DNA from: Cyanobacterium sp. Dongsha4
Lineage (GTDB): Bacteria; Cyanobacteriota; Cyanobacteriia; Cyanobacteriales; Cyanobacteriaceae
Reading direction: 5' to 3'
NCBI RefSeq assembly: GCF_036345015.1
Contig: NZ_CP084098.1
Coordinates: 2,059,326-2,123,325, forward strand
Length of the DNA stretch: 64,000 nt
Made by a program: the position numbers and the translations under genes. Shown here in pieces: positions 1 through 64,000 of this stretch. A model generated the notes under the pieces. It was not told where the DNA came from. It ran no database searches and saw only the letters and a program-made list of their open reading frames with translations. Position 1 is the stretch's first letter; each line of letters opens with the position of its first letter.

Positions 1-2
1 TT

Positions 3-179
3 AGAAAAGTTGTCGTAGGCTGGATAGAAAGCTGGATTAGAGATGTTCAAAAGAGAGAGATTCTTTTTGATTTAGATACAGTGCGTCGTTCTATTTTTCA
101 TAAACAAGGAAAAACTGTCGAATTTGATTTACTTTCTAAGTCTTATTCTAATTTACTAAGGTCTTTTGCTGATAGCTAA
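3..179 (+). CDS. 3' end of an unidentified gene, cut by the window edge
   Basis: An open frame runs from the window edge to a TAA stop at 177-179 and encodes about 58 residues ending LLRSFADS. Codon use looks like coding sequence, with acidic, basic and hydrophobic residues well mixed. The fragment is too short to assign to a family and the start lies outside the window. The next gene is on the opposite strand, so this gene converges on hdrB. Confidence 0.5.
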   Translation, partial: RKVVVGWIESWIRDVQKREILFDLDTVRRSIFHKQGKTVEFDLLSKSYSNLLRSFADS

Positions 180-189
180 ATAATTTGAT

Positions 190-262
190 TGTGGAGTTAG
201 GAGTTTAGATAAAAAAGAAAATTTCCCCCATCCCCACAACACCCTAAAACCTGAAACCTACC
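190..262. repeat. Low-complexity intergenic repeat (heptamer-like units)
   Basis: The spacer between the two convergent genes contains units such as GGAGTTAGGAGTTTAG followed by CAACACCCTAAAACCTGAAACC. The same building blocks recur in many other spacers of this window, for example near 5355-5490, 11570-11700 and 62000-62095. No gene is visible here. Confidence 0.6.
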
Positions 263-324
263 CTTATCGGATATTTGAAAACTGAACTAATTTTAAATAA
301 CTAGAAATTGATGAAAAAGTTGTG

Positions 325-1215
325 TTATTTGATTTTGTCTAAGACAGGTTTAACAGAAACGATATGTTTATTCATACCTAATTTACTCGGTTTCATGCCC
401 ATTGCTAACCCGATGAGTTCGGTAATATAAATAATGGGTATGTTATAGGTTTCGCCGAATTTTTTGCCGATGTCTGCTTGACGTAATTCTAAATTTGTGT
501 CACATAAAGGACAAGCCAATACTATACAATCGGCATTGAGGGATTTGGCTTCATCAAGGATTTTTTTTGTAAGATGAAATGCTCTTTCTTCCTGAGATAC
601 TAAAATTGGACCTCCACAACAACTGGTTTTACTTTGAAAGTCAACGACTTCCGCACCGCAAATACGGGATAATTTATCCATAGAGGTAGGAAAACGGGGA
701 GAATCCCAACCAGTTATATCGGCAGGGCGAGTGAGTAAACATCCGTAATAACAAGCGACTTTTAAGCCTGTCAGGGGTTTGACGACACGGGAGGCGATGT
801 CTATATCGTTAACTAATACATCCACCACGTTCCGCACTCGGATATTATAGTCATCAACATCGATGCCCATTTCGGACATAATCGCCATGATTTTGCTTTT
901 TTCGTCGTCGTCTTTCAAGGCTTTCATGGCACGGGCGGATTTATTGTAACATCCTGAACAGGAAGCTAAGAGGTCTAAATTTTGTTTTTGGGCTAGGGCG
1001 ACATTTCTTCCAGCCATTGCCATACCCATATCATGGCCGACACTAGCTGCGATCGAACCTCCGCAACAAGACCAATCTTGTAATTCTTGTAAGTCAATGC
1101 CCAATTCTTTCATAACCACTCTGGTGGAGATGTCAAATTCTCTGGCGGTGGTGTGTAAACTACAACCGGGGTAATAGGCGTATTGGGTGGTGGTGGGTTT
1201 AATCATTGTTTCCAT
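325..1215 (-). CDS. hdrB: Heterodisulfide-reductase-like subunit B (two intact CCG domains)
   Basis: This 296-residue protein has two complete CCG domains, the cysteine pattern that binds noncubane [4Fe-4S] clusters in HdrB. The first uses C18, C50-C51, C86 and C89; the second uses C155, C159, C199-C200, C235 and C238. It has no membrane segment, so a soluble complex is expected. It is the last gene of a five-gene hdr-like cluster and overlaps the 3' end of the preceding hdrC (start at 1215, or 1206 if the internal ATG is used), which suggests translational coupling. In methanogens HdrB reduces the CoM-CoB heterodisulfide; cyanobacteria lack that substrate, so the true substrate is unknown. 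The position matches the hdrB2 place of the sulfur-oxidiser sHdr cluster. Confidence 0.85.
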   Translation of the reverse strand: METMIKPTTTQYAYYPGCSLHTTAREFDISTRVVMKELGIDLQELQDWSCCGGSIAASVGHDMGMAMAGRNVALAQKQNLDLLASCSGCYNKSARAMKALKDDDEKSKIMAIMSEMGIDVDDYNIRVRNVVDVLVNDIDIASRVVKPLTGLKVACYYGCLLTRPADITGWDSPRFPTSMDKLSRICGAEVVDFQSKTSCCGGPILVSQEERAFHLTKKILDEAKSLNADCIVLACPLCDTNLELRQADIGKKFGETYNIPIIYITELIGLAMGMKPSKLGMNKHIVSVKPVLDKIK

Positions 1216-1801
1216 GCTTTTTTCTCGCTTTATCTAATGCTTGGCTAAATTGTTGAGGATTTTTGATTTTTTCGGGGAAGGGTGATATTTTGCCCCGTAA
1301 TGCTAATTGAATACCGAGGGGTGCTTGATCTATCATTGCTTGTAAACCGCCGAATCTCTGCATCAATTCGGGTTCAAAGAGAATACCCCGTTTTTGGACT
1401 AAATCAACGAAAATTTGGTTAAATTTAGTGGAATCGTTCTTAATTCCTTCTTCGATCGCAATAGCTTTAACTGCTTCAATGACATCGGAAGGACGTACAC
1501 CACGAGGACAACGAGAGGTACAAATATAACAAGAACTACACATCCATAAGGTGTTACTTTGCAGGACTTTTTCCCATTCTCCCCTTTGAGTCATGAGGAT
1601 TAAAGTACGGGGTGACATATCCATCACATCGATATTAGTACAACCACCGCTACAAGTCCCACATTGCATACAAGCTGCGATCGCACTTCCTTTTCCTCCT
1701 TCGGCTTCGACTCTTTTAGCAAAATCGAGATTCATTTTATCGCCATCTAATTGACGATCTTTTTTCATGCCAAAGACAAACTTTTTCTTTTTCGTAATCA
1801 T
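1199..1801 (-). CDS. hdrC: Heterodisulfide-reductase-like subunit C (two [4Fe-4S] sites)
   Basis: This 200-residue ferredoxin-like protein has two CxxCxxCxxxC motifs, at C44/47/50/54 and C88/91/94/98, the second followed by a Pro as in classical [4Fe-4S] sites. HdrC relays electrons between the flavin subunit HdrA and the catalytic subunit HdrB. The gene starts 12 bp after hdrA and overlaps hdrB, so the three are very likely one transcript. No transmembrane helix is present, unlike the membrane-bound HdrE/DsrM-type partners. It would be the second HdrC (C2) of the cluster. Confidence 0.85.
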   Translation of the reverse strand: MITKKKKFVFGMKKDRQLDGDKMNLDFAKRVEAEGGKGSAIAACMQCGTCSGGCTNIDVMDMSPRTLILMTQRGEWEKVLQSNTLWMCSSCYICTSRCPRGVRPSDVIEAVKAIAIEEGIKNDSTKFNQIFVDLVQKRGILFEPELMQRFGGLQAMIDQAPLGIQLALRGKISPFPEKIKNPQQFSQALDKARKKHGNND

Positions 1802-1813
1802 TTTATATATTCC

Positions 1814-2863
1814 TTATACTAAAGTGGGGATTTGACCGTTGAGAGAAATTGCTCGTGGTTGCATCATGAAACCTGCTATTTCAGAAGCCGCAGAACGCCC
1901 ATCAGTAATGGATTCCATAATGGCTTTAGGACCTGTTGCCGCCCCTGCAAGGAAGATTCCAGCACGTTGAGAATGGTTGTTAGAATACTGTTGGTGAGCA
2001 GTAGCATAGAAGCGATCGCACCCCAGTTGTAAACCAGCCACATCCAGTAAATCGGGATTACCTTCCATGCCCACCATTAACACCATCAAATCCACTGATA
2101 GACGCATGGGTTTAGCCGTCAAAGTATCTTCTAAACGTAATAAAAGACTGCGATCGGGCTTTTCACTAGCTTCAGAGAGTCGCCCCCGTAGAAACTGGAT
2201 ACCGTGAGATTCTTGAGAAGTGCGATATAATTCCTCATAACCACGACCAAAAACCCGAATATCCATGTAGAGGCAATAGATTTGACAATCTGGATTTTGC
2301 TCCTTAACCTCGATCGCAACTTTGATGGCATTGGTACAACAAACCCGAGAACAATAATTATTATTAACCTTCTCATCCCTCGAACCCACACAGTGAATCA
2401 TTGCCACCTTTTTCGGTGCTTTACCCTGACGAGTAACAACCTTACCTGCTTTCAACATCGCATCGAGTTCCACAGAAGTAATGGCATTATCATAAATATC
2501 GTAACCATACTCCTCTTTCAAACTAGCATCAAAATGCTTATAACCTGTAGAGACGAGAATCGCTTGGGCGTTGATAGTATCACCGTGGGAAGTCGTCACC
2601 CAAAAATCAGGAGCAGAACCCTTAATTTCCGTTACAGTGGTATCCGTTAAGATTTTAGTAGAACCCAAACCAGCCTTTAAATTAGCAGTAATTTCCGAAG
2701 CATCGGTAAAATCGGGGAAAACCTTAAACCACTTGTTTAGATGCCCACCAACTTGAGCCTGTTTTTCAATTAAAACCACATCAAAACCGAAATCCATTAA
2801 CTTACCTGCCGCCGCTAAACCAGCAGGACCACCACCAATTACAATGACATTATTGTTACTCAT
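1814..2863 (-). CDS. hdrA: Heterodisulfide-reductase-like subunit A, FAD flavoprotein
   Basis: This 349-residue flavoprotein has an N-terminal Rossmann motif GGGPAG (residues 10-15) followed by a typical FAD-binding beta strand ending in Glu. The middle holds the HdrA signature with C158, C171, C175 and C176 (YCSRVCC), expected to bind an iron-sulfur cluster near the flavin. It is the short form without the extra ferredoxin and insertion domains of methanogen HdrA, the length typical of sHdr-type HdrA. It sits between the two hdrCB pairs. HdrA subunits are the electron-bifurcating or electron-confurcating centre in related complexes; whether this one bifurcates cannot be read from sequence. 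Confidence 0.85.
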   Translation of the reverse strand: MSNNNVIVIGGGPAGLAAAGKLMDFGFDVVLIEKQAQVGGHLNKWFKVFPDFTDASEITANLKAGLGSTKILTDTTVTEIKGSAPDFWVTTSHGDTINAQAILVSTGYKHFDASLKEEYGYDIYDNAITSVELDAMLKAGKVVTRQGKAPKKVAMIHCVGSRDEKVNNNYCSRVCCTNAIKVAIEVKEQNPDCQIYCLYMDIRVFGRGYEELYRTSQESHGIQFLRGRLSEASEKPDRSLLLRLEDTLTAKPMRLSVDLMVLMVGMEGNPDLLDVAGLQLGCDRFYATAHQQYSNNHSQRAGIFLAGAATGPKAIMESITDGRSAASEIAGFMMQPRAISLNGQIPTLV

Positions 2864-2921
2864 AATTTTTATTTTTTCCTTTAAGTGTGTTAACTAACTT
2901 CTCGTATCTATTTTTTTGTTA

Positions 2922-2997
2922 TTCCCCCCTTATTAAGGGGGGTTAGGGGGGATCAAACTCTCTTATTAAGCAGGATTGGGGAGGATCAAATTTCTTA
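2922..2997. repeat. G/C-rich palindromic repeat (CCCCTTATTAAGGGG type), intergenic copy
   Basis: The spacer between hdrB1 and hdrA contains a CCCCTTATTAAGGGG palindrome, then GGTTAGGGGGGATC, and a degenerate second copy ending in GAGGATC. The same element occurs at 4235-4277 and, in frame, inside the genes of the 47-57 kb island. In sHdr clusters a hyp gene sits at about this place; here there is only repeat sequence. Confidence 0.75.
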
Positions 2998-3029
2998 CAA
3001 AAGATTACTATCAGAAGATTTTGGATTTT

Positions 3030-3046
3030 GGTGGGCAATGCCCACC
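3030..3046. repeat. Perfect GGTGGGC-AAT-GCCCACC hairpin
   Basis: A 7-bp perfect inverted repeat with a 3-base loop lies between hdrB1 and hdrA. It could form a stable RNA hairpin inside the hdr transcript but has no following T run, so it is not a classical terminator. It may modulate mRNA stability between the two halves of the operon. Confidence 0.55.
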
Positions 3047-3116
3047 CTACAAATAATCTTTCAAAGTAGCGCAACCCAACACCAAAAGTGCGATCGCTCA
3101 GAATGATATTATTCTT

Positions 3117-3149
3117 AACTCCGAACTCCGAACCCCGAACCCCGAACTC
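3117..3149. repeat. Tandem heptamer repeat (AACTCCG/AACCCCG)
   Basis: Five near-identical 7-bp units lie directly against the stop codon of the hdrB gene at 3150. Similar arrays of 7-bp units occur near 7466-7482, 8226-8250, 23210-23235 and 31645-31672. They resemble the short tandemly repeated repetitive sequences known from cyanobacterial spacers. Confidence 0.7.
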
Positions 3150-4196
3150 TTAAAAGGGTCTTCTGCGTTCCTCAAATGTTTTAGACTTATCGTAGGGAAT
3201 GCCAATTTTATCGAGTAAAGGCTCAACAGGTACAACTTTTGCATTCATGCCACAATCTTTGAAAGGATCATAACCCAACATTAATCCCGTTAATTGGGCA
3301 TAATCGAGGATACTAACGTTAAATTCTTCCTCTAATACCTCTTTAATTGTGCCTTGTTCTGCATCTAAAAACACCGTACAACCGGGGCAGTTAGTGAGAA
3401 TTAAATTACAATCAGGATGAGCCTCTTTCAAACTAGCTAACTTTTTATAGGTGCTACTAGCGGTGTAGTCACGATTTTCAGGGAAAGCACATTGACGGAA
3501 ACCCATACCGCAACAGTGACGGCGTTCAGGATAATCCACAATTTCCGCCCCAAATGCCTCCAATAAACCCACTAAAACTTGAGGAAATTCTACTCCTCCC
3601 ATTGCCTCACCGGGGAAGATTTTACCGTAGTGACAACCGATGTGATCCACTGCTTTAATACCTTTAAGGCTATATTTAGCTTTTTCTGCCAACTTGTGAC
3701 GATTAGCATAAAACACATCGGACGCATGAACTACAGAAGGTCTGCCACCGGATACATGGGGTATCCAAAACTCTCTGCCAGTGGTTTCTTTTAAAGTTTT
3801 AGCTGTATATTCCCGTAATTCTGGTTCTTCTTCCCAAAGATGGATCATTTCGGTATAGTTAGCAAAGGAGGTGACACAGAAAGAGAAAAGGTTATCCACT
3901 CCTAACTCCTCATGGGCAACGGCAAAATTACGCGCCGCAACCACCATCTGAGTTTCAATATTAGTAACATCCCCATGATAGCCGATCGCACCGCAGGAAG
4001 TATGCCCCGCCGCTTCTCTTAAATCGATACCGAGATCATTTTTAAGGATTTTATAAGCGATACCTTCGGTGTAAGGGGCGGCACTTTGTAAAAAACAACT
4101 ACGGAAACATCCCCATAGCTTACCGCCTTCTTCGTCAATAGTCGGAACGTGCTTTTGGTGACTTTCCCAAATAATATTTTCTCTCGTTACTTTCAT
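3150..4196 (-). CDS. hdrB: Heterodisulfide-reductase-like subunit B with one degenerate CCG domain
   Basis: This 348-residue HdrB homologue keeps a full second CCG domain (C188, C228-C229, C270, C273). Its first domain is degenerate: the CCG box reads SCG around C68 and the CxxC box is reduced to a single C107. C30 and C34 remain near the N-terminus. It should therefore bind one canonical noncubane cluster and perhaps a modified second one. It follows hdrC by 79 bp of spacer containing a G-rich palindromic repeat and corresponds in order to hdrB1 of sHdr clusters. Annotation as an HdrB/GlpC/LutA-type CCG protein is secure; the reaction is not known. Confidence 0.83.
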   Translation of the reverse strand: MKVTRENIIWESHQKHVPTIDEEGGKLWGCFRSCFLQSAAPYTEGIAYKILKNDLGIDLREAAGHTSCGAIGYHGDVTNIETQMVVAARNFAVAHEELGVDNLFSFCVTSFANYTEMIHLWEEEPELREYTAKTLKETTGREFWIPHVSGGRPSVVHASDVFYANRHKLAEKAKYSLKGIKAVDHIGCHYGKIFPGEAMGGVEFPQVLVGLLEAFGAEIVDYPERRHCCGMGFRQCAFPENRDYTASSTYKKLASLKEAHPDCNLILTNCPGCTVFLDAEQGTIKEVLEEEFNVSILDYAQLTGLMLGYDPFKDCGMNAKVVPVEPLLDKIGIPYDKSKTFEERRRPF

Positions 4197-4234
4197 TTTT
4201 ATTTATCCTTTTGATGTTATTTACTTTTGTCCAA

Positions 4235-4277
4235 TTCCCCCCTTATTAAGGGGGGTTAGGGGGGATTTCGGGGATCT
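4235..4277. repeat. G/C-rich palindromic repeat touching the hdrC stop codon
   Basis: The CCCCTTATTAAGGGG palindrome and its GGGGGGAT-TTCGGGGATC tail fill the short spacer between hdrC1 and hdrB1. The terminal GATCTA of the element overlaps the TAG stop codon of hdrC (read on the minus strand), so the element directly abuts or supplies the end of the gene. Confidence 0.7.
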
Positions 4278-4977
4278 AACTTTTCATCTCATAAGTACGA
4301 CTATCGGCAGTTTCGAGCCAGTTTTCCCAGTATTTCTCAACTTCTTTTTTGCTACCGAGTTTTTTCTCCATGCCTTTCTCCACTGCCTCCATAAGTTCGA
4401 TCGCACCTGTAGCCTTATAGATAGCCCTTAACTCATCCATGTCTTTTTCAGGTATTACACGGTGAGAACCTGCACTGTTTTCCTTATCCATCGGCACATC
4501 CCACCATTCCCGCATTTCTTTCATATGCTCAAAATAGTATTCCCAATTCTCTCCCAACTCAGGAAAATGCTCAGGAGTAATATTTTCGGCGGTGAGAGTA
4601 TAACCCCGTTTCAACATATTTTCACCGAATACCCGTTTCGCAAATAACTGCTGTCGCCCTTTTTCTGACTCCGCAAAATAACCGTGACGCACGGAAAGAC
4701 GACGCAAAGCCAAAATCACATCGGCGGTACTATTACCTCTAGGACATCTCGGCTTACAAGAATAGCACTGTCCACAAAACCAGATTTTATCAGATTTGAG
4801 TAAATCAATCAGCCATTCCTCATCTTCAGTGTGGCAAATATTCATCACCTCTCTAGGGGAATACTCATAAACCTCCGCCGCAGGACATACCGCCGTACAG
4901 ATACCACAGTTTAAACAGGCATTCATACCGTGTTGATATTGAATATCCTGTTTTAACTCATCAACTAATTTGCCCAT
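4276..4977 (-). CDS. hdrC: Heterodisulfide-reductase-like subunit C, first gene of the hdr cluster
   Basis: From the ATG at 4977 the product has 233 residues and carries two [4Fe-4S] motifs, C21/24/27/31 and C68/71/74/78, each followed by Pro. The open frame continues 28 codons upstream, but that stretch is a run of Ile/Phe codons from AT-rich leader DNA, so the ATG giving MGKLVDELKQ is preferred. A long C-terminal helical part follows the cluster domain. It is the first gene of the hdrC-B-A-C-B series; a promoter should lie in the 555-bp AT-rich stretch upstream. Confidence 0.82.
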   Translation of the reverse strand: MGKLVDELKQDIQYQHGMNACLNCGICTAVCPAAEVYEYSPREVMNICHTEDEEWLIDLLKSDKIWFCGQCYSCKPRCPRGNSTADVILALRRLSVRHGYFAESEKGRQQLFAKRVFGENMLKRGYTLTAENITPEHFPELGENWEYYFEHMKEMREWWDVPMDKENSAGSHRVIPEKDMDELRAIYKATGAIELMEAVEKGMEKKLGSKKEVEKYWENWLETADSRTYEMKS

Positions 4978-5532
4978 AATGATAATGATAAAAATGATTG
5001 CAATAGAAAAAAAATATAAATAATTGCAACTATCAAAGAAGATAGCTTCAGATAATGCCATTGACTAAAAAAATAAGAATGATCAAGGACACAAAGCCTT
5101 ATTAATTCTTAGCTAAAGAAGACTAATTCTAAGAGTTTTGGATGAAGTATAAATATTTATAAAAACTCTCTCAGCAAAAATTAGTAACTTTACTTAAAAT
5201 ATGAATTAATTGTTACTTTTCTATATAACAATATAGTTATATAAAATGTCAATGGTTATTTATACTTATCTAATGCTGTATTCGTTAACCTGAGTTCAGG
5301 GTAAATTTTCATTTATGAGTGATGACGAAAAGGACACTCTTGTAATGATGTATAGGGCAAAAGGCAAAGGTAAATATTGAAAATTAAAATTTCTAACTCT
5401 TAGCTCTTAAGTCCGAATTCCGAACGAATCTCTGTCTAATACCCAAACACCTTAACACCTGCAACCTGACACCTGATACCCGACACCTTCAAATTAATTA
5501 TTAATTTTATGAATTTTGAGTAATGTCAATGA
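4978..5532. other. Intergenic region upstream of the hdr cluster, with composite repeat
   Basis: No convincing gene is seen. The half next to hdrC is very AT-rich and is the likely promoter region. Between about 5355 and 5490 there is a composite repeat: GGCAAAGGTAAATATT, then heptamer-like units, then ACACCTGATACC-type units. The same parts occur in inverted orientation at 8190-8300. Confidence 0.5.
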
Positions 5533-7014
5533 TTAAGGTAAATCAGTTGTTTGCATCAAGAAGCGATCGCACTCTCTAGCAACTTCTCTACCCTCATTAA
5601 AAGCCCAAACTACTAAACTTTGACCTCGACGACAATCGCCGGCGGCAAAAACTTTAGGAATATTAGTGGCATATTGACCATAATCAGCTTTAACATTACT
5701 ACGGGCATCAGACTCTAAACCCATTTTTTCCAACAGCATTTGTTCAGGTCCTAAAAAACCCATGGCTAATAGTACCAGTTGTGCAGGGATTCTTTTTTCT
5801 GTCCCTTCAATGGGTTGAGGAATAAAACGCCCTTGCTCATTTCTTTGCCATTCCACCTCAACAGTATGGACTGCGGCAACATTTCCTTGAGCATCTGCTT
5901 CAAATTTTGTGGCAGTGGTAGTATATACACGGGGATCATTACCAAATTTGGCGGCCGCTTCTTCTTGTCCATAGTCAAGACGGTAAATTTTAGGATATTC
6001 AGGCCAAGGATTATTTTTTGCTCTCACTTCAGGAGGTTTCGGCATAATTTCCAATTGAGTGACACTGTTACAACCATGACGAATTGAAGTACCTACACAA
6101 TCTGTGCCTGTATCTCCCCCTCCAATGATTACTACATCTTTGCCTTTTGCAGAAATAAGCTCTTCTTTATTGGTATTTAAGACGCTTTTAGTATTGGCGG
6201 TCAAAAATTCCATGGCGAAGTGAATTCCCCCTAAATCTCTTCCTTCTATGGGCAAATCACGGGGTTTTCCAGCACCGATGCAGAGAATTAAAGCGTCATT
6301 TTCTTCTAACAATTGCTCAGGAGATATATCTTTACCAATCTCTGTATTACATACAAACTTGATTCCTTCGGCCGCTAATACTTTAATCCGACGCAAAACA
6401 ACCTTTTCTTTATCCAACTTCATATTAGGAATACCATACATTAATAATCCACCGGGGCGATCATCTCTTTCATAGACCGTAACAGAATGACCTGCCTTGT
6501 TTAATTGAGCGGCGGCGGATAGTCCTGCAGGACCTGAACCGATAACGGCAACCTTTTTGCCTGTGCGAGTTTTAGGTGGTTCTGGTATGATCCAACCCAT
6601 ATCCCAACCATGATCAATAATCGAACATTCAATATTTTTGATGGTGACAGGAGGGTTATTTATTCCTAATACACATGAACCCTCACAAGGGGCAGGACAT
6701 ACTCTCCCAGTAAACTCAGGAAAATTGTTCGTTTTATGGAGGCGATCGAGCGCTTCTTTCCATAATCCACGATAAATCAAATCATTCCATTCAGGGATTA
6801 AATTATTGATGGGGCATCCTGTTGCCATACCATTAATTACTTCTCCTGTATGACAAAAAGGCGTTCCACAATCCATACATCTCGCCCCTTGATTGCGGAG
6901 TTTTTCTTCTGGTAAAGGTCGGTGAAATTCATCCCAATTATTAATTCTTTCTAAGGGATCTTTATCAACGGGTAATTCCCTCGCAAATTCTAAAAATCCT
7001 GTTGCTTTTCCCAT
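5533..7014 (-). CDS. gltD: Glutamate synthase small subunit (GltD)
   Basis: This 493-residue protein is the NAD(P)H-oxidising subunit of GOGAT, which passes electrons to the large subunit that makes glutamate from glutamine and 2-oxoglutarate. An N-terminal iron-sulfur region with C46, C49, C54, C67 and C106/110/114 precedes the FAD motif GSGPAG (159-164) and the NAD(P)H motif IGGGDTG (297-303). The length matches the family. No gltB is present in this window, so the partner is encoded elsewhere. GltD-like flavoproteins also serve as electron entry modules for other enzymes, so a link to the hdr genes downstream is possible but not shown. Confidence 0.92.
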
Positions 7015-7546
7015 ATTTTACCTATTGTTCTCTAAAAAATTTATCTATTTGTCTGAAAATATTTAATCAGGACTATCAATAATAAATAATGACTTTTTTA
7101 CTAATTCTGTTAGCTTAAAATAACATAAATAAAAAGAAAATGAATTTAATTAGCTAGAAAATGTTATTTATTTCTTGACATTATTAAGGATTAGTGATTT
7201 TATTTTCATGTAAATTTTGCTAACATCTAACCCATTTAATCTTTCCCGATTGATTCAGATAATATCTCTAAATTCAGTCTAGTGGAGTTATTTTCAATAA
7301 ACAACTATTTTAAAGATTAATTCATGTTTTTTTAATAATTCGTAATATAGATGAAAATAGTCTTTTTATCTTGATATTTTCTGACTTTAGCTTTTAGCAT
7401 ACTTCCCATAAAATTAGAGAATATTTTGTTACCAGTTGCGAAAAATTATGGCTCTCTACATCTCTTTACGAACTCCGAACTCACTTATATTATCCTCAGA
7501 GGGTTAAGTTCAAGATATAATTCACAAAAAATCACTAATCGGCAAA
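7015..7546. other. Divergent AT-rich intergenic region
   Basis: This spacer separates gltD (minus) from the GUN4 gene (plus) and must hold both promoters. It is AT-rich, without a clear ORF or strong hairpin; a short GAACTCCGAACTC heptamer pair lies at about 7468-7482. No GTA-N8-TAC NtcA box was found by eye. Confidence 0.4.
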
Positions 7547-8137
7547 ATGAATATTAAAGCTCTGATTTTCTCAGCTATTATCTCTTTTTCTTTTGTTTCT
7601 CTTCCCCATCAAAATTCCTTCGCTCAAAGTGGCTTGTCTGAAATTAATAGTAATCTGGTTTCCCCTGAAACGAAGATAGATTACAGCGACTTAGAAAATT
7701 ATTTAAAGAATAAAGAATGGCGTGAAGCCAACAATGAAACAAGAAATATCATTTTATCAGCAACGGGTAGAATGGATATTGGTTGGGTAAGAGAGGATGA
7801 TTTAAAAAAAATTCCTTGTTGGGACTTAAAAAAAATTGATGATTTATGGTACACCAATTCTAATGGTAGGTTTGGTTTTCGAGTACAGTTACCTATATAT
7901 ATAGAAACGGGAAATCGACCGGGTAAATTAATTGCCGACGATGCTTATAATCGTTTTGGGGATCGTGTTGGTTGGAGAAAAGATAATGATTGGATTATTT
8001 TTATTGAAAACTTAAACTTCACAGATAACGCTCCCATTGGACATTTACCGAATCCTCGCTCTGAATATTCCGTTACAGGGGGGCGACTTGCTTATTCAGT
8101 TTTAGCAGAAAGGATGGTGCAATGTAACCTTAATTAA
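7547..8137 (+). CDS. GUN4-domain protein with an N-terminal signal peptide
   Basis: The 196-residue product begins with a basic start and a hydrophobic stretch ending in SFAQS, a typical signal peptide (about residues 1-27). The rest matches the GUN4 core: a DYSDLENYLKNKEWREAN-type helix, a W-x-R-E-D-D-L-K-K-I-P-C-W-D-L segment, NGRFGF, and RFGDRVGW followed by NAPIGHLP. GUN4 binds protoporphyrin IX and Mg-protoporphyrin and activates Mg-chelatase in the cytoplasm. The helical N-terminal extension of canonical Gun4 is absent and export is predicted, so this is probably a paralogue acting in the periplasm or thylakoid lumen. Its function there is unknown. Confidence 0.8.
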   Translation: MNIKALIFSAIISFSFVSLPHQNSFAQSGLSEINSNLVSPETKIDYSDLENYLKNKEWREANNETRNIILSATGRMDIGWVREDDLKKIPCWDLKKIDDLWYTNSNGRFGFRVQLPIYIETGNRPGKLIADDAYNRFGDRVGWRKDNDWIIFIENLNFTDNAPIGHLPNPRSEYSVTGGRLAYSVLAERMVQCNLN

Positions 8138-8189
8138 CATCAGTTCGGGTTAAGAATATCTGATTTGCTTAGGTATCAAGGTTTTGAGA

Positions 8190-8300
8190 CTTGGGATATT
8201 AGGAGATTGGGGTATTAGGGAGAGATTAGTTCGGAGTTAAGAGTTAGGAGTTATTAACTATCAACTATTTACCTTTGCCCTTTTTGCCATTACTCAGAGA
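8190..8300. repeat. Composite intergenic repeat
   Basis: This spacer carries GGGGTATTAGGGAGA, then GTTCGGAGTTAAGAGTTAGG, then AACTATTTACCTTTGCCC. The reverse complement of the latter parts is found at 5355-5440, and the first part recurs at 28200-28250 and 29290-29335. Confidence 0.6.
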
Positions 8301-8411
8301 TAAAAATTTATCCCGAAATCAGGCATCATTGAATTTATTTTTTTTATTCGATATTTATAGTTAAAATCACAATAGACGCAATTATAAAACAACAAATATA
8401 TATGAATTTTT

Positions 8412-9830
8412 ATGAATAAAAAGACCTTTTTTCACCACAAAATGTTAACATCAATTTCTTTAATCACACTTCTAACATATGGATGTGGTAATAAAAATAG
8501 TTCTACACCTCAACCAAAAGCGATACCTGTTTCAACGACGGTTTTAAACTCTTCTACTCTTATTGATAGCACAGAATTTGTTGGTTCTTTAGAGGCAGTG
8601 GAAAGGGTTAATTTAGCTCCTAAAATTAACGGTAGAATTATGAATATCTTTGTGGAAGAAGGAGCAATAGTTAATCGAGGACAATTAATTGCGGAGTTAG
8701 AACCAGAGCAACAACAAGAAGATGTGAATGCGGCAACAGCTAATATTCAAGCTCAAGTTGCTTCTTATAACCAGTCGTTAGCAGAATTAAGACAAACTGA
8801 GGCTCAAAGGGATAGTAGTTCGGCGGATGTTGCTCGTTTAAAAGCATCTGTTAGTAGTGCCCAAGCTAATTTAAAAACGGCGGAGGCAAATCTCGAAAGT
8901 GCGATCGCAGATTTAGATTTAGCTCAGGTAAACTATGAAAGGTCTGTCTTTTTAGTTGAACAAGGAGTATTACCAGAACAAGATTTAGATGATAAAACCA
9001 GAGACTTAAATAGTACCAAGGCTAACGTAGAAGCGCAGAGAAAAACTGTTGATGCTTTTAAAAGTAACGTTTCATCTGCTCAAGAAGCATTAAAATCAGC
9101 TCAAAGTAACCTAGCGGCGGCTCAAGAAAGAGTAGAATCAGCAAAAGCTAATGTTGCTCGTTCTCAGGCAAATATTGAAGAAGCTCAGAGCAATCGGGGA
9201 AGTATTGAACAAAATCTTGCTTTTACAAGACTGATTGCTCCTATTGATGGTACGGTAGGAGATTTTCAGGAGTTTAAACTCGGAGATTTCCTTAATGTAG
9301 GACAAACGCTGACAACCATTACTAACAATAGAAGATTCCATCTTAATTTGAATATCCCCACAGAGAATATTGATAATCTCCGTTTAGGACTTCCTGTCGA
9401 AATTATTAATGCTGATGGTAGTGTTGGAGTTAAGGGAGCAGTAACTTATATTGCACCTTTAGTTAATCAGGATAATCAGTCTATAAATATTAAAATTACT
9501 TTTGAAAATGATGGTACTCTCAAAGACCAACAGTATGTACGAACTCGCTTAATTTGGGATACAAAACCCGGTATCTTAGTTCCCACTAATGTTGTCACCA
9601 GTTTGGGAGGTCAAAAATTTGTTTTTGTTGCTCGTGAGGGACAATCTAAGGATGATAAAACAACGATGATGGCTCACCAAGTACCAATTCAAGTACAAGG
9701 TATTCAAGGGCAAGATTATCAGGTTACATCGGGTATTCAAGAGGGCGATCGCATCATCACGAATCGTATCCTAGACCTACGAGATAAAACTCCTATTAGC
9801 CTTCAAGAAGTCACCAGCCAAGTAAATTAA
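8412..9830 (+). CDS. Efflux periplasmic adaptor (HlyD/RND-MFP family) lipoprotein
   Basis: The 472-residue protein starts with a lipoprotein signal ending in the lipobox LTYGC (C25). A biotinyl-lipoyl-like half motif (GRIMNIFVEEGAIVNRGQ) leads into a long Ala/Gln-rich coiled coil at roughly residues 90-265. The second lipoyl half (FTRLIAPIDGTVGDF) and the beta-barrel domain follow. Such adaptors link an inner-membrane RND pump to an outer-membrane channel. No pump or TolC-like gene is adjacent, so the partner is elsewhere. The coiled coil contains several near-repeat segments of the type SAQxNLxxAxxxxxSA. Confidence 0.85.
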   Translation: MNKKTFFHHKMLTSISLITLLTYGCGNKNSSTPQPKAIPVSTTVLNSSTLIDSTEFVGSLEAVERVNLAPKINGRIMNIFVEEGAIVNRGQLIAELEPEQQQEDVNAATANIQAQVASYNQSLAELRQTEAQRDSSSADVARLKASVSSAQANLKTAEANLESAIADLDLAQVNYERSVFLVEQGVLPEQDLDDKTRDLNSTKANVEAQRKTVDAFKSNVSSAQEALKSAQSNLAAAQERVESAKANVARSQANIEEAQSNRGSIEQNLAFTRLIAPIDGTVGDFQEFKLGDFLNVGQTLTTITNNRRFHLNLNIPTENIDNLRLGLPVEIINADGSVGVKGAVTYIAPLVNQDNQSINIKITFENDGTLKDQQYVRTRLIWDTKPGILVPTNVVTSLGGQKFVFVAREGQSKDDKTTMMAHQVPIQVQGIQGQDYQVTSGIQEGDRIITNRILDLRDKTPISLQEVTSQVN

Positions 9831-10143
9831 AAATATTTCGGTTTTGGTGAATTAAACTATGATTTTTGGTTTAGATTGGGAATGAGAAATAAGCAATGGG
9901 CAAAGCTAGTAATACTTTTATCACAATAAAGCAATATTAATATTTCTGTCTATTATTTCAACTTCCCTAATCCTTAACCCAAAGTCAAGGAAAAGGAATA
10001 GGATTTTTTTAACTGTAACCATTAGATTTTAGTTTTTATTTATTTTGCAAAAGGTTCATTTTTTCAAGCCCCTTTCATTTTGACATTATGTTAAATTGAG
10101 AGAAGCCCTTGAACTAAAAAACACCCTAATTAAAGTTAATTAG
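9831..10143. other. Intergenic region without gene
   Basis: This is AT-rich sequence with no ORF that looks coding. It should hold the promoter of the Deg protease gene, but no motif stands out. Confidence 0.35.
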
Positions 10144-11349
10144 ATGAATAAATTAATTAGCCAAATTTTCGTTTCTAGTAGCTTATTAATAATGGGTACA
10201 GCATTGGGTGTTTGGGGTAGTCGTCAGTTAGCAACCTTAAATCAATCTTCTGTATCTGATACCATCCCCCCTGAAACATCCCTTCAACCCGTTGCTAATT
10301 CTGTTTTTCCCCCTTTTAAACAATCTTCACCTCAAAAACAAGGTAATTTTAATTTCATCTCGGAAGTAGCTCAAAAAGTAGGTCCTGCAGTGGTCAGAAT
10401 CGAGGCAACTCGTCAAGTTTCTTTTAATAATTCCGAAAATTTTGAACATCCTTTATTTAAACATTTTTTCCCAGAGCAAATACCTTTTGAACGTACAGAA
10501 AGGGGTACAGGTTCGGGCTTCATCGTCAGTGATGATGGTCTGATTATGACTAATGCCCATGTGGTGGAAGGAACTTCTTTTGTTTCTGTATTGTTACCTA
10601 GTGGCAAAACCTATGAGGGGAGAGTGTTAGGAATTGATTCCATGACTGATGTAGCGGTGGTTAAAATAACAGCCGAAAATTTGCCGACAGTGATACTGGG
10701 TAAAGCAAAAGATTTAATTATTGGGGAATGGGCGATCGCCATTGGTAATCCTTTAGGTTTAGATAATACAGTCACAGTGGGCATCATTAGCGCTAAAGAT
10801 AGATCCAGCAGTGAAGTAGGAGTGCCAGACAAAAGAGTTAAATTCATTCAAACAGATGCCGCAATCAACCCCGGCAATTCAGGAGGCCCCCTTTTAAACG
10901 CCAGAGGGGAAGTAATTGGCATTAACACAGCAATCAGGGCAGATGCGCAAGGATTAGGCTTTGCTATTCCCATTGAAACCGCTTCCCGCATTGCGGAACA
11001 ACTCTACACCACAGGAAAAGCATCTCATCCTTATATCGGCATTCAAATGATTACTCTCAACCAAGATACCATCAAAAATGACAATATTCCTCAGAATTTA
11101 GGCTTTGAAAATGTACCAGAAAAAGGGGTATTAGTCGTTAAAGTAATGGAAGATTCTCCTGCTTCTCAAGCGGGTTTTCTCCCCGGAGATGTAATCAATA
11201 ATGTTAATAATATAGAAGTTTTGACCGCACAAGATGTACAAGAACAGGTAGAAATTAGTACCATAGGAGAAGTAATACCCATAAGAATCGATCGTCAAGG
11301 GAAATTTATCACCTTAAAAGTTTATCCTGCGGAATTTCCCATCGAATAA
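10144..11349 (+). CDS. Deg/HtrA family serine protease (trypsin-like plus PDZ)
   Basis: The 401-residue protein has an N-terminal hydrophobic signal or anchor (residues 8-25), a trypsin-like domain with the triad H139 (TNAHVVEG), D169 (TDVAVVKI) and S246 (NPGNSGGPL), and one C-terminal PDZ domain (about 295-395). HtrA/Deg proteases degrade or refold damaged proteins in the periplasm or thylakoid lumen. Cyanobacteria usually have three (HtrA, HhoA, HhoB); which orthologue this is cannot be fixed from the sequence alone. All catalytic residues are present. Confidence 0.9.
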   Translation: MNKLISQIFVSSSLLIMGTALGVWGSRQLATLNQSSVSDTIPPETSLQPVANSVFPPFKQSSPQKQGNFNFISEVAQKVGPAVVRIEATRQVSFNNSENFEHPLFKHFFPEQIPFERTERGTGSGFIVSDDGLIMTNAHVVEGTSFVSVLLPSGKTYEGRVLGIDSMTDVAVVKITAENLPTVILGKAKDLIIGEWAIAIGNPLGLDNTVTVGIISAKDRSSSEVGVPDKRVKFIQTDAAINPGNSGGPLLNARGEVIGINTAIRADAQGLGFAIPIETASRIAEQLYTTGKASHPYIGIQMITLNQDTIKNDNIPQNLGFENVPEKGVLVVKVMEDSPASQAGFLPGDVINNVNNIEVLTAQDVQEQVEISTIGEVIPIRIDRQGKFITLKVYPAEFPIE

Positions 11350-11757
11350 TCATATTTAGCAAAGAGTAAAGGGCAAAGGAAAAATGGCTCTATCAGTTTG
11401 AGTATGTAAATTATTAGTTAGGGTAGGCAAGAGGCAATTGGCAATAGGGGACTATTAAATAATAATTTATAAACTTTTAGTTTTTATTTTACTATAAACA
11501 CTATTTAATAAAGGTTATGGAAGTCCTGTTTCTCTTAATTCATAATAACCACACTCTGAAGAACCGGAAAAATTAAGAATTAAGAATTAAAAACTTAGAA
11601 CACTCATTACTTTCTTCTAAAACCTGAAACCTGACACCTGACACCTTATCTCCCTCTTCTGTTATCCCCTCATCCCCCCAACACCCTGAAACCTCTTTCA
11701 TAAAGGATAAAATAAGAACAATTAAATATAAAAACAATTTACTTATTCCCATTAGCA
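11350..11757. repeat. Intergenic region with dispersed repeats
   Basis: No gene is visible. The segment 11570-11700 is a chain of low-complexity units (AATTAAGAATTAA, then AACCTGAAACCTGACACC, then CCCCAACACCCTGAAACC), shared with other spacers of the window. The promoter of the cyclase gene should be in the last 60 bp. Confidence 0.5.
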
Positions 11758-13986
11758 GTGATTAGTCAAAAACAGTTGCAATCTTTTTTCTGGCAATGGC
11801 GTGGCGTTTGGGTTGCAACTCCTCTTATCTGTACTGCCATTATTCTCGCCCGTTACTTGGGTTTTTTTCAACCCTTGGAATTGTTTGCTTATGATTTATT
11901 AATCAAAATGCGTACCCCATTACCTCAAGATGACAGGATAGCAATTGTGGGGATTGGAGAGGAGGATGTAGAAAAAATAGGTAGTGCCATAATATCTGAC
12001 GAAATTTACGCTAATGTAATCCAAAATCTGCTTAAACAACAACCTATCGCCATTGGTTTAGATATTTATCGGGATGTTCCAATTCCCCCAGGTACAAATA
12101 AACTAAGTCAGTTGTTTCGGGAAAATCAAAATATTGTCGGTATTGAGAAAATGGTGGGAGATACGCGTCAATATCGAGTTAAGCCTAATCCGATTCTCAA
12201 GGAAAAAAAACAGATTGGTTTTAATGATGTCATTTTAGATCCAGATAACAAAATTAGACGGGCATTATTAGCGTTACCAGATAAACAGGCTTTTAGTCTT
12301 TCCATGTATTTAGCTTTACTTTTTTTACAGAAAGAAAATATTAACTTGACTACTGTGGGGGAAAAAAATTACTGGCAATTAGGTAATACGGTATTTATTC
12401 CTTTTGAAAAAAATGACGGTAGTTACGCTCAAGCAGATAGTGGCGGTTATCAGATTTTACTTAATTATCGAGATAATGTGAATCATTTTGACACTGTTAG
12501 TTTACTTGATGTTTTGGAAAATCGCATTCCTACCGATTGGGGTAAAAACAAGATTATTCTGATCGGTTTTGTGGGAGAGAGTTTTCAGGATGTTCATTTA
12601 ACTCCTTATACTAACTCTCCAGATCAAAGAATGCCCGGGGTGGAAATTCATGGTCATATTATTAGCCAGATAATAGATAGTGCCAAGGGAAATCAAGATA
12701 GTCGCACTTTAATCAAGACATGGAGTGAAACTAAAGAAAATTTATGGATTATTTTTTGGACATTACTAGGTGCGATCGTAACATGGAATTTGCGTAAATC
12801 TAGTAATTTTCGTCAAGGAATCATTATTTTTGTGGGTATAGAGTTTATTTTAGTGGCTATTGTTTATTTTGCTTTTCTTGCTAACTGGTGGATACCTCTT
12901 TTACCTCCTTTAACAGGATTAATTGCTGTGGCAGGGGGAATAACTATCTATACCGCCAGAAATGCCTCTAAAATACGTTTTACTTTTGGGCGTTATTTAA
13001 GTACTGAAATTGTCAATACATTACTCGAAAGTCCTCAAGGAGTGAAGTTGGGGGGAGAAAGACGCAATATAACAATTCTTACTTCTGATTTAAGAGGATT
13101 TACGGCAGTTAGTGAACAATTACCCCCCGAAGAAGTGGTTAAAATTCTTAATTTCTATCTTGGTTATATGGCAAATATAATCAGTGAATATCAGGGGACA
13201 ATTGATGAATTTATGGGGGATGGTATTTTAGTTTTATTTGGTGCTCCTATCAGTCGAAATGATGATGCAGATAGAGCTATAGCTTGTGCGATCGCAATGC
13301 AATTAGCAATGAAAGAAATTAATCAACAAATTGAAATATGGGGTTATTCACCTCTCAAAATGGGAATTGGTATCAATACAGGTGAAGTAGTTGTCGGTAA
13401 TATTGGCTCAGAAAAAAGAACTAAATATGGAATTGTTGGCAGTGAAGTAAATTTAACCTATCGCATCGAATCTTATACTAAAGGTAGAGAAATTTTAATC
13501 TCAGAAAAAACCCTACACAGCCTTAAAACCGATGTACAGATAGCAGAAACGAGAGAAGTATCCCCAAAAGGAGTAAAAAAACCGATCACTATTTATAAAA
13601 TTATCAGTATCAAAGGTAAATACTCTCTTTTCTTACCTGAAATAGAAGAAAAAATAATTGACATTAATGAGGAAATAAAAATCAAATATTCTCCTCTCAA
13701 TGAAAAAGATATTACAGAAGATATTTATCAAGGAAAAATAGCCAAAATTATTATTAAAGATATTGAAATAGGAGCAATAATTCAAGCTGATTATAAGGAA
13801 AATTTTTTACCTAATCCATTAGATAATTTGAAACTCAACTTCACCAATTGGGCTTATCCAGATGATTTTTATGGCAAGGTAGTCATGAACCATAGAGAAG
13901 ATAGTTCTTTCAAAATTTATTTTACCTATTTACCACCTCAAATAGAGCAAAAATTATCTAATTTACGGCTATCTGTCATGGATTAA
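11758..13986 (+). CDS. CHASE2-domain adenylate/guanylate cyclase
   Basis: This 742-residue sensor begins with GTG. It has a first membrane helix (about 18-36), an extracytoplasmic CHASE2 sensor domain (about 40-310), three further membrane helices (about 325-400) and a class III cyclase domain (about 425-610). The metal-binding aspartates are D444 (SDLRGF) and D488 (FMGDGI), the usual 44 residues apart. It should make cAMP or cGMP in response to an external signal. About 120 residues follow the cyclase domain; they are rich in beta-strand-like segments and could be a PilZ-like domain, but this is uncertain. Confidence 0.87.
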   Translation: MISQKQLQSFFWQWRGVWVATPLICTAIILARYLGFFQPLELFAYDLLIKMRTPLPQDDRIAIVGIGEEDVEKIGSAIISDEIYANVIQNLLKQQPIAIGLDIYRDVPIPPGTNKLSQLFRENQNIVGIEKMVGDTRQYRVKPNPILKEKKQIGFNDVILDPDNKIRRALLALPDKQAFSLSMYLALLFLQKENINLTTVGEKNYWQLGNTVFIPFEKNDGSYAQADSGGYQILLNYRDNVNHFDTVSLLDVLENRIPTDWGKNKIILIGFVGESFQDVHLTPYTNSPDQRMPGVEIHGHIISQIIDSAKGNQDSRTLIKTWSETKENLWIIFWTLLGAIVTWNLRKSSNFRQGIIIFVGIEFILVAIVYFAFLANWWIPLLPPLTGLIAVAGGITIYTARNASKIRFTFGRYLSTEIVNTLLESPQGVKLGGERRNITILTSDLRGFTAVSEQLPPEEVVKILNFYLGYMANIISEYQGTIDEFMGDGILVLFGAPISRNDDADRAIACAIAMQLAMKEINQQIEIWGYSPLKMGIGINTGEVVVGNIGSEKRTKYGIVGSEVNLTYRIESYTKGREILISEKTLHSLKTDVQIAETREVSPKGVKKPITIYKIISIKGKYSLFLPEIEEKIIDINEEIKIKYSPLNEKDITEDIYQGKIAKIIIKDIEIGAIIQADYKENFLPNPLDNLKLNFTNWAYPDDFYGKVVMNHREDSSFKIYFTYLPPQIEQKLSNLRLSVMD

Positions 13987-14348
13987 ACAATTAATAAGGC
14001 TTTATGTCTCTACTCCTTATTTTTCAACACTTTTTTCATCAAACTCAGGTAATATTCATGTTATGGGCATCATCAATTCTAAATTGATTGTTTCTTCCAT
14101 TAATTCTTTAACTTGTACGGTGCTAGACTTAATTGTTTAGCCTTATTTTTAATTGCACTTATTCGTAATCGTTTCTTTGATCAATATACCTCAACTATAG
14201 CTTTTAAGTATTGATAGAGCAAAATGGTGTTTTGACTCTACTTGTTTTAATATTTTTGTTATTAAATAATGATCAAAAATTAACTAACATAAAAGAAGTT
14301 TCTATTATCTCCTTAGAAATTAAAAACTAGCCAGAGGAAAATTAAAAG
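13987..14348. other. Intergenic region without gene
   Basis: This is AT-rich sequence in which both strands are broken by stops. It contains the promoter region of the aldo/keto reductase gene; no repeat or strong hairpin was recognised. Confidence 0.35.
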
Positions 14349-15311
14349 ATGAAAACCAGACAACTCGGCAAATCTGACATTTATATCACTCCGATTATAA
14401 TGGGTACATGGCAAGCTGGTAAAAGAATGTGGGTAGGTATTGAAGATAGTGAGAGTATCAGTGCCATTCGTCAGGCAGTGGAATCGGGTATCACTACTAT
14501 TGATACAGCAGAAGTTTATGGAGAAGGACATTCGGAGAGAATTGTGGGGGAAGCTCTAAAAAGTGTTAGAGATAAGGTTATTTATGCCAGTAAGGTGTTT
14601 GCTAATCATCTAAAATATGATCAGGTGATTAATGCTTGTCATAATTCTTTAAAAAATCTACAGACAGATTATATTGATTTATACCAGATTCATTGGCCTT
14701 CTGGTAGTTGGAATAGTGAAATTGTACCCATAGAAGAAACCATGAGAGCATTGAATGATTTAAAAAGAGAAGGTAAGATAAGAGCGATCGGAGTTTCTAA
14801 TTTTTCTCAGCAACAGTTAGCCTCTGCCCGTGAATTTGGACAAATCGATAGTATTCAACCACCTTATTCCTTGTTTTGGCGTATTGTGGAAAAGGAAATT
14901 CAACCCTACTGTGTAAAAAACAATATTTCCATCCTTGCTTACTCATCCCTCGCCCAAGGTATTTTAACGGGAAAATTTGGAGATAATCCCACATTTGCTG
15001 AAGGTGATCATCGCAAAAATAATCGCTTATTTCAACCCCCTCACTGGGAAAGAGTGAAACAGGCTTTATCTCAATTACAACCTTTTGCCGATAAATATAA
15101 TTGTAATCTAGCTCAAATTGCGATCGCATGGCTAATACAACAACCTCAAACCAATGCCATAGTAGGAGCGAGAAATGCCCAACAGGCGAAAGAAAATGCT
15201 CAAGCAGGAGATATTGAATTAACAACAGAAGATATTAAACAAATCAGTGACATAGGAACAGGTGTTACTCAATATTTAGACGATAATCCCGTGATGTGGA
15301 ATTTTTCTTAA
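14349..15311 (+). CDS. Aldo/keto reductase
   Basis: The 320-residue TIM-barrel NAD(P)H oxidoreductase shows the catalytic tetrad D52, Y57 (DTAEVYGEGHSE), K82 (YASKVF) and H115 (LYQIHWP). The C-terminal cofactor segment (GARNAQQAKENA) resembles the NADP-binding site of the family. It would reduce aldehydes or ketones; the substrate is not predictable. It is followed after 107 bp by the kinase gene on the same strand. Confidence 0.88.
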   Translation: MKTRQLGKSDIYITPIIMGTWQAGKRMWVGIEDSESISAIRQAVESGITTIDTAEVYGEGHSERIVGEALKSVRDKVIYASKVFANHLKYDQVINACHNSLKNLQTDYIDLYQIHWPSGSWNSEIVPIEETMRALNDLKREGKIRAIGVSNFSQQQLASAREFGQIDSIQPPYSLFWRIVEKEIQPYCVKNNISILAYSSLAQGILTGKFGDNPTFAEGDHRKNNRLFQPPHWERVKQALSQLQPFADKYNCNLAQIAIAWLIQQPQTNAIVGARNAQQAKENAQAGDIELTTEDIKQISDIGTGVTQYLDDNPVMWNFS

Positions 15312-15418
15312 AGAAGGATAAATTATGACAATAATGGGAAAAATTAATGTTATAAAAACAATCCTTAATTTCAAAGGAAAAATCAATATAATAAAAAAAC
15401 AAAAGTTTCTCAGTAACT

Positions 15419-16945
15419 ATGAATCAAAGGGATTTATCGGAAGGAAAACTATTAGTACAGCGCTATCTCCTTCGAGAAGTAGTAGGCGTTGGTGGTATGG
15501 GTACAGTATATCGAGCTCAAGACATCGCCTCTAAAAACCATAATGTGGCAGTAAAAATATTATCCCGTTCCCTAGATAACATGAAAATGATTAAACAATT
15601 TCAACGGGAAGCCACTTTTAGTGCTTTACTCTCAGAAAGAAGCGAAAACATCGTCAAAGTTTCAGACTATGGAGTTGATGAACAAAAAGTTCCTTTCTAT
15701 GTAATGGAATTTCTCGAAGGGGAAAATCTTGATGACATGATAGAAGTTCACGATATATCCCTCCCTCAATTCTTTGACTTTATTTGTCAAATTTGTCGTG
15801 CAATGGAAACAGCCCATAACGGTATATTTTTTGAAGGAGAAATTTACCCAGTTATTCATAGAGACTTAAAACCCAGTAATGTTTTTATTATCGAAGATGA
15901 CACAGGAAAACAAATAGTTAAAGTTTTAGATTTCGGTATTGCCAAATTAGTTAAAGATGATCCCACAGAGCAAGAAAACTTCATGGGAACTCCAAAATAC
16001 TGCTCTCCAGAACAACTACAAGGCAAAGATTTAGATAATCGTTCTGATATTTATAGCTTAGGAATGATAATGTATCTAATGCTATGCAAAAAACTTCCTT
16101 GGAACTTAGAAGTAGAATCCGTTGGGTTATGGTACAAAGCTCATACAGAACTACCACCTCATCCCTTTCCCCCAGAACTAAAAATATCCTCAGACTTAGA
16201 AAAGCTAGTTTTACAATGCTTGGAAAAATCCCCGTCTAATCGCCCTCAAAACGTGGGAGAAATTATCCAAAGACTAGAATCTATTGCCAAAAAATTAAAA
16301 ATAGTAAAAAAAACCATAAGTGAAGGTCAAAACCATTTACTGAATATTGATCATAACTTAATCGAAAATTACGGACAAACTAATCCCAAAGAAGATTTTT
16401 TATTATCTCATCCATGGCCTAAAAATAAACCCAAACAAAAAATAGTTTTTCCCCGTGTTGTTTTTTATCAAAATTCTTCCTTACCGACTATATGTACCAT
16501 GCTAGAAACAGAAGATATAGAAAAAAGAAAAAATAATATTCGCTACAGTCAATTTATTTTTCAAAGTTATCCTCATCCAATGATTTTATGGATAACTCTA
16601 CTATATAGCCCCAAGCACGAACCTAGATGGTTTCCCTGCTACCTAGATTTGAAAGCAAAAATCGGTCAACAATTAGTAAATGCTTTAAGTGAATCAAAAG
16701 AATATTTCGTCCTGTTTTATTCTTTAGAAAAACCCCATAAATGTATTGATTTACAAACCTTTAAAATCATGCTGAAACAAAGAACTAGCTTAAAACAATG
16801 GATGTCTGTTAGTAATATGATCAGTGTTAAACATGACGATGAGGTTTTATTTAGTCGGCGTAAACTAAAACAAGATTTAGAGGCATTAAAGCCAAAAATT
16901 ATACTTGACCTTGAAAAGACAAATACCTTAGAAGTTTACGAATAA
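15419..16945 (+). CDS. Serine/threonine protein kinase (Pkn2/Hanks type)
   Basis: The 508-residue protein has an N-terminal kinase domain (about 12-290): Gly-rich loop VGVGGMGTVY, catalytic Lys46, HRDLKPSN (D149, N154), DFG (171-173) and the activation loop GTPKYCSPE. All key residues are intact, so it should be active. The C-terminal 200 residues have no recognised domain and no transmembrane helix; they may bind a partner. The start at 15419 has no strong Shine-Dalgarno, but it puts the kinase domain at the expected distance. Confidence 0.87.
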   Translation: MNQRDLSEGKLLVQRYLLREVVGVGGMGTVYRAQDIASKNHNVAVKILSRSLDNMKMIKQFQREATFSALLSERSENIVKVSDYGVDEQKVPFYVMEFLEGENLDDMIEVHDISLPQFFDFICQICRAMETAHNGIFFEGEIYPVIHRDLKPSNVFIIEDDTGKQIVKVLDFGIAKLVKDDPTEQENFMGTPKYCSPEQLQGKDLDNRSDIYSLGMIMYLMLCKKLPWNLEVESVGLWYKAHTELPPHPFPPELKISSDLEKLVLQCLEKSPSNRPQNVGEIIQRLESIAKKLKIVKKTISEGQNHLLNIDHNLIENYGQTNPKEDFLLSHPWPKNKPKQKIVFPRVVFYQNSSLPTICTMLETEDIEKRKNNIRYSQFIFQSYPHPMILWITLLYSPKHEPRWFPCYLDLKAKIGQQLVNALSESKEYFVLFYSLEKPHKCIDLQTFKIMLKQRTSLKQWMSVSNMISVKHDDEVLFSRRKLKQDLEALKPKIILDLEKTNTLEVYE

Positions 16946-17054
16946 AAAATTTTTATCTATTATGAAAAATCACATTGACGAGTAAAAACAGAGTTGCAAT
17001 CTACAATTTATATTTTCGTTTTATCAAAAGTAGCAATATTATTTTTATTGTCAA

Positions 17055-17105
17055 TCATTAATAATTAACAGCCAATTACTAATTACTAATTACTAATTAT
17101 TCGCA
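17055..17105. repeat. Short AT-rich tandem repeat (ATTACTA units)
   Basis: The convergent spacer between the kinase and desC has three copies of ATTACTA followed by ATTATTC. It may represent a decayed heptamer array as in other spacers. Confidence 0.5.
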
Positions 17106-17116
17106 ATTTTTTATAA

Positions 17117-17938
17117 TTAATTTTTTACAGGTGCTAATTTAATATTTTTAGCCAAACCCAAAAATGCTAATAACTTAATGGTAATCCATGTTAAATCAAT
17201 TTCCCACCACTGTAAACCATGACGAGCAGAGTATTGAAAAGCATGATGATTATTATGCCAACCTTCTCCAAAAGTTAATAAAGCCACCCACCAACAATTA
17301 CGAGAGTGATCATTTGATTCATGACTTTTGTAACCAAATTTGTGAGTAGCGCTATTAACAAACCAAGTCACATGAAAAACTAAGACTAAACGAAGAAAGA
17401 TACCCCAAACGACAAAAGACCATCCTCCCCACCAAAAGAGTAATAATCCTAAAACAATTTGGATAGGAATAAAGTATTTTTCACAAAAAAGATAAAAAGG
17501 ATCGTTTTGTATATCTTTAGTATATTTAGGAACATCCTTATTGGCAGGATTTCTTATAAACATCCATCCCATATGACTCCACCAAAAACCCTTATTAGAG
17601 TCATGGGGATCACCTTCATGATCTGAGTATTTATGATGGATACGGTGTAAACCCACCCAAGAAATAGGTCCTCCTTCACAGGCTAAAGTGCCACAAAAAA
17701 CGAGGAAGTATTCTAACCATTTAGGAGTTTCAAAACTGCGATGGGAAACAAGACGATGATAACCCAAAGTTATTCCGATACAAGCGGTTAGCCAGTATAA
17801 GAAAGCGGTTATTCCCACTGCACCCCAGCTAAAATTGCTAGGTAAAAAAGCTAATAAAGCTATAAGGTGAATACTTGCCATGTAGATAATAATGTTCCAT
17901 GCGGGGGCAAGTTTTTCTGTTGTTGTTGTTGCTGTCAT
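17117..17938 (-). CDS. desC: Acyl-lipid delta-9 desaturase
   Basis: The 273-residue membrane protein has the three histidine boxes of the DesC group: HRLVSH (61-66), HRIHH (98-102) and HNNHH (228-232), with four hydrophobic helices placed around them. It introduces the first double bond into stearoyl chains of membrane lipids, using ferredoxin as donor. Length and boxes fit cyanobacterial DesC. It is transcribed divergently from the GlcE-like gene across a 326-bp AT-rich spacer. Confidence 0.9.
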   Translation of the reverse strand: MTATTTTEKLAPAWNIIIYMASIHLIALLAFLPSNFSWGAVGITAFLYWLTACIGITLGYHRLVSHRSFETPKWLEYFLVFCGTLACEGGPISWVGLHRIHHKYSDHEGDPHDSNKGFWWSHMGWMFIRNPANKDVPKYTKDIQNDPFYLFCEKYFIPIQIVLGLLLFWWGGWSFVVWGIFLRLVLVFHVTWFVNSATHKFGYKSHESNDHSRNCWWVALLTFGEGWHNNHHAFQYSARHGLQWWEIDLTWITIKLLAFLGLAKNIKLAPVKN

Positions 17939-18264
17939 TACGTACGGTAAATTTTTTTTTACAAAATTTCAAATTTTTCAGATCAAGATAGTCTAAATCT
18001 GAGCTATTTTCGAGTTGATAATTAAAGGTAAGTTTTAAAGATCAAAAAAAGAAAAAGGTCTATGATTCTGCTCTTAACAAAAAAGACAGATTTAACTTTT
18101 ATTTTGAACTTATAGATCACCAAGTTTAAATTATAAACTATAAACAGTGATCAACAAATTATAGTTTACCATCATCATTTAAAATAATTATCGTAATTGT
18201 TATTAAATAAAGTTTAAAAAAAATTTATTATATCAGTAACGCAAAATATCATTGACATACCCGA
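17939..18264. other. Divergent AT-rich promoter region (desC / FAD oxidoreductase)
   Basis: There is no ORF. The very AT-rich sequence with poly-A tracts must contain the promoters of desC and of the flavoprotein gene. No defined operator was recognised. Confidence 0.35.
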
Positions 18265-19578
18265 ATGAATAATAACTTTTCCGTCCCTTCTTTAGAAACA
18301 ATCAAAAAACAACTCCATAATCAAGACTTAGACTCCCTAGAAATTGTCGATTGGGGGCAAGAATCTCCTTGGAAAGAGTGCATTGAGGCATCTGAATTAA
18401 AAAATTGTCTTCCTCGCTACATAATTGTCCCAGACAATAAAAAAATGCTATCACAGTTTTTAAAGATTTGTTGCGAAAATCAGTGGCGGATATTACCCCT
18501 TGGCAATGGCTCGAAATTACATTGGGGAAAGTTACCTTCTGGGGTAAATGTTTTGGTTAGTACACATAAACTTAATAACATTATTGAACACGCTCAAGAT
18601 GATTTGACTATTACGGTTCAATCTGGAATGAAAATCAAAGATTTACAGGATTTTTTGGCTTCTTTTAATCAGTTTTTACCAATAGACTCTATTTATTCTC
18701 AATTTGCTACGGTTGGTGGAGTTGTGGCTACCGCTAACACTGGTAGTTTAAGACAAAGATATGGAGGAGTGAGAGATTTAATTTTGGGGATTTCTTTTTG
18801 TAGAAGTGATGGAGAAGAAGCAAAAGCCGGGGGAAAAGTTGTCAAAAATGTGGCGGGTTACGATTTAATGAAGTTATTTACTGGTTCTTATGGTAATTTG
18901 GGTATTATTACGGAAGTTACTTTTCGTTTATTTCCAATTCCTTCTGATTCTATCACTTTGCTTTTAATGGGAAGTCAAGAAAAAATTTGTCAGTTACAAA
19001 AAAAGATTTGTGCTTCTGCTTTAACTCCTACATCGGCGGATTTGTTATCGGAATCTTTAATCAATAGTTTAAATTTGGATTTTTCTTTGGGATTGGCGTT
19101 GCGTTTTCAGGGTATAGAAGAGAGTATTTCACAACAGAGTGCAAGAGTAAAACAGTGGGCGGAAGATATTGGTTTATTTATTCATCAATGGGAGTCAGAA
19201 AAAGAGTTGGATTTATGGACTTGTTTAAAACATAGAGTATTCCAAGATGTTAACAAAAAGAGGGGAATTGTTTGTAAGATTGGTATTTTACCCACTAAAA
19301 TAACAGAATTGTTTGCTTTAACACAAGGCTATGGTTTTGTTAATATGGGTACTGGTGTCGGTTATATATGTTTGCCAGAAGGGGTTAAAAATCACCAAGT
19401 TAGAGGCATCAGAAATTTTTGTCAGGATAATGAGGGTTATTTAACTATTCTTGAATCTGGGATTTCTTCCATTAAACAAGAAATTGAACCTTGGGGCTAT
19501 GTTGGTAATGGATTGGAGATGATGAAAAAAATCAAGTCAAATTTTGACCCTCTTAATATTTTTGTTGATAGATTATAG
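18265..19578 (+). CDS. glcE: FAD-binding oxidoreductase, GlcE-like subunit of glycolate dehydrogenase
   Basis: The 437-residue protein has a PCMH/VAO-type FAD-binding domain: the PLGNGSKLHWG segment, VGGVVATANTGSLRQRYGGVRD, and GGKVVKNVAGYDLMKL are typical of GlcE. GlcE pairs with GlcD and GlcF to oxidise glycolate to glyoxylate in photorespiration. No glcD or glcF is in the window. The protein has no signal peptide. It converges on the next gene with only one base between the stops. Confidence 0.8.
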   Translation: MNNNFSVPSLETIKKQLHNQDLDSLEIVDWGQESPWKECIEASELKNCLPRYIIVPDNKKMLSQFLKICCENQWRILPLGNGSKLHWGKLPSGVNVLVSTHKLNNIIEHAQDDLTITVQSGMKIKDLQDFLASFNQFLPIDSIYSQFATVGGVVATANTGSLRQRYGGVRDLILGISFCRSDGEEAKAGGKVVKNVAGYDLMKLFTGSYGNLGIITEVTFRLFPIPSDSITLLLMGSQEKICQLQKKICASALTPTSADLLSESLINSLNLDFSLGLALRFQGIEESISQQSARVKQWAEDIGLFIHQWESEKELDLWTCLKHRVFQDVNKKRGIVCKIGILPTKITELFALTQGYGFVNMGTGVGYICLPEGVKNHQVRGIRNFCQDNEGYLTILESGISSIKQEIEPWGYVGNGLEMMKKIKSNFDPLNIFVDRL

Positions 19579-19579
19579 T

Positions 19580-21076
19580 TTAGAAGCTATTATTTCCATA
19601 TTCTAATAAAGCCCAATAACGGGAATCTTGAGGAAATTTGGCATAAATAATAATATTTCCATTGCCCACGTTAACATTTCCCGCAAAAACGTTACCATAA
19701 CGTTCCAAATCATGCCATTGATTAGTTGATTTGTTAACGGCTTTTACTTCTAAGGCTTGATCAATTTTTAACTTAAAATAAGCGTTTTGGTTAGGATTTA
19801 AGTTGTTATTTAAGGGGGTTTCTAAATAGCCGTTGTATTCATTAAAGTGTTGGAATGTTTTGGGAAATTGATTGCCATTACCTGAAGCTAATATGTTGTA
19901 ACTGACGACTAAAGGATAAGAATTAGTTTCATCTTTTGGTTTAGCAAATATGTCTAATTTATATTCCCCTTTTTCGGGAAATGACACATTAATGAGTATA
20001 TTTTCTCCTTGTTTTTGAACGAATGTATAATTATCTTGCAGTTGTTTTTCTTCTGATTTTAAAGATGCGATCGCAACTACATTTTTAGGAGCTTTTAAGG
20101 CAATATTAACATTATTTTTATCAGTATTAATATTAACATTAGGATGACTTAACAATTGAATATCGTATTCAAATAGAGTGGGAGAAACATTAGCTAAACT
20201 ATCAAATTCAGAACGAGAAATAATAGGATTTAACAATTGCCATTTACTATTTTCTGGAAAATGAGTATAGATAAATTCTCGTGGATTTGTGGCAAAATAA
20301 AAAGGATTAAATTGAGCATTAAAACCATTATTCGTTACAGTTCCAGCACCCCACGTTGTATCAATTAAGTACCATTTACCATCTATTTTCACTGCATTCC
20401 AAGCATGATTTACATTATTATCTAAACCAACAACGTAATCTCCTCCTTTAGCGTAGCCTAAAACAATAACAGATTGTAAACCCATTTTTTTTGCTAATTG
20501 CTGGTATAAATTAGCATATCCTGAGCAAATAGTTGAGCGACTATTTAAAACTATTTCAGTTCTAACATCTGGATAAATATTATTATTAAATAAGTCGTTT
20601 AATGCTCCTACATCGTAACGAATATTATATGTTATCCAAGTGTAAATAATTCTAGCTTTATCCGCTTCTGTTTTGGCATACTTGGACAAAAGTTGGCTCA
20701 ATTCTTCTACAGAATTACCCGTATATTTGATGCTTTTAGCTTTTCTGTCAATATCACTAAAATTTCTTTTTTCTAATAATTGATAGTTTTCAGTGATAAC
20801 CACTGGCTCATCAATTTCTGTAATAAATTCCTCGGTTAGAGATTTAAGAGAATTAACTCGAAAACGAAAGGCATTAAAAAAACTAGATAGATTAGGCGAT
20901 TCTAATTGATTTTGTAAATAATCTATTATTTGAGGATTACTTTTAATTGTTACTCCTAGAGAAATAACAACGATTAAAAACACAAAAAAACCAAAATTAC
21001 TTTTTTTTCTTTGACGACGTTTAACTTGTTTATTTCTATGTTTATGCCATTCTCGATATTCTCTTTCTGTAGTCAT
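19580..21076 (-). CDS. Membrane-anchored transglutaminase-like protein
   Basis: The 498-residue protein begins with a strongly basic stretch, then a membrane helix (about 28-45). The transglutaminase-like core has C184 (TICSGYANLY), H224 (NHAWNAVKI) and D239 (LIDTTWG), the complete catalytic triad of the cysteine-protease-like fold. The remaining 250 residues are beta-rich and may be Ig-like or KY-type domains. The protein should face the periplasm. Its role may be in envelope peptide processing; the substrate is unknown. Confidence 0.78.
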   Translation of the reverse strand: MTTEREYREWHKHRNKQVKRRQRKKSNFGFFVFLIVVISLGVTIKSNPQIIDYLQNQLESPNLSSFFNAFRFRVNSLKSLTEEFITEIDEPVVITENYQLLEKRNFSDIDRKAKSIKYTGNSVEELSQLLSKYAKTEADKARIIYTWITYNIRYDVGALNDLFNNNIYPDVRTEIVLNSRSTICSGYANLYQQLAKKMGLQSVIVLGYAKGGDYVVGLDNNVNHAWNAVKIDGKWYLIDTTWGAGTVTNNGFNAQFNPFYFATNPREFIYTHFPENSKWQLLNPIISRSEFDSLANVSPTLFEYDIQLLSHPNVNINTDKNNVNIALKAPKNVVAIASLKSEEKQLQDNYTFVQKQGENILINVSFPEKGEYKLDIFAKPKDETNSYPLVVSYNILASGNGNQFPKTFQHFNEYNGYLETPLNNNLNPNQNAYFKLKIDQALEVKAVNKSTNQWHDLERYGNVFAGNVNVGNGNIIIYAKFPQDSRYWALLEYGNNSF

Positions 21077-21180
21077 AATAAAAATTAAACGTTAAAAGTA
21101 AATAATAAAAAACTGATTTTCGTTATCAATTCAATATAGTAAATATCAATTTTTCCCTAATTGAAACATTATTAATGAAA

Positions 21181-21216
21181 TGCGATGCCGAAGGCACAGC
21201 TAAAGCGGCTCGCAAC
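21181..21216. repeat. GCGATGCCGAAGGCAC-type repeat fragment
   Basis: A GC-rich block in an AT-rich spacer with the TGCC-GAA-GGCA hairpin. The related sequence GCGATGCCAAAGGCAC occurs at 50984-51013 inside the mntA gene. Confidence 0.55.
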
Positions 21217-21245
21217 TTGAATTAACTAAAACGATACGAGCTATA

Positions 21246-21914
21246 TTAATTGATTAATTGACTAAAAATAGGTTCACTAATATTTGCTAATTCATCCAAA
21301 TTCAGACAGTTAACATCCCCCAAGTAAGGAAAATAACCCAAAACGGGAATACCAGTTAAAGACTCAATTAAACCTTTGGGTGTCCATTGATTTATTTGCG
21401 TGGGAGTGTAATCCTGAACACAATTAAAAATAATACCTGCTAACTTTATATTATACTGTTTCGCTAAAGCTACATTTGCCACCGTATGTGCGATCGCACC
21501 CAATTTTACAGGTACAATCAAAATAGTATCCAATAACCAGTCATAGGCAATATCAGCAATAATTAATTTTTCTGTAATTGGCGAACCTAAACCACCCAAA
21601 GCCTCAACTAAAATAAAATCATAGCTTTTTTGTAAATCTAGTAAACGATTTTTGACAATAGCTAAATCAATAGACTTTCCCTCCAACTTAGCCGCTAAAG
21701 GAGGGGCAAGGGGAGCTTGATAACGTAACGGAATAACCGCATCATCAAAATACTGACCATAAAATTCTTCATCTCCAATTTCTCCCGTTTGCAATAACTT
21801 CATTAAGGCAGTAGCTAAATGAGATTTCTTTCTCTGCAAATAAGCCCTAAAAGCAGTCGTGATAATGGTTTTTCCCGCATCAGTATCCGTTCCTGCAATT
21901 AATAAAGTTTGCAT
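21246..21914 (-). CDS. bioD: Dethiobiotin synthetase
   Basis: The 222-residue protein starts with the P-loop GTDTDAGKT (8-16) of BioD, which carboxylates 7,8-diaminopelargonate to dethiobiotin using ATP and CO2. The VEALGGLGSPI motif and the N-C-x(n)-P motif for nucleotide binding are present. Length is normal. No other biotin gene is adjacent. Confidence 0.9.
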   Translation of the reverse strand: MQTLLIAGTDTDAGKTIITTAFRAYLQRKKSHLATALMKLLQTGEIGDEEFYGQYFDDAVIPLRYQAPLAPPLAAKLEGKSIDLAIVKNRLLDLQKSYDFILVEALGGLGSPITEKLIIADIAYDWLLDTILIVPVKLGAIAHTVANVALAKQYNIKLAGIIFNCVQDYTPTQINQWTPKGLIESLTGIPVLGYFPYLGDVNCLNLDELANISEPIFSQLIN

Positions 21915-22094
21915 ATAGTGTTGTTTATTAAATATAAAAAATACAAAAGATTAAGAAAAAATTAAAAATAGTTAACTAAAAAAGCGGTTTATATAGTAAA
22001 TTATAATGTTAAGCTAAGAGTATCCTATGCAAAAAAAGGAAACACATTAACACACATAAACCAGTATTAAATATCAAGAGGTTGAGAATTTGCC

Positions 22095-23090
22095 GTGAGT
22101 CATTCTGCCACCTTAACAGTGAGTTCAATCTTACCACAACAGGTATCGGACAACAACCGTTTACGCCTATTTTCTGGATCAGCTAACATTGGCTTGGCCA
22201 CTGAAGTAGCCCGTTATTTAGGCATGGATTTAGGTCCTATGATTCGGAAAAGATTTGCTGATGGAGAATTATATATTCAAATTCAAGAATCGATTAGAGG
22301 TTGTGATGTTTACTTAATTCAACCCTGTTGCCATCCAGTGAATGATAATCTGATGGAGTTGCTGATTATGATTGATGCTTGTCGTAGAGCATCAGCACGG
22401 CAAATTACAGCAGTAATCCCTTATTATTCCTACGCCAGAGCGGATCGTAAAACCGCCGGTAGAGAATCTATTTCAGCGAAATTAGTCGCCAATTTAGTCA
22501 CCACTGCCGGAGCTCACCGAGTTTTAGCAATGGATTTACATTCTGCCCAAATTCAAGGCTATTTTGATATTCCGTTAGATCACGTTTATGGTTCACCTGT
22601 AATTTTAGATTATTTGAATCATAAAAATATTGAGGATTTAGTGGTTGTATCTCCTGATGTTGGCGGAGTAGCGAGAGCAAGAGCCTTTGCAAAAAAATTA
22701 AACGATGCCCCTCTTGCCATTATTGATAAACGTCGCCAAGCTCATAACGTGGCTGAAGTGATGAATGTTATTGGTGATGTTAAGGGTAAAAATGCTGTAT
22801 TGGTCGATGATATGATTGATACTGCGGGAACATTGTTAGAAGGTGCAAGGTTATTGAAAAAAGAGGGTGCAAACAAAATTTATGCTTGTGCAACTCATCC
22901 CGTTTTTTCTGGACCTGCTATTTCTCGTCTTTCCAGCGATGTTTTTGAGGAAGTAATTGTAACAAATACGATTCCTTTACCAGTGGATAGCTATTTTCCC
23001 CAATTAAAAGTGTTATCTGTAGCTAATTTATTGGGTGAAACCATTTGGCGTATTCACGAGGATAGTTCTGTTAGTATTATGTTTCGTTAA
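22095..23090 (+). CDS. prs: Ribose-phosphate pyrophosphokinase
   Basis: The 331-residue enzyme makes PRPP from ribose-5-phosphate and ATP. It shows the flexible-loop YYSYARADRK, the DLHSAQIQGYFDIP segment, the VVSPDVGG motif and the PRPP-binding loop VLVDDMIDTAGTL. The best start is a GTG at 22095, preceded by AAGAGG at 22077-22082; this adds about 20 residues before the conserved RLFSGSAN. Expressed alone; its 3' flank is the longest geneless region of this half. Confidence 0.95.
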   Translation: MSHSATLTVSSILPQQVSDNNRLRLFSGSANIGLATEVARYLGMDLGPMIRKRFADGELYIQIQESIRGCDVYLIQPCCHPVNDNLMELLIMIDACRRASARQITAVIPYYSYARADRKTAGRESISAKLVANLVTTAGAHRVLAMDLHSAQIQGYFDIPLDHVYGSPVILDYLNHKNIEDLVVVSPDVGGVARARAFAKKLNDAPLAIIDKRRQAHNVAEVMNVIGDVKGKNAVLVDDMIDTAGTLLEGARLLKKEGANKIYACATHPVFSGPAISRLSSDVFEEVIVTNTIPLPVDSYFPQLKVLSVANLLGETIWRIHEDSSVSIMFR

Positions 23091-23109
23091 TTTAAGGATT
23101 GCTGAAAAA

Positions 23110-23235
23110 GTGGTGTTATGGGGATAGGTGTCAGCTATACTCACTGCCCTCGCATAACTTGATCTAGGTAAGCAACTTCGCATCTACTGATGGGTAATAC
23201 CTGAGTTAGGAGTTCAGGATTAGGAGTTAGGAGTT
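23110..23235. repeat. Intergenic repeat block downstream of prs
   Basis: Contains GGTGTCAG, CTGAGTTAGGAGTTCAGG and ATTAGGAGTTAGGAGTTA units, the same families as at 8190-8300 and 28172-28260. No gene. Confidence 0.55.
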
Positions 23236-23239
23236 AAAG

Positions 23240-23750
23240 TTAATAAATTTTGACAAAAACAGTTAATAAATTGATTTTCGTCTTTCCCATATGAGTGGCT
23301 AATGAGTCAATATGGGTATTATAATTAGCTCTATTTTCTTTGAGTATCTTAATTTTTACCTTCTGTATCGGCTTGGTAACGATAAAATTAATTCGTGATT
23401 AGGATTATTGCTGTCTAATTTGCGAACTATTAAACCATCATTAAAAAGACGCTCGACACTCAAAAATTCTTGATCTTAGATTTGCGATCGCAACTGTGGT
23501 TAAATTAGACAGAATCTCCAACTATTACACATAATGCTTTTCCATTGTCTCTAAATCATAACCATCAAAAAGAGATATAGCCAACAATTCCCACAATAGC
23601 GGTAACTTGAATTGTAGATAGTAGAACAAACAACCAACAAAGGAAGTTTTTTTGACATACTCTCGTTTTAGTTCAACATCAAATGTTCTGGTTGTATTAG
23701 AAAATAGTAAAAAGTGATAATAATTTATTGAAATACTTAAGAAGTTTATT
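23240..23750 (-). pseudogene. Decayed ORF, family unknown
   Basis: Reading the minus strand gives three protein-like stretches in different frames. From about 23745 a stretch of over 70 codons without stop ends in YDLETMEKHYV at about 23534; a second contains FLSVERLFNDGLIVRKLDSN (about 23480-23360); the third ends with HMGKTKINLLTVFVKIY near 23240. None has a clean start and each is ended by a stop or shift, so this is likely the relic of one gene. I do not recognise the family. The alternative is a chance run of open frames in AT-rich DNA. Confidence 0.4.
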
Positions 23751-23851
23751 ATGGCTTATTTATCAAGAAACCCTACTAATGTAAGTAATCATATCTTGTT
23801 TATTCAAAACTTTTTAATCCAAGTCAAATTTTGCTACAATATAGGTTATTT

Positions 23852-23859
23852 AAGGAGGA
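23852..23859 (+). promoter_or_regulatory. Consensus Shine-Dalgarno that fixes the asd start
   Basis: AAGGAGGA lies 7 bases before a TTG at 23867. This near-perfect anti-16S match decides for TTG 23867 instead of the in-frame TTG at 23831, which has no ribosome binding site. Confidence 0.75.
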
Positions 23860-23866
23860 TAGTTAT

Positions 23867-24877
23867 TTGTCAAATCAAGTTAGGGTTGCTATTTTAGGAG
23901 CAACAGGTGCAGTTGGAACAGAACTCATAAACTTATTAATAGAGCGTAAATTTCCCTTAAAAGACCTAAAATTATTAGCTTCTCCTCGCTCTGCTGGAAA
24001 GAAGGTTACTTTTCAAGATCAAACCCTAGAAATTGAAGCAGTTGGCGATAATTCTTTTGATGATGTTGATATTGTTCTAGCCTCTGCTGGTGGTTCAACT
24101 TCCAAACAATGGGCAGAAAAAATAGTTTCTGCTGGAGCGGTGATGATAGATAATTCCAGTGCTTTTCGCATGAATCCTGACGTGCCTTTAGTTGTACCTG
24201 AAATCAATCCTAATGATGCTCACAATCATAAAGGAATCATTGCTAACCCTAACTGTACAACTATTTTGATGGGGGTTGCTATCTATCCCTTACATCAAAT
24301 TCAACCTATTCAAAGAGTAGTGGTTTCTACTTACCAATCTGCAAGTGGTGCAGGGGCAAGGGCAATGGAGGAAGTAAAAACTCAATCAGAAGCCATTTTA
24401 AAAGGGGAAAATCCCCAACCTGAAATTTTACCTTATCCTTTAGCTTTCAATCTTTTTCCCCATAATTCACCATTGATGGATAATGGTTATTGTGAAGAAG
24501 AAATGAAAATGGTTAATGAAACTCGCAAAATTTTTGGAGATGATAGTATTCGCATCACTGCAACTTGTGTGAGAGTACCTGTATTAAGAGCTCATTCAGA
24601 GGCAGTTAACATTGAATTTGCCCAGCCTTTTCCCTTAGATAAAGCCCGTGATATAATTGCCCAAGCCCCCGGAGTGAAATTAGTGGAAGATTGGCAAAAC
24701 AATTATTTTCCCATGCCAATGGATGCAACAGGAAAGGATGAGGTATTAGTGGGTAGAATTCGTCAAGATTTATCGAACCCTAATAGTATAGAATTGTGGT
24801 TATGTGGAGATCAAATTCGCAAGGGTGCGGCTTTAAATGCAGTGCAAATTGCTGAACTATTGGTTCACGATAATTAA
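23867..24877 (+). CDS. asd: Aspartate-semialdehyde dehydrogenase
   Basis: From TTG 23867 the product has 336 residues starting LSNQVRVAILG (Met in vivo). The NADP motif GATGAVGTE, the active-site Cys in ANPNCTTI, and the substrate region NLFPHNSP mark it as Asd, which reduces aspartyl-phosphate to the semialdehyde for lysine, threonine and methionine synthesis. dapA follows after 88 bp and rnj after that, the same order as in other cyanobacteria. A longer reading from TTG 23831 would add 12 residues encoded by the ribosome-binding region. Confidence 0.93.
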   Translation: MSNQVRVAILGATGAVGTELINLLIERKFPLKDLKLLASPRSAGKKVTFQDQTLEIEAVGDNSFDDVDIVLASAGGSTSKQWAEKIVSAGAVMIDNSSAFRMNPDVPLVVPEINPNDAHNHKGIIANPNCTTILMGVAIYPLHQIQPIQRVVVSTYQSASGAGARAMEEVKTQSEAILKGENPQPEILPYPLAFNLFPHNSPLMDNGYCEEEMKMVNETRKIFGDDSIRITATCVRVPVLRAHSEAVNIEFAQPFPLDKARDIIAQAPGVKLVEDWQNNYFPMPMDATGKDEVLVGRIRQDLSNPNSIELWLCGDQIRKGAALNAVQIAELLVHDN

Positions 24878-24965
24878 CCAAGAGTGTTTTTTGATTTTTA
24901 TTTTATGGGTTTTGCCCACAGTTTTTATTTTGACAACTCTATTTATTTGGTAACAGGATTAATTA

Positions 24966-25868
24966 TTGAGCGTGATGAGTAATTATATTTTTGGTCGAGT
25001 TTTAACCGCTATGGTAACACCTTTCAATGGTGATGGTTCAGTGAATTATGGTGTTGCAGAAAAGTTAGCTGACCATTTAGTTAATAATGGTAGTGATGGT
25101 TTAGTTATTTGCGGTACAACGGGAGAGTCTCCTGCTTTGGAGAGTGACGAAAAATATCAATTACTAAAAGTTGTTAAAAGTGCTGTGGGCGATCGCGCTA
25201 AGATTGTTATGGGTACAGGTAGTAACTCCACTCAAAAAGCAATCGCAGAAACAAAGAAAGCCTCTCAGATTGGCGTAGATGGAAGTTTACAAGTAGTTCC
25301 TTACTACAATAAACCCCCCCAAGAGGGACTATATCAACACTTCGGTGTGATCGCACGTTCTTGTCCTGATGTTCCCATAATGTTGTATAATATACCTGGA
25401 CGTACAGGTAAAAACTTAGAAGCGGAAACCACCGCCCAACTAGCACAAGATTTTGATAATATCGTAGCAGTAAAAGAAGCTAGTGCAGATTTGGATCAAA
25501 CTGCTAAGATAAATAGAATAGCACCGTCAGATTTTTTAATTTACTCAGGAGAAGATTTTTTAACTCTACCAATGATGACTGTGGGATGTGTAGGAGTCGT
25601 CAGTGTCGCTAGTCATCTGGTTGGGAAACAAATGCAAATGATGATTCAATCCTATGAAAAAGGAGATAATTTCCAAGCTCAAAAAATTCAAAAGCAACTC
25701 TACCCTTTATTTAAAGTTTTATTTTGCAATACTAATCCAATTCCCGTTAAATACGCTCTGCAATTGCAAGGTTGGGATGTGGGCGGTGTAAGACTTCCTT
25801 TATGTAATCTCCCCTCTCATCAACAAAAAGAAGTAGAAGAAGTTTTAAATAATTTAGAATTAATTTAA
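24966..25868 (+). CDS. dapA: 4-hydroxy-tetrahydrodipicolinate synthase
   Basis: The 300-residue enzyme condenses pyruvate with aspartate semialdehyde, directly using the product of the preceding asd. Visible are GTTGES (pyruvate contact), Y141 (LYNIPGRTG) and the Schiff-base K170 (VAVKEAS). The start is ambiguous: TTG 24966, GTG 24972 or ATG 24975 all fit. AGGA at 24955-24958 is best spaced for TTG 24966. Likely cotranscribed with asd. Confidence 0.93.
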   Translation: MSVMSNYIFGRVLTAMVTPFNGDGSVNYGVAEKLADHLVNNGSDGLVICGTTGESPALESDEKYQLLKVVKSAVGDRAKIVMGTGSNSTQKAIAETKKASQIGVDGSLQVVPYYNKPPQEGLYQHFGVIARSCPDVPIMLYNIPGRTGKNLEAETTAQLAQDFDNIVAVKEASADLDQTAKINRIAPSDFLIYSGEDFLTLPMMTVGCVGVVSVASHLVGKQMQMMIQSYEKGDNFQAQKIQKQLYPLFKVLFCNTNPIPVKYALQLQGWDVGGVRLPLCNLPSHQQKEVEEVLNNLELI

Positions 25869-26001
25869 AAGAGTCAAGATTCATATTAAAAAAAGTATTT
25901 CAATGATTTATTTAATTCGATACAAATATAATTTTGGTGAGCATTGATAAAAGTTTATTCAAGTTTTTTTGTTCATTAATTACTGTCGAGGAGGTGAAAT
26001 T

Positions 26002-26019
26002 GTGATTTTAAACTTATGA
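26002..26019 (+). CDS. Five-codon mini-ORF with a strong ribosome binding site, rnj leader
   Basis: GAGGAGGTGA at 25988-25997 is among the best Shine-Dalgarno matches in the window and precedes GTG-ATT-TTA-AAC-TTA-TGA. The mini-ORF lies 250 bp before rnj. It could be a leader peptide, or the remnant of a lost gene start. Confidence 0.35.
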   Translation: MILNL

Positions 26020-26100
26020 CATTTAGATTCCCCAGATACCTGTAAAAATTAAAGGTAAAATCCGTCGAATATATTAACAGAAGTCAAAGTAATGATATTG

Positions 26101-26126
26101 AAGCATTGTTTTAGGGGTGCTTTTTT
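26101..26126 (+). terminator. Hairpin plus T run between dapA and rnj
   Basis: AAGCATT (26101-26107) pairs with GGTGCTT (26116-26122, two G-T pairs) and is followed by TTTT, which fits a weak intrinsic terminator. It may end the asd-dapA transcript or act as an attenuator in the rnj leader. Confidence 0.45.
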
Positions 26127-26275
26127 ATAAAAAATATCTCTTTGTTTCGGGGAAAACTAATCTATTTAGCTTATTAACTATTTATTCTTAAAGAAAAACT
26201 TAATAAGTCATTATTTAACTACCCTTAAAAATCACATTGTAGTCATTTTATTCTAGTCAAAAAAATCAAACCAAT

Positions 26276-28171
26276 ATGAAAGATAAAAAAGTATATACCA
26301 TTAAAGGCAGACGCACCAGAAAAACTGTAACCACAGAAAACACCGCTCCCACTCCTGTGGAAAAAAGCAATTCTAATCATCAACCCCATGTAAAAATTGT
26401 TCCTTTAGGGGGATTACATGAAATTGGGAAAAATACCTGTATCTATGAATATGAAGATGAGATGATTTTAGTGGATGCGGGTATCGGTTTCCCTACTGAT
26501 GGAATGCACGGTATTAACGTGGTTTTACCTGACATGACTTATTTAAAGGAAAATAACCACAAAATTAAGGCAATGATTGCCACTCATGGACACGAAGATC
26601 ATATTGGTGGTATTCCTTATCATTTAAAACAGGTGGACTTCCCTTTGATTTATGGACCTCGTTTAGCCATGTCTTTACTTTCTGATAAATTAGAAGAAGC
26701 AGGACTTTTAGAAAAAACCAAGATTCATACTGTTTCCCCTAGAGAAGTAGTTAAAATTGGTAAACATTTTCGAGTGGAATTTATCCGCAATACCCACTCC
26801 ATCGCTGATAGTTTCACCCTAGCAATCCATACTCCCATTGGGGTTTTAATCCACACAGGAGATTATAAAGTAGATCATACCCCTGTTGATGGAGAATATT
26901 TTGATTTTCACCGTTTAGCCCAATTAGGAGAAGAGGGAGTATTATGTTTACTGAGTGACTCCACTAACTCCGAAGTACCCGGATTCACCCCCTCAGAAAT
27001 GTCGGTTTATCCCGGTTTAGATCGAGCTTTCACTCAAGCGAAAGGGCGTTTGATGGTGACAACCTTTGCTACTTCCGTTCATCGTATCAATATTGTCCTT
27101 GCCTTAGCCATGAAACATAACCGTAAAGTGGGGGTAGTGGGGCGATCGATGCTTAATGTGATTGCCCATGCCCGTAAATTAGGTTACATCAAATGTCCAG
27201 ATCATATATTTGTACCTTTAAGAACTTTACGCTCTTTACCTGATGACCAAGTATTAATATTGTGTACAGGGTCTCAAGGGGAAAAATTTGCGGCCATGAC
27301 TCGTATTTCACGGGGAGAACATCCTCATATTAAAGTAAGAGAGGGAGATTCGATCGTCTTTTCTGCTAATCCCATTCCGGGCAACACCATTGCGGTAGTA
27401 AATACAATTGATCGCCTGATGATTCAAGGAGCAAATGTTATCTATGGTAAACAAGCAGGGGTACACGTTTCAGGTCATGGTTGTCAAGAAGATCAAAAAT
27501 TGATGTTAGCTTTAACCAAGCCTAAGTTTTTTGTACCCGTCCACGGTGAGCATAGAATGTTAGTAAAACACTCAGAAACTGCTCAAAGTGTAGGAGTGCC
27601 TAAAGAAAACATTGTAATTATCGATAATGGTGATAGCATCGATCTAACGGTAGATAGCATTGCTAAAGGAGAAAAAGTACCTTCAGGTATTCAATTAGTC
27701 GATACTGCTGGGGTGGTTCATGAACACGTAATGGAGGAAAGACAACAATTAGCTGAAGATGGTGTTATTACGATTGCCGCAGTGATTGACTCTAAAGGTA
27801 ATTTATTAGTTGAGCCTCAAGTTAATTTACGGGGGGTTGTCTGCACTATGGAAGTACCTAGTTTAGAAAGGTTAATCACCAGAACAGTTGATCGCACAAT
27901 AAGCGATCGCATCAAAAGTAACTTACTTCTAAGTGAGGGGGATAATATCAACTGGAATAGTATTCGCATTGAAGTGGAAACCAATCTCAGCCGTGTCATT
28001 CAAAGAGAAATCAATAGCGAACCTTTAGTTATTTTTATCTTACAAGTCCAAGAAGAGATAAATAATAACAACGGACAAATAAACAGTGAATCTCTTTCTG
28101 ATAGTGATGATAATGACGAAGGAGACGGTAAATTTACTCGCCGTCGTCGTAAAGCTACTGCGAATGTCTAG
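26276..28171 (+). CDS. rnj: Ribonuclease J
   Basis: The 631-residue metallo-beta-lactamase/beta-CASP nuclease processes and degrades RNA. The zinc motif HGHEDH is at 104-109, preceded by the conserved VPLGGLHEIGKN. The beta-CASP part holds CTGSQGE and VHGEHRM. The N-terminal 38 residues and the C-terminal acidic/basic tail (SDDNDEGDGKFTRRRRKA) are outside the core and make it longer than Bacillus RNase J1. A 407-bp leader precedes it, suggesting post-transcriptional control as is common for RNase genes. Confidence 0.94.
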   Translation: MKDKKVYTIKGRRTRKTVTTENTAPTPVEKSNSNHQPHVKIVPLGGLHEIGKNTCIYEYEDEMILVDAGIGFPTDGMHGINVVLPDMTYLKENNHKIKAMIATHGHEDHIGGIPYHLKQVDFPLIYGPRLAMSLLSDKLEEAGLLEKTKIHTVSPREVVKIGKHFRVEFIRNTHSIADSFTLAIHTPIGVLIHTGDYKVDHTPVDGEYFDFHRLAQLGEEGVLCLLSDSTNSEVPGFTPSEMSVYPGLDRAFTQAKGRLMVTTFATSVHRINIVLALAMKHNRKVGVVGRSMLNVIAHARKLGYIKCPDHIFVPLRTLRSLPDDQVLILCTGSQGEKFAAMTRISRGEHPHIKVREGDSIVFSANPIPGNTIAVVNTIDRLMIQGANVIYGKQAGVHVSGHGCQEDQKLMLALTKPKFFVPVHGEHRMLVKHSETAQSVGVPKENIVIIDNGDSIDLTVDSIAKGEKVPSGIQLVDTAGVVHEHVMEERQQLAEDGVITIAAVIDSKGNLLVEPQVNLRGVVCTMEVPSLERLITRTVDRTISDRIKSNLLLSEGDNINWNSIRIEVETNLSRVIQREINSEPLVIFILQVQEEINNNNGQINSESLSDSDDNDEGDGKFTRRRRKATANV

Positions 28172-28320
28172 GTTCGGAGTGCGGGGTTAGGAAATAGGTG
28201 TCAGGTATTAGGGTATTGGGGTATTAGGGAGAAGTTAATTAAACACTTTTGCCCTCCCCCCTCGAGAGGGGGGATAAAGGGGGGTTTCTTTTAAGGGGAG
28301 ATACAGAGGGGTTTCTCTCT
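28172..28320. repeat. Intergenic repeats: heptamers plus G/C-rich palindrome
   Basis: GTTCGGAGTGCGGGGTTAGG and GGTGTCAGGTATTAGGG units are followed by TTAATTAAACACTTTTG and then CCCCCCTCGAGAGGGGGG with AAAGGGGGG. The last part is a divergent form of the palindrome found inside the genes of the 47-57 kb island. The palindrome could also terminate transcription from both sides (convergent genes). Confidence 0.6.
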
Positions 28321-28333
28321 TGCCCTTTCAATT

Positions 28334-29200
28334 TTAACTGCGATGAAGGGGATTTAAACGCTCACTTAATCCCTCTCCTAATAAAGATAAACCCGTTACC
28401 ATAGTTGCCATTGCCAAGCCGGGGAATAAGGCATTCCACCAAATACCAGTGGGTAAGCCATCTAATGCTAATTTTAGATCATGACCCCATTCTGGTATAT
28501 CTTCAGGTAAACCTAAACCCAAAAATCCTAAGCCTCCCAAAATTAAAATGGCATCGGCGGCGTTAAGGGTAAATAAAACAGGTATGCTTTGCACTACATT
28601 AAAAAAGAGATATTTAGAGATAATACGGGTGGGAGATGCCCCCATCGCTTGAGCGGCTTCGATGAATAATTCTGTTTTAACGCTAGTAGTATGATTTCTC
28701 ACTACTCGATAATATTGAGGAATATAAGATATAGATAAGGCAAGGGCGGCATTTATTACTCCCCTACCAACCACAAAAGCTAAAGTAACTGACAATAATA
28801 ACCCCGGTAAAGTATAAATAGTATCCATTAAAAAGAGTAAAACTTTGTCAATTTTTCCCCCAAAATAACCACTAATTAAACCTAATGGAACACCGATAAT
28901 TAAACTTAAAAATGTAGCAGTAATGACAACTTTTAAAGCGGCTTGTGAACCGAAAATAGTTCGGGAGAAAACATCATAACCCTGCCCTGTTGTACCAAAC
29001 CAGTATTTACTATTCGGAGCTTGGTTAATGGGATTACTAAGAGATTCTAAGGGGTCTTGAATGATGCCCATATTTTCTAATAAAGGAGCGGAAAAAGCCA
29101 AAAATATAAAGGTTAAAGTGATAATAATACCGACTATCAGTAAAACATTTGATAACTGTTTAAAAGTATTTTTTTTTCTTGAAAAACTACGAGCAATCAT
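28334..29200 (-). CDS. ABC transporter permease (DppC/OppC-like)
   Basis: The 288-residue inner-membrane protein has about six hydrophobic helices and the binding-protein-dependent transport signature (EAAQAMGASPTRIISKY, the EAA loop, about 190-206). It belongs to the peptide/nickel permease group and would pair with a DppB-type permease, an ATPase and a binding protein, none of which is adjacent. Such scattering is usual in cyanobacteria. Substrate (oligopeptides or metal) is not predictable. Confidence 0.88.
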   Translation of the reverse strand: MIARSFSRKKNTFKQLSNVLLIVGIIITLTFIFLAFSAPLLENMGIIQDPLESLSNPINQAPNSKYWFGTTGQGYDVFSRTIFGSQAALKVVITATFLSLIIGVPLGLISGYFGGKIDKVLLFLMDTIYTLPGLLLSVTLAFVVGRGVINAALALSISYIPQYYRVVRNHTTSVKTELFIEAAQAMGASPTRIISKYLFFNVVQSIPVLFTLNAADAILILGGLGFLGLGLPEDIPEWGHDLKLALDGLPTGIWWNALFPGLAMATMVTGLSLLGEGLSERLNPLHRS

Positions 29201-29244
29201 TTTTATTAGACCTCTTATAAAAGAAAAATAGCAGAAAACTAAAT

Positions 29245-29330
29245 TTAGAGAGTTGGGGAGTGAGGTTAAGGGTTGAGAGGGGGAAATCGGGGCTTAGAGT
29301 ATTGGGAAGAAGTTAATTAAACACTTTTGT
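29245..29330. repeat. Intergenic repeat
   Basis: GAGAGTTGGGGAGTGAGG, then GTATTGGGAAGAAG, then TTAATTAAACACTTTTG: the last 17 bases repeat those at 28235-28251. Confidence 0.55.
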
Positions 29331-30506
29331 CTATTCATAAACTCTCCCACGCCATTGATTAGGTTTTGTTAATGCCGAAAGGATAATTCTCGTCACTGCT
29401 AATATATCGGCAAAAGGTGAAAGAATAAAGGTTAATTCTGATATTGATTTATTGAATTGATAGGAAGATGCGATCGCACCTAGGAGGGCAAAACGGATAA
29501 TAACAAGAAAAGTGTTTAGGGCAAATAGTAACTTGAAACTGGGAAAATCAAAGTGAGGATAGAAAAATAAACAGAGAAAAAATATAGGTAAAGGTAAAGC
29601 CTGAATTAGTAGCAAAAAAAGACATTCTCCCCATAATTGTAGCTTCGAGGACGCATCTTTAAGATCTAATGATCTACCCCAACCCTGCCAAGTATCTTGT
29701 AAACCTTCATACATCCGCACCTTAATAATTTTACTGCCATCTGCAAACCCGACTTTATAACCTAAACTTGCCACATAACGAGCTAAAGTGACATCATCAC
29801 AAAAGGAATTTGCCGCACAAGTATAACCCTTAATCTCTGTCAAAATGTTACGTTTGATTAAAAAACATTGACCATTCGCCATTATTGTACTGCTGTTGCT
29901 AGTATTCACGCCAGAGGATTCAAAGCGAAATAACAAAGTCATTAATAAAGAAGGTTGTAACCACCATTCCCCCATAGACTTTAAAATAAATTGAGGAGAA
30001 AAAGAGACTAAATCATAATCCTGTTGAATGGCAAAATCTAAGACAGTGGCAACGAGGTTTTTATGGGGAATAGTATCTGCATCAACTCCTAAAATCCATT
30101 CGCTATTTTCAGAACTATTTAAGAAACCATTATGTAATGCCCAAGGTCTGCCTACCCAATTTCGGGGTAAGGGTGGATCTGTAATTAAATGAATACGAGG
30201 GTCTTTTTTGCTATAGTTCTCAATTTTTTCCTGAGTGCCATCAGTGGAATTACTATCAACAAAAATAATTTCTCTAGTTTCGTAGCTTTGACGGGTAATA
30301 CTTTCTAATAAAGGAGAAATGCGATCGCACTCATTTAAAGTAGGTATAATGACACTTACCTTGCCAATTAAAGCTAAATAAGGAAGTTTTGGAGTTAAAG
30401 GAGGAATCCTTCTTGCCCCTCTCAATAAACGACTTAAAAGGATAAAAGTACAAACTCCTTGAAACAAAAGTAATTTAAAGCTCAGGATGGCAATAATAAT
30501 AGTCAT
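29331..30506 (-). CDS. cruG: Family 2 glycosyltransferase, CruG/CruC-like
   Basis: The 391-residue protein has an N-terminal membrane helix, a GT-A domain starting KVSVIIPTLNE with D-x-D (VDADT), the WVGRPWALHNG segment, and two or three C-terminal membrane helices. It resembles the glycosyltransferases that act on carotenoids (chlorobactene glucosyltransferase CruC; CruG for myxol glycosides). The assignment rests on recall of the family architecture; other lipid-linked GT2 enzymes share it. Confidence 0.7.
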   Translation of the reverse strand: MTIIIAILSFKLLLFQGVCTFILLSRLLRGARRIPPLTPKLPYLALIGKVSVIIPTLNECDRISPLLESITRQSYETREIIFVDSNSTDGTQEKIENYSKKDPRIHLITDPPLPRNWVGRPWALHNGFLNSSENSEWILGVDADTIPHKNLVATVLDFAIQQDYDLVSFSPQFILKSMGEWWLQPSLLMTLLFRFESSGVNTSNSSTIMANGQCFLIKRNILTEIKGYTCAANSFCDDVTLARYVASLGYKVGFADGSKIIKVRMYEGLQDTWQGWGRSLDLKDASSKLQLWGECLFLLLIQALPLPIFFLCLFFYPHFDFPSFKLLFALNTFLVIIRFALLGAIASSYQFNKSISELTFILSPFADILAVTRIILSALTKPNQWRGRVYE

Positions 30507-30545
30507 AATAAATCAAACTAAGGGTTAAACTGACACCAAGTATAT

Positions 30546-31592
30546 TCAACAATCCTTAATTAACATAGCATCTCCAAAAGAATAGAAACGATATTTTTCC
30601 CTAATTGCCTCCTCATAAACTCTCATTAATCTTTCTCTACCAATTAAGGCACTAACTAACATAAGTAAACTTGACTTAGGCAAATGAAAATTAGTAATTA
30701 AACCATCAATAACCTTAAATTCATAACCCGGATAGATAAATAGATTTGTTTTCCCCTCAAAAGCCCGTAAATCTCCACATTCTTTACAAACCCCTTCCAA
30801 TGTTCTTACAACCGTAGTTCCCACCGCAATTACTTTATTTCCCCTTGCTTTTGTTTCCCTAATCAAATTAACCGTTGTTTCATCAATTTCAATCCATTCT
30901 TGGTGCATATCATGGTTAACAATATCTTCTACCTCCACTGGGCGAAACGTACCAATCCCCACATGAAGAGTTACTTCTGCTTTATTAATTCCTTCTGCTT
31001 TTAATTGTTCAAATAGTCGATCTGTAAAATGTAGTCCTGCTGTTGGAGCTGCGATCGCACCTTGTTTTTGAGCATAAACCGTCTGATATTGGTTAGGATT
31101 AGCCGATGACTCAGTGACATAAGGAGGAAAAGGAATATTACCCACCTTCTCCAACAAATGCCAAAAAGAATCCCCCTCTTGCCAAGAAAATTCTAAATAT
31201 CTTCCTCCCGTTGCCTCATCTTTATCAACAACCGTTGCCTTTAATAAACCATCCCCAAAATAAATTTCACTGCCCACAGAAAAACGCTTTCCGGGTTTCA
31301 CCAAAGCTAACCAACAATTATCCCTAGTTTCCTCCACTAATAACACTTCTACCTGAGCCCCAGTGCTTTTTTCCCCATATAAACGGGCAGGAATAACACG
31401 AGTATTATTAACAACTAATAAATCTCCTGCTGACAAAAACTGAGGTAAATCAGCAAAAATTTGATGCTTAAGGCTATTTTCTTCCTCAATTACTAATAAA
31501 CGGGAACTATCTCTAGGAGTCACAGGATTTTGAGCAATTAATTCTGAAGGTAAATAATAATCGTAGCTAGACAATTGTTGATCAGGATTCAT
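30546..31592 (-). CDS. queA: S-adenosylmethionine:tRNA ribosyltransferase-isomerase
   Basis: The 348-residue protein shows the QueA signatures DYYLPSELIAQ near the N-terminus, VVNNTRVIPARLYG, AAPTAGLHFT and GLITNFHLPKSSLLMLVSA. It makes epoxyqueuosine at tRNA position 34. The length is normal. It is divergent from hisS, another tRNA-related gene. Confidence 0.95.
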   Translation of the reverse strand: MNPDQQLSSYDYYLPSELIAQNPVTPRDSSRLLVIEEENSLKHQIFADLPQFLSAGDLLVVNNTRVIPARLYGEKSTGAQVEVLLVEETRDNCWLALVKPGKRFSVGSEIYFGDGLLKATVVDKDEATGGRYLEFSWQEGDSFWHLLEKVGNIPFPPYVTESSANPNQYQTVYAQKQGAIAAPTAGLHFTDRLFEQLKAEGINKAEVTLHVGIGTFRPVEVEDIVNHDMHQEWIEIDETTVNLIRETKARGNKVIAVGTTVVRTLEGVCKECGDLRAFEGKTNLFIYPGYEFKVIDGLITNFHLPKSSLLMLVSALIGRERLMRVYEEAIREKYRFYSFGDAMLIKDC

Positions 31593-31604
31593 AGTTAATA
31601 ATGA

Positions 31605-31690
31605 ATAGTGAATAGTTGATAATTAAGAATTAAGAATTAAAAACCCCTAACTCCTAACTCCTAACTCCCCAAAACTCTCCTTGCTTCTGG
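31605..31690. repeat. Heptamer repeat array between queA and hisS
   Basis: AATTAAGAATTAAGAATTAA is followed by three CTAACTC units (CCCTAACTCCTAACTCCTAA) in the divergent promoter region of queA and hisS. Confidence 0.6.
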
Positions 31691-31740
31691 GGTAAAAATT
31701 TTGTCACAATTGTGAAAGAAACCCTTTATTAAGAGATTTT

Positions 31741-32991
31741 ATGGATAGTATTCAGGCAATTAGAGGAACAAAAGACATTTTACCTGAAGAAATAGTTTAT
31801 TGGCAGTATTTAGAAAAAACCGCCGCCGATATTTTAACTAAAGCGGCTTATAGAGAAATTCGTACTCCTATTTTTGAGCAAACAAATTTATTTGAAAGAG
31901 GCATTGGTGAAGCTACAGATGTTGTAGGGAAAGAGATGTACACATTTACTGATAGAGGCGATCGCAGTTTAACTTTACGGCCAGAAGGAACAGCAGGAGT
32001 AGTAAGATCTTATATACAAAATAAATTATTTGCTAGTGGCGGAGTAGAAAGACTATGGTACACTGGAGCAATGTTTCGTTATGAGCGCCCCCAAGCGGGA
32101 CGACAAAGACAGTTTCATCAAATAGGTTTGGAGTTATTGGGTAGTAAATCTCCCCGGGCAGATGTGGAGGTAATAGCCATCGCTACAGATATTCTCAAAG
32201 CATTAGGTTTAAAAAACCTTAGCCTACAACTCAACTCCGTGGGCAATCAAGAAGATAGACAACAATATCGTCAAGCCTTAGTCGATTATCTAACCCCTTA
32301 TAAAGCTGATTTAGATCCAGATTCTCAAGATAGATTAACTCGTAATCCCCTACGCATCCTCGATAGTAAAGATCAAAAAACCCAAGAAATTACAGAAAAT
32401 GCTCCTAGTATTCTTGATCACTTAGGAGAAGATTCCCGTCAGCATTTTGAGCAAGTTTGTGGATTATTAACAGAGTTAGAAATTGATTATCAACTGAATG
32501 CTCGTTTAGTCAGAGGATTAGACTACTATACTCACACTGCTTTTGAGATTCAATCGGCAGATTTGGGGGCTCAAGCAACGGTTTGCGGAGGAGGTAGATA
32601 CGATGGGTTAATTTCTCAATTGGGGGGGAGTGAAACCCCTGCCATTGGTTGGGCAATGGGTATGGAAAGGTTAATTTTATTACTGCAAAATCTAAATCCT
32701 TTAACTCCTCAATGCCCTGATATTTATTTTGTTTCCAGAGGGAAAAAAGCGGAAAATCAGGCTTTAATTATGGCTCAAAAACTTCGTCACAACGATTTTA
32801 ATGTGGAGTTAGACCTCAGTGGTAGTAATTTTGGTAAACAGTTCAAAAGAGGCGATCGCAGTGGTGCTAAAATGTGTTTAATTTTGGGTGATGAAGAAGT
32901 GGAAAATAAAACTATTCAAATTAAGTATCTTGTTACGGGAGAACAAAAAACCGTTTCTCAAGATGAATTAATTAATGTTCTGAAAAAATAA
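31741..32991 (+). CDS. hisS: Histidyl-tRNA synthetase
   Basis: The 416-residue class II synthetase has the motifs LRPEGTAGVVRSY, RYERPQAGRQRQFHQ (motif 2) and LVRGLDYYTHTAFE, followed by motif 3 (AIGWAMGMERL) and the anticodon-binding domain. Length and motifs are canonical. dndE follows after 90 bp on the same strand. Confidence 0.96.
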   Translation: MDSIQAIRGTKDILPEEIVYWQYLEKTAADILTKAAYREIRTPIFEQTNLFERGIGEATDVVGKEMYTFTDRGDRSLTLRPEGTAGVVRSYIQNKLFASGGVERLWYTGAMFRYERPQAGRQRQFHQIGLELLGSKSPRADVEVIAIATDILKALGLKNLSLQLNSVGNQEDRQQYRQALVDYLTPYKADLDPDSQDRLTRNPLRILDSKDQKTQEITENAPSILDHLGEDSRQHFEQVCGLLTELEIDYQLNARLVRGLDYYTHTAFEIQSADLGAQATVCGGGRYDGLISQLGGSETPAIGWAMGMERLILLLQNLNPLTPQCPDIYFVSRGKKAENQALIMAQKLRHNDFNVELDLSGSNFGKQFKRGDRSGAKMCLILGDEEVENKTIQIKYLVTGEQKTVSQDELINVLKK

Positions 32992-33081
32992 AGTGAAAGG
33001 CTATTTTAGATATTTATTTCTAATTAAAAAAAAAGAATTAGGAATTAAAACTTAAATTATTTATTATTCACTACCGAAAAA

Positions 33082-33480
33082 ATGCGATCGCCCATAGAAA
33101 GAATTAAACTGTCAAAAAAGGCTAAAGATCAACTAATTAAGTTGAGAAAAGTTACAAAAATAGAACAATGGAATATCCTCTGTCGTTGGGGATTTTGTCG
33201 TTCTCTGCGTGAAAAACACACTCCTGCCCCCTATCCAATTCCCGCCGATAGTAATGTGGAAATGAGTTGGAACACTTTTGGAGGAGAAATTGCAGAGATT
33301 TTACTGTTGGCTTTGATTCATCGTTGTTATCAAGACGGTTTTGAAATCAATGCAGAAACCCTTAACCAACAATTTCGCTTACATCTTCACCGAGGAATTA
33401 ATTACCTAGTCACAGATTTAGAATCTAAAACTCTCTCTGATTTCGTTGCCCTAGGTATCAAAAAAGATGATTCTCAATAA
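33082..33480 (+). CDS. dndE: DndE family protein, orphan
   Basis: The 132-residue protein matches DndE: an N-terminal RIKLSKKAKDQLIKL helix, EQWNILCRWGFCRSL, the PADSNVEMSW segment, FGGE, and the C-terminal QFRLHLHRGINYL motif. DndE is part of the DndBCDE machinery that puts phosphorothioate into DNA and binds nicked DNA. None of dndA, B, C or D is in this window; the neighbours are hisS and an RRM gene. The start codon overlaps a HIP1 site (ATGCGATCGC). Either the rest of the system is elsewhere, or this copy serves alone. Confidence 0.83.
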   Translation: MRSPIERIKLSKKAKDQLIKLRKVTKIEQWNILCRWGFCRSLREKHTPAPYPIPADSNVEMSWNTFGGEIAEILLLALIHRCYQDGFEINAETLNQQFRLHLHRGINYLVTDLESKTLSDFVALGIKKDDSQ

Positions 33481-33562
33481 AAAAGACCACTAAAAACTAG
33501 CAGTCTGAAAAGAATAATTATAAATAATAATTATTTTTTATTTTTAGTTTTTGCTATTTAGA

Positions 33563-33808
33563 CTAATCACGAGGTTTAGCTTTATTTACCTTGATTTGGC
33601 GCCCCATCCACTGAGCACCATCTAAAGTTTCGATCGCTTTTGTCTCTTCATCGTCATTGGACATTTCCACAAAACCAAAACCACGTTTTCTCTTGGTTTC
33701 ACGATCAAGGGGAAGATAGACGCGCTTTACTTCACCATAATCGGCAAAGACAGATTGTAAATCATTTTCTGAAATATCGTAGGATAAATTCCCAACATAT
33801 ATGGACAT
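33563..33808 (-). CDS. Single-RRM RNA-binding protein (Rbp), short form
   Basis: The 81-residue protein is a single RRM with RNP2 IYVGNLSYD and RNP1 RGFGFVEM. It ends right after the domain (VNKAKPRD) with no Gly-rich tail. Cyanobacterial Rbp proteins bind mRNA; some help anchor photosystem mRNAs to thylakoids and respond to cold. A paralogue is at 39890-40195. Confidence 0.92.
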   Translation of the reverse strand: MSIYVGNLSYDISENDLQSVFADYGEVKRVYLPLDRETKRKRGFGFVEMSNDDEETKAIETLDGAQWMGRQIKVNKAKPRD

Positions 33809-34089
33809 AAACTGTTCCTCAATTTTTTACTTTTGTACAAGATAATTGAGACGACCGACACAAAGCACTCCATATAGAAGGGATAATCCTGCAAAACTGG
33901 AAGCAAACACTTTTAACGGAACCGAGACTCAAATTAACATCATATATATCATATCATACTTATGCTTTGAATCCTGAGAAGTTATGGAAAAAACTTCATC
34001 CATAGAAAACATTTTCACAATATCCACGTGAGGGTTAGAATTAAAATTCAAAAGCGAAAAGAGTCCTAAATTATCAAGAGGTGTAGGCG

Positions 34090-35493
34090 GTGAGTGAAAA
34101 TCTAAATGCAACCCATAATAATTCTCGTCATGAATTACGGGATTTAGTACGTTCTCAATTACAACTATTATTAGAGCAAAACAATCTCGAAGGTGCAAAA
34201 GCTCTGTTAATACCCGTACAACCCGTTGACATAGCAGAAGCCATCGAAGGTTTGCCCGAATCAATCCAAGCAATTGCTTTTAGATTATTGAATAAAACTG
34301 AAGCCATTGATGTTTATGAGCATTTAGATTATAGTGTCCAACAAGCCCTAATCGAAGAATTTAAACGTCAAGAAGTATTAGATATTGTTGATAAAATGTC
34401 TCCCGATGATCGAGCACGTTTATTTGATGAATTACCTGCTAGTGTTGTCAGTAGAATTATCGCTCAGTTAAGTCCTGAAGAAAGGCAATCTACTAACTTG
34501 CTTCTGGGTTATGAGGAAGATACTGCAGGAAGAATTATGACTCCTGAATATATCTCCCTCAAGGAAACTCTTACCGTTGCCCAAACCATAGAAAAAATAC
34601 GCTCTCAAGCCAAAGCCTCAGAACTAATTTACTATCTCTATGTCACAGACGCTTCTCGTCACCTCACAGGTATCGTCTCCTTAAGAGATTTAGTTTTACA
34701 ATCTCCTGACACAACCTTAGCAGAATTTATGACTAGAGACGTGATTTATGTTAAGACAGATATGGATCAAGAAGAAGTTGCTCGTTTGATTCAGCGATAT
34801 GACTTTTTAGCTGTACCTGTGGTCGATCGAGAATTAAGATTAGTTGGTATAGTCACAGTTGATGATGTTATCGATATTATTGAACGAGAAGCTACAGAGG
34901 ATATTTATGCTTTAGGGGCGGTATCATCGGATGGAGATAACTATTTTCAAACCAATCTTTTTACCGTAGCTAGGAGAAGAGTAACATGGCTCTTAATCTT
35001 ATTAATAACAAATAGCGTCACTGGCAGTATCATTGGCAATCAAGGAGATTTATTAGCTAGATTTACAGTCTTAGCGGCTTTTATACCTTTACTAACGGGT
35101 ACAGGAGGAAATATTGGCACTCAATCCTCCACTGTGGTGATTAGGGGGTTAAATACTGACGAAATCAGCGATTTAGGTCCGGGAAAGGTGGTTTTAAGAG
35201 AAGGTTTTGCAGGGTTGCTATTAGGAATTATTTTAGGTTGTTTAGCAATGGTTTGGGCTTATTTTCTGCCCCAAACAGAAAAAAACATTGTTGTTGTCAC
35301 ATCTGTGGGAGTTAGTTTGATAGCTATTTCTGTTTTAGCCTCTGTATCAGGTTCAGCACTACCTTTCTTTTTTCGCTCTTTAGGATTAGACCCCGCCCTT
35401 ATGTCTGCACCCTTTATTAGTACTGCTGTTGATGTGATTGGAGTCCTAATTTATTTTAATATTGCCCGTGCGATGATAACCGCAGGAATATAA
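34090..35493 (+). CDS. mgtE: Magnesium transporter MgtE
   Basis: The 467-residue protein has the MgtE N domain (helical, residues 10-135), two CBS domains (about 140-265) and five membrane helices with the selectivity signature GTGGNIGTQSST. It imports Mg2+ under control of its cytosolic Mg sensor. Start is a GTG at 34090 with AAGAGGTG upstream at 34077-34084. An unidentified 280-bp leader separates it from rbp; no M-box was recognised. Confidence 0.94.
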   Translation: MSENLNATHNNSRHELRDLVRSQLQLLLEQNNLEGAKALLIPVQPVDIAEAIEGLPESIQAIAFRLLNKTEAIDVYEHLDYSVQQALIEEFKRQEVLDIVDKMSPDDRARLFDELPASVVSRIIAQLSPEERQSTNLLLGYEEDTAGRIMTPEYISLKETLTVAQTIEKIRSQAKASELIYYLYVTDASRHLTGIVSLRDLVLQSPDTTLAEFMTRDVIYVKTDMDQEEVARLIQRYDFLAVPVVDRELRLVGIVTVDDVIDIIEREATEDIYALGAVSSDGDNYFQTNLFTVARRRVTWLLILLITNSVTGSIIGNQGDLLARFTVLAAFIPLLTGTGGNIGTQSSTVVIRGLNTDEISDLGPGKVVLREGFAGLLLGIILGCLAMVWAYFLPQTEKNIVVVTSVGVSLIAISVLASVSGSALPFFFRSLGLDPALMSAPFISTAVDVIGVLIYFNIARAMITAGI

Positions 35494-35677
35494 ATTTTTC
35501 TGATTCTATTAGGAATTAAGAATTAGTAATAAGTGTTTTCCAAACTCCCAACAAACAATTCAAAATATACTCGCCAAAGTCATAAGTTTGAGTATTTAAA
35601 AAACTTCCCTTGCCTGTTGCCTAACTCCACCCTGATTAAGTTATGGACTTCTTGAGTATAAAATTCCTAAAGAATTC

Positions 35678-36229
35678 TTAAGTGACGGTGAAAGACTTAA
35701 CAACTGTTTTAAAGCGGTTTTCTACATTTTCCCAGCGAGATTCAGTAGTAGAAATATTAAAAGTATAAAGTTTTCCATTTTTTGTCACTACACTGGCTAG
35801 ATTATGACGATATTGATTCTCTCCTAATTTGACCTTATATTCTAAGAGGTAGTAATCTTCTAAATTTTGCTCTCTTTTCTCGGCGGAAATTAATTCTGCT
35901 TCCCTTTGATTATTAGTATCTTGATTAACTATTTGCATAAAACGATAGCCTACATCAGTGGGACTACCTAAATCAGACAAATCCATATCTTTATTAACAT
36001 CACTGATAATCACGGATAAATTTTCACTCCGTTCGATAAAATCTCGAAAAACTACATCAACCCCTTCTGAAGCGTCTTTAACGTCAACAGCTATCCAACC
36101 ATTGGGATATAAAAATTTATAACCGTCTGCACCATCAACGTAGGGATTTAAGCCACCAGTGGGAGAAACACAAGCAGAAAGAGTTACTGTAAGGATAATA
36201 ACGATAAAAGTTGCGATCGACTTTAACAT
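35678..36229 (-). CDS. CyanoP, PsbP-like lipoprotein of photosystem II
   Basis: The 183-residue protein starts with a lipoprotein signal with lipobox LSAC (C20) followed by a PsbP fold: DGYKFLYPNGW, VVFRDFIE and the C-terminal Phe-rich end VVKSFTVT. CyanoP is attached to the lumenal side of thylakoids and helps early photosystem II assembly. The length agrees with the family. Confidence 0.9.
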   Translation of the reverse strand: MLKSIATFIVIILTVTLSACVSPTGGLNPYVDGADGYKFLYPNGWIAVDVKDASEGVDVVFRDFIERSENLSVIISDVNKDMDLSDLGSPTDVGYRFMQIVNQDTNNQREAELISAEKREQNLEDYYLLEYKVKLGENQYRHNLASVVTKNGKLYTFNISTTESRWENVENRFKTVVKSFTVT

Positions 36230-36334
36230 AGCTAAGATGCTTAATATTATTTACTCGCTTATTATCCCATTTTTGTAGAGAATAATCAAAATTGCTGAAG
36301 CTGAAGAGTGTAAACTTATTTTTTGCTCCCTCCC

Positions 36335-36402
36335 AGAAGGAAGGGAAGGGAATAGGGAACGGTTTCACCCATTACCCATCACCCATTGCCCATTGATTTA
36401 TA
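36335..36402. repeat. Intergenic repeat (ACCCATT units)
   Basis: GAAGGGAAGGGAATAGGGAA and four ACCCATC/ACCCATT/GCCCATT heptamers lie between cyanoP and pyrE. Confidence 0.6.
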
Positions 36403-36461
36403 ATATAGCTAAAAATTGGCTTATATTTCAATAGTTTATAAGTTTTTCCTGAAATTATTAC

Positions 36462-37028
36462 TTACTTACGACTGTGTGCTTTAATTTCATCGATGGTAAA
36501 AATACTTGCAAAACTTAAACCGTGGGATTCATACAATTCTCGTCCTCCAGAAAGACGATCGACTAAAGAAATAACCTGATTTACTTTATAACCAGCATCG
36601 GTCAATCTTTCCACCGCTAACATTGCTGATTTTCCTGTCGTCACCACATCTTCTAAAACTGTTACCACTGCCCCTTGTGTTAGGGTGGGTCCTTCAATGT
36701 AAGCCTTTGTTCCATGACCTTTGGCTTCTTTACGAATAATTAAGGCGGGGATTGGTTTATTTTCGTAGGCAGACACCACACTTACCGCCGAAACTATCGG
36801 ATCTGCCCCCAGAGTTAAACCTGCGATCGCATCTGTCTCATCAGATAACATATTAAAAATTAATTTTCCTACCAATAAAGCTCCCTCTGCCCTAAGTGTC
36901 ACTTGCTTACCATTGAGATAAAAACTACTTTTTTGCCCGGAGGATAGTGTAAAATCCCCTTCTTGATAAGCATATTCTACTAACAAATTTAATAATTGTT
37001 GTCTCCAAGCAGAGTTATTATTTTCCAT
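36462..37028 (-). CDS. pyrE: Orotate phosphoribosyltransferase
   Basis: The 188-residue enzyme transfers PRPP onto orotate in pyrimidine synthesis. The PRPP loop VLEDVVTTGKSAM, the FTLSSGQKSSFYLNGKQ segment, and IIRKEAKGHGTK are typical. Normal length. Confidence 0.94.
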   Translation of the reverse strand: MENNNSAWRQQLLNLLVEYAYQEGDFTLSSGQKSSFYLNGKQVTLRAEGALLVGKLIFNMLSDETDAIAGLTLGADPIVSAVSVVSAYENKPIPALIIRKEAKGHGTKAYIEGPTLTQGAVVTVLEDVVTTGKSAMLAVERLTDAGYKVNQVISLVDRLSGGRELYESHGLSFASIFTIDEIKAHSRK

Positions 37029-37101
37029 AAATATTTTTCAAAATAGATAAGAATAGATCCGTTACAATTAAAGCAACATAGATTTTACCAAATATAAACT
37101 T

Positions 37102-37512
37102 ATGTTATCAAAATTCTCTCGTTTTCTAACTATTGCCGCTCTTACTACTTTAACTTGCGTGATCACTCATCCTAGTTCTGCTCAACCTGAAACATCAGAA
37201 ATGGGGGAAGAAGTTGAAATTGTCACTATCCCATTAACTATAGACCAACTGGTAAATGAAGCATTTTGGGAAAACAGTGGTGATTTTTTTGAACAAGCCA
37301 GTATCGGGGGACAACTAAATACTATTTTCGGTTGGCGTAGATTTCCCCAAGGTTCATTTCCTGAAAATAATATTACTGAAGATGGTTTACTTCTTTATGC
37401 TATTTTAAGTGACTATTTTCGTCAGGTTCAGGAGCAAAACCCCATTATCAGAACTAGAGACTTAGCTAACCCTTTTGATACCTCTCTAAGAGAAAATCCC
37501 CAATATCAATAG
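37102..37512 (+). CDS. Exported protein of unknown function
   Basis: The 136-residue product has a clear signal peptide (about 1-27, ending SSAQ). The mature part is acidic and contains DQLVNEAFWENSGDFFEQAS and GWRRFPQGSFPENN. I do not recognise the family; similar short secreted proteins are common in cyanobacteria. It is divergent from pyrE with a 73-bp spacer. Confidence 0.7.
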   Translation: MLSKFSRFLTIAALTTLTCVITHPSSAQPETSEMGEEVEIVTIPLTIDQLVNEAFWENSGDFFEQASIGGQLNTIFGWRRFPQGSFPENNITEDGLLLYAILSDYFRQVQEQNPIIRTRDLANPFDTSLRENPQYQ

Positions 37513-37598
37513 ACATCCTGTGGAAGTCAAACAGGAAAATAAGAGGTGAAAGTTCAAGAAATTCACCGAGAAATTAGATCACACAATAAAACACGTTA

Positions 37599-37671
37599 TC
37601 CAGGGTACAGGAGTTGAACCTGTCTAGGGCGAATTATGAGTTCGCTGCCTCAACCGCTCGGCCAACCCTGG
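37599..37671 (-). tRNA. trnI: tRNA with CAU anticodon, most likely tRNA-Ile2
   Basis: A full cloverleaf folds: acceptor CCAGGGT/ACCCTGG with A73, D-stem GCC/GGC, anticodon stem GCGAA/TTCGC with loop CTCATAA, 5-base variable loop, and T-arm ACAGG-TTCAACT-CCTGT. The anticodon is CAT. The paired C1-G72 excludes initiator tRNA, and GGCCGAGCGGTTGAGGC with loop CTCATAA resembles the plastid trnI-CAU pattern, so C34 is probably modified to lysidine for AUA reading. Elongator tRNA-Met is the alternative. CCA is not encoded. Confidence 0.85.
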
Positions 37672-37762
37672 TTATTTAGAGCTTAATTTTTGCCCTTTAT
37701 TATTATAAAATATATAATCCCTTATTTGTCAAATCGCTTTTATTGAAAATATTTATTTTTAT

Positions 37763-38065
37763 ATGGGAATCATGTCTAATTCCACGATTTTAGCTAGTAG
37801 TTTAGTCATTCTTAGCAGTTTAACCATTGGTGTTGCTAGTGGTTTAATTTCATTTTATGTCGGCAGTGAATCCCTCAAAAGTGTTAATACTCCCCCCGAA
37901 AATCCTACTCAGAAAATTAATGAACAGGAAAAAGAAGTTCAAGATAATAAAAAATTCTCGATTATTCCTGAACAAAAAATTCTGGTTAAGGTTTATGACT
38001 ATGTTCACAAACAGCAAGAAGCGAGTAAAGTTAAACAATCTCAGAGTAATTCAAATCCTCAATAA
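37763..38065 (+). CDS. Small membrane-anchored protein of unknown function
   Basis: The 100-residue protein has one N-terminal membrane helix (about 8-32) and a hydrophilic tail with many Lys, Glu and Gln. The start may be ATG 37763 or the second ATG 37772 (MSNSTIL). No known domain. It precedes the CNNM-type gene on the same strand by 75 bp. Confidence 0.6.
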   Translation: MGIMSNSTILASSLVILSSLTIGVASGLISFYVGSESLKSVNTPPENPTQKINEQEKEVQDNKKFSIIPEQKILVKVYDYVHKQQEASKVKQSQSNSNPQ

Positions 38066-38139
38066 TTTATGGGTATAGACGAAAATCATAACTGTGGTTT
38101 CTTTTTTGGGGATGTCCAAGGAGTTGGCATCAGTTTTTA

Positions 38140-39447
38140 ATGAGATTATTTGCCATTTTTCTTTTGATCGTAATCAATGCTTTTTTTGTCACCGCAGAAT
38201 TTGCAATTGTTTCTGTGCGAAAATCAAGAATTGATCATTTAGTCATGGAAGGGGACATTCAAGCCTCTACTGTGCAGTCTTTACAAAAAAGTCTTGATAA
38301 ACTACTTTCTAGCACTCAGTTAGGTATCACCCTTTCTAGTTTGGCTTTGGGATGGATTGGAGAAGGTACGATCGCACTTTCTGTGCAGTATGCCATTTCT
38401 TCTTTGCCTGTTTCAGAAAATATTTCTACTACCCTGAGTCATTCTTTTGCCATTCCTATTTCTTTCTTTTTATTAGTTTATTTACAAATAGTATTAGGGG
38501 AATTATGTCCTAAATCCTTAGCTTTACTATATCCTGAACAACTCGCCCGTTTTCTTGCTCCCCCCATTAGCGTTATCAGCACTATTTTCAAACCTTTTAT
38601 TGATATTCTCAATCTTTCCACTCGATTTTTGTTAAAACTTATTGGAGTTGAATACACAGGACAAGGCTGGTATAAGCAAGTTACACCGGAAGAACTACAA
38701 TTAATTATTAGTACAGAAAGAGATTCCTCTGGTTTAGAAGCCGAAGAAAGGGAATTATTAAGCAATGTTTTTGAATTTGGAGATGTGGAAGCCGTAGAAA
38801 TTATGACACCCAGAGTTAATATAAAAGCTCTCAATCTTCATTTAACTTGTAGAGAATTATTTCAGGAAATAGTCAAAACAAAACATTCTTTTTATCCTGT
38901 CATTGGAGACTCTCTGGATGACATTCGAGGAGTTATAGATTTTAAAGATTGTCTCTCTATTTTAAATGAAGACCCTCTCAACTTAGATATACTACTGGAA
39001 GACTTTATTAAACCTGTACGTTTTTTGCCTGAATCAACTCTATTGAGTGAATTATTAGCCATAATGCAGCAATCACGATCAAAATTAGTCATCATCGTCG
39101 ATGAATATGGCGGCACTTCTGGATTAGTCACGATGCAGGACTTAATTAACGAAATTTTGGGAGGTGATGATAGCGAATATACTGAAGACCAATTCAGTAT
39201 TACGGTAATTGACGAGCAGAACTTTTTAGTGTCTGCCCAAATAAACTTAGAAGAATTGAATGACTTACTAGATTTCGATTTACCCCTAACAGACGACTAT
39301 CAAACCCTCGGAGGATTTCTTGTTTATAATTGGCAGAAAATACCTAAACAACATGAAGTATTTAACTACGATCATTTTCAATTCACAGTTATAGATACAG
39401 ATGGTCCTCGTATCAACAAAATAAAAATCACCTTGAAAGAACAATAA
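38140..39447 (+). CDS. CNNM/CorC-type transmembrane protein with CBS domains
   Basis: The 435-residue protein has an N-terminal DUF21 domain with four hydrophobic helices (1-190), a CBS pair (about 205-335; IMTPRVNI and VIIVDEYGGTSGLVT are the typical starts and ends), and a C-terminal CorC_HlyC domain (about 350-435). The family exports or regulates Mg2+ or other divalent metals. It is often called a hemolysin-like protein, but that name is misleading. Confidence 0.9.
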   Translation: MRLFAIFLLIVINAFFVTAEFAIVSVRKSRIDHLVMEGDIQASTVQSLQKSLDKLLSSTQLGITLSSLALGWIGEGTIALSVQYAISSLPVSENISTTLSHSFAIPISFFLLVYLQIVLGELCPKSLALLYPEQLARFLAPPISVISTIFKPFIDILNLSTRFLLKLIGVEYTGQGWYKQVTPEELQLIISTERDSSGLEAEERELLSNVFEFGDVEAVEIMTPRVNIKALNLHLTCRELFQEIVKTKHSFYPVIGDSLDDIRGVIDFKDCLSILNEDPLNLDILLEDFIKPVRFLPESTLLSELLAIMQQSRSKLVIIVDEYGGTSGLVTMQDLINEILGGDDSEYTEDQFSITVIDEQNFLVSAQINLEELNDLLDFDLPLTDDYQTLGGFLVYNWQKIPKQHEVFNYDHFQFTVIDTDGPRINKIKITLKEQ

Positions 39448-39573
39448 TCAAATAGTAGCGGCTTGATTAACTTTCTTCGGATACAGAGCAAAAAAGGAAA
39501 TGTCAGAAATGCGAGAGAATGAGAAAAAAATAATTACTCATTACTCGTTACTAATTGCTAATTGAAATAACTT

Positions 39574-39756
39574 TTACTGGTTATTTTGAGAATCAGATCT
39601 AGTCTCTGTGCTATCATTATCATCGGATTTAGAATTATTACGGTTAAACCCTTTATTATTACGAGAAGAATACCGAGAAAACTTCTTCCTAAATTGTCTT
39701 GCATAAGCCTTATTACGCTCTGCTTTTTCTTTTTTGGGATTGCGACGTTTAGACAT
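39574..39756 (-). CDS. Small basic protein of unknown function
   Basis: The 60-residue protein starts MSKRRNPKKEKAERN and ends in a Ser/Asn/Asp-rich tail. A GAGG ribosome site lies seven bases before the ATG. The strongly basic N-terminus suggests binding to RNA or ribosomes. It lies next to an RRM gene on the same strand. No family can be named. Confidence 0.6.
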   Translation of the reverse strand: MSKRRNPKKEKAERNKAYARQFRKKFSRYSSRNNKGFNRNNSKSDDNDSTETRSDSQNNQ

Positions 39757-39889
39757 TCATTACCTCATCTATAAAAAATACAAAATGCCCTCGAATACTC
39801 ACAAGTAAGAGACTAACTCACCTCAGTAACCGAAAGCATTAACAAAAATAAGTTGATAAACTCTTGTTTGATTTTTTCAAACAACTACA

Positions 39890-40195
39890 TTAGAAGCGCT
39901 GAGAAAAGCGTTCTTTTCTTTGACCACCACCACGATTGAAAGAATCTCTTTTTTCACGGGGCTTAGCTTTGTTTACTCTGAGTTCCCGTTTCATCCATTC
40001 CGCTCCATCGAGAGCATCGATCGCACTTTCTTCTTGATTATCGTTTTCCATTTCCACAAAGGCAAAGCCTCTCATACGACCAGTTTCACGGTCTGTGGGA
40101 ATGTGAACACGGCTAACAGTTCCATACTCGGCAAAAACTTCCATCAGATCTTCCGATGTAACCTCGTAGGGGAGATTTCCTACATATATTGACAT
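39890..40195 (-). CDS. Single-RRM RNA-binding protein with Gly/Arg tail
   Basis: The 101-residue protein has RNP2 IYVGNLPYE and RNP1 RGFAFVEM, then a short tail with RGGGQRKERF. This is the tailed form of cyanobacterial Rbp proteins, which are often induced in the cold. Its long 5' region (about 400 bp, AT-rich) is compatible with a regulated leader. Confidence 0.92.
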   Translation of the reverse strand: MSIYVGNLPYEVTSEDLMEVFAEYGTVSRVHIPTDRETGRMRGFAFVEMENDNQEESAIDALDGAEWMKRELRVNKAKPREKRDSFNRGGGQRKERFSQRF

Positions 40196-40602
40196 AGCTT
40201 GAATGATTCTTTTTTAATTGAACTTTGTAGAGAGCGAAGATCTGGGAAATAAGTCTGCCAATACTTTAATAGTCGATTCTATCAATACTAAAAACAAACG
40301 TTGTCACTAAATCTTTATTCTCGAGTTTAATTATAGCATCTTTTTTTCCAAACACATAACCCTCTTGCACAAAAAAAATAAAATCACAAAATTTTTCCCA
40401 TTCAACTTCGGTTATTTTTTTGCCATAACAAATCTCTTGTTTTCCCCTCTATAAACTCAATTCACCAACAAAGACTGTATCCTTTAAACTCTCAGATAGC
40501 CTTAACGAAAATAAAACTAAATATTTCTTAAAATTAAATCTTTTCCTACAACTAACACCTGATACCTTTTTATCTTTATCTCAAATTCAATTAAGTTGAA
40601 TA
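40196..40602. other. Intergenic region: rbp leader and msrA downstream region
   Basis: There is no ORF of note. The part next to rbp is expected to be its untranslated leader. CAACTAACACCTGATACC at about 40550-40568 is a fragment of the dispersed repeat family. Confidence 0.4.
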
Positions 40603-41262
40603 TTAACTCAAATTAGTGTTAGGTAGGCAAACTTTTGTTCCCCCTAAACCACAATAACCATTAGGATTTTTAGCAAGATACTGTTGATGATAACCTTCAG
40701 CAAAGTAAAACTCAGGAGCATCAGTAATTTCTGTGGTTATTTCTGTATAACCTGCTTTAATTAATTCCTGCTGATATAGGGCTTTTGATTTTTCTGCTAA
40801 GGCTTTTTGTGCATCAGAAAAAGTATAAATTCCTGAACGATACTGAGTACCTTTATCATTACCCTGACGCATTCCCTGAGTAGGATCATGATTTTCCCAA
40901 AATACTTTTAACAGAGTTTCATAACTGATAATTTTAGGATCATAAACCACTAAAACTACCTCATTATGACCAGTTAAGCCACTACACACTTCTTCATAAG
41001 TAGGATTAGGAGTTAAACCAGCACTATAACCCACTGCAGTGATAAAAATTCCTTTTTCCAACTGCCAAAATTTTCTTTCAGCCCCCCAAAAACAACCCAT
41101 TCCAAACATTGCTTTTTCCATAGTTTCAGGATAAGGCGGTTTCATAGGATTACCATTAACATAATGTTTATTAGGAATTGGCATTTTGTCTTTTCTGCCG
41201 GGTAATGCTTCTTCTGGGGTGGGCAGAGTAAATTTCTTATTTCCTAAGCCAAATAAAAACAT
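40603..41262 (-). CDS. msrA: Peptide methionine sulfoxide reductase A
   Basis: The 219-residue enzyme reduces the S-form of methionine sulfoxide. The catalytic Cys57 lies in GMGCFWGAE, followed by [22 protein letters not shown], and a C-terminal [11 protein letters not shown] carries the resolving cysteines. The N-terminal 45 residues before the core are longer than in short MsrA forms and match other cyanobacterial ones. Confidence 0.93.
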
Positions 41263-41354
41263 AATAATTACTGAATTTTAATATTTCTTCATATTCAATT
41301 TTATACCCAAGACTCTGAGATTGAGAGTTTTTAGCAAATGGGACATGAATATTT

Positions 41355-42008
41355 CTAAACAGCAAATAATTCTTGCCAATCTTTTGCTGGAGCGGACTCT
41401 GCTTGTACAATTTCTAGGATGCGATTATTAGTTTCAGGATAAAAAATAGATTCTATACAAACTTTTGCCACTTCTTGACGAGAGATTGAACCTTCAAATA
41501 AAGTATCTGCCTCACCTACAATCAAAGAGTATTGACTATCCTCGTTCCTTAAACCTCCGGGACGAATAATAGTATAAGTTAAACCACTATCGATTAAATA
41601 ATTTTCAGCTTGTTTTTTCCAAAAAAGTACTAAGCCGAATAAGTTGAGGGGATGGAAAAAGCGAGATACACACAAGGAAGTAACAAGAATAAATTTTTCG
41701 ATTTGTTTTTCCTTTGCCACGTTAATTAAATTTTTAGTTCCCTCGTAATCCACCCAATAAAAAACTGTTGGGTCTAAACTAGGGGTTGCACCGGCGGCAC
41801 AAATAACAAAATCACATTCGTCCATTGCAGAAGCAAAGGAGGAGGGATTCAAAACATCTGCGATAATTAAATCTACACAAGCAGGTAAAACATCTCTAGC
41901 TTTAGCTTTATCTCTTACCATTGCCATGACGGGTATTTTTCGCTTTACTAATTCAGCAACGATTCTTCTACCTGTTTGCCCTGTTGCTCCAACAACTAAT
42001 ATTTTCAT
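41355..42008 (-). CDS. NAD(P)-binding atypical SDR (NmrA/YwnB-like)
   Basis: The 217-residue protein has the nucleotide motif GATGQTGRRI (7-16) and the VTSLCVSRF and YTIIRPGGLRNED segments typical of atypical short-chain dehydrogenases. The usual YxxxK is not clearly present, so it may be a nucleotide-binding regulator or assembly factor. The substrate is unknown. Confidence 0.82.
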   Translation of the reverse strand: MKILVVGATGQTGRRIVAELVKRKIPVMAMVRDKAKARDVLPACVDLIIADVLNPSSFASAMDECDFVICAAGATPSLDPTVFYWVDYEGTKNLINVAKEKQIEKFILVTSLCVSRFFHPLNLFGLVLFWKKQAENYLIDSGLTYTIIRPGGLRNEDSQYSLIVGEADTLFEGSISRQEVAKVCIESIFYPETNNRILEIVQAESAPAKDWQELFAV

Positions 42009-42151
42009 GGGATATATTCCTAACTATATTTTTCTTGATTATATTGTTTACCTTCTTCTATTGAGCAGAGTTAATCAACTTATTGGGCAATGCAAAAATA
42101 ATTTAATATGGTTGAAGGAAAAATGAAAAAATTAAGATTGATAAAAATCTC

Positions 42152-42922
42152 ATGTCAGCGATTGTTATTTTTGATATTGATGGTGTGATTCGTGATGTTA
42201 CTAATTCTTATCGTCGTGCTTTAGCCGATACGGTAGAGCATTTTACGAATAATTATTATCGCCCTTCAATGGAGGATATTGATAGTTTGAAGGCGGAAGG
42301 AATTTGGAATAATGACTGGTTGGGCTCACAAGAGTTGATTTATCGTTATTTTGAGCAGATGGGGAAATCCAGAGATGAGATTAACCTTAATTATGAGGAA
42401 ATTGTGGATTTTTTTCAAAGACGTTATCGGGGGCAAAATTTAGAAGAACCAGCAAACTGGGATGGTTATATTTCTTCCGAGCCTCTATTGGTGAGTAGGG
42501 AGTATTTCGAGATATTGGATAAAAATAACTTATATTGGGGCTTTTTTAGCGGTGCGACAAATGGTTCTGCTCAATACATCTTACAACGTCGTTTAGGTTT
42601 AGAAAGTCCTGTGTTAGTGGCAATGGATGATGCACCTAGTAAACCTGATCCTACTGGTTTGTTTTTAGCTGTCAATTTATTGGAAGAAAAACTTTCTCTT
42701 GATAATTCTTTGCCTGTAGTTTATTTAGGGGATACTGTAGCAGATATTATTACTGTGATGAAAGCAAAAGAAATAAAATCTGAAAGAGAATGGATTGCAG
42801 TGGGAGTTTTGCCTCCTCATGTTAGTAATGATAGTAAGAAAGCGGATAAATATCGTCAACAGTTAATCGATAGCGGCGCATCTTTTGTGGTTAATCAAGT
42901 TACTGATTTTTATGATTTTTAA
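42152..42922 (+). CDS. HAD superfamily hydrolase
   Basis: The 256-residue protein has HAD motif I FDIDGVIRD (D8, D10), motif II FSGATNGS, motif III KPDP and motif IV GDTVAD. It belongs to a HAD subgroup found in cyanobacteria (like the TIGR01548 group, from memory). It should be a phosphatase; the substrate is unknown. Confidence 0.82.
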   Translation: MSAIVIFDIDGVIRDVTNSYRRALADTVEHFTNNYYRPSMEDIDSLKAEGIWNNDWLGSQELIYRYFEQMGKSRDEINLNYEEIVDFFQRRYRGQNLEEPANWDGYISSEPLLVSREYFEILDKNNLYWGFFSGATNGSAQYILQRRLGLESPVLVAMDDAPSKPDPTGLFLAVNLLEEKLSLDNSLPVVYLGDTVADIITVMKAKEIKSEREWIAVGVLPPHVSNDSKKADKYRQQLIDSGASFVVNQVTDFYDF

Positions 42923-42931
42923 ATTTCACAT

Positions 42932-45136
42932 TCAAGAATAACGCCAATTTTGGAAGTTGTCTTTTGATTTACTCATCCATAGTAGTTTTTTGGCTCTGGT
43001 TATGGCTACATATAGTAATCTTAATTCTTCTGCTTGTTTTTCTTGGATGGCTTTTTCGTGAGCTTGATGAAGGGATAAGGGTTCTATTTTTTTACCTAAT
43101 CTTTGTTGATGGATTTCTTGTCTTAGTTGTGTACGAATAATATCATTTAAGTCAAATTTACCCAAAAATTTAAGACTTCCGTTAATTTTTTTTTCTGAGA
43201 AGATATTTTCTTTGTCATAGAAGGGTAAAAAGACATAATCCCATTCTAAACCTTTAGATTTGTGCATGGTCATAATGGTAATTTGACCTTTTTTTGTATA
43301 AATATCTTCATTTTCTGTCTCTACTCCTTCAAACCGTTCTGTATTATTAATATTATTTAATGTCTCTATCATGGCTTTTAAGGACATTTTTCCTTGATTT
43401 TCTTTTTGGATGCGATCGCACAATTTTTGAGCAGTGGCAAGGGCTAATTTATCATAATTTAAAACAGAACTTAGGAAGGGAATTAATTGATAGGAAGATA
43501 ATTCAATACTAGCTTGGAGAAGTTTGAGGCAAAATTTTCGAGCTTTTTCCTGTTCAGGAGTTAGGGCATCATCTAAAGGTGTTGGATATAAAAACTTTTC
43601 AGGATAGATACTTAATTGATCAAAATCTTGGTTACTAATAATTTCCTGCTGTGCCAAAATTTTTAAAATATTATAGACAAATTTGGAAGAATGAGGAAAC
43701 GCAATAAACTGTAAAACCCCTAGTATATCTTTCACTATATCACGGTAGGAGATGCGATCGCCTATTAGTTTTAAGGGAATATTATAGTCAGATAATCTTT
43801 TTTGTAATTCTTGAAAAATAAAACTTCCTTGCTTATTAGCTCTAACTAAAATGGCACAATTCGTATTAATTTCTTGTTCTTTTTTGTCAAATAAATGAAT
43901 GATTCTTTCACTCATTAAATCTAAGACATTATCAAAGGTTTCAGGTTCATAATATTCTACCCCTTTCCCCTCTGCTAAAGGATTAGAGTCAGGCTGAGTA
44001 TCATTTTCCCTAACAATTTTTATCTCCTGTTTTTCAATTAAATTTGCTTCTACTTGTCCCACCATCCAAGCTAAAGTTTCATTGGCATAGTTAATAATAT
44101 TTTCGTTACTTCTTCCTGCCTGTTCCATTAAAAATAATTGATTTTTTTGGCAACAATCCTCACAAAATTGATGAAAATAAAAGGGGTCTGAAGCGGTGTA
44201 AGTGGAATTAATTGCTTGATTGGGGTCTCCCACTCTCACTAAATGGGGTTCGCTATAATCTTTATTTTGGGCTAAGATAGTGATTAAATCACCCTGTAAA
44301 GGTGTAGAGTCTTGAGCTTCATCTTCAAATACTCCTGCAATTTCTTGTTGTAGTGTTTGTCTTGCATCTTCATTTTTCAGAACATTTAATGCCCCAATAA
44401 TTAGGTCATCATAGTCTATTACCTGATATTTATGGATTAGTTTTTGATATTCTTGATATAGTTCAGATGCGATCGCTCCTAGAGGATAAATACCAGAATC
44501 ATCTAAATTTGCCAGATTTTCAAGGTTATTGATATTCCAACCAGAACTTTTAAGGGTACTAATGACAGTATGAGTAAATTTGGGTAAAACTTCCGTACGC
44601 AGTACTGATTCTCGACGCAAAACTTCGCTTTCTTCGTAGTTAAATGACTTTTCGTTTTCTCCTCTTAATAAAGCATCAAAAGCAGGAGAATTAAGATACA
44701 TCCAATTTTCAACAGTTTCTAGGATTAAAGGATGATTACTAGACACATCGACTAAATTACTGGTTTCTAAATTTAATCCCGACAAAAAAGGATAACGATT
44801 GACAATACTAGAAGCTAAAGCATGAATCGTTTGTACCATAAAACCCACAGGAGGCATCTTAAATTCTTCTAAAATCGTCCTTATCTTATCCTTAATACTA
44901 GCGGCGGCAGAACGAGTATAAGTTACGATTAATAGATAGCGATTTGGATTTAGTTTTTCTTGACAAACCAATATTGCACCAGCAACAGCTAATGAAAAAG
45001 ATTTTCCTGAACCCGGCACAGCAGACACTGCCATTTTACCACCCTGCCATTGACTTAATTCTATTTGACCCGGACGCAGTTTTTGTCTGAATTGGGCTAT
45101 TTTTTCTTCTATTCTCCTATGGTTGTTCATACTCAT
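42932..45136 (-). CDS. UvrD/Rep-like superfamily 1 helicase
   Basis: The 734-residue helicase has motif I VPGSGKSFSL (41-50), motif II DEAQDSTPLQ, motif III VGDPNQAI, motif V MTMHKSKGLEWDYVFLP and motif VI LLYVAITRAKK. All ATPase motifs are intact. It lacks nuclease motifs at the end. The protein likely acts in DNA repair or replication restart as a 3'-5' helicase. It converges on the HAD gene with 9 bp between stops. Confidence 0.9.
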   Translation of the reverse strand: MSMNNHRRIEEKIAQFRQKLRPGQIELSQWQGGKMAVSAVPGSGKSFSLAVAGAILVCQEKLNPNRYLLIVTYTRSAAASIKDKIRTILEEFKMPPVGFMVQTIHALASSIVNRYPFLSGLNLETSNLVDVSSNHPLILETVENWMYLNSPAFDALLRGENEKSFNYEESEVLRRESVLRTEVLPKFTHTVISTLKSSGWNINNLENLANLDDSGIYPLGAIASELYQEYQKLIHKYQVIDYDDLIIGALNVLKNEDARQTLQQEIAGVFEDEAQDSTPLQGDLITILAQNKDYSEPHLVRVGDPNQAINSTYTASDPFYFHQFCEDCCQKNQLFLMEQAGRSNENIINYANETLAWMVGQVEANLIEKQEIKIVRENDTQPDSNPLAEGKGVEYYEPETFDNVLDLMSERIIHLFDKKEQEINTNCAILVRANKQGSFIFQELQKRLSDYNIPLKLIGDRISYRDIVKDILGVLQFIAFPHSSKFVYNILKILAQQEIISNQDFDQLSIYPEKFLYPTPLDDALTPEQEKARKFCLKLLQASIELSSYQLIPFLSSVLNYDKLALATAQKLCDRIQKENQGKMSLKAMIETLNNINNTERFEGVETENEDIYTKKGQITIMTMHKSKGLEWDYVFLPFYDKENIFSEKKINGSLKFLGKFDLNDIIRTQLRQEIHQQRLGKKIEPLSLHQAHEKAIQEKQAEELRLLYVAITRAKKLLWMSKSKDNFQNWRYS

Positions 45137-45457
45137 TATTTGGGATTGCTGAAATTATATCAACAATCTTTCAATTAATAATTAACTTCTACTTATTTCT
45201 ACTTAGCTATTTATTACTCATTAACTCCAGTGAACACAAATCTTTCATTTCTCGATAAATTCGGTTATGATAGAGGATGTGTCAATTTTTATTGTAAATA
45301 ATTAAACAAAAGTTGAGTAAGACATCGCTTAACTATAAAACGCTTTGGTATCCATCCCAAAGAAGCCTACATCATACTAAGTAATATGGATAAAGTCCTT
45401 TCTCTGATGTGATGATAGGGTTATGTCACTGTAAATAAATATATAAGATTAATTTGA
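45137..45457. other. Divergent region and leader of rpsN
   Basis: No ORF. A 6-bp hairpin CTTTGG (45343-45348) / CCAAAG (45357-45362) lies in the region just upstream of rpsN and could be part of its leader. Confidence 0.35.
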
Positions 45458-45760
45458 ATGGCTAAAAAATCAATGATTGCACGGGAAGTAAAACGTGCTA
45501 AATTAGTGGCTAAATATGCCCATAAAAGAGCAGAATTAAAAGAACAAATTCGCACAGCAGAAGATCCTGCAGAAAGATTCGAGTTACAACGCCAATTACA
45601 AAGATTACCTCTCAACAGTTCCCCTTATCGTCAACGTAATCGTTGTTGGGTAACTGGAAGACCTAGAGGTTACTATCGTGATTTTGGTTTGTCTCGTAAT
45701 GTCTTGCGTGAATGGGCTCACCAAGGTTTATTACCCGGTGTTGTTAAGTCTAGTTGGTAG
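45458..45760 (+). CDS. rpsN: 30S ribosomal protein S14
   Basis: The 100-residue basic protein has the typical start [13 protein letters not shown] and the C-terminal [20 protein letters not shown] and [11 protein letters not shown]. It is the zinc-free form without the CxxC pairs. In cyanobacteria rpsN stands outside the large ribosomal protein operon, as here. Confidence 0.96.
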
Positions 45761-45793
45761 GTTCAGCCAACTTTAAGTAAATGGGATGAGTAG

Positions 45794-45820
45794 GGTGTGT
45801 TAAGGATTATATAACGCACC
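45794..45820 (+). terminator. Hairpin terminator-like repeat after rpsN
   Basis: GGTGTGTTA (45794-45802) pairs with TAACGCACC (45812-45820) with one G-T pair and a 9-base loop; TTATTGTCTG and a T7 run follow. It lies between convergent rpsN and moaC and could serve both. The GTGCGTTA motif is also a common cyanobacterial dispersed repeat. Confidence 0.6.
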
Positions 45821-45841
45821 TTATTGTCTGTTTTTTTATTC

Positions 45842-46321
45842 TTATTTTCGGTTATAGTCTGATTTTCCTCCCGTTTTGCTGACTAACTTGATGTCAGTGA
45901 TGGTAATAGATTTATCTATGGCTTTGAGCATATCATAAAGAGTTAAAGCGGCGATAGATACTGCCGTTAAAGCCTCCATTTCTACCCCTGTTTCTGCGTT
46001 GGTTTTGGTGGATGCGAATATTTCATAACAGTAATTCTCTTGATTTAGGTGAATATCTATGGCAATTTTCTGCAACGGTAAGGGGTGACACAGGGGAATT
46101 AGAGAGGATGTCTGTTTTGCTCCCATAATACCAGCTATCTTAGCGGTGGCGATGAGATCTCCTTTGGGGTTTTTTTGTTTTAAAATGGTTTCTAAGGCAG
46201 TGGGATTCAATAAAACTTTGCCAGATGCGATCGCAGTTCGAGAGGTGATGGATTTAAGAGAAACATCCACCATTTGCACCTCTCCTTGGGAATTGAGATG
46301 GGATATTTTTTGTTCTGTCAT
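45842..46321 (-). CDS. moaC: Cyclic pyranopterin monophosphate synthase
   Basis: The 159-residue protein acts in molybdenum cofactor synthesis. It shows [11 protein letters not shown], the [21 protein letters not shown] segment and KTGGKS at the C-terminus. Normal length. No other moa gene is adjacent; it borders the defence island. Confidence 0.95.
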
Positions 46322-46354
46322 TCTTGATTATGTGTGTGAAAAGTTTGAACTTTG

Positions 46355-46510
46355 GGCGTTGCTGAATTAAGGTATGATTTCCAAAGAAAGTGAGCGGCTA
46401 CGCCGCACCGAAGGTGACCGCATTTTGTGAGCCACCCCGCCTGAAAGAGTTGGATAAATCAGCCACCCTATCATCAATGCTCTGCTTTCTATTGCTAAGG
46501 TTTATTTCTT
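46355..46510. repeat. Inverted-repeat end (MITE-like) and GC-rich hairpins at the island edge
   Basis: The sequence at 46355-46377 matches the left terminal repeat of the element at 57262-57418 with two differences in 23 bases. It is followed by the perfect GCGGC-TAC-GCCGC hairpin at 46394-46406 and further GC-rich sequence. No matching right end was found here, so this is a partial or decayed copy. It marks the left edge of the island as the other copy marks the right edge. Confidence 0.5.
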
Positions 46511-46631
46511 CTAATCTGAGTCTAATTCTTTGCCCATACGATACTTTATATCATAGTTAATGATAAAGTCTAATTACTCGTCACTAAAGTTATAATGTTC
46601 GGCTAATATTTTACCTATTTCATCTATTATT
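46511..46631 (-). pseudogene. Duplicated 3' end of the Eco57I-like methyltransferase gene
   Basis: These 121 bases align without gaps to 47181-47301, the last codons and stop of the methyltransferase gene, with 11 differences by eye. Translation gives ILAEHYNFSDE, an in-frame stop, and LDFIINYDIKYRMGKELDSD. The copy is not expressed as a protein. Together the two copies form a direct repeat around the antitoxin/MazF pair. The stop codon of the MazF gene lies within its edge. Confidence 0.85.
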
Positions 46632-46956
46632 AAAAACCTAACCATAGTTTTAATGATTCTTCTAATTTGTTACTATCTTCTATAGTTAAAGTTCCAATTT
46701 TTTTGATAATTAATGTATTTTCAATGGTAAAAATTCCTCTTTTAACAATGCTTTTTACATTTAATCCTGCTTTTTGCCAATCTTGTAAAATAAATTCTCC
46801 TGTAAGTAAATTTTCTGTACGACTACTTAAAGGCACTATAAAATAATCTTTTGATGTTGATGGTGCATTTATAATAATAGCAGGTCGAACTTTAGTTGAG
46901 GATAAATCAGAAAAAGGATAATTAACTAAAATAACATCATTTTTAGAGTAACTCAT
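46630..46956 (-). CDS. MazF/PemK-like endoribonuclease toxin
   Basis: The 108-residue protein starts with VILVNYPFSD, has the TKVRPAIIIN segment of the MazF/PemK fold and ends in LKLWLGF. MazF-type toxins cut mRNA at short motifs. Its start overlaps the end of the upstream antitoxin gene by 14 bp. Its C-terminus runs to the edge of the duplicated methyltransferase fragment, so it may have gained or kept its last residues from that junction. Confidence 0.82.
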   Translation of the reverse strand: MSYSKNDVILVNYPFSDLSSTKVRPAIIINAPSTSKDYFIVPLSSRTENLLTGEFILQDWQKAGLNVKSIVKRGIFTIENTLIIKKIGTLTIEDSNKLEESLKLWLGF

Positions 46957-47158
46957 TATAAATATCCTCCTCTGGATGTTGCCAAATTTTATCTAAAGAA
47001 GATTGACTGGCTGACTGCCAAAATAGTTTTTCTTCTTCTTGATTCATGTCATTTTCAATTCCTTCATCTTTAGCAATTTCTGTTACTAAATATTGTAATA
47101 ATCTGATTTTTTCACTTTTATTAAGAATTTTTATTTGTGGAATCATTTGCTCTATCAT
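46943..47158 (-). CDS. Putative antitoxin of the MazF-like toxin
   Basis: The 71-residue protein is acidic and helical (LNKSEKIRLLQYLVTEIAKDE), with a C-terminus ending in HPEEDIYNELL. It has a strong ribosome site (AAGGAGGA at about 47168-47175), only 22 bp after the methyltransferase stop. Position and overlap with the toxin gene make it the antitoxin; no DNA-binding family was recognised for sure. Confidence 0.72.
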   Translation of the reverse strand: MIEQMIPQIKILNKSEKIRLLQYLVTEIAKDEGIENDMNQEEEKLFWQSASQSSLDKIWQHPEEDIYNELL

Positions 47159-47180
47159 AGTTAATTTCCTCCTTTTTATT

Positions 47181-50100
47181 CTAGTCTGAGTCTAATTCTT
47201 TGCCCATGCGATACTTTATATCATAGTTAATTATAAAGTCTAATTCCTCCTCGCTAAAGCCATAATGTTCGGCTAATACTTTATCTATTTCGTCTATTAT
47301 TGGTTTTGATTTTTTAGGATAATATTCATCATAAATTACCTTACCTGTGGTTTTATAGTTACATTCTTTTCTCACAGAATTGACTCGTAAATCTTCCATT
47401 AATTCTTCAGCTAATGTACCTAGTTTCTGTTTAATTGATTCACTCATTTTATCTAATCCTACAGGAAAATTATTAATTTCTCTTGCAGTTAAATCTCGAC
47501 AATTAGAAAGAATAATAAACCACCAATAAAATAAAGAGCTATTTAACATAGCAACTATTGTTAAAGAGTCTATTTCTGTTTTAAAAATAATTGATTTTAG
47601 GTGTGATGATATTTGTTCGCCGTCTTTTTCATTCCAGAAATAAGGAGTAAAATTCATGGCACGAATCCAATAACGAGGGGCATTATGAAAATAGATTATT
47701 TGTTTTTTATCTAAGAATTTATTTAAAGTTTTATACTTGTTTAATTTATTCCAAATATAATTTTCTAATAAGTTATGTAATTTAGGTAAAGAGTTAGTAA
47801 AATTGATTGTTGATATATCAGTATATTCTAAGCAATTAAATAAACTTTCTCTTAATTCTTGATACCAATGATAATATTTAGATGAATAAATATTTTTATT
47901 ACTGTTATTTGTAGGTTTATTTTTTAGTATATAAATTGCTAATCTTTGATCAACTCCATCAAATAATTTAGAAGGGCGAATACAATAAGTTGATAACCAA
48001 ATATCAGATTTTTTTGTTAATTCTGCTTGTAAAGTTTCCATTCTATCAGTACAAATTGCGGAATGAGGAATAATCATTCCTGTTAAAGCTAAAGGTTGCA
48101 AAAATTTATTACTTCTCTCAATTATAAAAGCATATAAATTGCCACATTTTTCTGTTTCATAACCCTTAATTTGATAATCCTTTTTCACTTTACTATATTC
48201 CACATAAGGGGGATTGCCGATAATCACATCAAAACCGCCGTTATTAATAATCGAATAAAACTCTGTAAACCAGTGGAAAGGTTGATGAGATATTAACCAT
48301 TTTTCATAGTCTTTTTTCTTTTTAATATCAACGCCATATTCTCTTGCTAAATAACGATTTAATTCTTCATTTAAACTTGCTAAACTTGCTTGTAATTTCT
48401 GTTTAGTTTCGCTAAAATTAGCCCCATCGCTTTGGGTTTGAATACTTCTAAAGGTTTGATAAACTTCGCTCACGGCTTTAGCTTTATCGTTTATCACTCC
48501 CATATCATCATATAAATCTAATTTACCTTGTCGATCGCCTTTAACAGCTTTTTCCACTTCATTATAGTTAGCAAAACCCACTAAACTATTACCACTACGG
48601 ATATTAAAATCAATGTCAGGTAAAGGCTCAATACCATAATTTTTAGCAGAAGGATTAGGAGTAATTTGAGAAGCTAATTTAAGGAATAATCGCAGTTTAC
48701 AAACTTCCGTTGCTTCCTCCATAATGTCCACACCATAAAGGTTATTAAGCATGATATTTTTGAGGATAAAATACTTCTTATTAATGTGATTTCTAACATT
48801 GCTTAAAATTCCTTGAAATTCTTTTATATATTTCTGAACTTCTCTTTTAGATCCCCCTATTTCCCCCTTAGAAAGGGGGACTTTTCCCGTATTTACTCCC
48901 CCCTTCATTAAGGGGGGTTGGGGGGGATCTTTTTCTTCAACAAATTCCTGCATTCTTTCTAAACAAACGGAATAAAGAGGCTCAAGAATATTTAAAGCGG
49001 AGAATAAAAAAGCACCACTGCCACAGGTAGGATCTAAAATGGACATAGTGGCTAATTTTTCATAGAAAATCTTGAGAGTTAAGGGTGAATTAATATTAGA
49101 AATAACATCTTGGGCGAATTGACGAATGTTGAGATTATAGGTAATTAAATCATTAATAGAAGTAATTTCTCCGTTTTTTAACTTTTCTTTTATCTCAAAA
49201 TAACGATTTCTTCTGGCGATAACTTCTCGCCAAATTTCTGTAGGTAAAGCATAATTTTCATCGGCGGTTTGATTCCAATTTTCTCTCTGAGAAACATCAT
49301 TTATGCCTTTGGCTATCTCATCAGGTAAGGATAAATTTACACCTTTTTTTACAGCATCATAAATATAGCGATCGGGGTTTTCTTGGAGTAGTTGAAATAA
49401 GGATGATCCCCCCAAACCCCCCTTAGTAAGGGGGGCTTTTTCTATATTTTCCTGCTTATTAAGGAGGGCTTTTTCTATGTTTTCCTGCTTATTAAGGGGG
49501 GCTTTTTTTGTATTTTCTCCCCCCTTTTTCAAGGGGGGCAGGGGGGGATCACATTTTCTTAATACCGCATCAAATAAGTAGGGAATAATGCAATTTTTAC
49601 TAATATATTCGGTAATATCTTCTTTAGTATAATATGCCCCCATTTGTTTCTGGTTGATATATTTCTCGAAGATGTAACCTAAAACATCGGGGTTAATTTC
49701 ATTATCAGATTTTAAGGGGCGATCGTCTAAATGCCAATTATATTGATCAAAAAAGGTAAATATTTTCTCGAAGGCTTCATCTTTAATTTGAATATTAGGA
49801 TATTTATTTTCGAGGGGATGAATTTCAAATAAGCCACCGTTTAAATAGGGTACTTTTCCTAATAAATTATCTAACTCGGAAGTGCGATTTTGACTCCCTA
49901 ATCCATCGTGAAATAATCTTAATAAAAAGTAACGATAGAAGGTGTAGAAATTAATGTCTGATCCCCCTGTTTCCCCCTTAGCAAGGGGGACTTTTTCTGT
50001 ATTTATTTCCTTTTTATTAAGGGGAGCTTTTTCTATATTTATTCCTCCCTTATTAAGGGGGGTTAGGGGGGATCTAATCTCAATTAGTTTATTTCTGAGA

Positions 50101-50759
50101 TAATTTAGATCACTATTTAAAAAGCCTTTTTTCTGAATAAAATAGACAAACATTAAGCGATTAAGCATTAAAGATGCGTACCATTCTTTATCAAAGTCAA
50201 CTGTTATTCCTTCAATAAAACCTAAGAATTGACTATGTTCTTTCTTAAATTTATCATAAAATTTCTTAGTAACTTTATCAACATCAAAGGCTTTCTTAGC
50301 ACGCGATCGAACTTCTGTTAAATTAAGTTTTTCTTCTTCGTCTAAGTCAATATAAATAGTATCTAATATTTGTAATAAAGCCTCTTTTTTGTGGTGAGAA
50401 TATTCAACGGTACGATTAGCTAAGGGTTGATTTGCTTGTCTTTTTACCCATTGCCATTTTTGAGTATTATCAAGTTGTGAAGCATAAATAATGAAGTGTT
50501 CGTAGGAATATTTACTAATTTCTTTATCAATTTTTTTGAGGGTAGCGGGAAGAGGAATTGATTGATTTTCTAATAAACATAAAAAGACGTTAAAACCTCG
50601 TTTATCAGCAATGGGAGTTAAGGTGAATATTTGTTCATCAATAGTTATATATTTTTCGCTATCATCTTCGGGATAATCCCACCCTAATTCTTCAATGAAT
50701 AATGATTCAAAATTAAAGTTATCAAGATATTTGGTAATGTTTTGACGGTTAATTTTCAT
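47181..50759 (-). CDS. Eco57I-like DNA adenine methyltransferase, with in-frame repeat insertions
   Basis: The 1192-residue protein is a large class of N6-adenine methyltransferase as found in type IIG-like and BREX/DISARM-like systems. SAM motif I is LDPTCGSGAFL (about residue 576) and the catalytic motif is NPPYVEY (about 850). The N-terminal 200 residues lack an obvious PD-D/ExK nuclease motif. Three palindromic repeat copies are inserted in frame (about 229-267, 403-452, 610-637), adding low-complexity peptides with PLxKG units outside the core motifs. The reading frame is intact. Its ribosome site AGGAGG lies inside the truncated hepT upstream. It is the modification part of the island; its nuclease/helicase partner is broken. 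Confidence 0.85.
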   Translation of the reverse strand: MKINRQNITKYLDNFNFESLFIEELGWDYPEDDSEKYITIDEQIFTLTPIADKRGFNVFLCLLENQSIPLPATLKKIDKEISKYSYEHFIIYASQLDNTQKWQWVKRQANQPLANRTVEYSHHKKEALLQILDTIYIDLDEEEKLNLTEVRSRAKKAFDVDKVTKKFYDKFKKEHSQFLGFIEGITVDFDKEWYASLMLNRLMFVYFIQKKGFLNSDLNYLRNKLIEIRSPLTPLNKGGINIEKAPLNKKEINTEKVPLAKGETGGSDINFYTFYRYFLLRLFHDGLGSQNRTSELDNLLGKVPYLNGGLFEIHPLENKYPNIQIKDEAFEKIFTFFDQYNWHLDDRPLKSDNEINPDVLGYIFEKYINQKQMGAYYTKEDITEYISKNCIIPYLFDAVLRKCDPPLPPLKKGGENTKKAPLNKQENIEKALLNKQENIEKAPLTKGGLGGSSLFQLLQENPDRYIYDAVKKGVNLSLPDEIAKGINDVSQRENWNQTADENYALPTEIWREVIARRNRYFEIKEKLKNGEITSINDLITYNLNIRQFAQDVISNINSPLTLKIFYEKLATMSILDPTCGSGAFLFSALNILEPLYSVCLERMQEFVEEKDPPQPPLMKGGVNTGKVPLSKGEIGGSKREVQKYIKEFQGILSNVRNHINKKYFILKNIMLNNLYGVDIMEEATEVCKLRLFLKLASQITPNPSAKNYGIEPLPDIDFNIRSGNSLVGFANYNEVEKAVKGDRQGKLDLYDDMGVINDKAKAVSEVYQTFRSIQTQSDGANFSETKQKLQASLASLNEELNRYLAREYGVDIKKKKDYEKWLISHQPFHWFTEFYSIINNGGFDVIIGNPPYVEYSKVKKDYQIKGYETEKCGNLYAFIIERSNKFLQPLALTGMIIPHSAICTDRMETLQAELTKKSDIWLSTYCIRPSKLFDGVDQRLAIYILKNKPTNNSNKNIYSSKYYHWYQELRESLFNCLEYTDISTINFTNSLPKLHNLLENYIWNKLNKYKTLNKFLDKKQIIYFHNAPRYWIRAMNFTPYFWNEKDGEQISSHLKSIIFKTEIDSLTIVAMLNSSLFYWWFIILSNCRDLTAREINNFPVGLDKMSESIKQKLGTLAEELMEDLRVNSVRKECNYKTTGKVIYDEYYPKKSKPIIDEIDKVLAEHYGFSEEELDFIINYDIKYRMGKELDSD
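48849..48930. repeat. G/C-rich palindromic repeat inserted in frame (methyltransferase, copy 1)
   Basis: The element begins AGATCCCCC and ends GGGGGGATCT and holds CCCCTTAGAAAGGGG and a CCCCTTCATTAAGGGG palindrome. On the coding strand it reads as DPPQPPLMKGG and PLSKGEIGGS. The frame stays open. Confidence 0.8.
49405..49550. repeat. G/C-rich palindromic repeat inserted in frame (methyltransferase, copy 2, expanded)
   Basis: This copy has the same GATC-bounded ends but an internal unit is amplified: TGCTTATTAAG(G)AGGGCTTTTTCTAT is repeated. The coding strand reads three tandem versions of NIEKAPLNKQE. The expansion shows local duplication after insertion. Confidence 0.8.
49960..50074. repeat. 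G/C-rich palindromic repeat inserted in frame (methyltransferase, copy 3)
   Basis: GATC-bounded element with two inner units, reading SPLTPLNKGG, KAPLNKKE and PLAKGETGGS on the coding strand. It lies before the SAM motif in the N-terminal helical part. Confidence 0.8.
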
Positions 50760-50892
50760 TAGTTTTCCTCCTTAAAATTGCATCCTGTTTTTCTTGGTTT
50801 TCTACGAATTCTTGATAACTAACATTTTCTGTGTATTTAAAAATTAACTCAATAGCTTGATAAATATCTAATAAAGTTGTTAAATCATTCAC
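50749..50892 (-). pseudogene. hepT: Truncated HepT (HEPN/DUF86) toxin gene
   Basis: From a GTG at 50892 the frame encodes 47 residues: LLDIYQAIELIFKYT, SYQEFVENQEKQDAILRR, then a short unrelated end. This is the N-terminal half of DUF86 HepT; full proteins continue after ILRR with an IIGEA helix and the R-x4-6-H ribonuclease motif, which are missing. The start overlaps the end of mntA by 8 bp as in intact mntA-hepT pairs. The codons for Arg-Arg (AGGAGG) now act as ribosome site for the methyltransferase that starts at 50759. Confidence 0.8.
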
Positions 50893-51247
50893 AATAAATT
50901 ACCTCTGCTGAATTTAATATTTCTTGTTTTTTTAACCAGTTACTACTATTTTCAATCGCTTTTTTACTAACTAAGTCCACAGGGCGATGCCAAAGGCACG
51001 CTGCGCGCCCGCACATTTTTTCTAACTTTTCTTTGAGTATAATTTTTTCTAATAAACTTCTTGTAGCAAGGGGAGAATAAGTGACAAGAAAATCTATATC
51101 ACTTTGAGGGTTAAAATCATCTCTTAAAATAGAGCCAAAAACTGCTAATTCGGAGATCAAATTTTCTTGACAAAATCTAATTAAATCTTGAGGTTTTATC
51201 TTTAATCTTTGATAAATTAAAGAATAGTTTTTTGCTAATTTTAACAT
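50885..51247 (-). CDS. mntA: MntA-like minimal nucleotidyltransferase (antitoxin)
   Basis: The 120-residue protein has the nucleotidyltransferase motif GSILRDDFNPQSDIDF (G38-S39, D50, D52) and a third Asp at 91. In MntA/HepT modules MntA adds AMP groups to the HEPN toxin and so silences it. Here hepT is truncated, so the antitoxin has no target in cis. Residues about 79-88 (CGRAACLWH) come from a GC-rich repeat that sits in frame before the third Asp. Confidence 0.83.
   Translation of the reverse strand: MLKLAKNYSLIYQRLKIKPQDLIRFCQENLISELAVFGSILRDDFNPQSDIDFLVTYSPLATRSLLEKIILKEKLEKMCGRAACLWHRPVDLVSKKAIENSSNWLKKQEILNSAEVIYCE
50984..51013. repeat. GCGATGCCAAAGGCAC repeat inserted in frame in mntA
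   Basis: A 30-bp GC-rich block with a TGCC-AAA-GGCA hairpin and GCTGCGCGC lies in the AT-rich mntA gene. A related block is at 21181-21216. It keeps the frame and adds about nine residues between the second and third catalytic Asp. Confidence 0.65.
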
Positions 51248-51636
51248 AAAAAAGTCTTTAAATCAATATCAATGACAGTAATAATAGAAATAGCTATTTT
51301 TTGCATTTCTTCCTCAGAAATAAGACCAATTTTTTTTTGAAAGCGTTTAATATCAACTCCTCTTAATTGAAGAGTATCTATAGCGGAAATTTTGCTTAAA
51401 TTATTACTAGAATTAGGTACAATTTGAACGTGCCAAGGATTTTGACTATAATAATTTTTCCAATCAGTAATAGGGGCAATTAGTTTTAATGGTAACTTAC
51501 CAATAGCATCGGAATTAACAACCACAACAGGACGAATTTTTTTTATTTCAACCCCTAAAGTTGGCTCTAAATTAACTAACCATATCTCTCTTTTTTTCGG
51601 CAAAATTTTGTTAGTAGTCAATGAAGTCTCCTCCAC
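51241..51636 (-). CDS. MazF/PemK-like toxin, second copy
   Basis: The 131-residue protein has the MazF signatures REIWLVNLEPTLG, IKKIRPVVVVNSD and the TLQLRGVDIKRF end. It overlaps the Phd-like gene upstream by 26 bp and the mntA gene downstream by 7 bp. All fold-defining segments are present, so it should be active. Confidence 0.85.
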   Translation of the reverse strand: MEETSLTTNKILPKKREIWLVNLEPTLGVEIKKIRPVVVVNSDAIGKLPLKLIAPITDWKNYYSQNPWHVQIVPNSSNNLSKISAIDTLQLRGVDIKRFQKKIGLISEEEMQKIAISIITVIDIDLKTFLC

Positions 51637-51940
51637 TTAAATCTTGCCATTCTTGATTTTCTTGATAATGGAATAACATTTTTTCTGCACTTTCTCTTAA
51701 AATTTTTGCCCTTTCTTCTGGTGGTAGCTTTAAAATAGCTAATCTTTCTGCCAATGTTAAATCTTTATTGTCTAAATTAGCTGATTGATTTGGAGGGGAG
51801 GATAACCGTTGATATTCTTCTACTGATAACATAACAGCAACCTTTCGCCCCTGTTTTTCAATTAAGACAGGCTCTTGTCTCGCCCAATCTAATAACATTC
51901 CAAAACTATTTTTTGCTTCTGTAGCCGTTAAACTTTTCAT
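51611..51940 (-). CDS. Phd/YefM-type antitoxin
   Basis: The 109-residue protein starts MKSLTATEAKNSFGMLLDWA, the DNA-binding fold of Phd/YefM, and follows with VLIEKQGRKVAVMLSVEEYQRL. The C-terminal half (LTLAERLAILKLPPEERAKIL) is an extension common in cyanobacterial antitoxins and should bind the toxin. It is paired with a MazF-like toxin here, instead of Doc or RelE. Confidence 0.83.
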   Translation of the reverse strand: MKSLTATEAKNSFGMLLDWARQEPVLIEKQGRKVAVMLSVEEYQRLSSPPNQSANLDNKDLTLAERLAILKLPPEERAKILRESAEKMLFHYQENQEWQDLSGGDFIDY

Positions 51941-52083
51941 AGGTTAGTCTTACTTTTTAACTATTTTAGCTAATTATAGAGGATTTTTGCCGTTTTTAGT
52001 AATGGCTAAAGTCATTTTTTGAAAAAATAGAAGAGATATTGGAAAATTATGGGTTAGTGAAAATGATGGATGAAGTCAATTTT

Positions 52084-52458
52084 CTACCATTTAGCATAGT
52101 TATAATTCTCTAAAATATTGTTATCTTTTGTGATGAGTATATCGTGGTGAATTAAAGCATGAGCAACAATTAATCGATCAAAAGGATCTCTTGTCCAATT
52201 AATAGTTAAAGCCTGAGTTACAATAGAATTAAAATTGCGTTGGCAAATGTTCAAACCGATGCGAGTTGATAAATCATTTAAAATGTCATCAGCCGAAAAT
52301 GTTATTCTCTCAATTTCATAAAGATATTGCAATTCTAGCCTGACAATGGGGGAAATATAAATTTCTTCTTGATTAATTAAAGACTTTGCCGTATCACTTA
52401 GTTTTTCTATTAATCCTCCATAAAGCCATACAACCACATGAGTATCAAGGTAAATCAA
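52084..52458 (-). CDS. vapC: VapC-like PIN-domain toxin
   Basis: The 124-residue PIN protein has D5 (IYLDTHVVVWL), a Glu in RLELQYL, and the DPFDRLIVAHAL motif, the acidic residues of the metal site. VapC toxins cut tRNA or rRNA. The start overlaps the antitoxin gene upstream by 14 bp. It appears intact. Confidence 0.87.
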   Translation of the reverse strand: MIYLDTHVVVWLYGGLIEKLSDTAKSLINQEEIYISPIVRLELQYLYEIERITFSADDILNDLSTRIGLNICQRNFNSIVTQALTINWTRDPFDRLIVAHALIHHDILITKDNNILENYNYAKW

Positions 52459-52681
52459 GATTTATTTCTCCTTCCCAAGTTAAATTGACAATATCATCAG
52501 GATTACCACAAATTACATCAGGACGTGATATAAGGTTATCTAGTTTATGTACTTTTTCTACGGGGGTGATTTGTAGAATTTTGCCACCTCGATTAATCTG
52601 TATCGGTACACCAGTATTTAGCACTTCATCTAGTAGATTATAAAGATTTTTTCTGAGTTGGGTGGGGGTAATACTTTTCAT
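52445..52681 (-). CDS. Phd/YefM-type antitoxin of the VapC-like toxin
   Basis: From ATG 52681 the product has 78 residues starting MKSITPTQLRKNLYNLLDEV, with the Phd-like segment GVPIQINRGGKILQITPV. An upstream ATG in the same frame adds six residues but is less likely because MKSxT is the usual family start. It lies just after the broken helicase gene, on the same strand. Confidence 0.82.
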   Translation of the reverse strand: MKSITPTQLRKNLYNLLDEVLNTGVPIQINRGGKILQITPVEKVHKLDNLISRPDVICGNPDDIVNLTWEGEINLDLP

Positions 52682-52724
52682 AAGCAATTTAACGTACATT
52701 ATTTATATTATAGAGTCGGCATTA

Positions 52725-53793
52725 TCAAAATAATCCTAAAGAACAAATAATTTGATTGTCTTTAACTTGTTTATCCTCATGGGTAACACATAAAGCAGAA
52801 TCTTCCCAGAGAGACACCACCATCTCCGCTAATGGTTCATCTTTTATACCACTCCTTAATTGACGATTTAAACGAGAGATCGCACTTTCTCTGAGAGGAT
52901 AGTTATAGATGTCTTCCACTGCTTTGATAAGACTATCCCATTGTTGTCCTTGAGCCAAAAGAGGAGTATGATTTTTGATGTAGTCAATATACCCATTGAG
53001 ACGAGTATAGGTTTTAGCTCTTGCACCGTTAGGGCTTCCTAGTTTACCCCCTCCTGCCATTTTCTTCTGCTGTTGGGCGATAATTTTTGCACCTTTATCT
53101 ACTAAATCAAAATGATTCGGATGACGGGCGATCGCTTCTGTTTCTAATTCACAACGGGCTAATCGTAAAATACGACTTTGAGATTGGGTAACGCTATTAC
53201 CATTTTCATCAACATAAGCTAAAGCATCCACACCATCGCTAGTACGCATATACATTAAAACACCGTTAGGATTTTCCGCCCCTAAATTCAGATCCCCCCT
53301 TGATCCCCCCTTCGTAAGACTTGATCCCCCTATTTCCCCCTTAGCAAGGGGGACTTTATCATCTTTCTCCCCCCTTATTAAGGGGGGTTGGGAAGGATCT
53401 AACCTTTTAGTAGAATAAATAACATTAGGTAACTGCTCGATTTTTTGGGCAACATCGGGATATTTTTCTTTTGCAGACTCCCAAATACTCAAGGCTTCGG
53501 AAACTAAATCCACCTCGTTATCTTCTACATCATCGAGAATACCTGCCTTTTCATGGTATAAATCTAAAATGATATTATCATTTCCTCCCTCAAAAAATAC
53601 CTCATCTGTGCCTACAACTTCCGCATTTTCCTGTAAGCGATTGATTAATCTTCCCCGTAAATTAATTAATTCTTCCACTCCATCAGCAGGTAAAAAAGAA
53701 TAACAGAGTATTTCTTCAGCATTTTGTCCGATGCGATCGACTCTTCCAGCCCTTTGGATTAAACGAATAATCGCCCAAGGTAAATCATAATTA
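52725..53793 (-). pseudogene. C-terminal part of the PLD-SNF2 helicase gene, cut off by IS982
   Basis: Reading from the IS edge, the frame continues YDLPWAIIRLIQRAGRVDRIGQ, which is helicase motif VI, and about 350 further residues. These would follow directly on the RIIVN that ends the part at 54758; removing the IS and one target copy restores the frame. An ORF starting in the IS at 53843 could still make a fragment without ATPase activity. An in-frame palindromic repeat lies at 53291-53400. Confidence 0.88.
53291..53400. repeat. G/C-rich palindromic repeat inserted in frame (helicase, copy 1)
   Basis: GATC-bounded element with extra GATCCCCC units on one side. The coding strand reads DPSQPPLIRGE, PLAKGEIGGS and LTKGGSRGD. 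It is located between motif VI and the C-terminal domain. Confidence 0.78.
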
Positions 53794-54757
53794 ACCTCAG
53801 TTTTGGATAAGAAAACAGGCAGATAGTAAGCTGAATATAACAAACCATCAACTAACTACTGCCCTATGTTTAATTTAGATTATTTATTTTGTCATGTCGA
53901 TGATTTCTGCCAACAATTTGAGCCTCAATGGCAACAAAAACTTATCTCTCATGGTGCTGTCCAACGTGTTCGTACTAAAAGTCTCTGTTTAAGTGAAATT
54001 ATGACTATTCTCATTGCTTTTCACCAAAATCATTACCGTAATTTCAAACATTTTTATCTTAATCACGTTCAACAATATTGGACTTCTGCTTTTCCCAAAC
54101 TTCCCAGTTATCAACGTTTTGTCCAATGGATTCCATCAACGATTATTCCCTTGTGTGTTTACCTCAAGCACTGTTTTGGTAACTGTACCGGAATTAGTTT
54201 TATTGATTCTACTAAGATCCAAGTTTGTCATAATCGCCGTATTCGCCAACATAAAGTATTTAAAAATTTAGCTCAAAGAGGCAAAACCTCTGTGGATTGG
54301 TTTTTTGGTTTTAAACTCCATCTGGTAGTCAATGAACTGGGGGAAATTGTGAATATGAGTTTAACCCCAGGTAATGTCGATGACCGTAAACCTGTAGTCG
54401 ATCTTTTAAAAGAGCTTTGGGGAAAAGTTTTTGGTGATAGAGGTTATGTCTCACAAAAATTAGCCACAAAGCTACTGAAAGATTTTGGTATTGAGTTTTT
54501 TGCTAAACCCAGACGCAATATGAAGAACAAATTAATGAGACTTCATGACAAACTTTTATCTCGGAAACGAGCGATTGTCGAAACAATCAATGATCAGCTC
54601 AAAAACATATCACAAATAGAACATTCTCGTCATCGTTCACCAATAAATTTCTGTGTCAATATATTATGTGGGTTAATCGCATATTGTCATCAACCAAAAA
54701 AGCCCCACCTTTCCTTAGAATGGATTTTACCTCAATCTGCTTAACCAAAACTCAGGT
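53794..54757 (+). mobile_element. IS982-family insertion sequence, complete
   Basis: The 964-bp element has 13-bp terminal inverted repeats, ACCTCAGTTTTGG on the left (53794-53806) and CCAAAACTCAGGT on the right (54745-54757), with one mismatch. It is flanked by a 6-bp direct repeat TAATTA at 53788-53793 and 54758-54763. It holds one intact transposase gene. Intact ends, target repeats and gene suggest a recent insertion. It splits the helicase gene between Asn and Tyr codons. Confidence 0.9.
53866..54744 (+). CDS. IS982-family transposase
   Basis: The 292-residue protein has the DDE residues of the family: Asp in FIDSTKIQVC, Asp in VFGDRGYVS and Glu in AIVETINDQLK. Length and arrangement fit IS982 transposases and no frameshift is seen. 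It is transcribed against the helicase gene. Confidence 0.92.
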   Translation: MFNLDYLFCHVDDFCQQFEPQWQQKLISHGAVQRVRTKSLCLSEIMTILIAFHQNHYRNFKHFYLNHVQQYWTSAFPKLPSYQRFVQWIPSTIIPLCVYLKHCFGNCTGISFIDSTKIQVCHNRRIRQHKVFKNLAQRGKTSVDWFFGFKLHLVVNELGEIVNMSLTPGNVDDRKPVVDLLKELWGKVFGDRGYVSQKLATKLLKDFGIEFFAKPRRNMKNKLMRLHDKLLSRKRAIVETINDQLKNISQIEHSRHRSPINFCVNILCGLIAYCHQPKKPHLSLEWILPQSA

Positions 54758-55232
54758 TAATTAACGATAATACGACAATCTTGGAGATTTTGCCCTTCTG
54801 ATAGTACATCAGTTGCAATTAAAACCCTTAATTCTTTTTCAGGAGAGAAATTTTTATTATTACTTTTAGGGCTAAAACGTTGAGCTAAAATAGTGGGATT
54901 TTCTGATTTACCAGTAGCACAAGCAAAGTTTGTTAAGCCTAATTCCGTTAACTTTTCTTCCAAATAATCAACAGTATCAGCAAATTGAGAAAAGATTAAT
55001 ATTTTTTCTTGAGGATGGGTTTTAGTAATTAATTGATGTAAAGCTAATAGTTTTTGATCATTTTTAGTTGTCCATTCTGGCGAATTGTTTAATATCTTTA
55101 AAAGATTATGAGCATCATCTCGTAAATGGGTAATTAAATCTTTATTAAACAAATTTGGTCGAATCCACTTAAATCTTTTTTGATACTTACGTTTATAAAT
55201 TTCATAAACTTTTTGAGCTTTTTCCTGATACG

Positions 55233-55312
55233 AGCCCCCTAAATCCCCCTTACTAAGGGGGACTTTTTTTGTATTTACTCCCCCCTTATCAAAGGGGGGC
55301 TGGGGGGGATCT
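55233..55312. repeat. G/C-rich palindromic repeat inserted in frame (helicase, copy 2)
   Basis: Element with CCCCTTACTAAGGGG and CCCCTTATCAAAGGGG; the coding strand reads DPPQPPFDKGG and PLSKGDLGGS. It lies in the variable segment between the two helicase lobes. Confidence 0.78.
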
Positions 55313-55784
55313 TCATCATCCCAATCATGACTTAAACTAGAATCAGTATCTTCATCATTTAAAGCTGTAGAAAATAAGTCCACATCTTGCGTACCAATAG
55401 GAATGTCTAAACCTGATTCTATGGCATAAAGATAAATATAATTCCTTAAAATATGTCTCTCAATAGACTCAATAAAAGCATAACCGCTACTTTCTAATCT
55501 TTTAAATAAGTTAGTGCGACAAAAACCGATTAAATTTTTTCCAGCACGGGATAAACTATCTAATAAATCTTTTTCTTTTTCTGTTAATAATTTCTCAGAA
55601 ATGGTAGTTAATTGATAACTGCCTAAAGCATAACGAGGTAGATTCAAATTACTAATAATATCGACTACTTCAGCAGAATAAAGTTGAGTATAAGGATCAT
55701 TTTCTCCTAATTTAAAAGTAGCAGTTTTGGGGATGCGATCGGGAAAATAAGAACGACTACCATCGGCAAATTCTAAATATTTTC

Positions 55785-55833
55785 GATCCCCCCTACCCCC
55801 CTTACTAAGGGGGGAGACGCAGTCGGGGGGATC
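55785..55833. repeat. G/C-rich palindromic repeat inserted in frame (helicase, copy 3, short)
   Basis: A 49-bp GATC-bounded copy with one palindrome, reading DPPDCVSPLSKGGRGD on the coding strand. It is the shortest in-frame copy. Confidence 0.75.
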
Positions 55834-56704
55834 AGACTTCGCGTAATTATCCCTAATAAAACTGCGAGTACGACGCACCATATATTTACTCATTAATTGT
55901 TGCCAATCCTCCGAATATTCGCTGTATTCAAAGGCTTTTAAGCTACGAAGGCTAATATCTGGATGTTGAACCGCAAAATTAGTGTTTCTTAATAATTCTT
56001 CTGGTCTTATACCTAAATCTTCATCTTCTCCCACAAATAACCTTAATTGTGCCGATAAATCAAGGTAAGTTTTATTGTAGGGAGTAGCGGTTAATAAAAT
56101 ACAACGACTGCCACTTTGTTCAATGTAATCTTTAATAGCCGCATATCTTTTCCCTTCTCGATTACGCAAATTATGACTTTCATCAATTAATACTAATCTA
56201 AATCTTGCAGGTACATTTTCTAATTCTTTCTCTACCATACTGATAGACAAAATTTTTGCTCTTAAACCATAAGTATCTCGGTAATTTTCCCACATGGTGA
56301 CAAGGTTTTTCGGACAGATAATCAAGGTACTAAAGCCAAAATCTTCTTCTAATACCCGTGCGATGGCAGTGCCTACCATAGTTTTACCTAAGCCTACCAC
56401 ATCCCCAATAATGACTCCCCCTCGGCGATTAACATGATGACAGGCGATTTTTACAGAGGCTTCCTGAAAATCAAATAGTTTAAATTCCGAGGGAATAGCG
56501 TATTGACTTAAACCATCCCTTGCTTCGGTGGAAAGATGATAAGCCATTTTCAGATAAATATAATAGGGAGGAATTAACTTTTCCGTTGCCCAACTTTCAT
56601 CAATAATATCTGCTAACTCTTGACTAATATCAATACAAAAGCGATCCTTCCAACGATCATTAAACCATTCCTGTAACTTATTAGTGGCATCATGATCTAA
56701 GACA

Positions 56705-57235
56705 TCAATATTTAATTCTCCCTGATTTTTTAGCCCCGAAAATAGTGAGATTACTACTGCCTAAATAACCGATTATGGGTTGATCTCTGTCATTTTTATA
56801 AATCAGATAAAGTTTTGCGTGGAGAGGATAACGTAAATGTAGTTTAATTTTGACCTTACTGTTAAGAAGTTGTTGTCGTAATTGTTGTAAACCTTTTTCA
56901 TCGACACTGGTAGGAATCCCCGTCATTAACTGTTGACGAAATTCACGGGCTACGATCGCTTTTAAATTAGGTATTTGTCCTTGAGATATACTATCATTAC
57001 TGTTGAGAATTTTTAATTCTTCATAAAGTTGAGTTGAGGGTAATTTTTGCATCCCAATCAATACCCGACACTGTTGATTATCTTCTCCAGAAAAACTTTC
57101 TATTTCATTAGCAATTAATCGCCATCCCCTCAAATTAAAATAACCGACACAAAAATCTGCACCATAAGCTGAATCAATGCTATATTTTAGACCTTCTAAT
57201 AAGACTCGATCGATATTATCAAATATTCTGGGCAT
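56705..57235 (-). pseudogene. N-terminal PLD nuclease part of the broken PLD-SNF2 gene
   Basis: The frame gives 176 residues with the phospholipase-D nuclease motif PLHAKLYLI (H139, K141) and GSSN (159-162). After SNLT the frame is lost: the reading ends at GRIKY, while the +1 frame continues FSGLKNQGELNIDVLD into the helicase. One extra base around 56735-56745 explains this. Such PLD-SNF2 fusions act as nuclease-translocases beside DNA methyltransferases in defence loci. Confidence 0.83.
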
Positions 57236-57261
57236 AAAATTTACTTCAAATTTCTGATGTT

Positions 57262-57418
57262 GGCGTTACTGAATTAGGGTATGACTGGCAGATAAGGCGA
57301 TCGCATCTGGGATGGTAATATCTTGAAATTTTAGGTAGTGAATTAATAACGAAGCCGAACACGAAGTGCCTCTGCGCGATCGCATCTTTCCTTTCTCACA
57401 CCTTAACTCAACAACGCC
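57262..57418. mobile_element. MITE-like element with 23-bp terminal inverted repeats
   Basis: The ends at 57262-57284 and 57396-57418 are inverted copies (5 differences in 23 bases), starting GGCGTT and ending GTATGA/GTGTGA. The inside has no ORF and contains two HIP1-related GCGATCGC sites. A related single end is at 46355-46377. It probably descends from an insertion sequence and is moved by a transposase in trans. A target repeat was not seen clearly. Confidence 0.6.
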
Positions 57419-57427
57419 GAACTTTGA

Positions 57428-60400
57428 TTAGGGGTTAAGTAAAACTTGCCCCTCGATTAATTTTTCTGCCGCACCTAACAACTCTTCTTCAAGATAAGGT
57501 TTAGTAAAATAGGCTTTTGCCCCTAAATCAGCCGCAATTTTACGATGTTTTTCCGCTCCCCTAGATGTTACCATTGCCACAGGTAACTTGGAAAGATTCT
57601 CATCCTGTTGCATTTTCGCCAATAATTCTAAACCATTCATTCTCGGCATTTCAATATCACACAGTAACAAGTCACAGGGCAAACCATTAGATATTTGTTC
57701 CCATGCGTCTTGCCCATCTCTAGCTTGTTCTACCTGATAACCTGCTTTTTTAAAGGTCATAGATAACATTTCTCGCACCACTACGGAATCATCAATAATT
57801 AACACCATACGGGCAGATTTACCTTTTGCTTTTCCTTTAGGAACAAACCCAGAAGATTTAACTTGAGAATCAGTAGCTTTATTAACTTTAACTTTAGGCA
57901 CTCTGCGACTTCCTGCTAATAAAACTTCTCCTTTAATCATTCTTTCCGCAGAATCTAATAAATCTTTTTCCACATAAGGTTTAATTAAATAAGCGGAAGC
58001 CCCTAAATCCGCCGCAATACGTTGATGTTTTTCTGCACCCCTAGAAGACAAAATGGCAACGGGGATGTTTTCTAAAGATTCATCTTCTTGCATATGTTGC
58101 AGAAGTTCTAAACCGTTCATTCTCGGCATTTCAATATCACAGAAAACAAGGTCACAGGGAAGACCCGATCGCAATTTTTGCCATGCTTCTTGTCCGTCTC
58201 TAGCTTGTTCTACCCGATACCCCGATTTACTGAAACTGATAGATAACATTTCTCTAACCGTAATCGAGTCATCTACAATTAATACTAATGGTTGAGTATT
58301 AACAGGAACATCATACATGGTTTCATGGCTACTAACCACATCGGGGAGATTTTGGGGCAAGTCAAGGCTTAAATTACCATTAGCAATCTCAATTAACTCG
58401 ATCACATCACCAATGGGCATAACAATACCATCACTGCGCACCGTTGCCCCAGCAATTCCTTTGGGTTTTGGTAAAGGTCCTGATATTTGTTTAATCACTA
58501 TTTCTTCCTGTCCTAAAACCTGATCCACTTGAATCGCTAAAAGATTGTTACCCCCCCTGAGAATAATAATGGGTATAGTTTCATCTTCATTGTTACTTGT
58601 ATAAATAATACTTCTAGTAATCTGGCGATTATATCTTAAAAGAGTGCTTAAAGGACGGAAAGGTAATAAATTATTTTTCCAGAGAATACATTTTTGACCT
58701 TGAGCATTAATTTTTATTTCACTGGATGTAAAGTCTTTCGTATCTTCGATCGCATCCATAGGGAAAGCAATACGAGTATTATCATTAAGACAACAAAGAG
58801 CTTTACCAACAGTAACCGTTAAAGGTAAACGAATAGTAAAGGTTGTACCCTGACCCACAACAGAATCAATACTGACAATTCCTCTAATTTCATTTAACTT
58901 ACTGCGTACAATATCTAAACCAACTCCTCTTCCTGCGTGGCTATCGGCTTTTTCCTTGGTGGTAAATCCAGCGTGGAAAAGAAAATCATATACCTCTTGA
59001 GGTTTTAAATTTTGTGCTTGTGCAGGAGTGATTAATTTATTTTGAATCGCTTTTTTCTTAATTTTTTGAGGATCGATTCCTCCACCATCATCAGAGACAG
59101 AAATAACCGTTTGTTGACCTTGTAAGAATGCCCTAACGGTGATTGTACCCACGGGTGGTTTACCCATTTCTTCCCTTTCTTCAGGTAATTCTATACCATG
59201 AGTAACAGAGTTTTTCGTAATTTGTAAAAGAGGATCCCAAATGTGTTCAAGGATCATTTTATCGATTAAAACATCTCTTCCTTCTAACTTCAGTTGTACC
59301 TGTTTGTTATAACCTTCTGCTATTTTACGAATTGGTAAAGGAAGGCGATCAGCATTTTGGGCAAAAGGAACCATGCGAGATTTATTAATTCCTTCTTGCA
59401 GTTGAGTTGTAACTTCCCTCAAGTTTCTACCTAACTGATCCGTTTCATCCACTAGGAATTGAATATCAGAGGCGGATTCCCTTACCTTAACAATTAGCTC
59501 AATAATCTCTTGAGATAGTAAATGAAAACCAGTGAAGCGATCGAGTTCTAGTTCATCTAATTCAGGAGTTTCTAATTTAGAAGTGTTCGTCTTACCGCCA
59601 CCACTGATATAAGTTGATCTCCCTTCAGTTCTTGCTAACTGTGCTTTTACAGTTTCCTGATTCTTACGACGACTGTTCATCAAAGCTCCTTCTAACAAAC
59701 TACGCTCGTACAAATCCTGCATTCTCGCACTAACATCACTTAAATTTTGTACCTGATACAATAAATTATCGAGAAACTGTCTTAATTTTTCTTGGTCTTC
59801 CTCCAAACGATTTCGCCTTACAACCATCTCCCCAATCAAGTTATTGAGGTTGTCTAACTGTTTTACTGGTACTCGCATACTTTGTTCAAAAACCTTCGTC
59901 TGAGAACTAGCTTTAGTTTGAGCTTGACGGGGAGTACGATTTTTAGGAGATTTTCCTCTTTCTTTCTCTGCTTGTGCCAATAACTGGTCTAAATCACTAA
60001 AAGGGGATTGTTGGACTTGTTTGGCCTGTACTCCTCCTGCATTAACACTATTATCGACAGTTCCAAACTCCGCTTCGGGTAAATCTTCAATAATATTACT
60101 TAATTGTTGCCAGTTAACTTCTTCTAAGTGGTGAGGCACAGAATTAACTAAACGTTCTAATTCACTTTGTTGATCATAATAGTTGATTTTATTGTTATCT
60201 AAAATTAATTCTAAATCCTGCCAAGGGTCACTTTCTAACCAAGATAAATTGGGTGATAAAACATTATTTAATTCAGAAAACTCATCATAAAAAATGATCC
60301 TAATTTCCGAAGATTTAACGGGCTGTAGAATTTGAAATGTGTTTTCACTGCCCATACTAGGAAAATCATCTTCTATTTCTAAATCATCTAAGCTGTTAAT

Positions 60401-61477
60401 GATATTTTCTAATTCTTCTTCTGGGTCATCTATGATAACTGTGCTTCTTTCTGTTTCTGTAAACAATTCATCTAAATCATCTATGTCAAGATTATCCTGA
60501 CTAATGGTTACTTTATAATCTTCTTGCTCTACTTCGGAAGAGCTATCTTCTCCCACCAAGTCTGATAAATCATCTACAAACGAATCATATTCGGAATCGT
60601 CACTATCCTCGATGGGAAAAATCGGATCTTCCTCATCATCTAGTCCTAAAGACTCCCATTCTAAAGAATCTTGCTCTTCAAATTCTTCTTGTTGTGGCGA
60701 AGACCATTGGTCTATACTAACATTCTCGTCTTCGTCTTCAAATAAACTGGTAAAAGCATCTACTTCTTCGGAAGAATCATGATTAGTGGTAAAAGCTGTA
60801 TCATGAAGAAAAACAGAGCTAATTTGAGGATTATCATCAGCAAAGGAATCGTCTTCAAACCAGTCTTCTAGTAAATTGTCGTCCTCCCCTAAATCTTCAA
60901 TTCCTTCAAAAATATCTAAATCTTCTTCGTTATCATTATGTTCTGAATGATTATTATTTTCTTCTTCTGAGTTATGGGAAACATCAAATAATGTTTCATA
61001 CCACAAATCTTTATCTAATGTACCTTTAGTGACTTCTTGAGATGATGTAGCCGCCGCTTGTGCCTCTATTTCTTCCATGGAGGGAATTTCATCCGCAAAA
61101 ACCGTTTCCACATCCATCAATCTTGCTTTTGCTTGGGGTGCTAAGTCTTGTAATTCATCACTGACACAAATAGCATTGATTTCTTGTTGAAGGAGAAGCT
61201 CTCCTGCATTTTTTATTTCTTTAATAATTAATTTGGTGGTAGAACTATAATCATTGTCTGGTCGAGAGATGGCGATTTTCGCTGTTTCCATGATTTCTAC
61301 CCAGCCGAACAAATTTTGTTTTTTTCCCTGAGTTGATAGGTAGTCGCAATGATTTTTCAAGATTTCTCGATTACGACTATTATCCCCTTGTTTTAGTATT
61401 TTTAACATTTCTCCTAAGCGTAGGAGAGTTTGCTTATATAATTTTTGGGCTTGGTGGGCTTGTTCACTATTAATCAT
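57428..61477 (-). CDS. CheA-type hybrid histidine kinase with two receiver domains
   Basis: The 1349-residue protein has a helical N-terminus (1-115), a very acidic linker (about 150-480), the CheA dimerisation helices (LIGEMVVRRNRL near 549), the ATPase domain (NSVTHGIE, DDGGGID near 797, GRGVGLDIV), a CheW-like domain (about 930-1050) and two receiver domains (about 1064-1185 and 1223-1345) with IVDDS and IIDDS acid pockets. No HxxKG phosphotransfer motif is seen in the N-terminus. It resembles the kinases of cyanobacterial phototaxis and type IV pilus systems (PilL/PixL-like). No cheW, cheY or MCP gene is nearby. Confidence 0.9.
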   Translation of the reverse strand: MINSEQAHQAQKLYKQTLLRLGEMLKILKQGDNSRNREILKNHCDYLSTQGKKQNLFGWVEIMETAKIAISRPDNDYSSTTKLIIKEIKNAGELLLQQEINAICVSDELQDLAPQAKARLMDVETVFADEIPSMEEIEAQAAATSSQEVTKGTLDKDLWYETLFDVSHNSEEENNNHSEHNDNEEDLDIFEGIEDLGEDDNLLEDWFEDDSFADDNPQISSVFLHDTAFTTNHDSSEEVDAFTSLFEDEDENVSIDQWSSPQQEEFEEQDSLEWESLGLDDEEDPIFPIEDSDDSEYDSFVDDLSDLVGEDSSSEVEQEDYKVTISQDNLDIDDLDELFTETERSTVIIDDPEEELENIINSLDDLEIEDDFPSMGSENTFQILQPVKSSEIRIIFYDEFSELNNVLSPNLSWLESDPWQDLELILDNNKINYYDQQSELERLVNSVPHHLEEVNWQQLSNIIEDLPEAEFGTVDNSVNAGGVQAKQVQQSPFSDLDQLLAQAEKERGKSPKNRTPRQAQTKASSQTKVFEQSMRVPVKQLDNLNNLIGEMVVRRNRLEEDQEKLRQFLDNLLYQVQNLSDVSARMQDLYERSLLEGALMNSRRKNQETVKAQLARTEGRSTYISGGGKTNTSKLETPELDELELDRFTGFHLLSQEIIELIVKVRESASDIQFLVDETDQLGRNLREVTTQLQEGINKSRMVPFAQNADRLPLPIRKIAEGYNKQVQLKLEGRDVLIDKMILEHIWDPLLQITKNSVTHGIELPEEREEMGKPPVGTITVRAFLQGQQTVISVSDDGGGIDPQKIKKKAIQNKLITPAQAQNLKPQEVYDFLFHAGFTTKEKADSHAGRGVGLDIVRSKLNEIRGIVSIDSVVGQGTTFTIRLPLTVTVGKALCCLNDNTRIAFPMDAIEDTKDFTSSEIKINAQGQKCILWKNNLLPFRPLSTLLRYNRQITRSIIYTSNNEDETIPIIILRGGNNLLAIQVDQVLGQEEIVIKQISGPLPKPKGIAGATVRSDGIVMPIGDVIELIEIANGNLSLDLPQNLPDVVSSHETMYDVPVNTQPLVLIVDDSITVREMLSISFSKSGYRVEQARDGQEAWQKLRSGLPCDLVFCDIEMPRMNGLELLQHMQEDESLENIPVAILSSRGAEKHQRIAADLGASAYLIKPYVEKDLLDSAERMIKGEVLLAGSRRVPKVKVNKATDSQVKSSGFVPKGKAKGKSARMVLIIDDSVVVREMLSMTFKKAGYQVEQARDGQDAWEQISNGLPCDLLLCDIEMPRMNGLELLAKMQQDENLSKLPVAMVTSRGAEKHRKIAADLGAKAYFTKPYLEEELLGAAEKLIEGQVLLNP

Positions 61478-61730
61478 AGACCTGCTCTAATTTTCAACTC
61501 TCAAACTCAAGATTTTATATTGGTATTAAGGGCGATCGACCCATGACAAAATATCTACCACTGAGACTGTAATGTTATGACCTTGTCATTAAGTTTTTTT
61601 CAGTATAACTCAATGATAACTTTTTCTTTCTATTTGTCGAAATTTACTATTTCAATCATCTTCAGTTTTTGACATAACGTGATTGGAATTACCCAACACC
61701 ACTTCGTGAAAGTAGTTTTAATTGTTTCAA

Positions 61731-61937
61731 TCAGTTAATTTTCAAGGCATTGACGGGGACATCATCCCAAGATTCTACGGTTATTAAACTAACTTCCCAC
61801 CCCTGTTGCTTTTGCTGAGGTGTTAACTTTGCCAACCAATCAGCATGACATTCCTGTGCGACTTCTTGATTTGTTGTAGCGATACAGGCTTGAAGAATTC
61901 CACATCCATCTTTTTGTTGATTTACCCAAATAGTCAT
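61731..61937 (-). CDS. Small conserved-looking protein of unknown function
   Basis: The 68-residue protein has three cysteines (CGILQAC, QECHADW) and a WLAKLTPQQKQQGWEV segment. An AAAGG ribosome site precedes the ATG. It could bind metal, but no family is recognised. It lies on the same strand upstream of the CheA-type kinase. Confidence 0.6.
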   Translation of the reverse strand: MTIWVNQQKDGCGILQACIATTNQEVAQECHADWLAKLTPQQKQQGWEVSLITVESWDDVPVNALKIN

Positions 61938-62289
61938 GACCTTTAAAAATACATAATTAATTACTTAACAATATAGTTTACATCTTACCTAAGTTCGGAG
62001 TTCAGAGAGTTGGTTTTTGGTCGTGAACGGAGTTAAGATAAAAAAGAAGTTTCTTCCTAATACCCCAACACCTTAAGGTTTGAATATATTTAACCCCTAC
62101 TATCTGCTACCGTCAAATCTCTCCAAATAGGATATTCTTTACTTATATATCGAAATGAGGTAAATCTTGAGAAAGTAAGAAGTCTTTTGACTATGTATTG
62201 GAAGTTACATATATAAAATTTAGATTTGAGTTATCCTTATCTATATAACCTCTTTTTACTCACTCTTTATCTTTAGTGAAGGAACAGTT
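61938..62289. repeat. Intergenic region with dispersed repeats
   Basis: From about 61990 to 62095 it contains GTTCGGAGTTCAGAGAG, AAAAAAGAAGTTTCTTCC and TACCCCAACACCTTAAGG, like 190-262 and 11570-11700. The rest is AT-rich with no gene; the promoter of the next small gene is expected close to its end. Confidence 0.5.
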
Positions 62290-62472
62290 ATGATTTCATC
62301 GACTATAGCGAATAATCTACCTCAAGACCAAGAAATTTGGAACAGTTTACAAAAAGCCATTGCTAAAAGCTCTGGTTTTCAAAGATGGCAAAAAGAAAAC
62401 AAGTTTAATGGCACTGTGGAAGAACAAGTCACTCAGTATTTACGTTCTACTTTAGAAACACTAGCTTATTAA
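62290..62472 (+). CDS. Small protein of unknown function
   Basis: The 60-residue protein (SSGFQRWQKENKF, VEEQVTQYLRSTLETLAY) is helical and hydrophilic. AAGGAAC six bases before the ATG supports translation. I believe similar short proteins occur in cyanobacteria but cannot name a family. Confidence 0.62.
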   Translation: MISSTIANNLPQDQEIWNSLQKAIAKSSGFQRWQKENKFNGTVEEQVTQYLRSTLETLAY

Positions 62473-62535
62473 CATTTACTGCATCTAAGGAATATTTTAA
62501 GAATGTTGGTGAGCAGGGGCTTTTATTTGCAAATA

Positions 62536-63297
62536 TCACTTATTTTTAACTTCTAATGGAGGGAGTCCTATTCCCTCCCACGTTTTCCAGAATGACTGGG
62601 GTGCAATAAAGTACCAAGCGACACCGATAGTAATTGTAAGGGTAGCAACGGCCAAAAATCCTGATTTGACAATGCTAAAAATGCTGTCTTCTGACCCTAC
62701 TTTTCTTGAGTTTGAGTTTTTTGTGTTGTTTGTTTTGCCTGATGAAGAACTAATTCCCCTTAATTTGGATGTTTTTGGGAAGTTGTGGGAAGATACTTGA
62801 TTGTTTTGATGATAGGATAAATTTTCCATTACATCTTGAACTGCTTGAGGTGTTTCATCTGCACGAATCCACTGTTTCAACTGAGCTGAACTGATAATTG
62901 CTAAGTTTGTTTGTCCAATTTGATTTAATTCTCGCTTCAAATTACCATCGTTGCTAACAAAAATAATTATTTGTCCAGAATGTCTTAAAGCTAAATCATA
63001 TACTGATTCTGCGATCGCAATTGATAAACGAGCTTTTTTACTAATACTTTCTCCATCTTTGGCACTTAAAGCAGGATGGGATGACATAGTCGAAGTTATC
63101 TGCCAACCGCTATCAGGGAAAAAACGACTAAATTCCCTTGCGATTTTCTCATCTTTGGGAGTGATTGCTCTTTGAGTTAAAAAATTTAATTCCTGTAAAA
63201 CAACTTCAGGTAAATAACACTCACCCTTGTCACTAAACTCAGTCCAATCACGGGTACATCCTGATAATATTGTGGTTAGTTCAAAAACAAGTATCAT
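62536..63297 (-). CDS. PIN-like domain protein with C-terminal membrane helix
   Basis: The 253-residue protein has a PIN-like N-terminal domain (1-150): LPEVVLQELNFL, ARLSIAIAESVYDLAL and FVSNDGNLKREL. The usual first Asp of PIN nucleases is replaced by Glu6 (LVFELTTIL). A Ser/Asn-rich linker follows and one membrane helix (about 215-235) ends the protein. If active it would be a membrane-tethered RNase. It is divergent from hisB and has no antitoxin neighbour. Confidence 0.72.
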   Translation of the reverse strand: MILVFELTTILSGCTRDWTEFSDKGECYLPEVVLQELNFLTQRAITPKDEKIAREFSRFFPDSGWQITSTMSSHPALSAKDGESISKKARLSIAIAESVYDLALRHSGQIIIFVSNDGNLKRELNQIGQTNLAIISSAQLKQWIRADETPQAVQDVMENLSYHQNNQVSSHNFPKTSKLRGISSSSGKTNNTKNSNSRKVGSEDSIFSIVKSGFLAVATLTITIGVAWYFIAPQSFWKTWEGIGLPPLEVKNK

Positions 63298-63354
63298 AGA
63301 TAAATATATATTTAATAGCTTTATTTTTTATTAATAAATCCTATTCACTAACTA

Positions 63355-63996
63355 ATGTCTATTTCTACTATACCCACTCAGGATAATTTACAAGTCGTCA
63401 ATCCTTATGAACGTACAGCTTCCGTTAGTCGTACCACAAAGGAAACTGATATTAATGTCACCGTAAATCTTGATGGTACGGGAAAATGTAATGTTAATAC
63501 GGGTATTCCTTTCCTTGATCATATGCTACACCAACTTTGTTCCCATGGGCTTCTTGATTTAGATATTCAGGCTACTGGAGACATTGAAATTGATGATCAT
63601 CATACTAATGAAGATGTTGGTATTACTTTAGGACAAGCCATGGCCCTTGCCGTAGGAAATCGTAAAGGAATCAATCGTTTCGGTCATTTTATTGCCCCTT
63701 TAGATGAATCTTTGATTCAAGTGGCTCTTGATTTTTCTGGTCGTCCTCACTTAAGCTACGGGTTAGATATTCCTACTCAAAGAGTTGGTAACTATGATAC
63801 TCAATTAGTAAGGGAATTTTTCGTTGCTTTGGTCAATCATAGTCAGATAACTCTACACATTCGCCAACTAGATGGTATTAATTCTCATCATATAATTGAA
63901 GCAACCTTTAAGGCTTTTGCCCGTGCCATGCGTATGGCTTTAGAGATTGATCCCCGTCGCATTCACGAAATACCTAGTTCTAAAGGGGTTTTATAA
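63355..63996 (+). CDS. hisB: Imidazoleglycerol-phosphate dehydratase
   Basis: The 213-residue enzyme of histidine synthesis has the HisB metal motifs [23 protein letters not shown] and [16 protein letters not shown]. It is the monofunctional form without phosphatase domain. The gene is complete; the stop is four bases before the window end. Confidence 0.96.
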
Positions 63997-64000
63997 CAAT

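Follow-up and report, generated by a model that had tools for sequence, protein, structure and literature searches.

The window analysed here is a 64,000-nucleotide stretch of Cyanobacterium sp. Dongsha4 contig NZ_CP084098.1. On its plus strand, positions 7547–8137 hold a gene that starts with ATG, includes a TAA stop and encodes a protein of 196 residues, in which a GUN4 domain follows a predicted export signal. The founder of the GUN4 family aids chlorophyll production, which canonical GUN4 supports in the cytoplasm. Pfam places the domain (PF05419) at residues 41–169 (7667–8053, plus strand; E 2.3e-35), with a score of 122.2 bits compared with a curated cut-off of 29.2; no NCBIfam model matched the protein at 0.001. 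In an AlphaFold model with a mean pLDDT of 81.7 (below 50 for residues 1–33, block values mostly 84–97 across residues 41–170), the GUN4 fold extends beyond the Pfam limits to residue 196. Comparison of this model with the pdb and pdb_via structure libraries gave 4xkb as best match (Z 21.8, rmsd 1.6 over 147 residues). All 14 Foldseek matches at E≤0.001 were Gun4 entries of the PDB, and the five PDB sequence matches were likewise all Gun4 proteins; the entries 1z3x and 1z3y bear “putative cytidylyltransferase” as molecule name, yet are titled Gun4 in the structure search. The model lies nearest to ligand-bound Gun4 (4xkb, 4xkc, 7e2t), a proximity that may merely reflect AlphaFold training. Start codon, length, Pfam match and the Gun4-only structure matches thus bear out the GUN4-domain reading frame named in the original prediction. 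The closest named relatives come from Geminocystis sp. GBBB08 (63% identity) and a cyanobacterial MAG (59%). The source genome encodes four GUN4 proteins, the exported one included; the others are a canonical GUN4 of 227 residues with the bilin motif (L001), a Ser/Thr kinase with a GUN4 domain (L002) and a short GUN4 protein of 189 residues with a coiled-coil-like N-terminus (L003). Scans of positions 7000–8500 returned six promoter-like sites, compared with 8.1 in shuffled sequence, and zero terminator-like sites.

A Sec/SPI signal peptide is predicted for residues 1–26 (7547–7624, plus strand), where MNIKA, LIFSAIISFSFV and SLPHQNSFA make up the n/h/c form, with the cut before QS. Lipoprotein export and Tat export were ruled out for the window protein, which has neither a lipobox nor a twin Arg, and script flags for both were empty in all orthologue rows listed. 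N-termini of all 54 orthologues were taken from the DNA. In 52 of the 53 orthologues parsed by script, an ATG, a hydrophobic stretch and then a cut site with small residues were found, the commonest site being A|Q (34/52). The N-terminus left unparsed (G161) and that of G278 were read by hand (NSAFA|Q and DRVFA|Q, respectively), and in G350 we favour a cut site other than the one picked by the script. Script and hand reading together identify an export signal in 54/54 orthologues, with small residues at −3 and −1 recurring within the n/h/c form, although Lys and Arg are scarce in the n-regions of three of them (G186, G195 and G251). In comparison with a species of the same genus (96% identical), codons 1–26 differ by two synonymous changes and no nonsynonymous one, numbers too small for a test of selection. 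The best 12-residue hydropathy ahead of the domain has a median of 2.4 in the exported set (range 1.69–3.12, 53 parsed) compared with at most 1.75 in a control of 17 canonical GUN4 proteins, the lower ends of both sets overlapping. Lumenal Sec signals are described as the more hydrophobic ones in the available part of PMC12341915. The signal peptide that had been predicted ahead of the GUN4 domain therefore recurs in every orthologue, and the export deduced from it is supported; judged from sequence, the window protein is very probably exported. That it should instead be cytoplasmic, its hydrophobic stretch resulting from a mis-called start, is highly improbable: start codons between signal peptide and domain occur in 18/54 orthologues (ATG in five), and these species may make a shorter cytoplasmic form, but none of these starts is conserved, the ATG, stretch and cut site persist in orthologues down to about 37–40% identity, and canonical GUN4 reaches lower hydropathy values despite the overlap.

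The orthologue set was obtained by searching a profile of 13 orthologues against 388 genomes sampled from the order. Among the matches listed, 54 genomes carry an orthologue, and the 54 single-domain matches run from 346 down to 226 bits, with the next match at 171. Orthologues are present in nine of 15 genomes sampled from the organism's own family, in 42/50 genomes of a second family and in three more genomes of two other families; in a sample of the class, 18/388 genomes have one among the matches listed. Both genome sets are samples of larger groups, and within the genomes searched the exported gene is confined to cyanobacteria. It is missing in G309, G270 and G339 (another genus) and in G292, G324 and G347 (g122), and since eight of the 50 genomes of the family in which it is commonest lack it, the gene is dispensable. 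No match to the exported protein was found in 50,697 phage records; 36 plasmid records matched, each with a best place below 60% identity, the ten listed lying at 33–40%. A tree was built from 106 of 114 GUN4-domain rows after removal of near copies, with its bootstrap still unsettled. In this tree, 47 exported rows form one group (support 94/93) apart from canonical GUN4, whose 17 rows form a group of their own (91/82), and the backbone among the GUN4 paralogues is weakly supported. Synechocystis Sll1380 is probably an orthologue, because the exported gene lies beside a divergent pyrB in two genomes whose canonical GUN4 resembles 1y6i (G049 and G021), sll1380 lies near pyrB (slr1476), and its CyanoBase annotation is that of a periplasmic protein of unknown function. 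Sll1380 is the Synechocystis GUN4 paralogue treated by Rockwell and Lagarias in 2023 (PMC10156173); the available text of that paper reports that loss of sll1380 gives no gun4 phenotype, mentions no signal peptide for Sll1380 and contains no occurrence of “periplasm”.

The strongest result is a separation of the exported gene from chlorophyll synthesis. In four reduced genomes the gene has stayed intact, namely in the spheroid bodies of Epithemia turgida (G186; 2,794,318 bp) and Rhopalodia gibberula (G195; 3,020,309 bp) (PMC5638926, Table 1), and in G229 and G251, which fit other spheroid bodies in size alone (compare the accessible part of PMC12903740). Intact PsaA/PsaB genes and intact heme oxygenase genes were found in none of the four, and in G186 neither search gave any match at all. 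All chlorophyll genes of the E. turgida spheroid body are called dysfunctional in the available text of PMC5638926. Its exported gene is without internal stops; its canonical GUN4 is a remnant with five stops in the main piece and pieces in different frames, and its ChlH/CobN family (PF02514) is represented by two pieces with stops only. The reverse case is provided by two small genomes, G274 (1,443,806 bp, the length of UCYN-A) and G286 (1,491,611 bp): the exported gene is absent, whereas a single GUN4 of canonical type and two PF02514 genes of full length are present in each genome.

Changes private to the E. turgida spheroid body point to purifying selection on its exported gene, with 14 synonymous compared with six nonsynonymous changes (neutral binomial p 9e-6), although some of these may predate the loss of chlorophyll genes on that branch. 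In the comparison with the R. gibberula spheroid body, dN/dS is 0.09 (NG86) or 0.12 (YN00). Private changes of G229 number 11 synonymous and nine nonsynonymous (p 0.0017). A general claim that the exported gene is more constrained than canonical GUN4 was rejected: it holds only in the pair G195–G229 (0.14–0.15 for the exported gene versus 0.33–0.53 for canonical GUN4), whereas the pair G195–G251 gives 0.22–0.29 versus 0.14–0.16, and deep pairs have similar values for both genes. Sequence and evolution together establish selection on the exported gene beside remnants of canonical GUN4 and ChlH, as they do the fold, the signal peptide and the altered ligand residues described below. As purifying selection maintains an intact gene where canonical GUN4 and ChlH/CobN are remnants, its function is very likely independent of Mg-chelatase, in keeping with the earlier expectation that the protein is no cytoplasmic Mg-chelatase helper. 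A role with Mg-chelatase was rejected on both counts, G186 keeping the exported gene beside mere remnants of GUN4 and ChlH, and G274 and G286 doing the reverse. In a separate observation, the other three reduced genomes (G195, G229 and G251) keep intact canonical GUN4 and ChlH/CobN-family genes despite having no intact photosystem I genes; the retained chlorophyll pathway of spheroid bodies is discussed as a puzzle in the available parts of PMC12903740 and PMC5638926.

A contribution to the synthesis or assembly of chlorophyll or phycobiliproteins from the lumenal side would extend what canonical GUN4 does in the cytoplasm and would suit a family confined to cyanobacteria within the genomes searched. 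Such a role is nonetheless very improbable: four genomes in which neither PsaA/PsaB nor heme oxygenase is intact retain the gene, G186 among them, which also lacks intact GUN4 and ChlH/CobN, and two small genomes that have retained GUN4 and ChlH-family genes have lost it. Provided that sll1380 is this gene, its loss without a gun4 phenotype, as stated in the available text of PMC10156173, argues in the same direction.

The neighbourhood of the gene offers another candidate role. The next gene downstream (8412–9830, plus strand) encodes an RND-type efflux periplasmic adaptor of the HlyD family (TIGR01730), and such an adaptor is the next same-strand gene downstream in 33/54 orthologue regions, at a distance of 46–343 bp, with an RND pump gene following in five. 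The exported protein might accordingly be part of an RND-type efflux system, for example passing a pigment or a toxic ligand to the pump. Yet pyrB, identified via Pfam in 36/54 regions and the divergent next gene in 34, adjoins just as often, which suggests an inherited gene order. Twenty of the 54 regions have no adaptor, G063 with its short upstream flank among them, and in G350 the adaptor stands at another place within the region. Of the four spheroid-body genomes, three have the adaptor gene in fragments and in one it was not found, yet all four have an intact exported GUN4 gene. Because the adaptor is broken or missing there and the exported gene is not, we regard the gene order as mostly inherited. 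A standing efflux partnership was rejected, adjacency being frequent but broken where the exported gene itself is kept, and a place in the efflux system is improbable. Elsewhere in the window, a minus-strand cluster upstream (3150–7014) encodes a CCG-domain protein, a 4Fe-4S protein that by eye resembles heterodisulfide reductase, and a pyridine-nucleotide oxidoreductase that contains a Fer4_20 domain and is similar to the glutamate synthase small subunit. A 742-residue protein encoded at 11758–13986 (plus strand) looks by eye CHASE2-like with an adenylate-cyclase part. In the genome G005, a second short GUN4 gene (L064; at most 173 residues, without an evident signal peptide) sits about 1.4 kb upstream of the exported gene.

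Three ligand residues that have published mutants and could be aligned were compared across 114 GUN4 domains, comprising 54 exported, 17 canonical and 43 other paralogue rows. With canonical GUN4 (Ycf53-like; Synechocystis Sll0558; PDB 1y6i, 4xkb, 7e2t) the exported protein shares its fold (Z 20–22) and the columns Trp80, Trp101, Gln114, Trp143, Trp149, Pro163, His166 and Pro168. It differs in its signal peptide, a cysteine pair and loop insertions, in having neither the LxNxLR bilin motif nor the aligned Phe196 and Arg214, in missing the N-terminal helical domain (the model range starts at residue 36) and in being independent of ChlH in one lineage. Leu156 (8012–8014, plus strand) occupies the column of Synechocystis Phe196, a porphyrin residue according to the available text of PMC8967248; the exported set has Leu in 52/54 rows, Ile in one and Phe in one. 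Arg171 (8057–8059, plus strand) stands at Asn211 of the LxNxLR bilin motif, as delimited in the accessible part of PMC10156173, with Arg in 53/54 rows and Tyr in one. The column of Arg214, another porphyrin residue, is taken by Gly178 (8078–8080, plus strand) and by Gly in 54/54 rows, this column being uncertain near a short insertion. Canonical rows keep Asn211, Arg214 and Phe196 in 17/17, and the column of Synechocystis Trp192 is still aromatic in the exported set (Phe in 53/54). Two arginines, Arg171 (53/54) and Arg180 (50/54), are conserved and could take over the role of Arg214, as far as the alignment indicates. Conserved loops specific to the exported family are TGNxPG (121–126), PR.EY (170–174) and GGRL (178–181).

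These replacements bear unequally on the two pigments that the original prediction had suggested as ligands. According to the available part of PMC10156173, bilin binding requires Asn211 of LxNxLR (Asn219 in Chlamydomonas), and no member of the GUN4 paralogue clade keeps this Asn. With Arg or Tyr in its place, and with the gene persisting in four genomes that have no intact heme oxygenase gene, a bilin role was rejected and this half of the prediction finds no support. Porphyrins present a mixed picture. The Chlamydomonas GUN4 variant N219G is reported to retain porphyrin binding in the same text (PMC10156173), whereas the Arabidopsis substitutions F191A and R211A/E, at the equivalents of Synechocystis Phe196 and Arg214, reduce the affinity for porphyrin by a factor of about 2 to 12 (PMC8967248, as far as available). 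The “well-kept GUN4 core” of the prediction thus stands for the fold and fails across the 54 orthologues for the ligand residues compared, those for porphyrin included. As all three of these residues differ, porphyrin affinity may be low or nil. Their loss is nevertheless compatible with porphyrin or heme as ligand, since the fold persists and porphyrin binding survives when the Asn alone is lost.

Two cysteines distinguish the exported proteins from canonical GUN4. Cys91 (7817–7819, plus strand), at the start of helix 91–104, and Cys193 (8123–8125, plus strand), just past the last helix (179–192), are each present in 54/54 orthologues, and the pair occurs in 54/54 exported versus 0/17 canonical rows. 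The two probably form a disulfide. Among the 43 other paralogue rows, 29 have both cysteines, six have one alone and eight have neither, a co-occurrence with a Fisher p of 1.5e-4 when descent is ignored. An origin of the pair as an adaptation to export was rejected, as paralogues that have no signal peptide often contain it too; its presence there indicates that it predates export or serves another purpose in those proteins. L003 of the source genome resembles the exported protein in its single GUN4 domain and its cysteine pair, but has a coiled-coil N-terminus instead of a signal peptide and falls into a separate tree group. GUN4 domains fused to Ser/Thr kinases, caspases, TIR and other domains (PMC7159879, PMC1262709) contain the same domain, and most have the cysteine pair and no LxNxLR, like the exported set; unlike it, they are multi-domain and mostly cytoplasmic. 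They have been proposed as intracellular tetrapyrrole sensors (PMC7159879, in its available part). Two fused proteins carry transmembrane segments. L021 (genome G050) is a Ser/Thr kinase with a transmembrane helix (1279–1371) between kinase and GUN4 domain, so that the latter may be an outside-facing sensor and a second form of extracytoplasmic GUN4, as read from its sequence. L107 (Cyanothece PCC 8801, G174; minus strand, frame of 380 residues) combines a domain that is TIR-like by eye, a transmembrane segment (1876–1953) and a GUN4 domain; contig G174:C3, at 4,679,413 bp, is that of Cyanothece PCC 8801 (PMC5638926, Table 1).

We propose that a GUN4-fold paralogue is made with a Sec signal peptide, would then cross the plasma or thylakoid membrane, would be cut near residue 26, and would act as a mature protein in either the periplasm or the thylakoid lumen, with no need of Mg-chelatase, chlorophyll or bilins. 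The GUN4 cavity would keep its fold with a changed lining, and the Cys91–Cys193 disulfide would staple the region of the first core helix to the point where the last helix ends. The likeliest ligand would be heme or protoporphyrin, a tetrapyrrole that even the most reduced relative would still make, and the protein would hold it in the cell envelope as its scavenger or carrier. Spheroid bodies probably still make heme, because their HemH proteins, those of EtSB included, are spoken of in the available text of PMC12903740. Actual export, the disulfide and any ligand are what we infer in this scheme. We would place tetrapyrrole binding close to an even chance, slightly on the unfavourable side, and the account as a whole, combining an exported, Mg-chelatase-independent GUN4 fold with a re-lined cavity, a disulfide and the handling of heme or protoporphyrin, is tentative and falls somewhat short of even.

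The same exported, Mg-chelatase-independent paralogue could also have turned its cavity to a ligand other than a tetrapyrrole, to another protein or to the cell wall, the fold serving as a scaffold. The replacement of the three compared ligand residues in most or all of the 54 orthologues speaks for such a change, as do the family-specific loops and the persistence of the gene without bilins or Mg-porphyrins. On the other hand, the fold matches ligand-bound Gun4 at an rmsd of 1.6, and the newly conserved Arg171 and Arg180 could replace Arg214. A re-purposed cavity or protein-binding scaffold is therefore a serious contender, nearly as likely as the heme/porphyrin account.

GUN4 is usually treated as a regulator of the chlorophyll pathway, and its paralogues mostly as intracellular sensors. 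First descriptions of GUN4 paralogues are already in print; in the open-licence literature we found no paper on an exported GUN4, nor any description of the clade itself, of its cysteine pair or of selection on it in non-photosynthetic endosymbionts. The farthest-reaching form of the preferred heme/porphyrin account, in which this secreted, probably disulfide-stapled clade would be a heme or porphyrin chaperone or scavenger in the envelope or the thylakoid lumen of cyanobacteria, would have no part at all in chlorophyll synthesis and would outlive photosynthesis in diatom endosymbionts, is rather unlikely on present evidence. The clade raises the question of what job the GUN4 fold has across the membrane, and whether heme is held there. 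The E. turgida spheroid body, set against the two genomes of 1.4–1.5 Mb, provides a natural experiment for telling GUN4 functions apart, and the clade cautions that an annotation as “GUN4” need not mean a chlorophyll or bilin protein.
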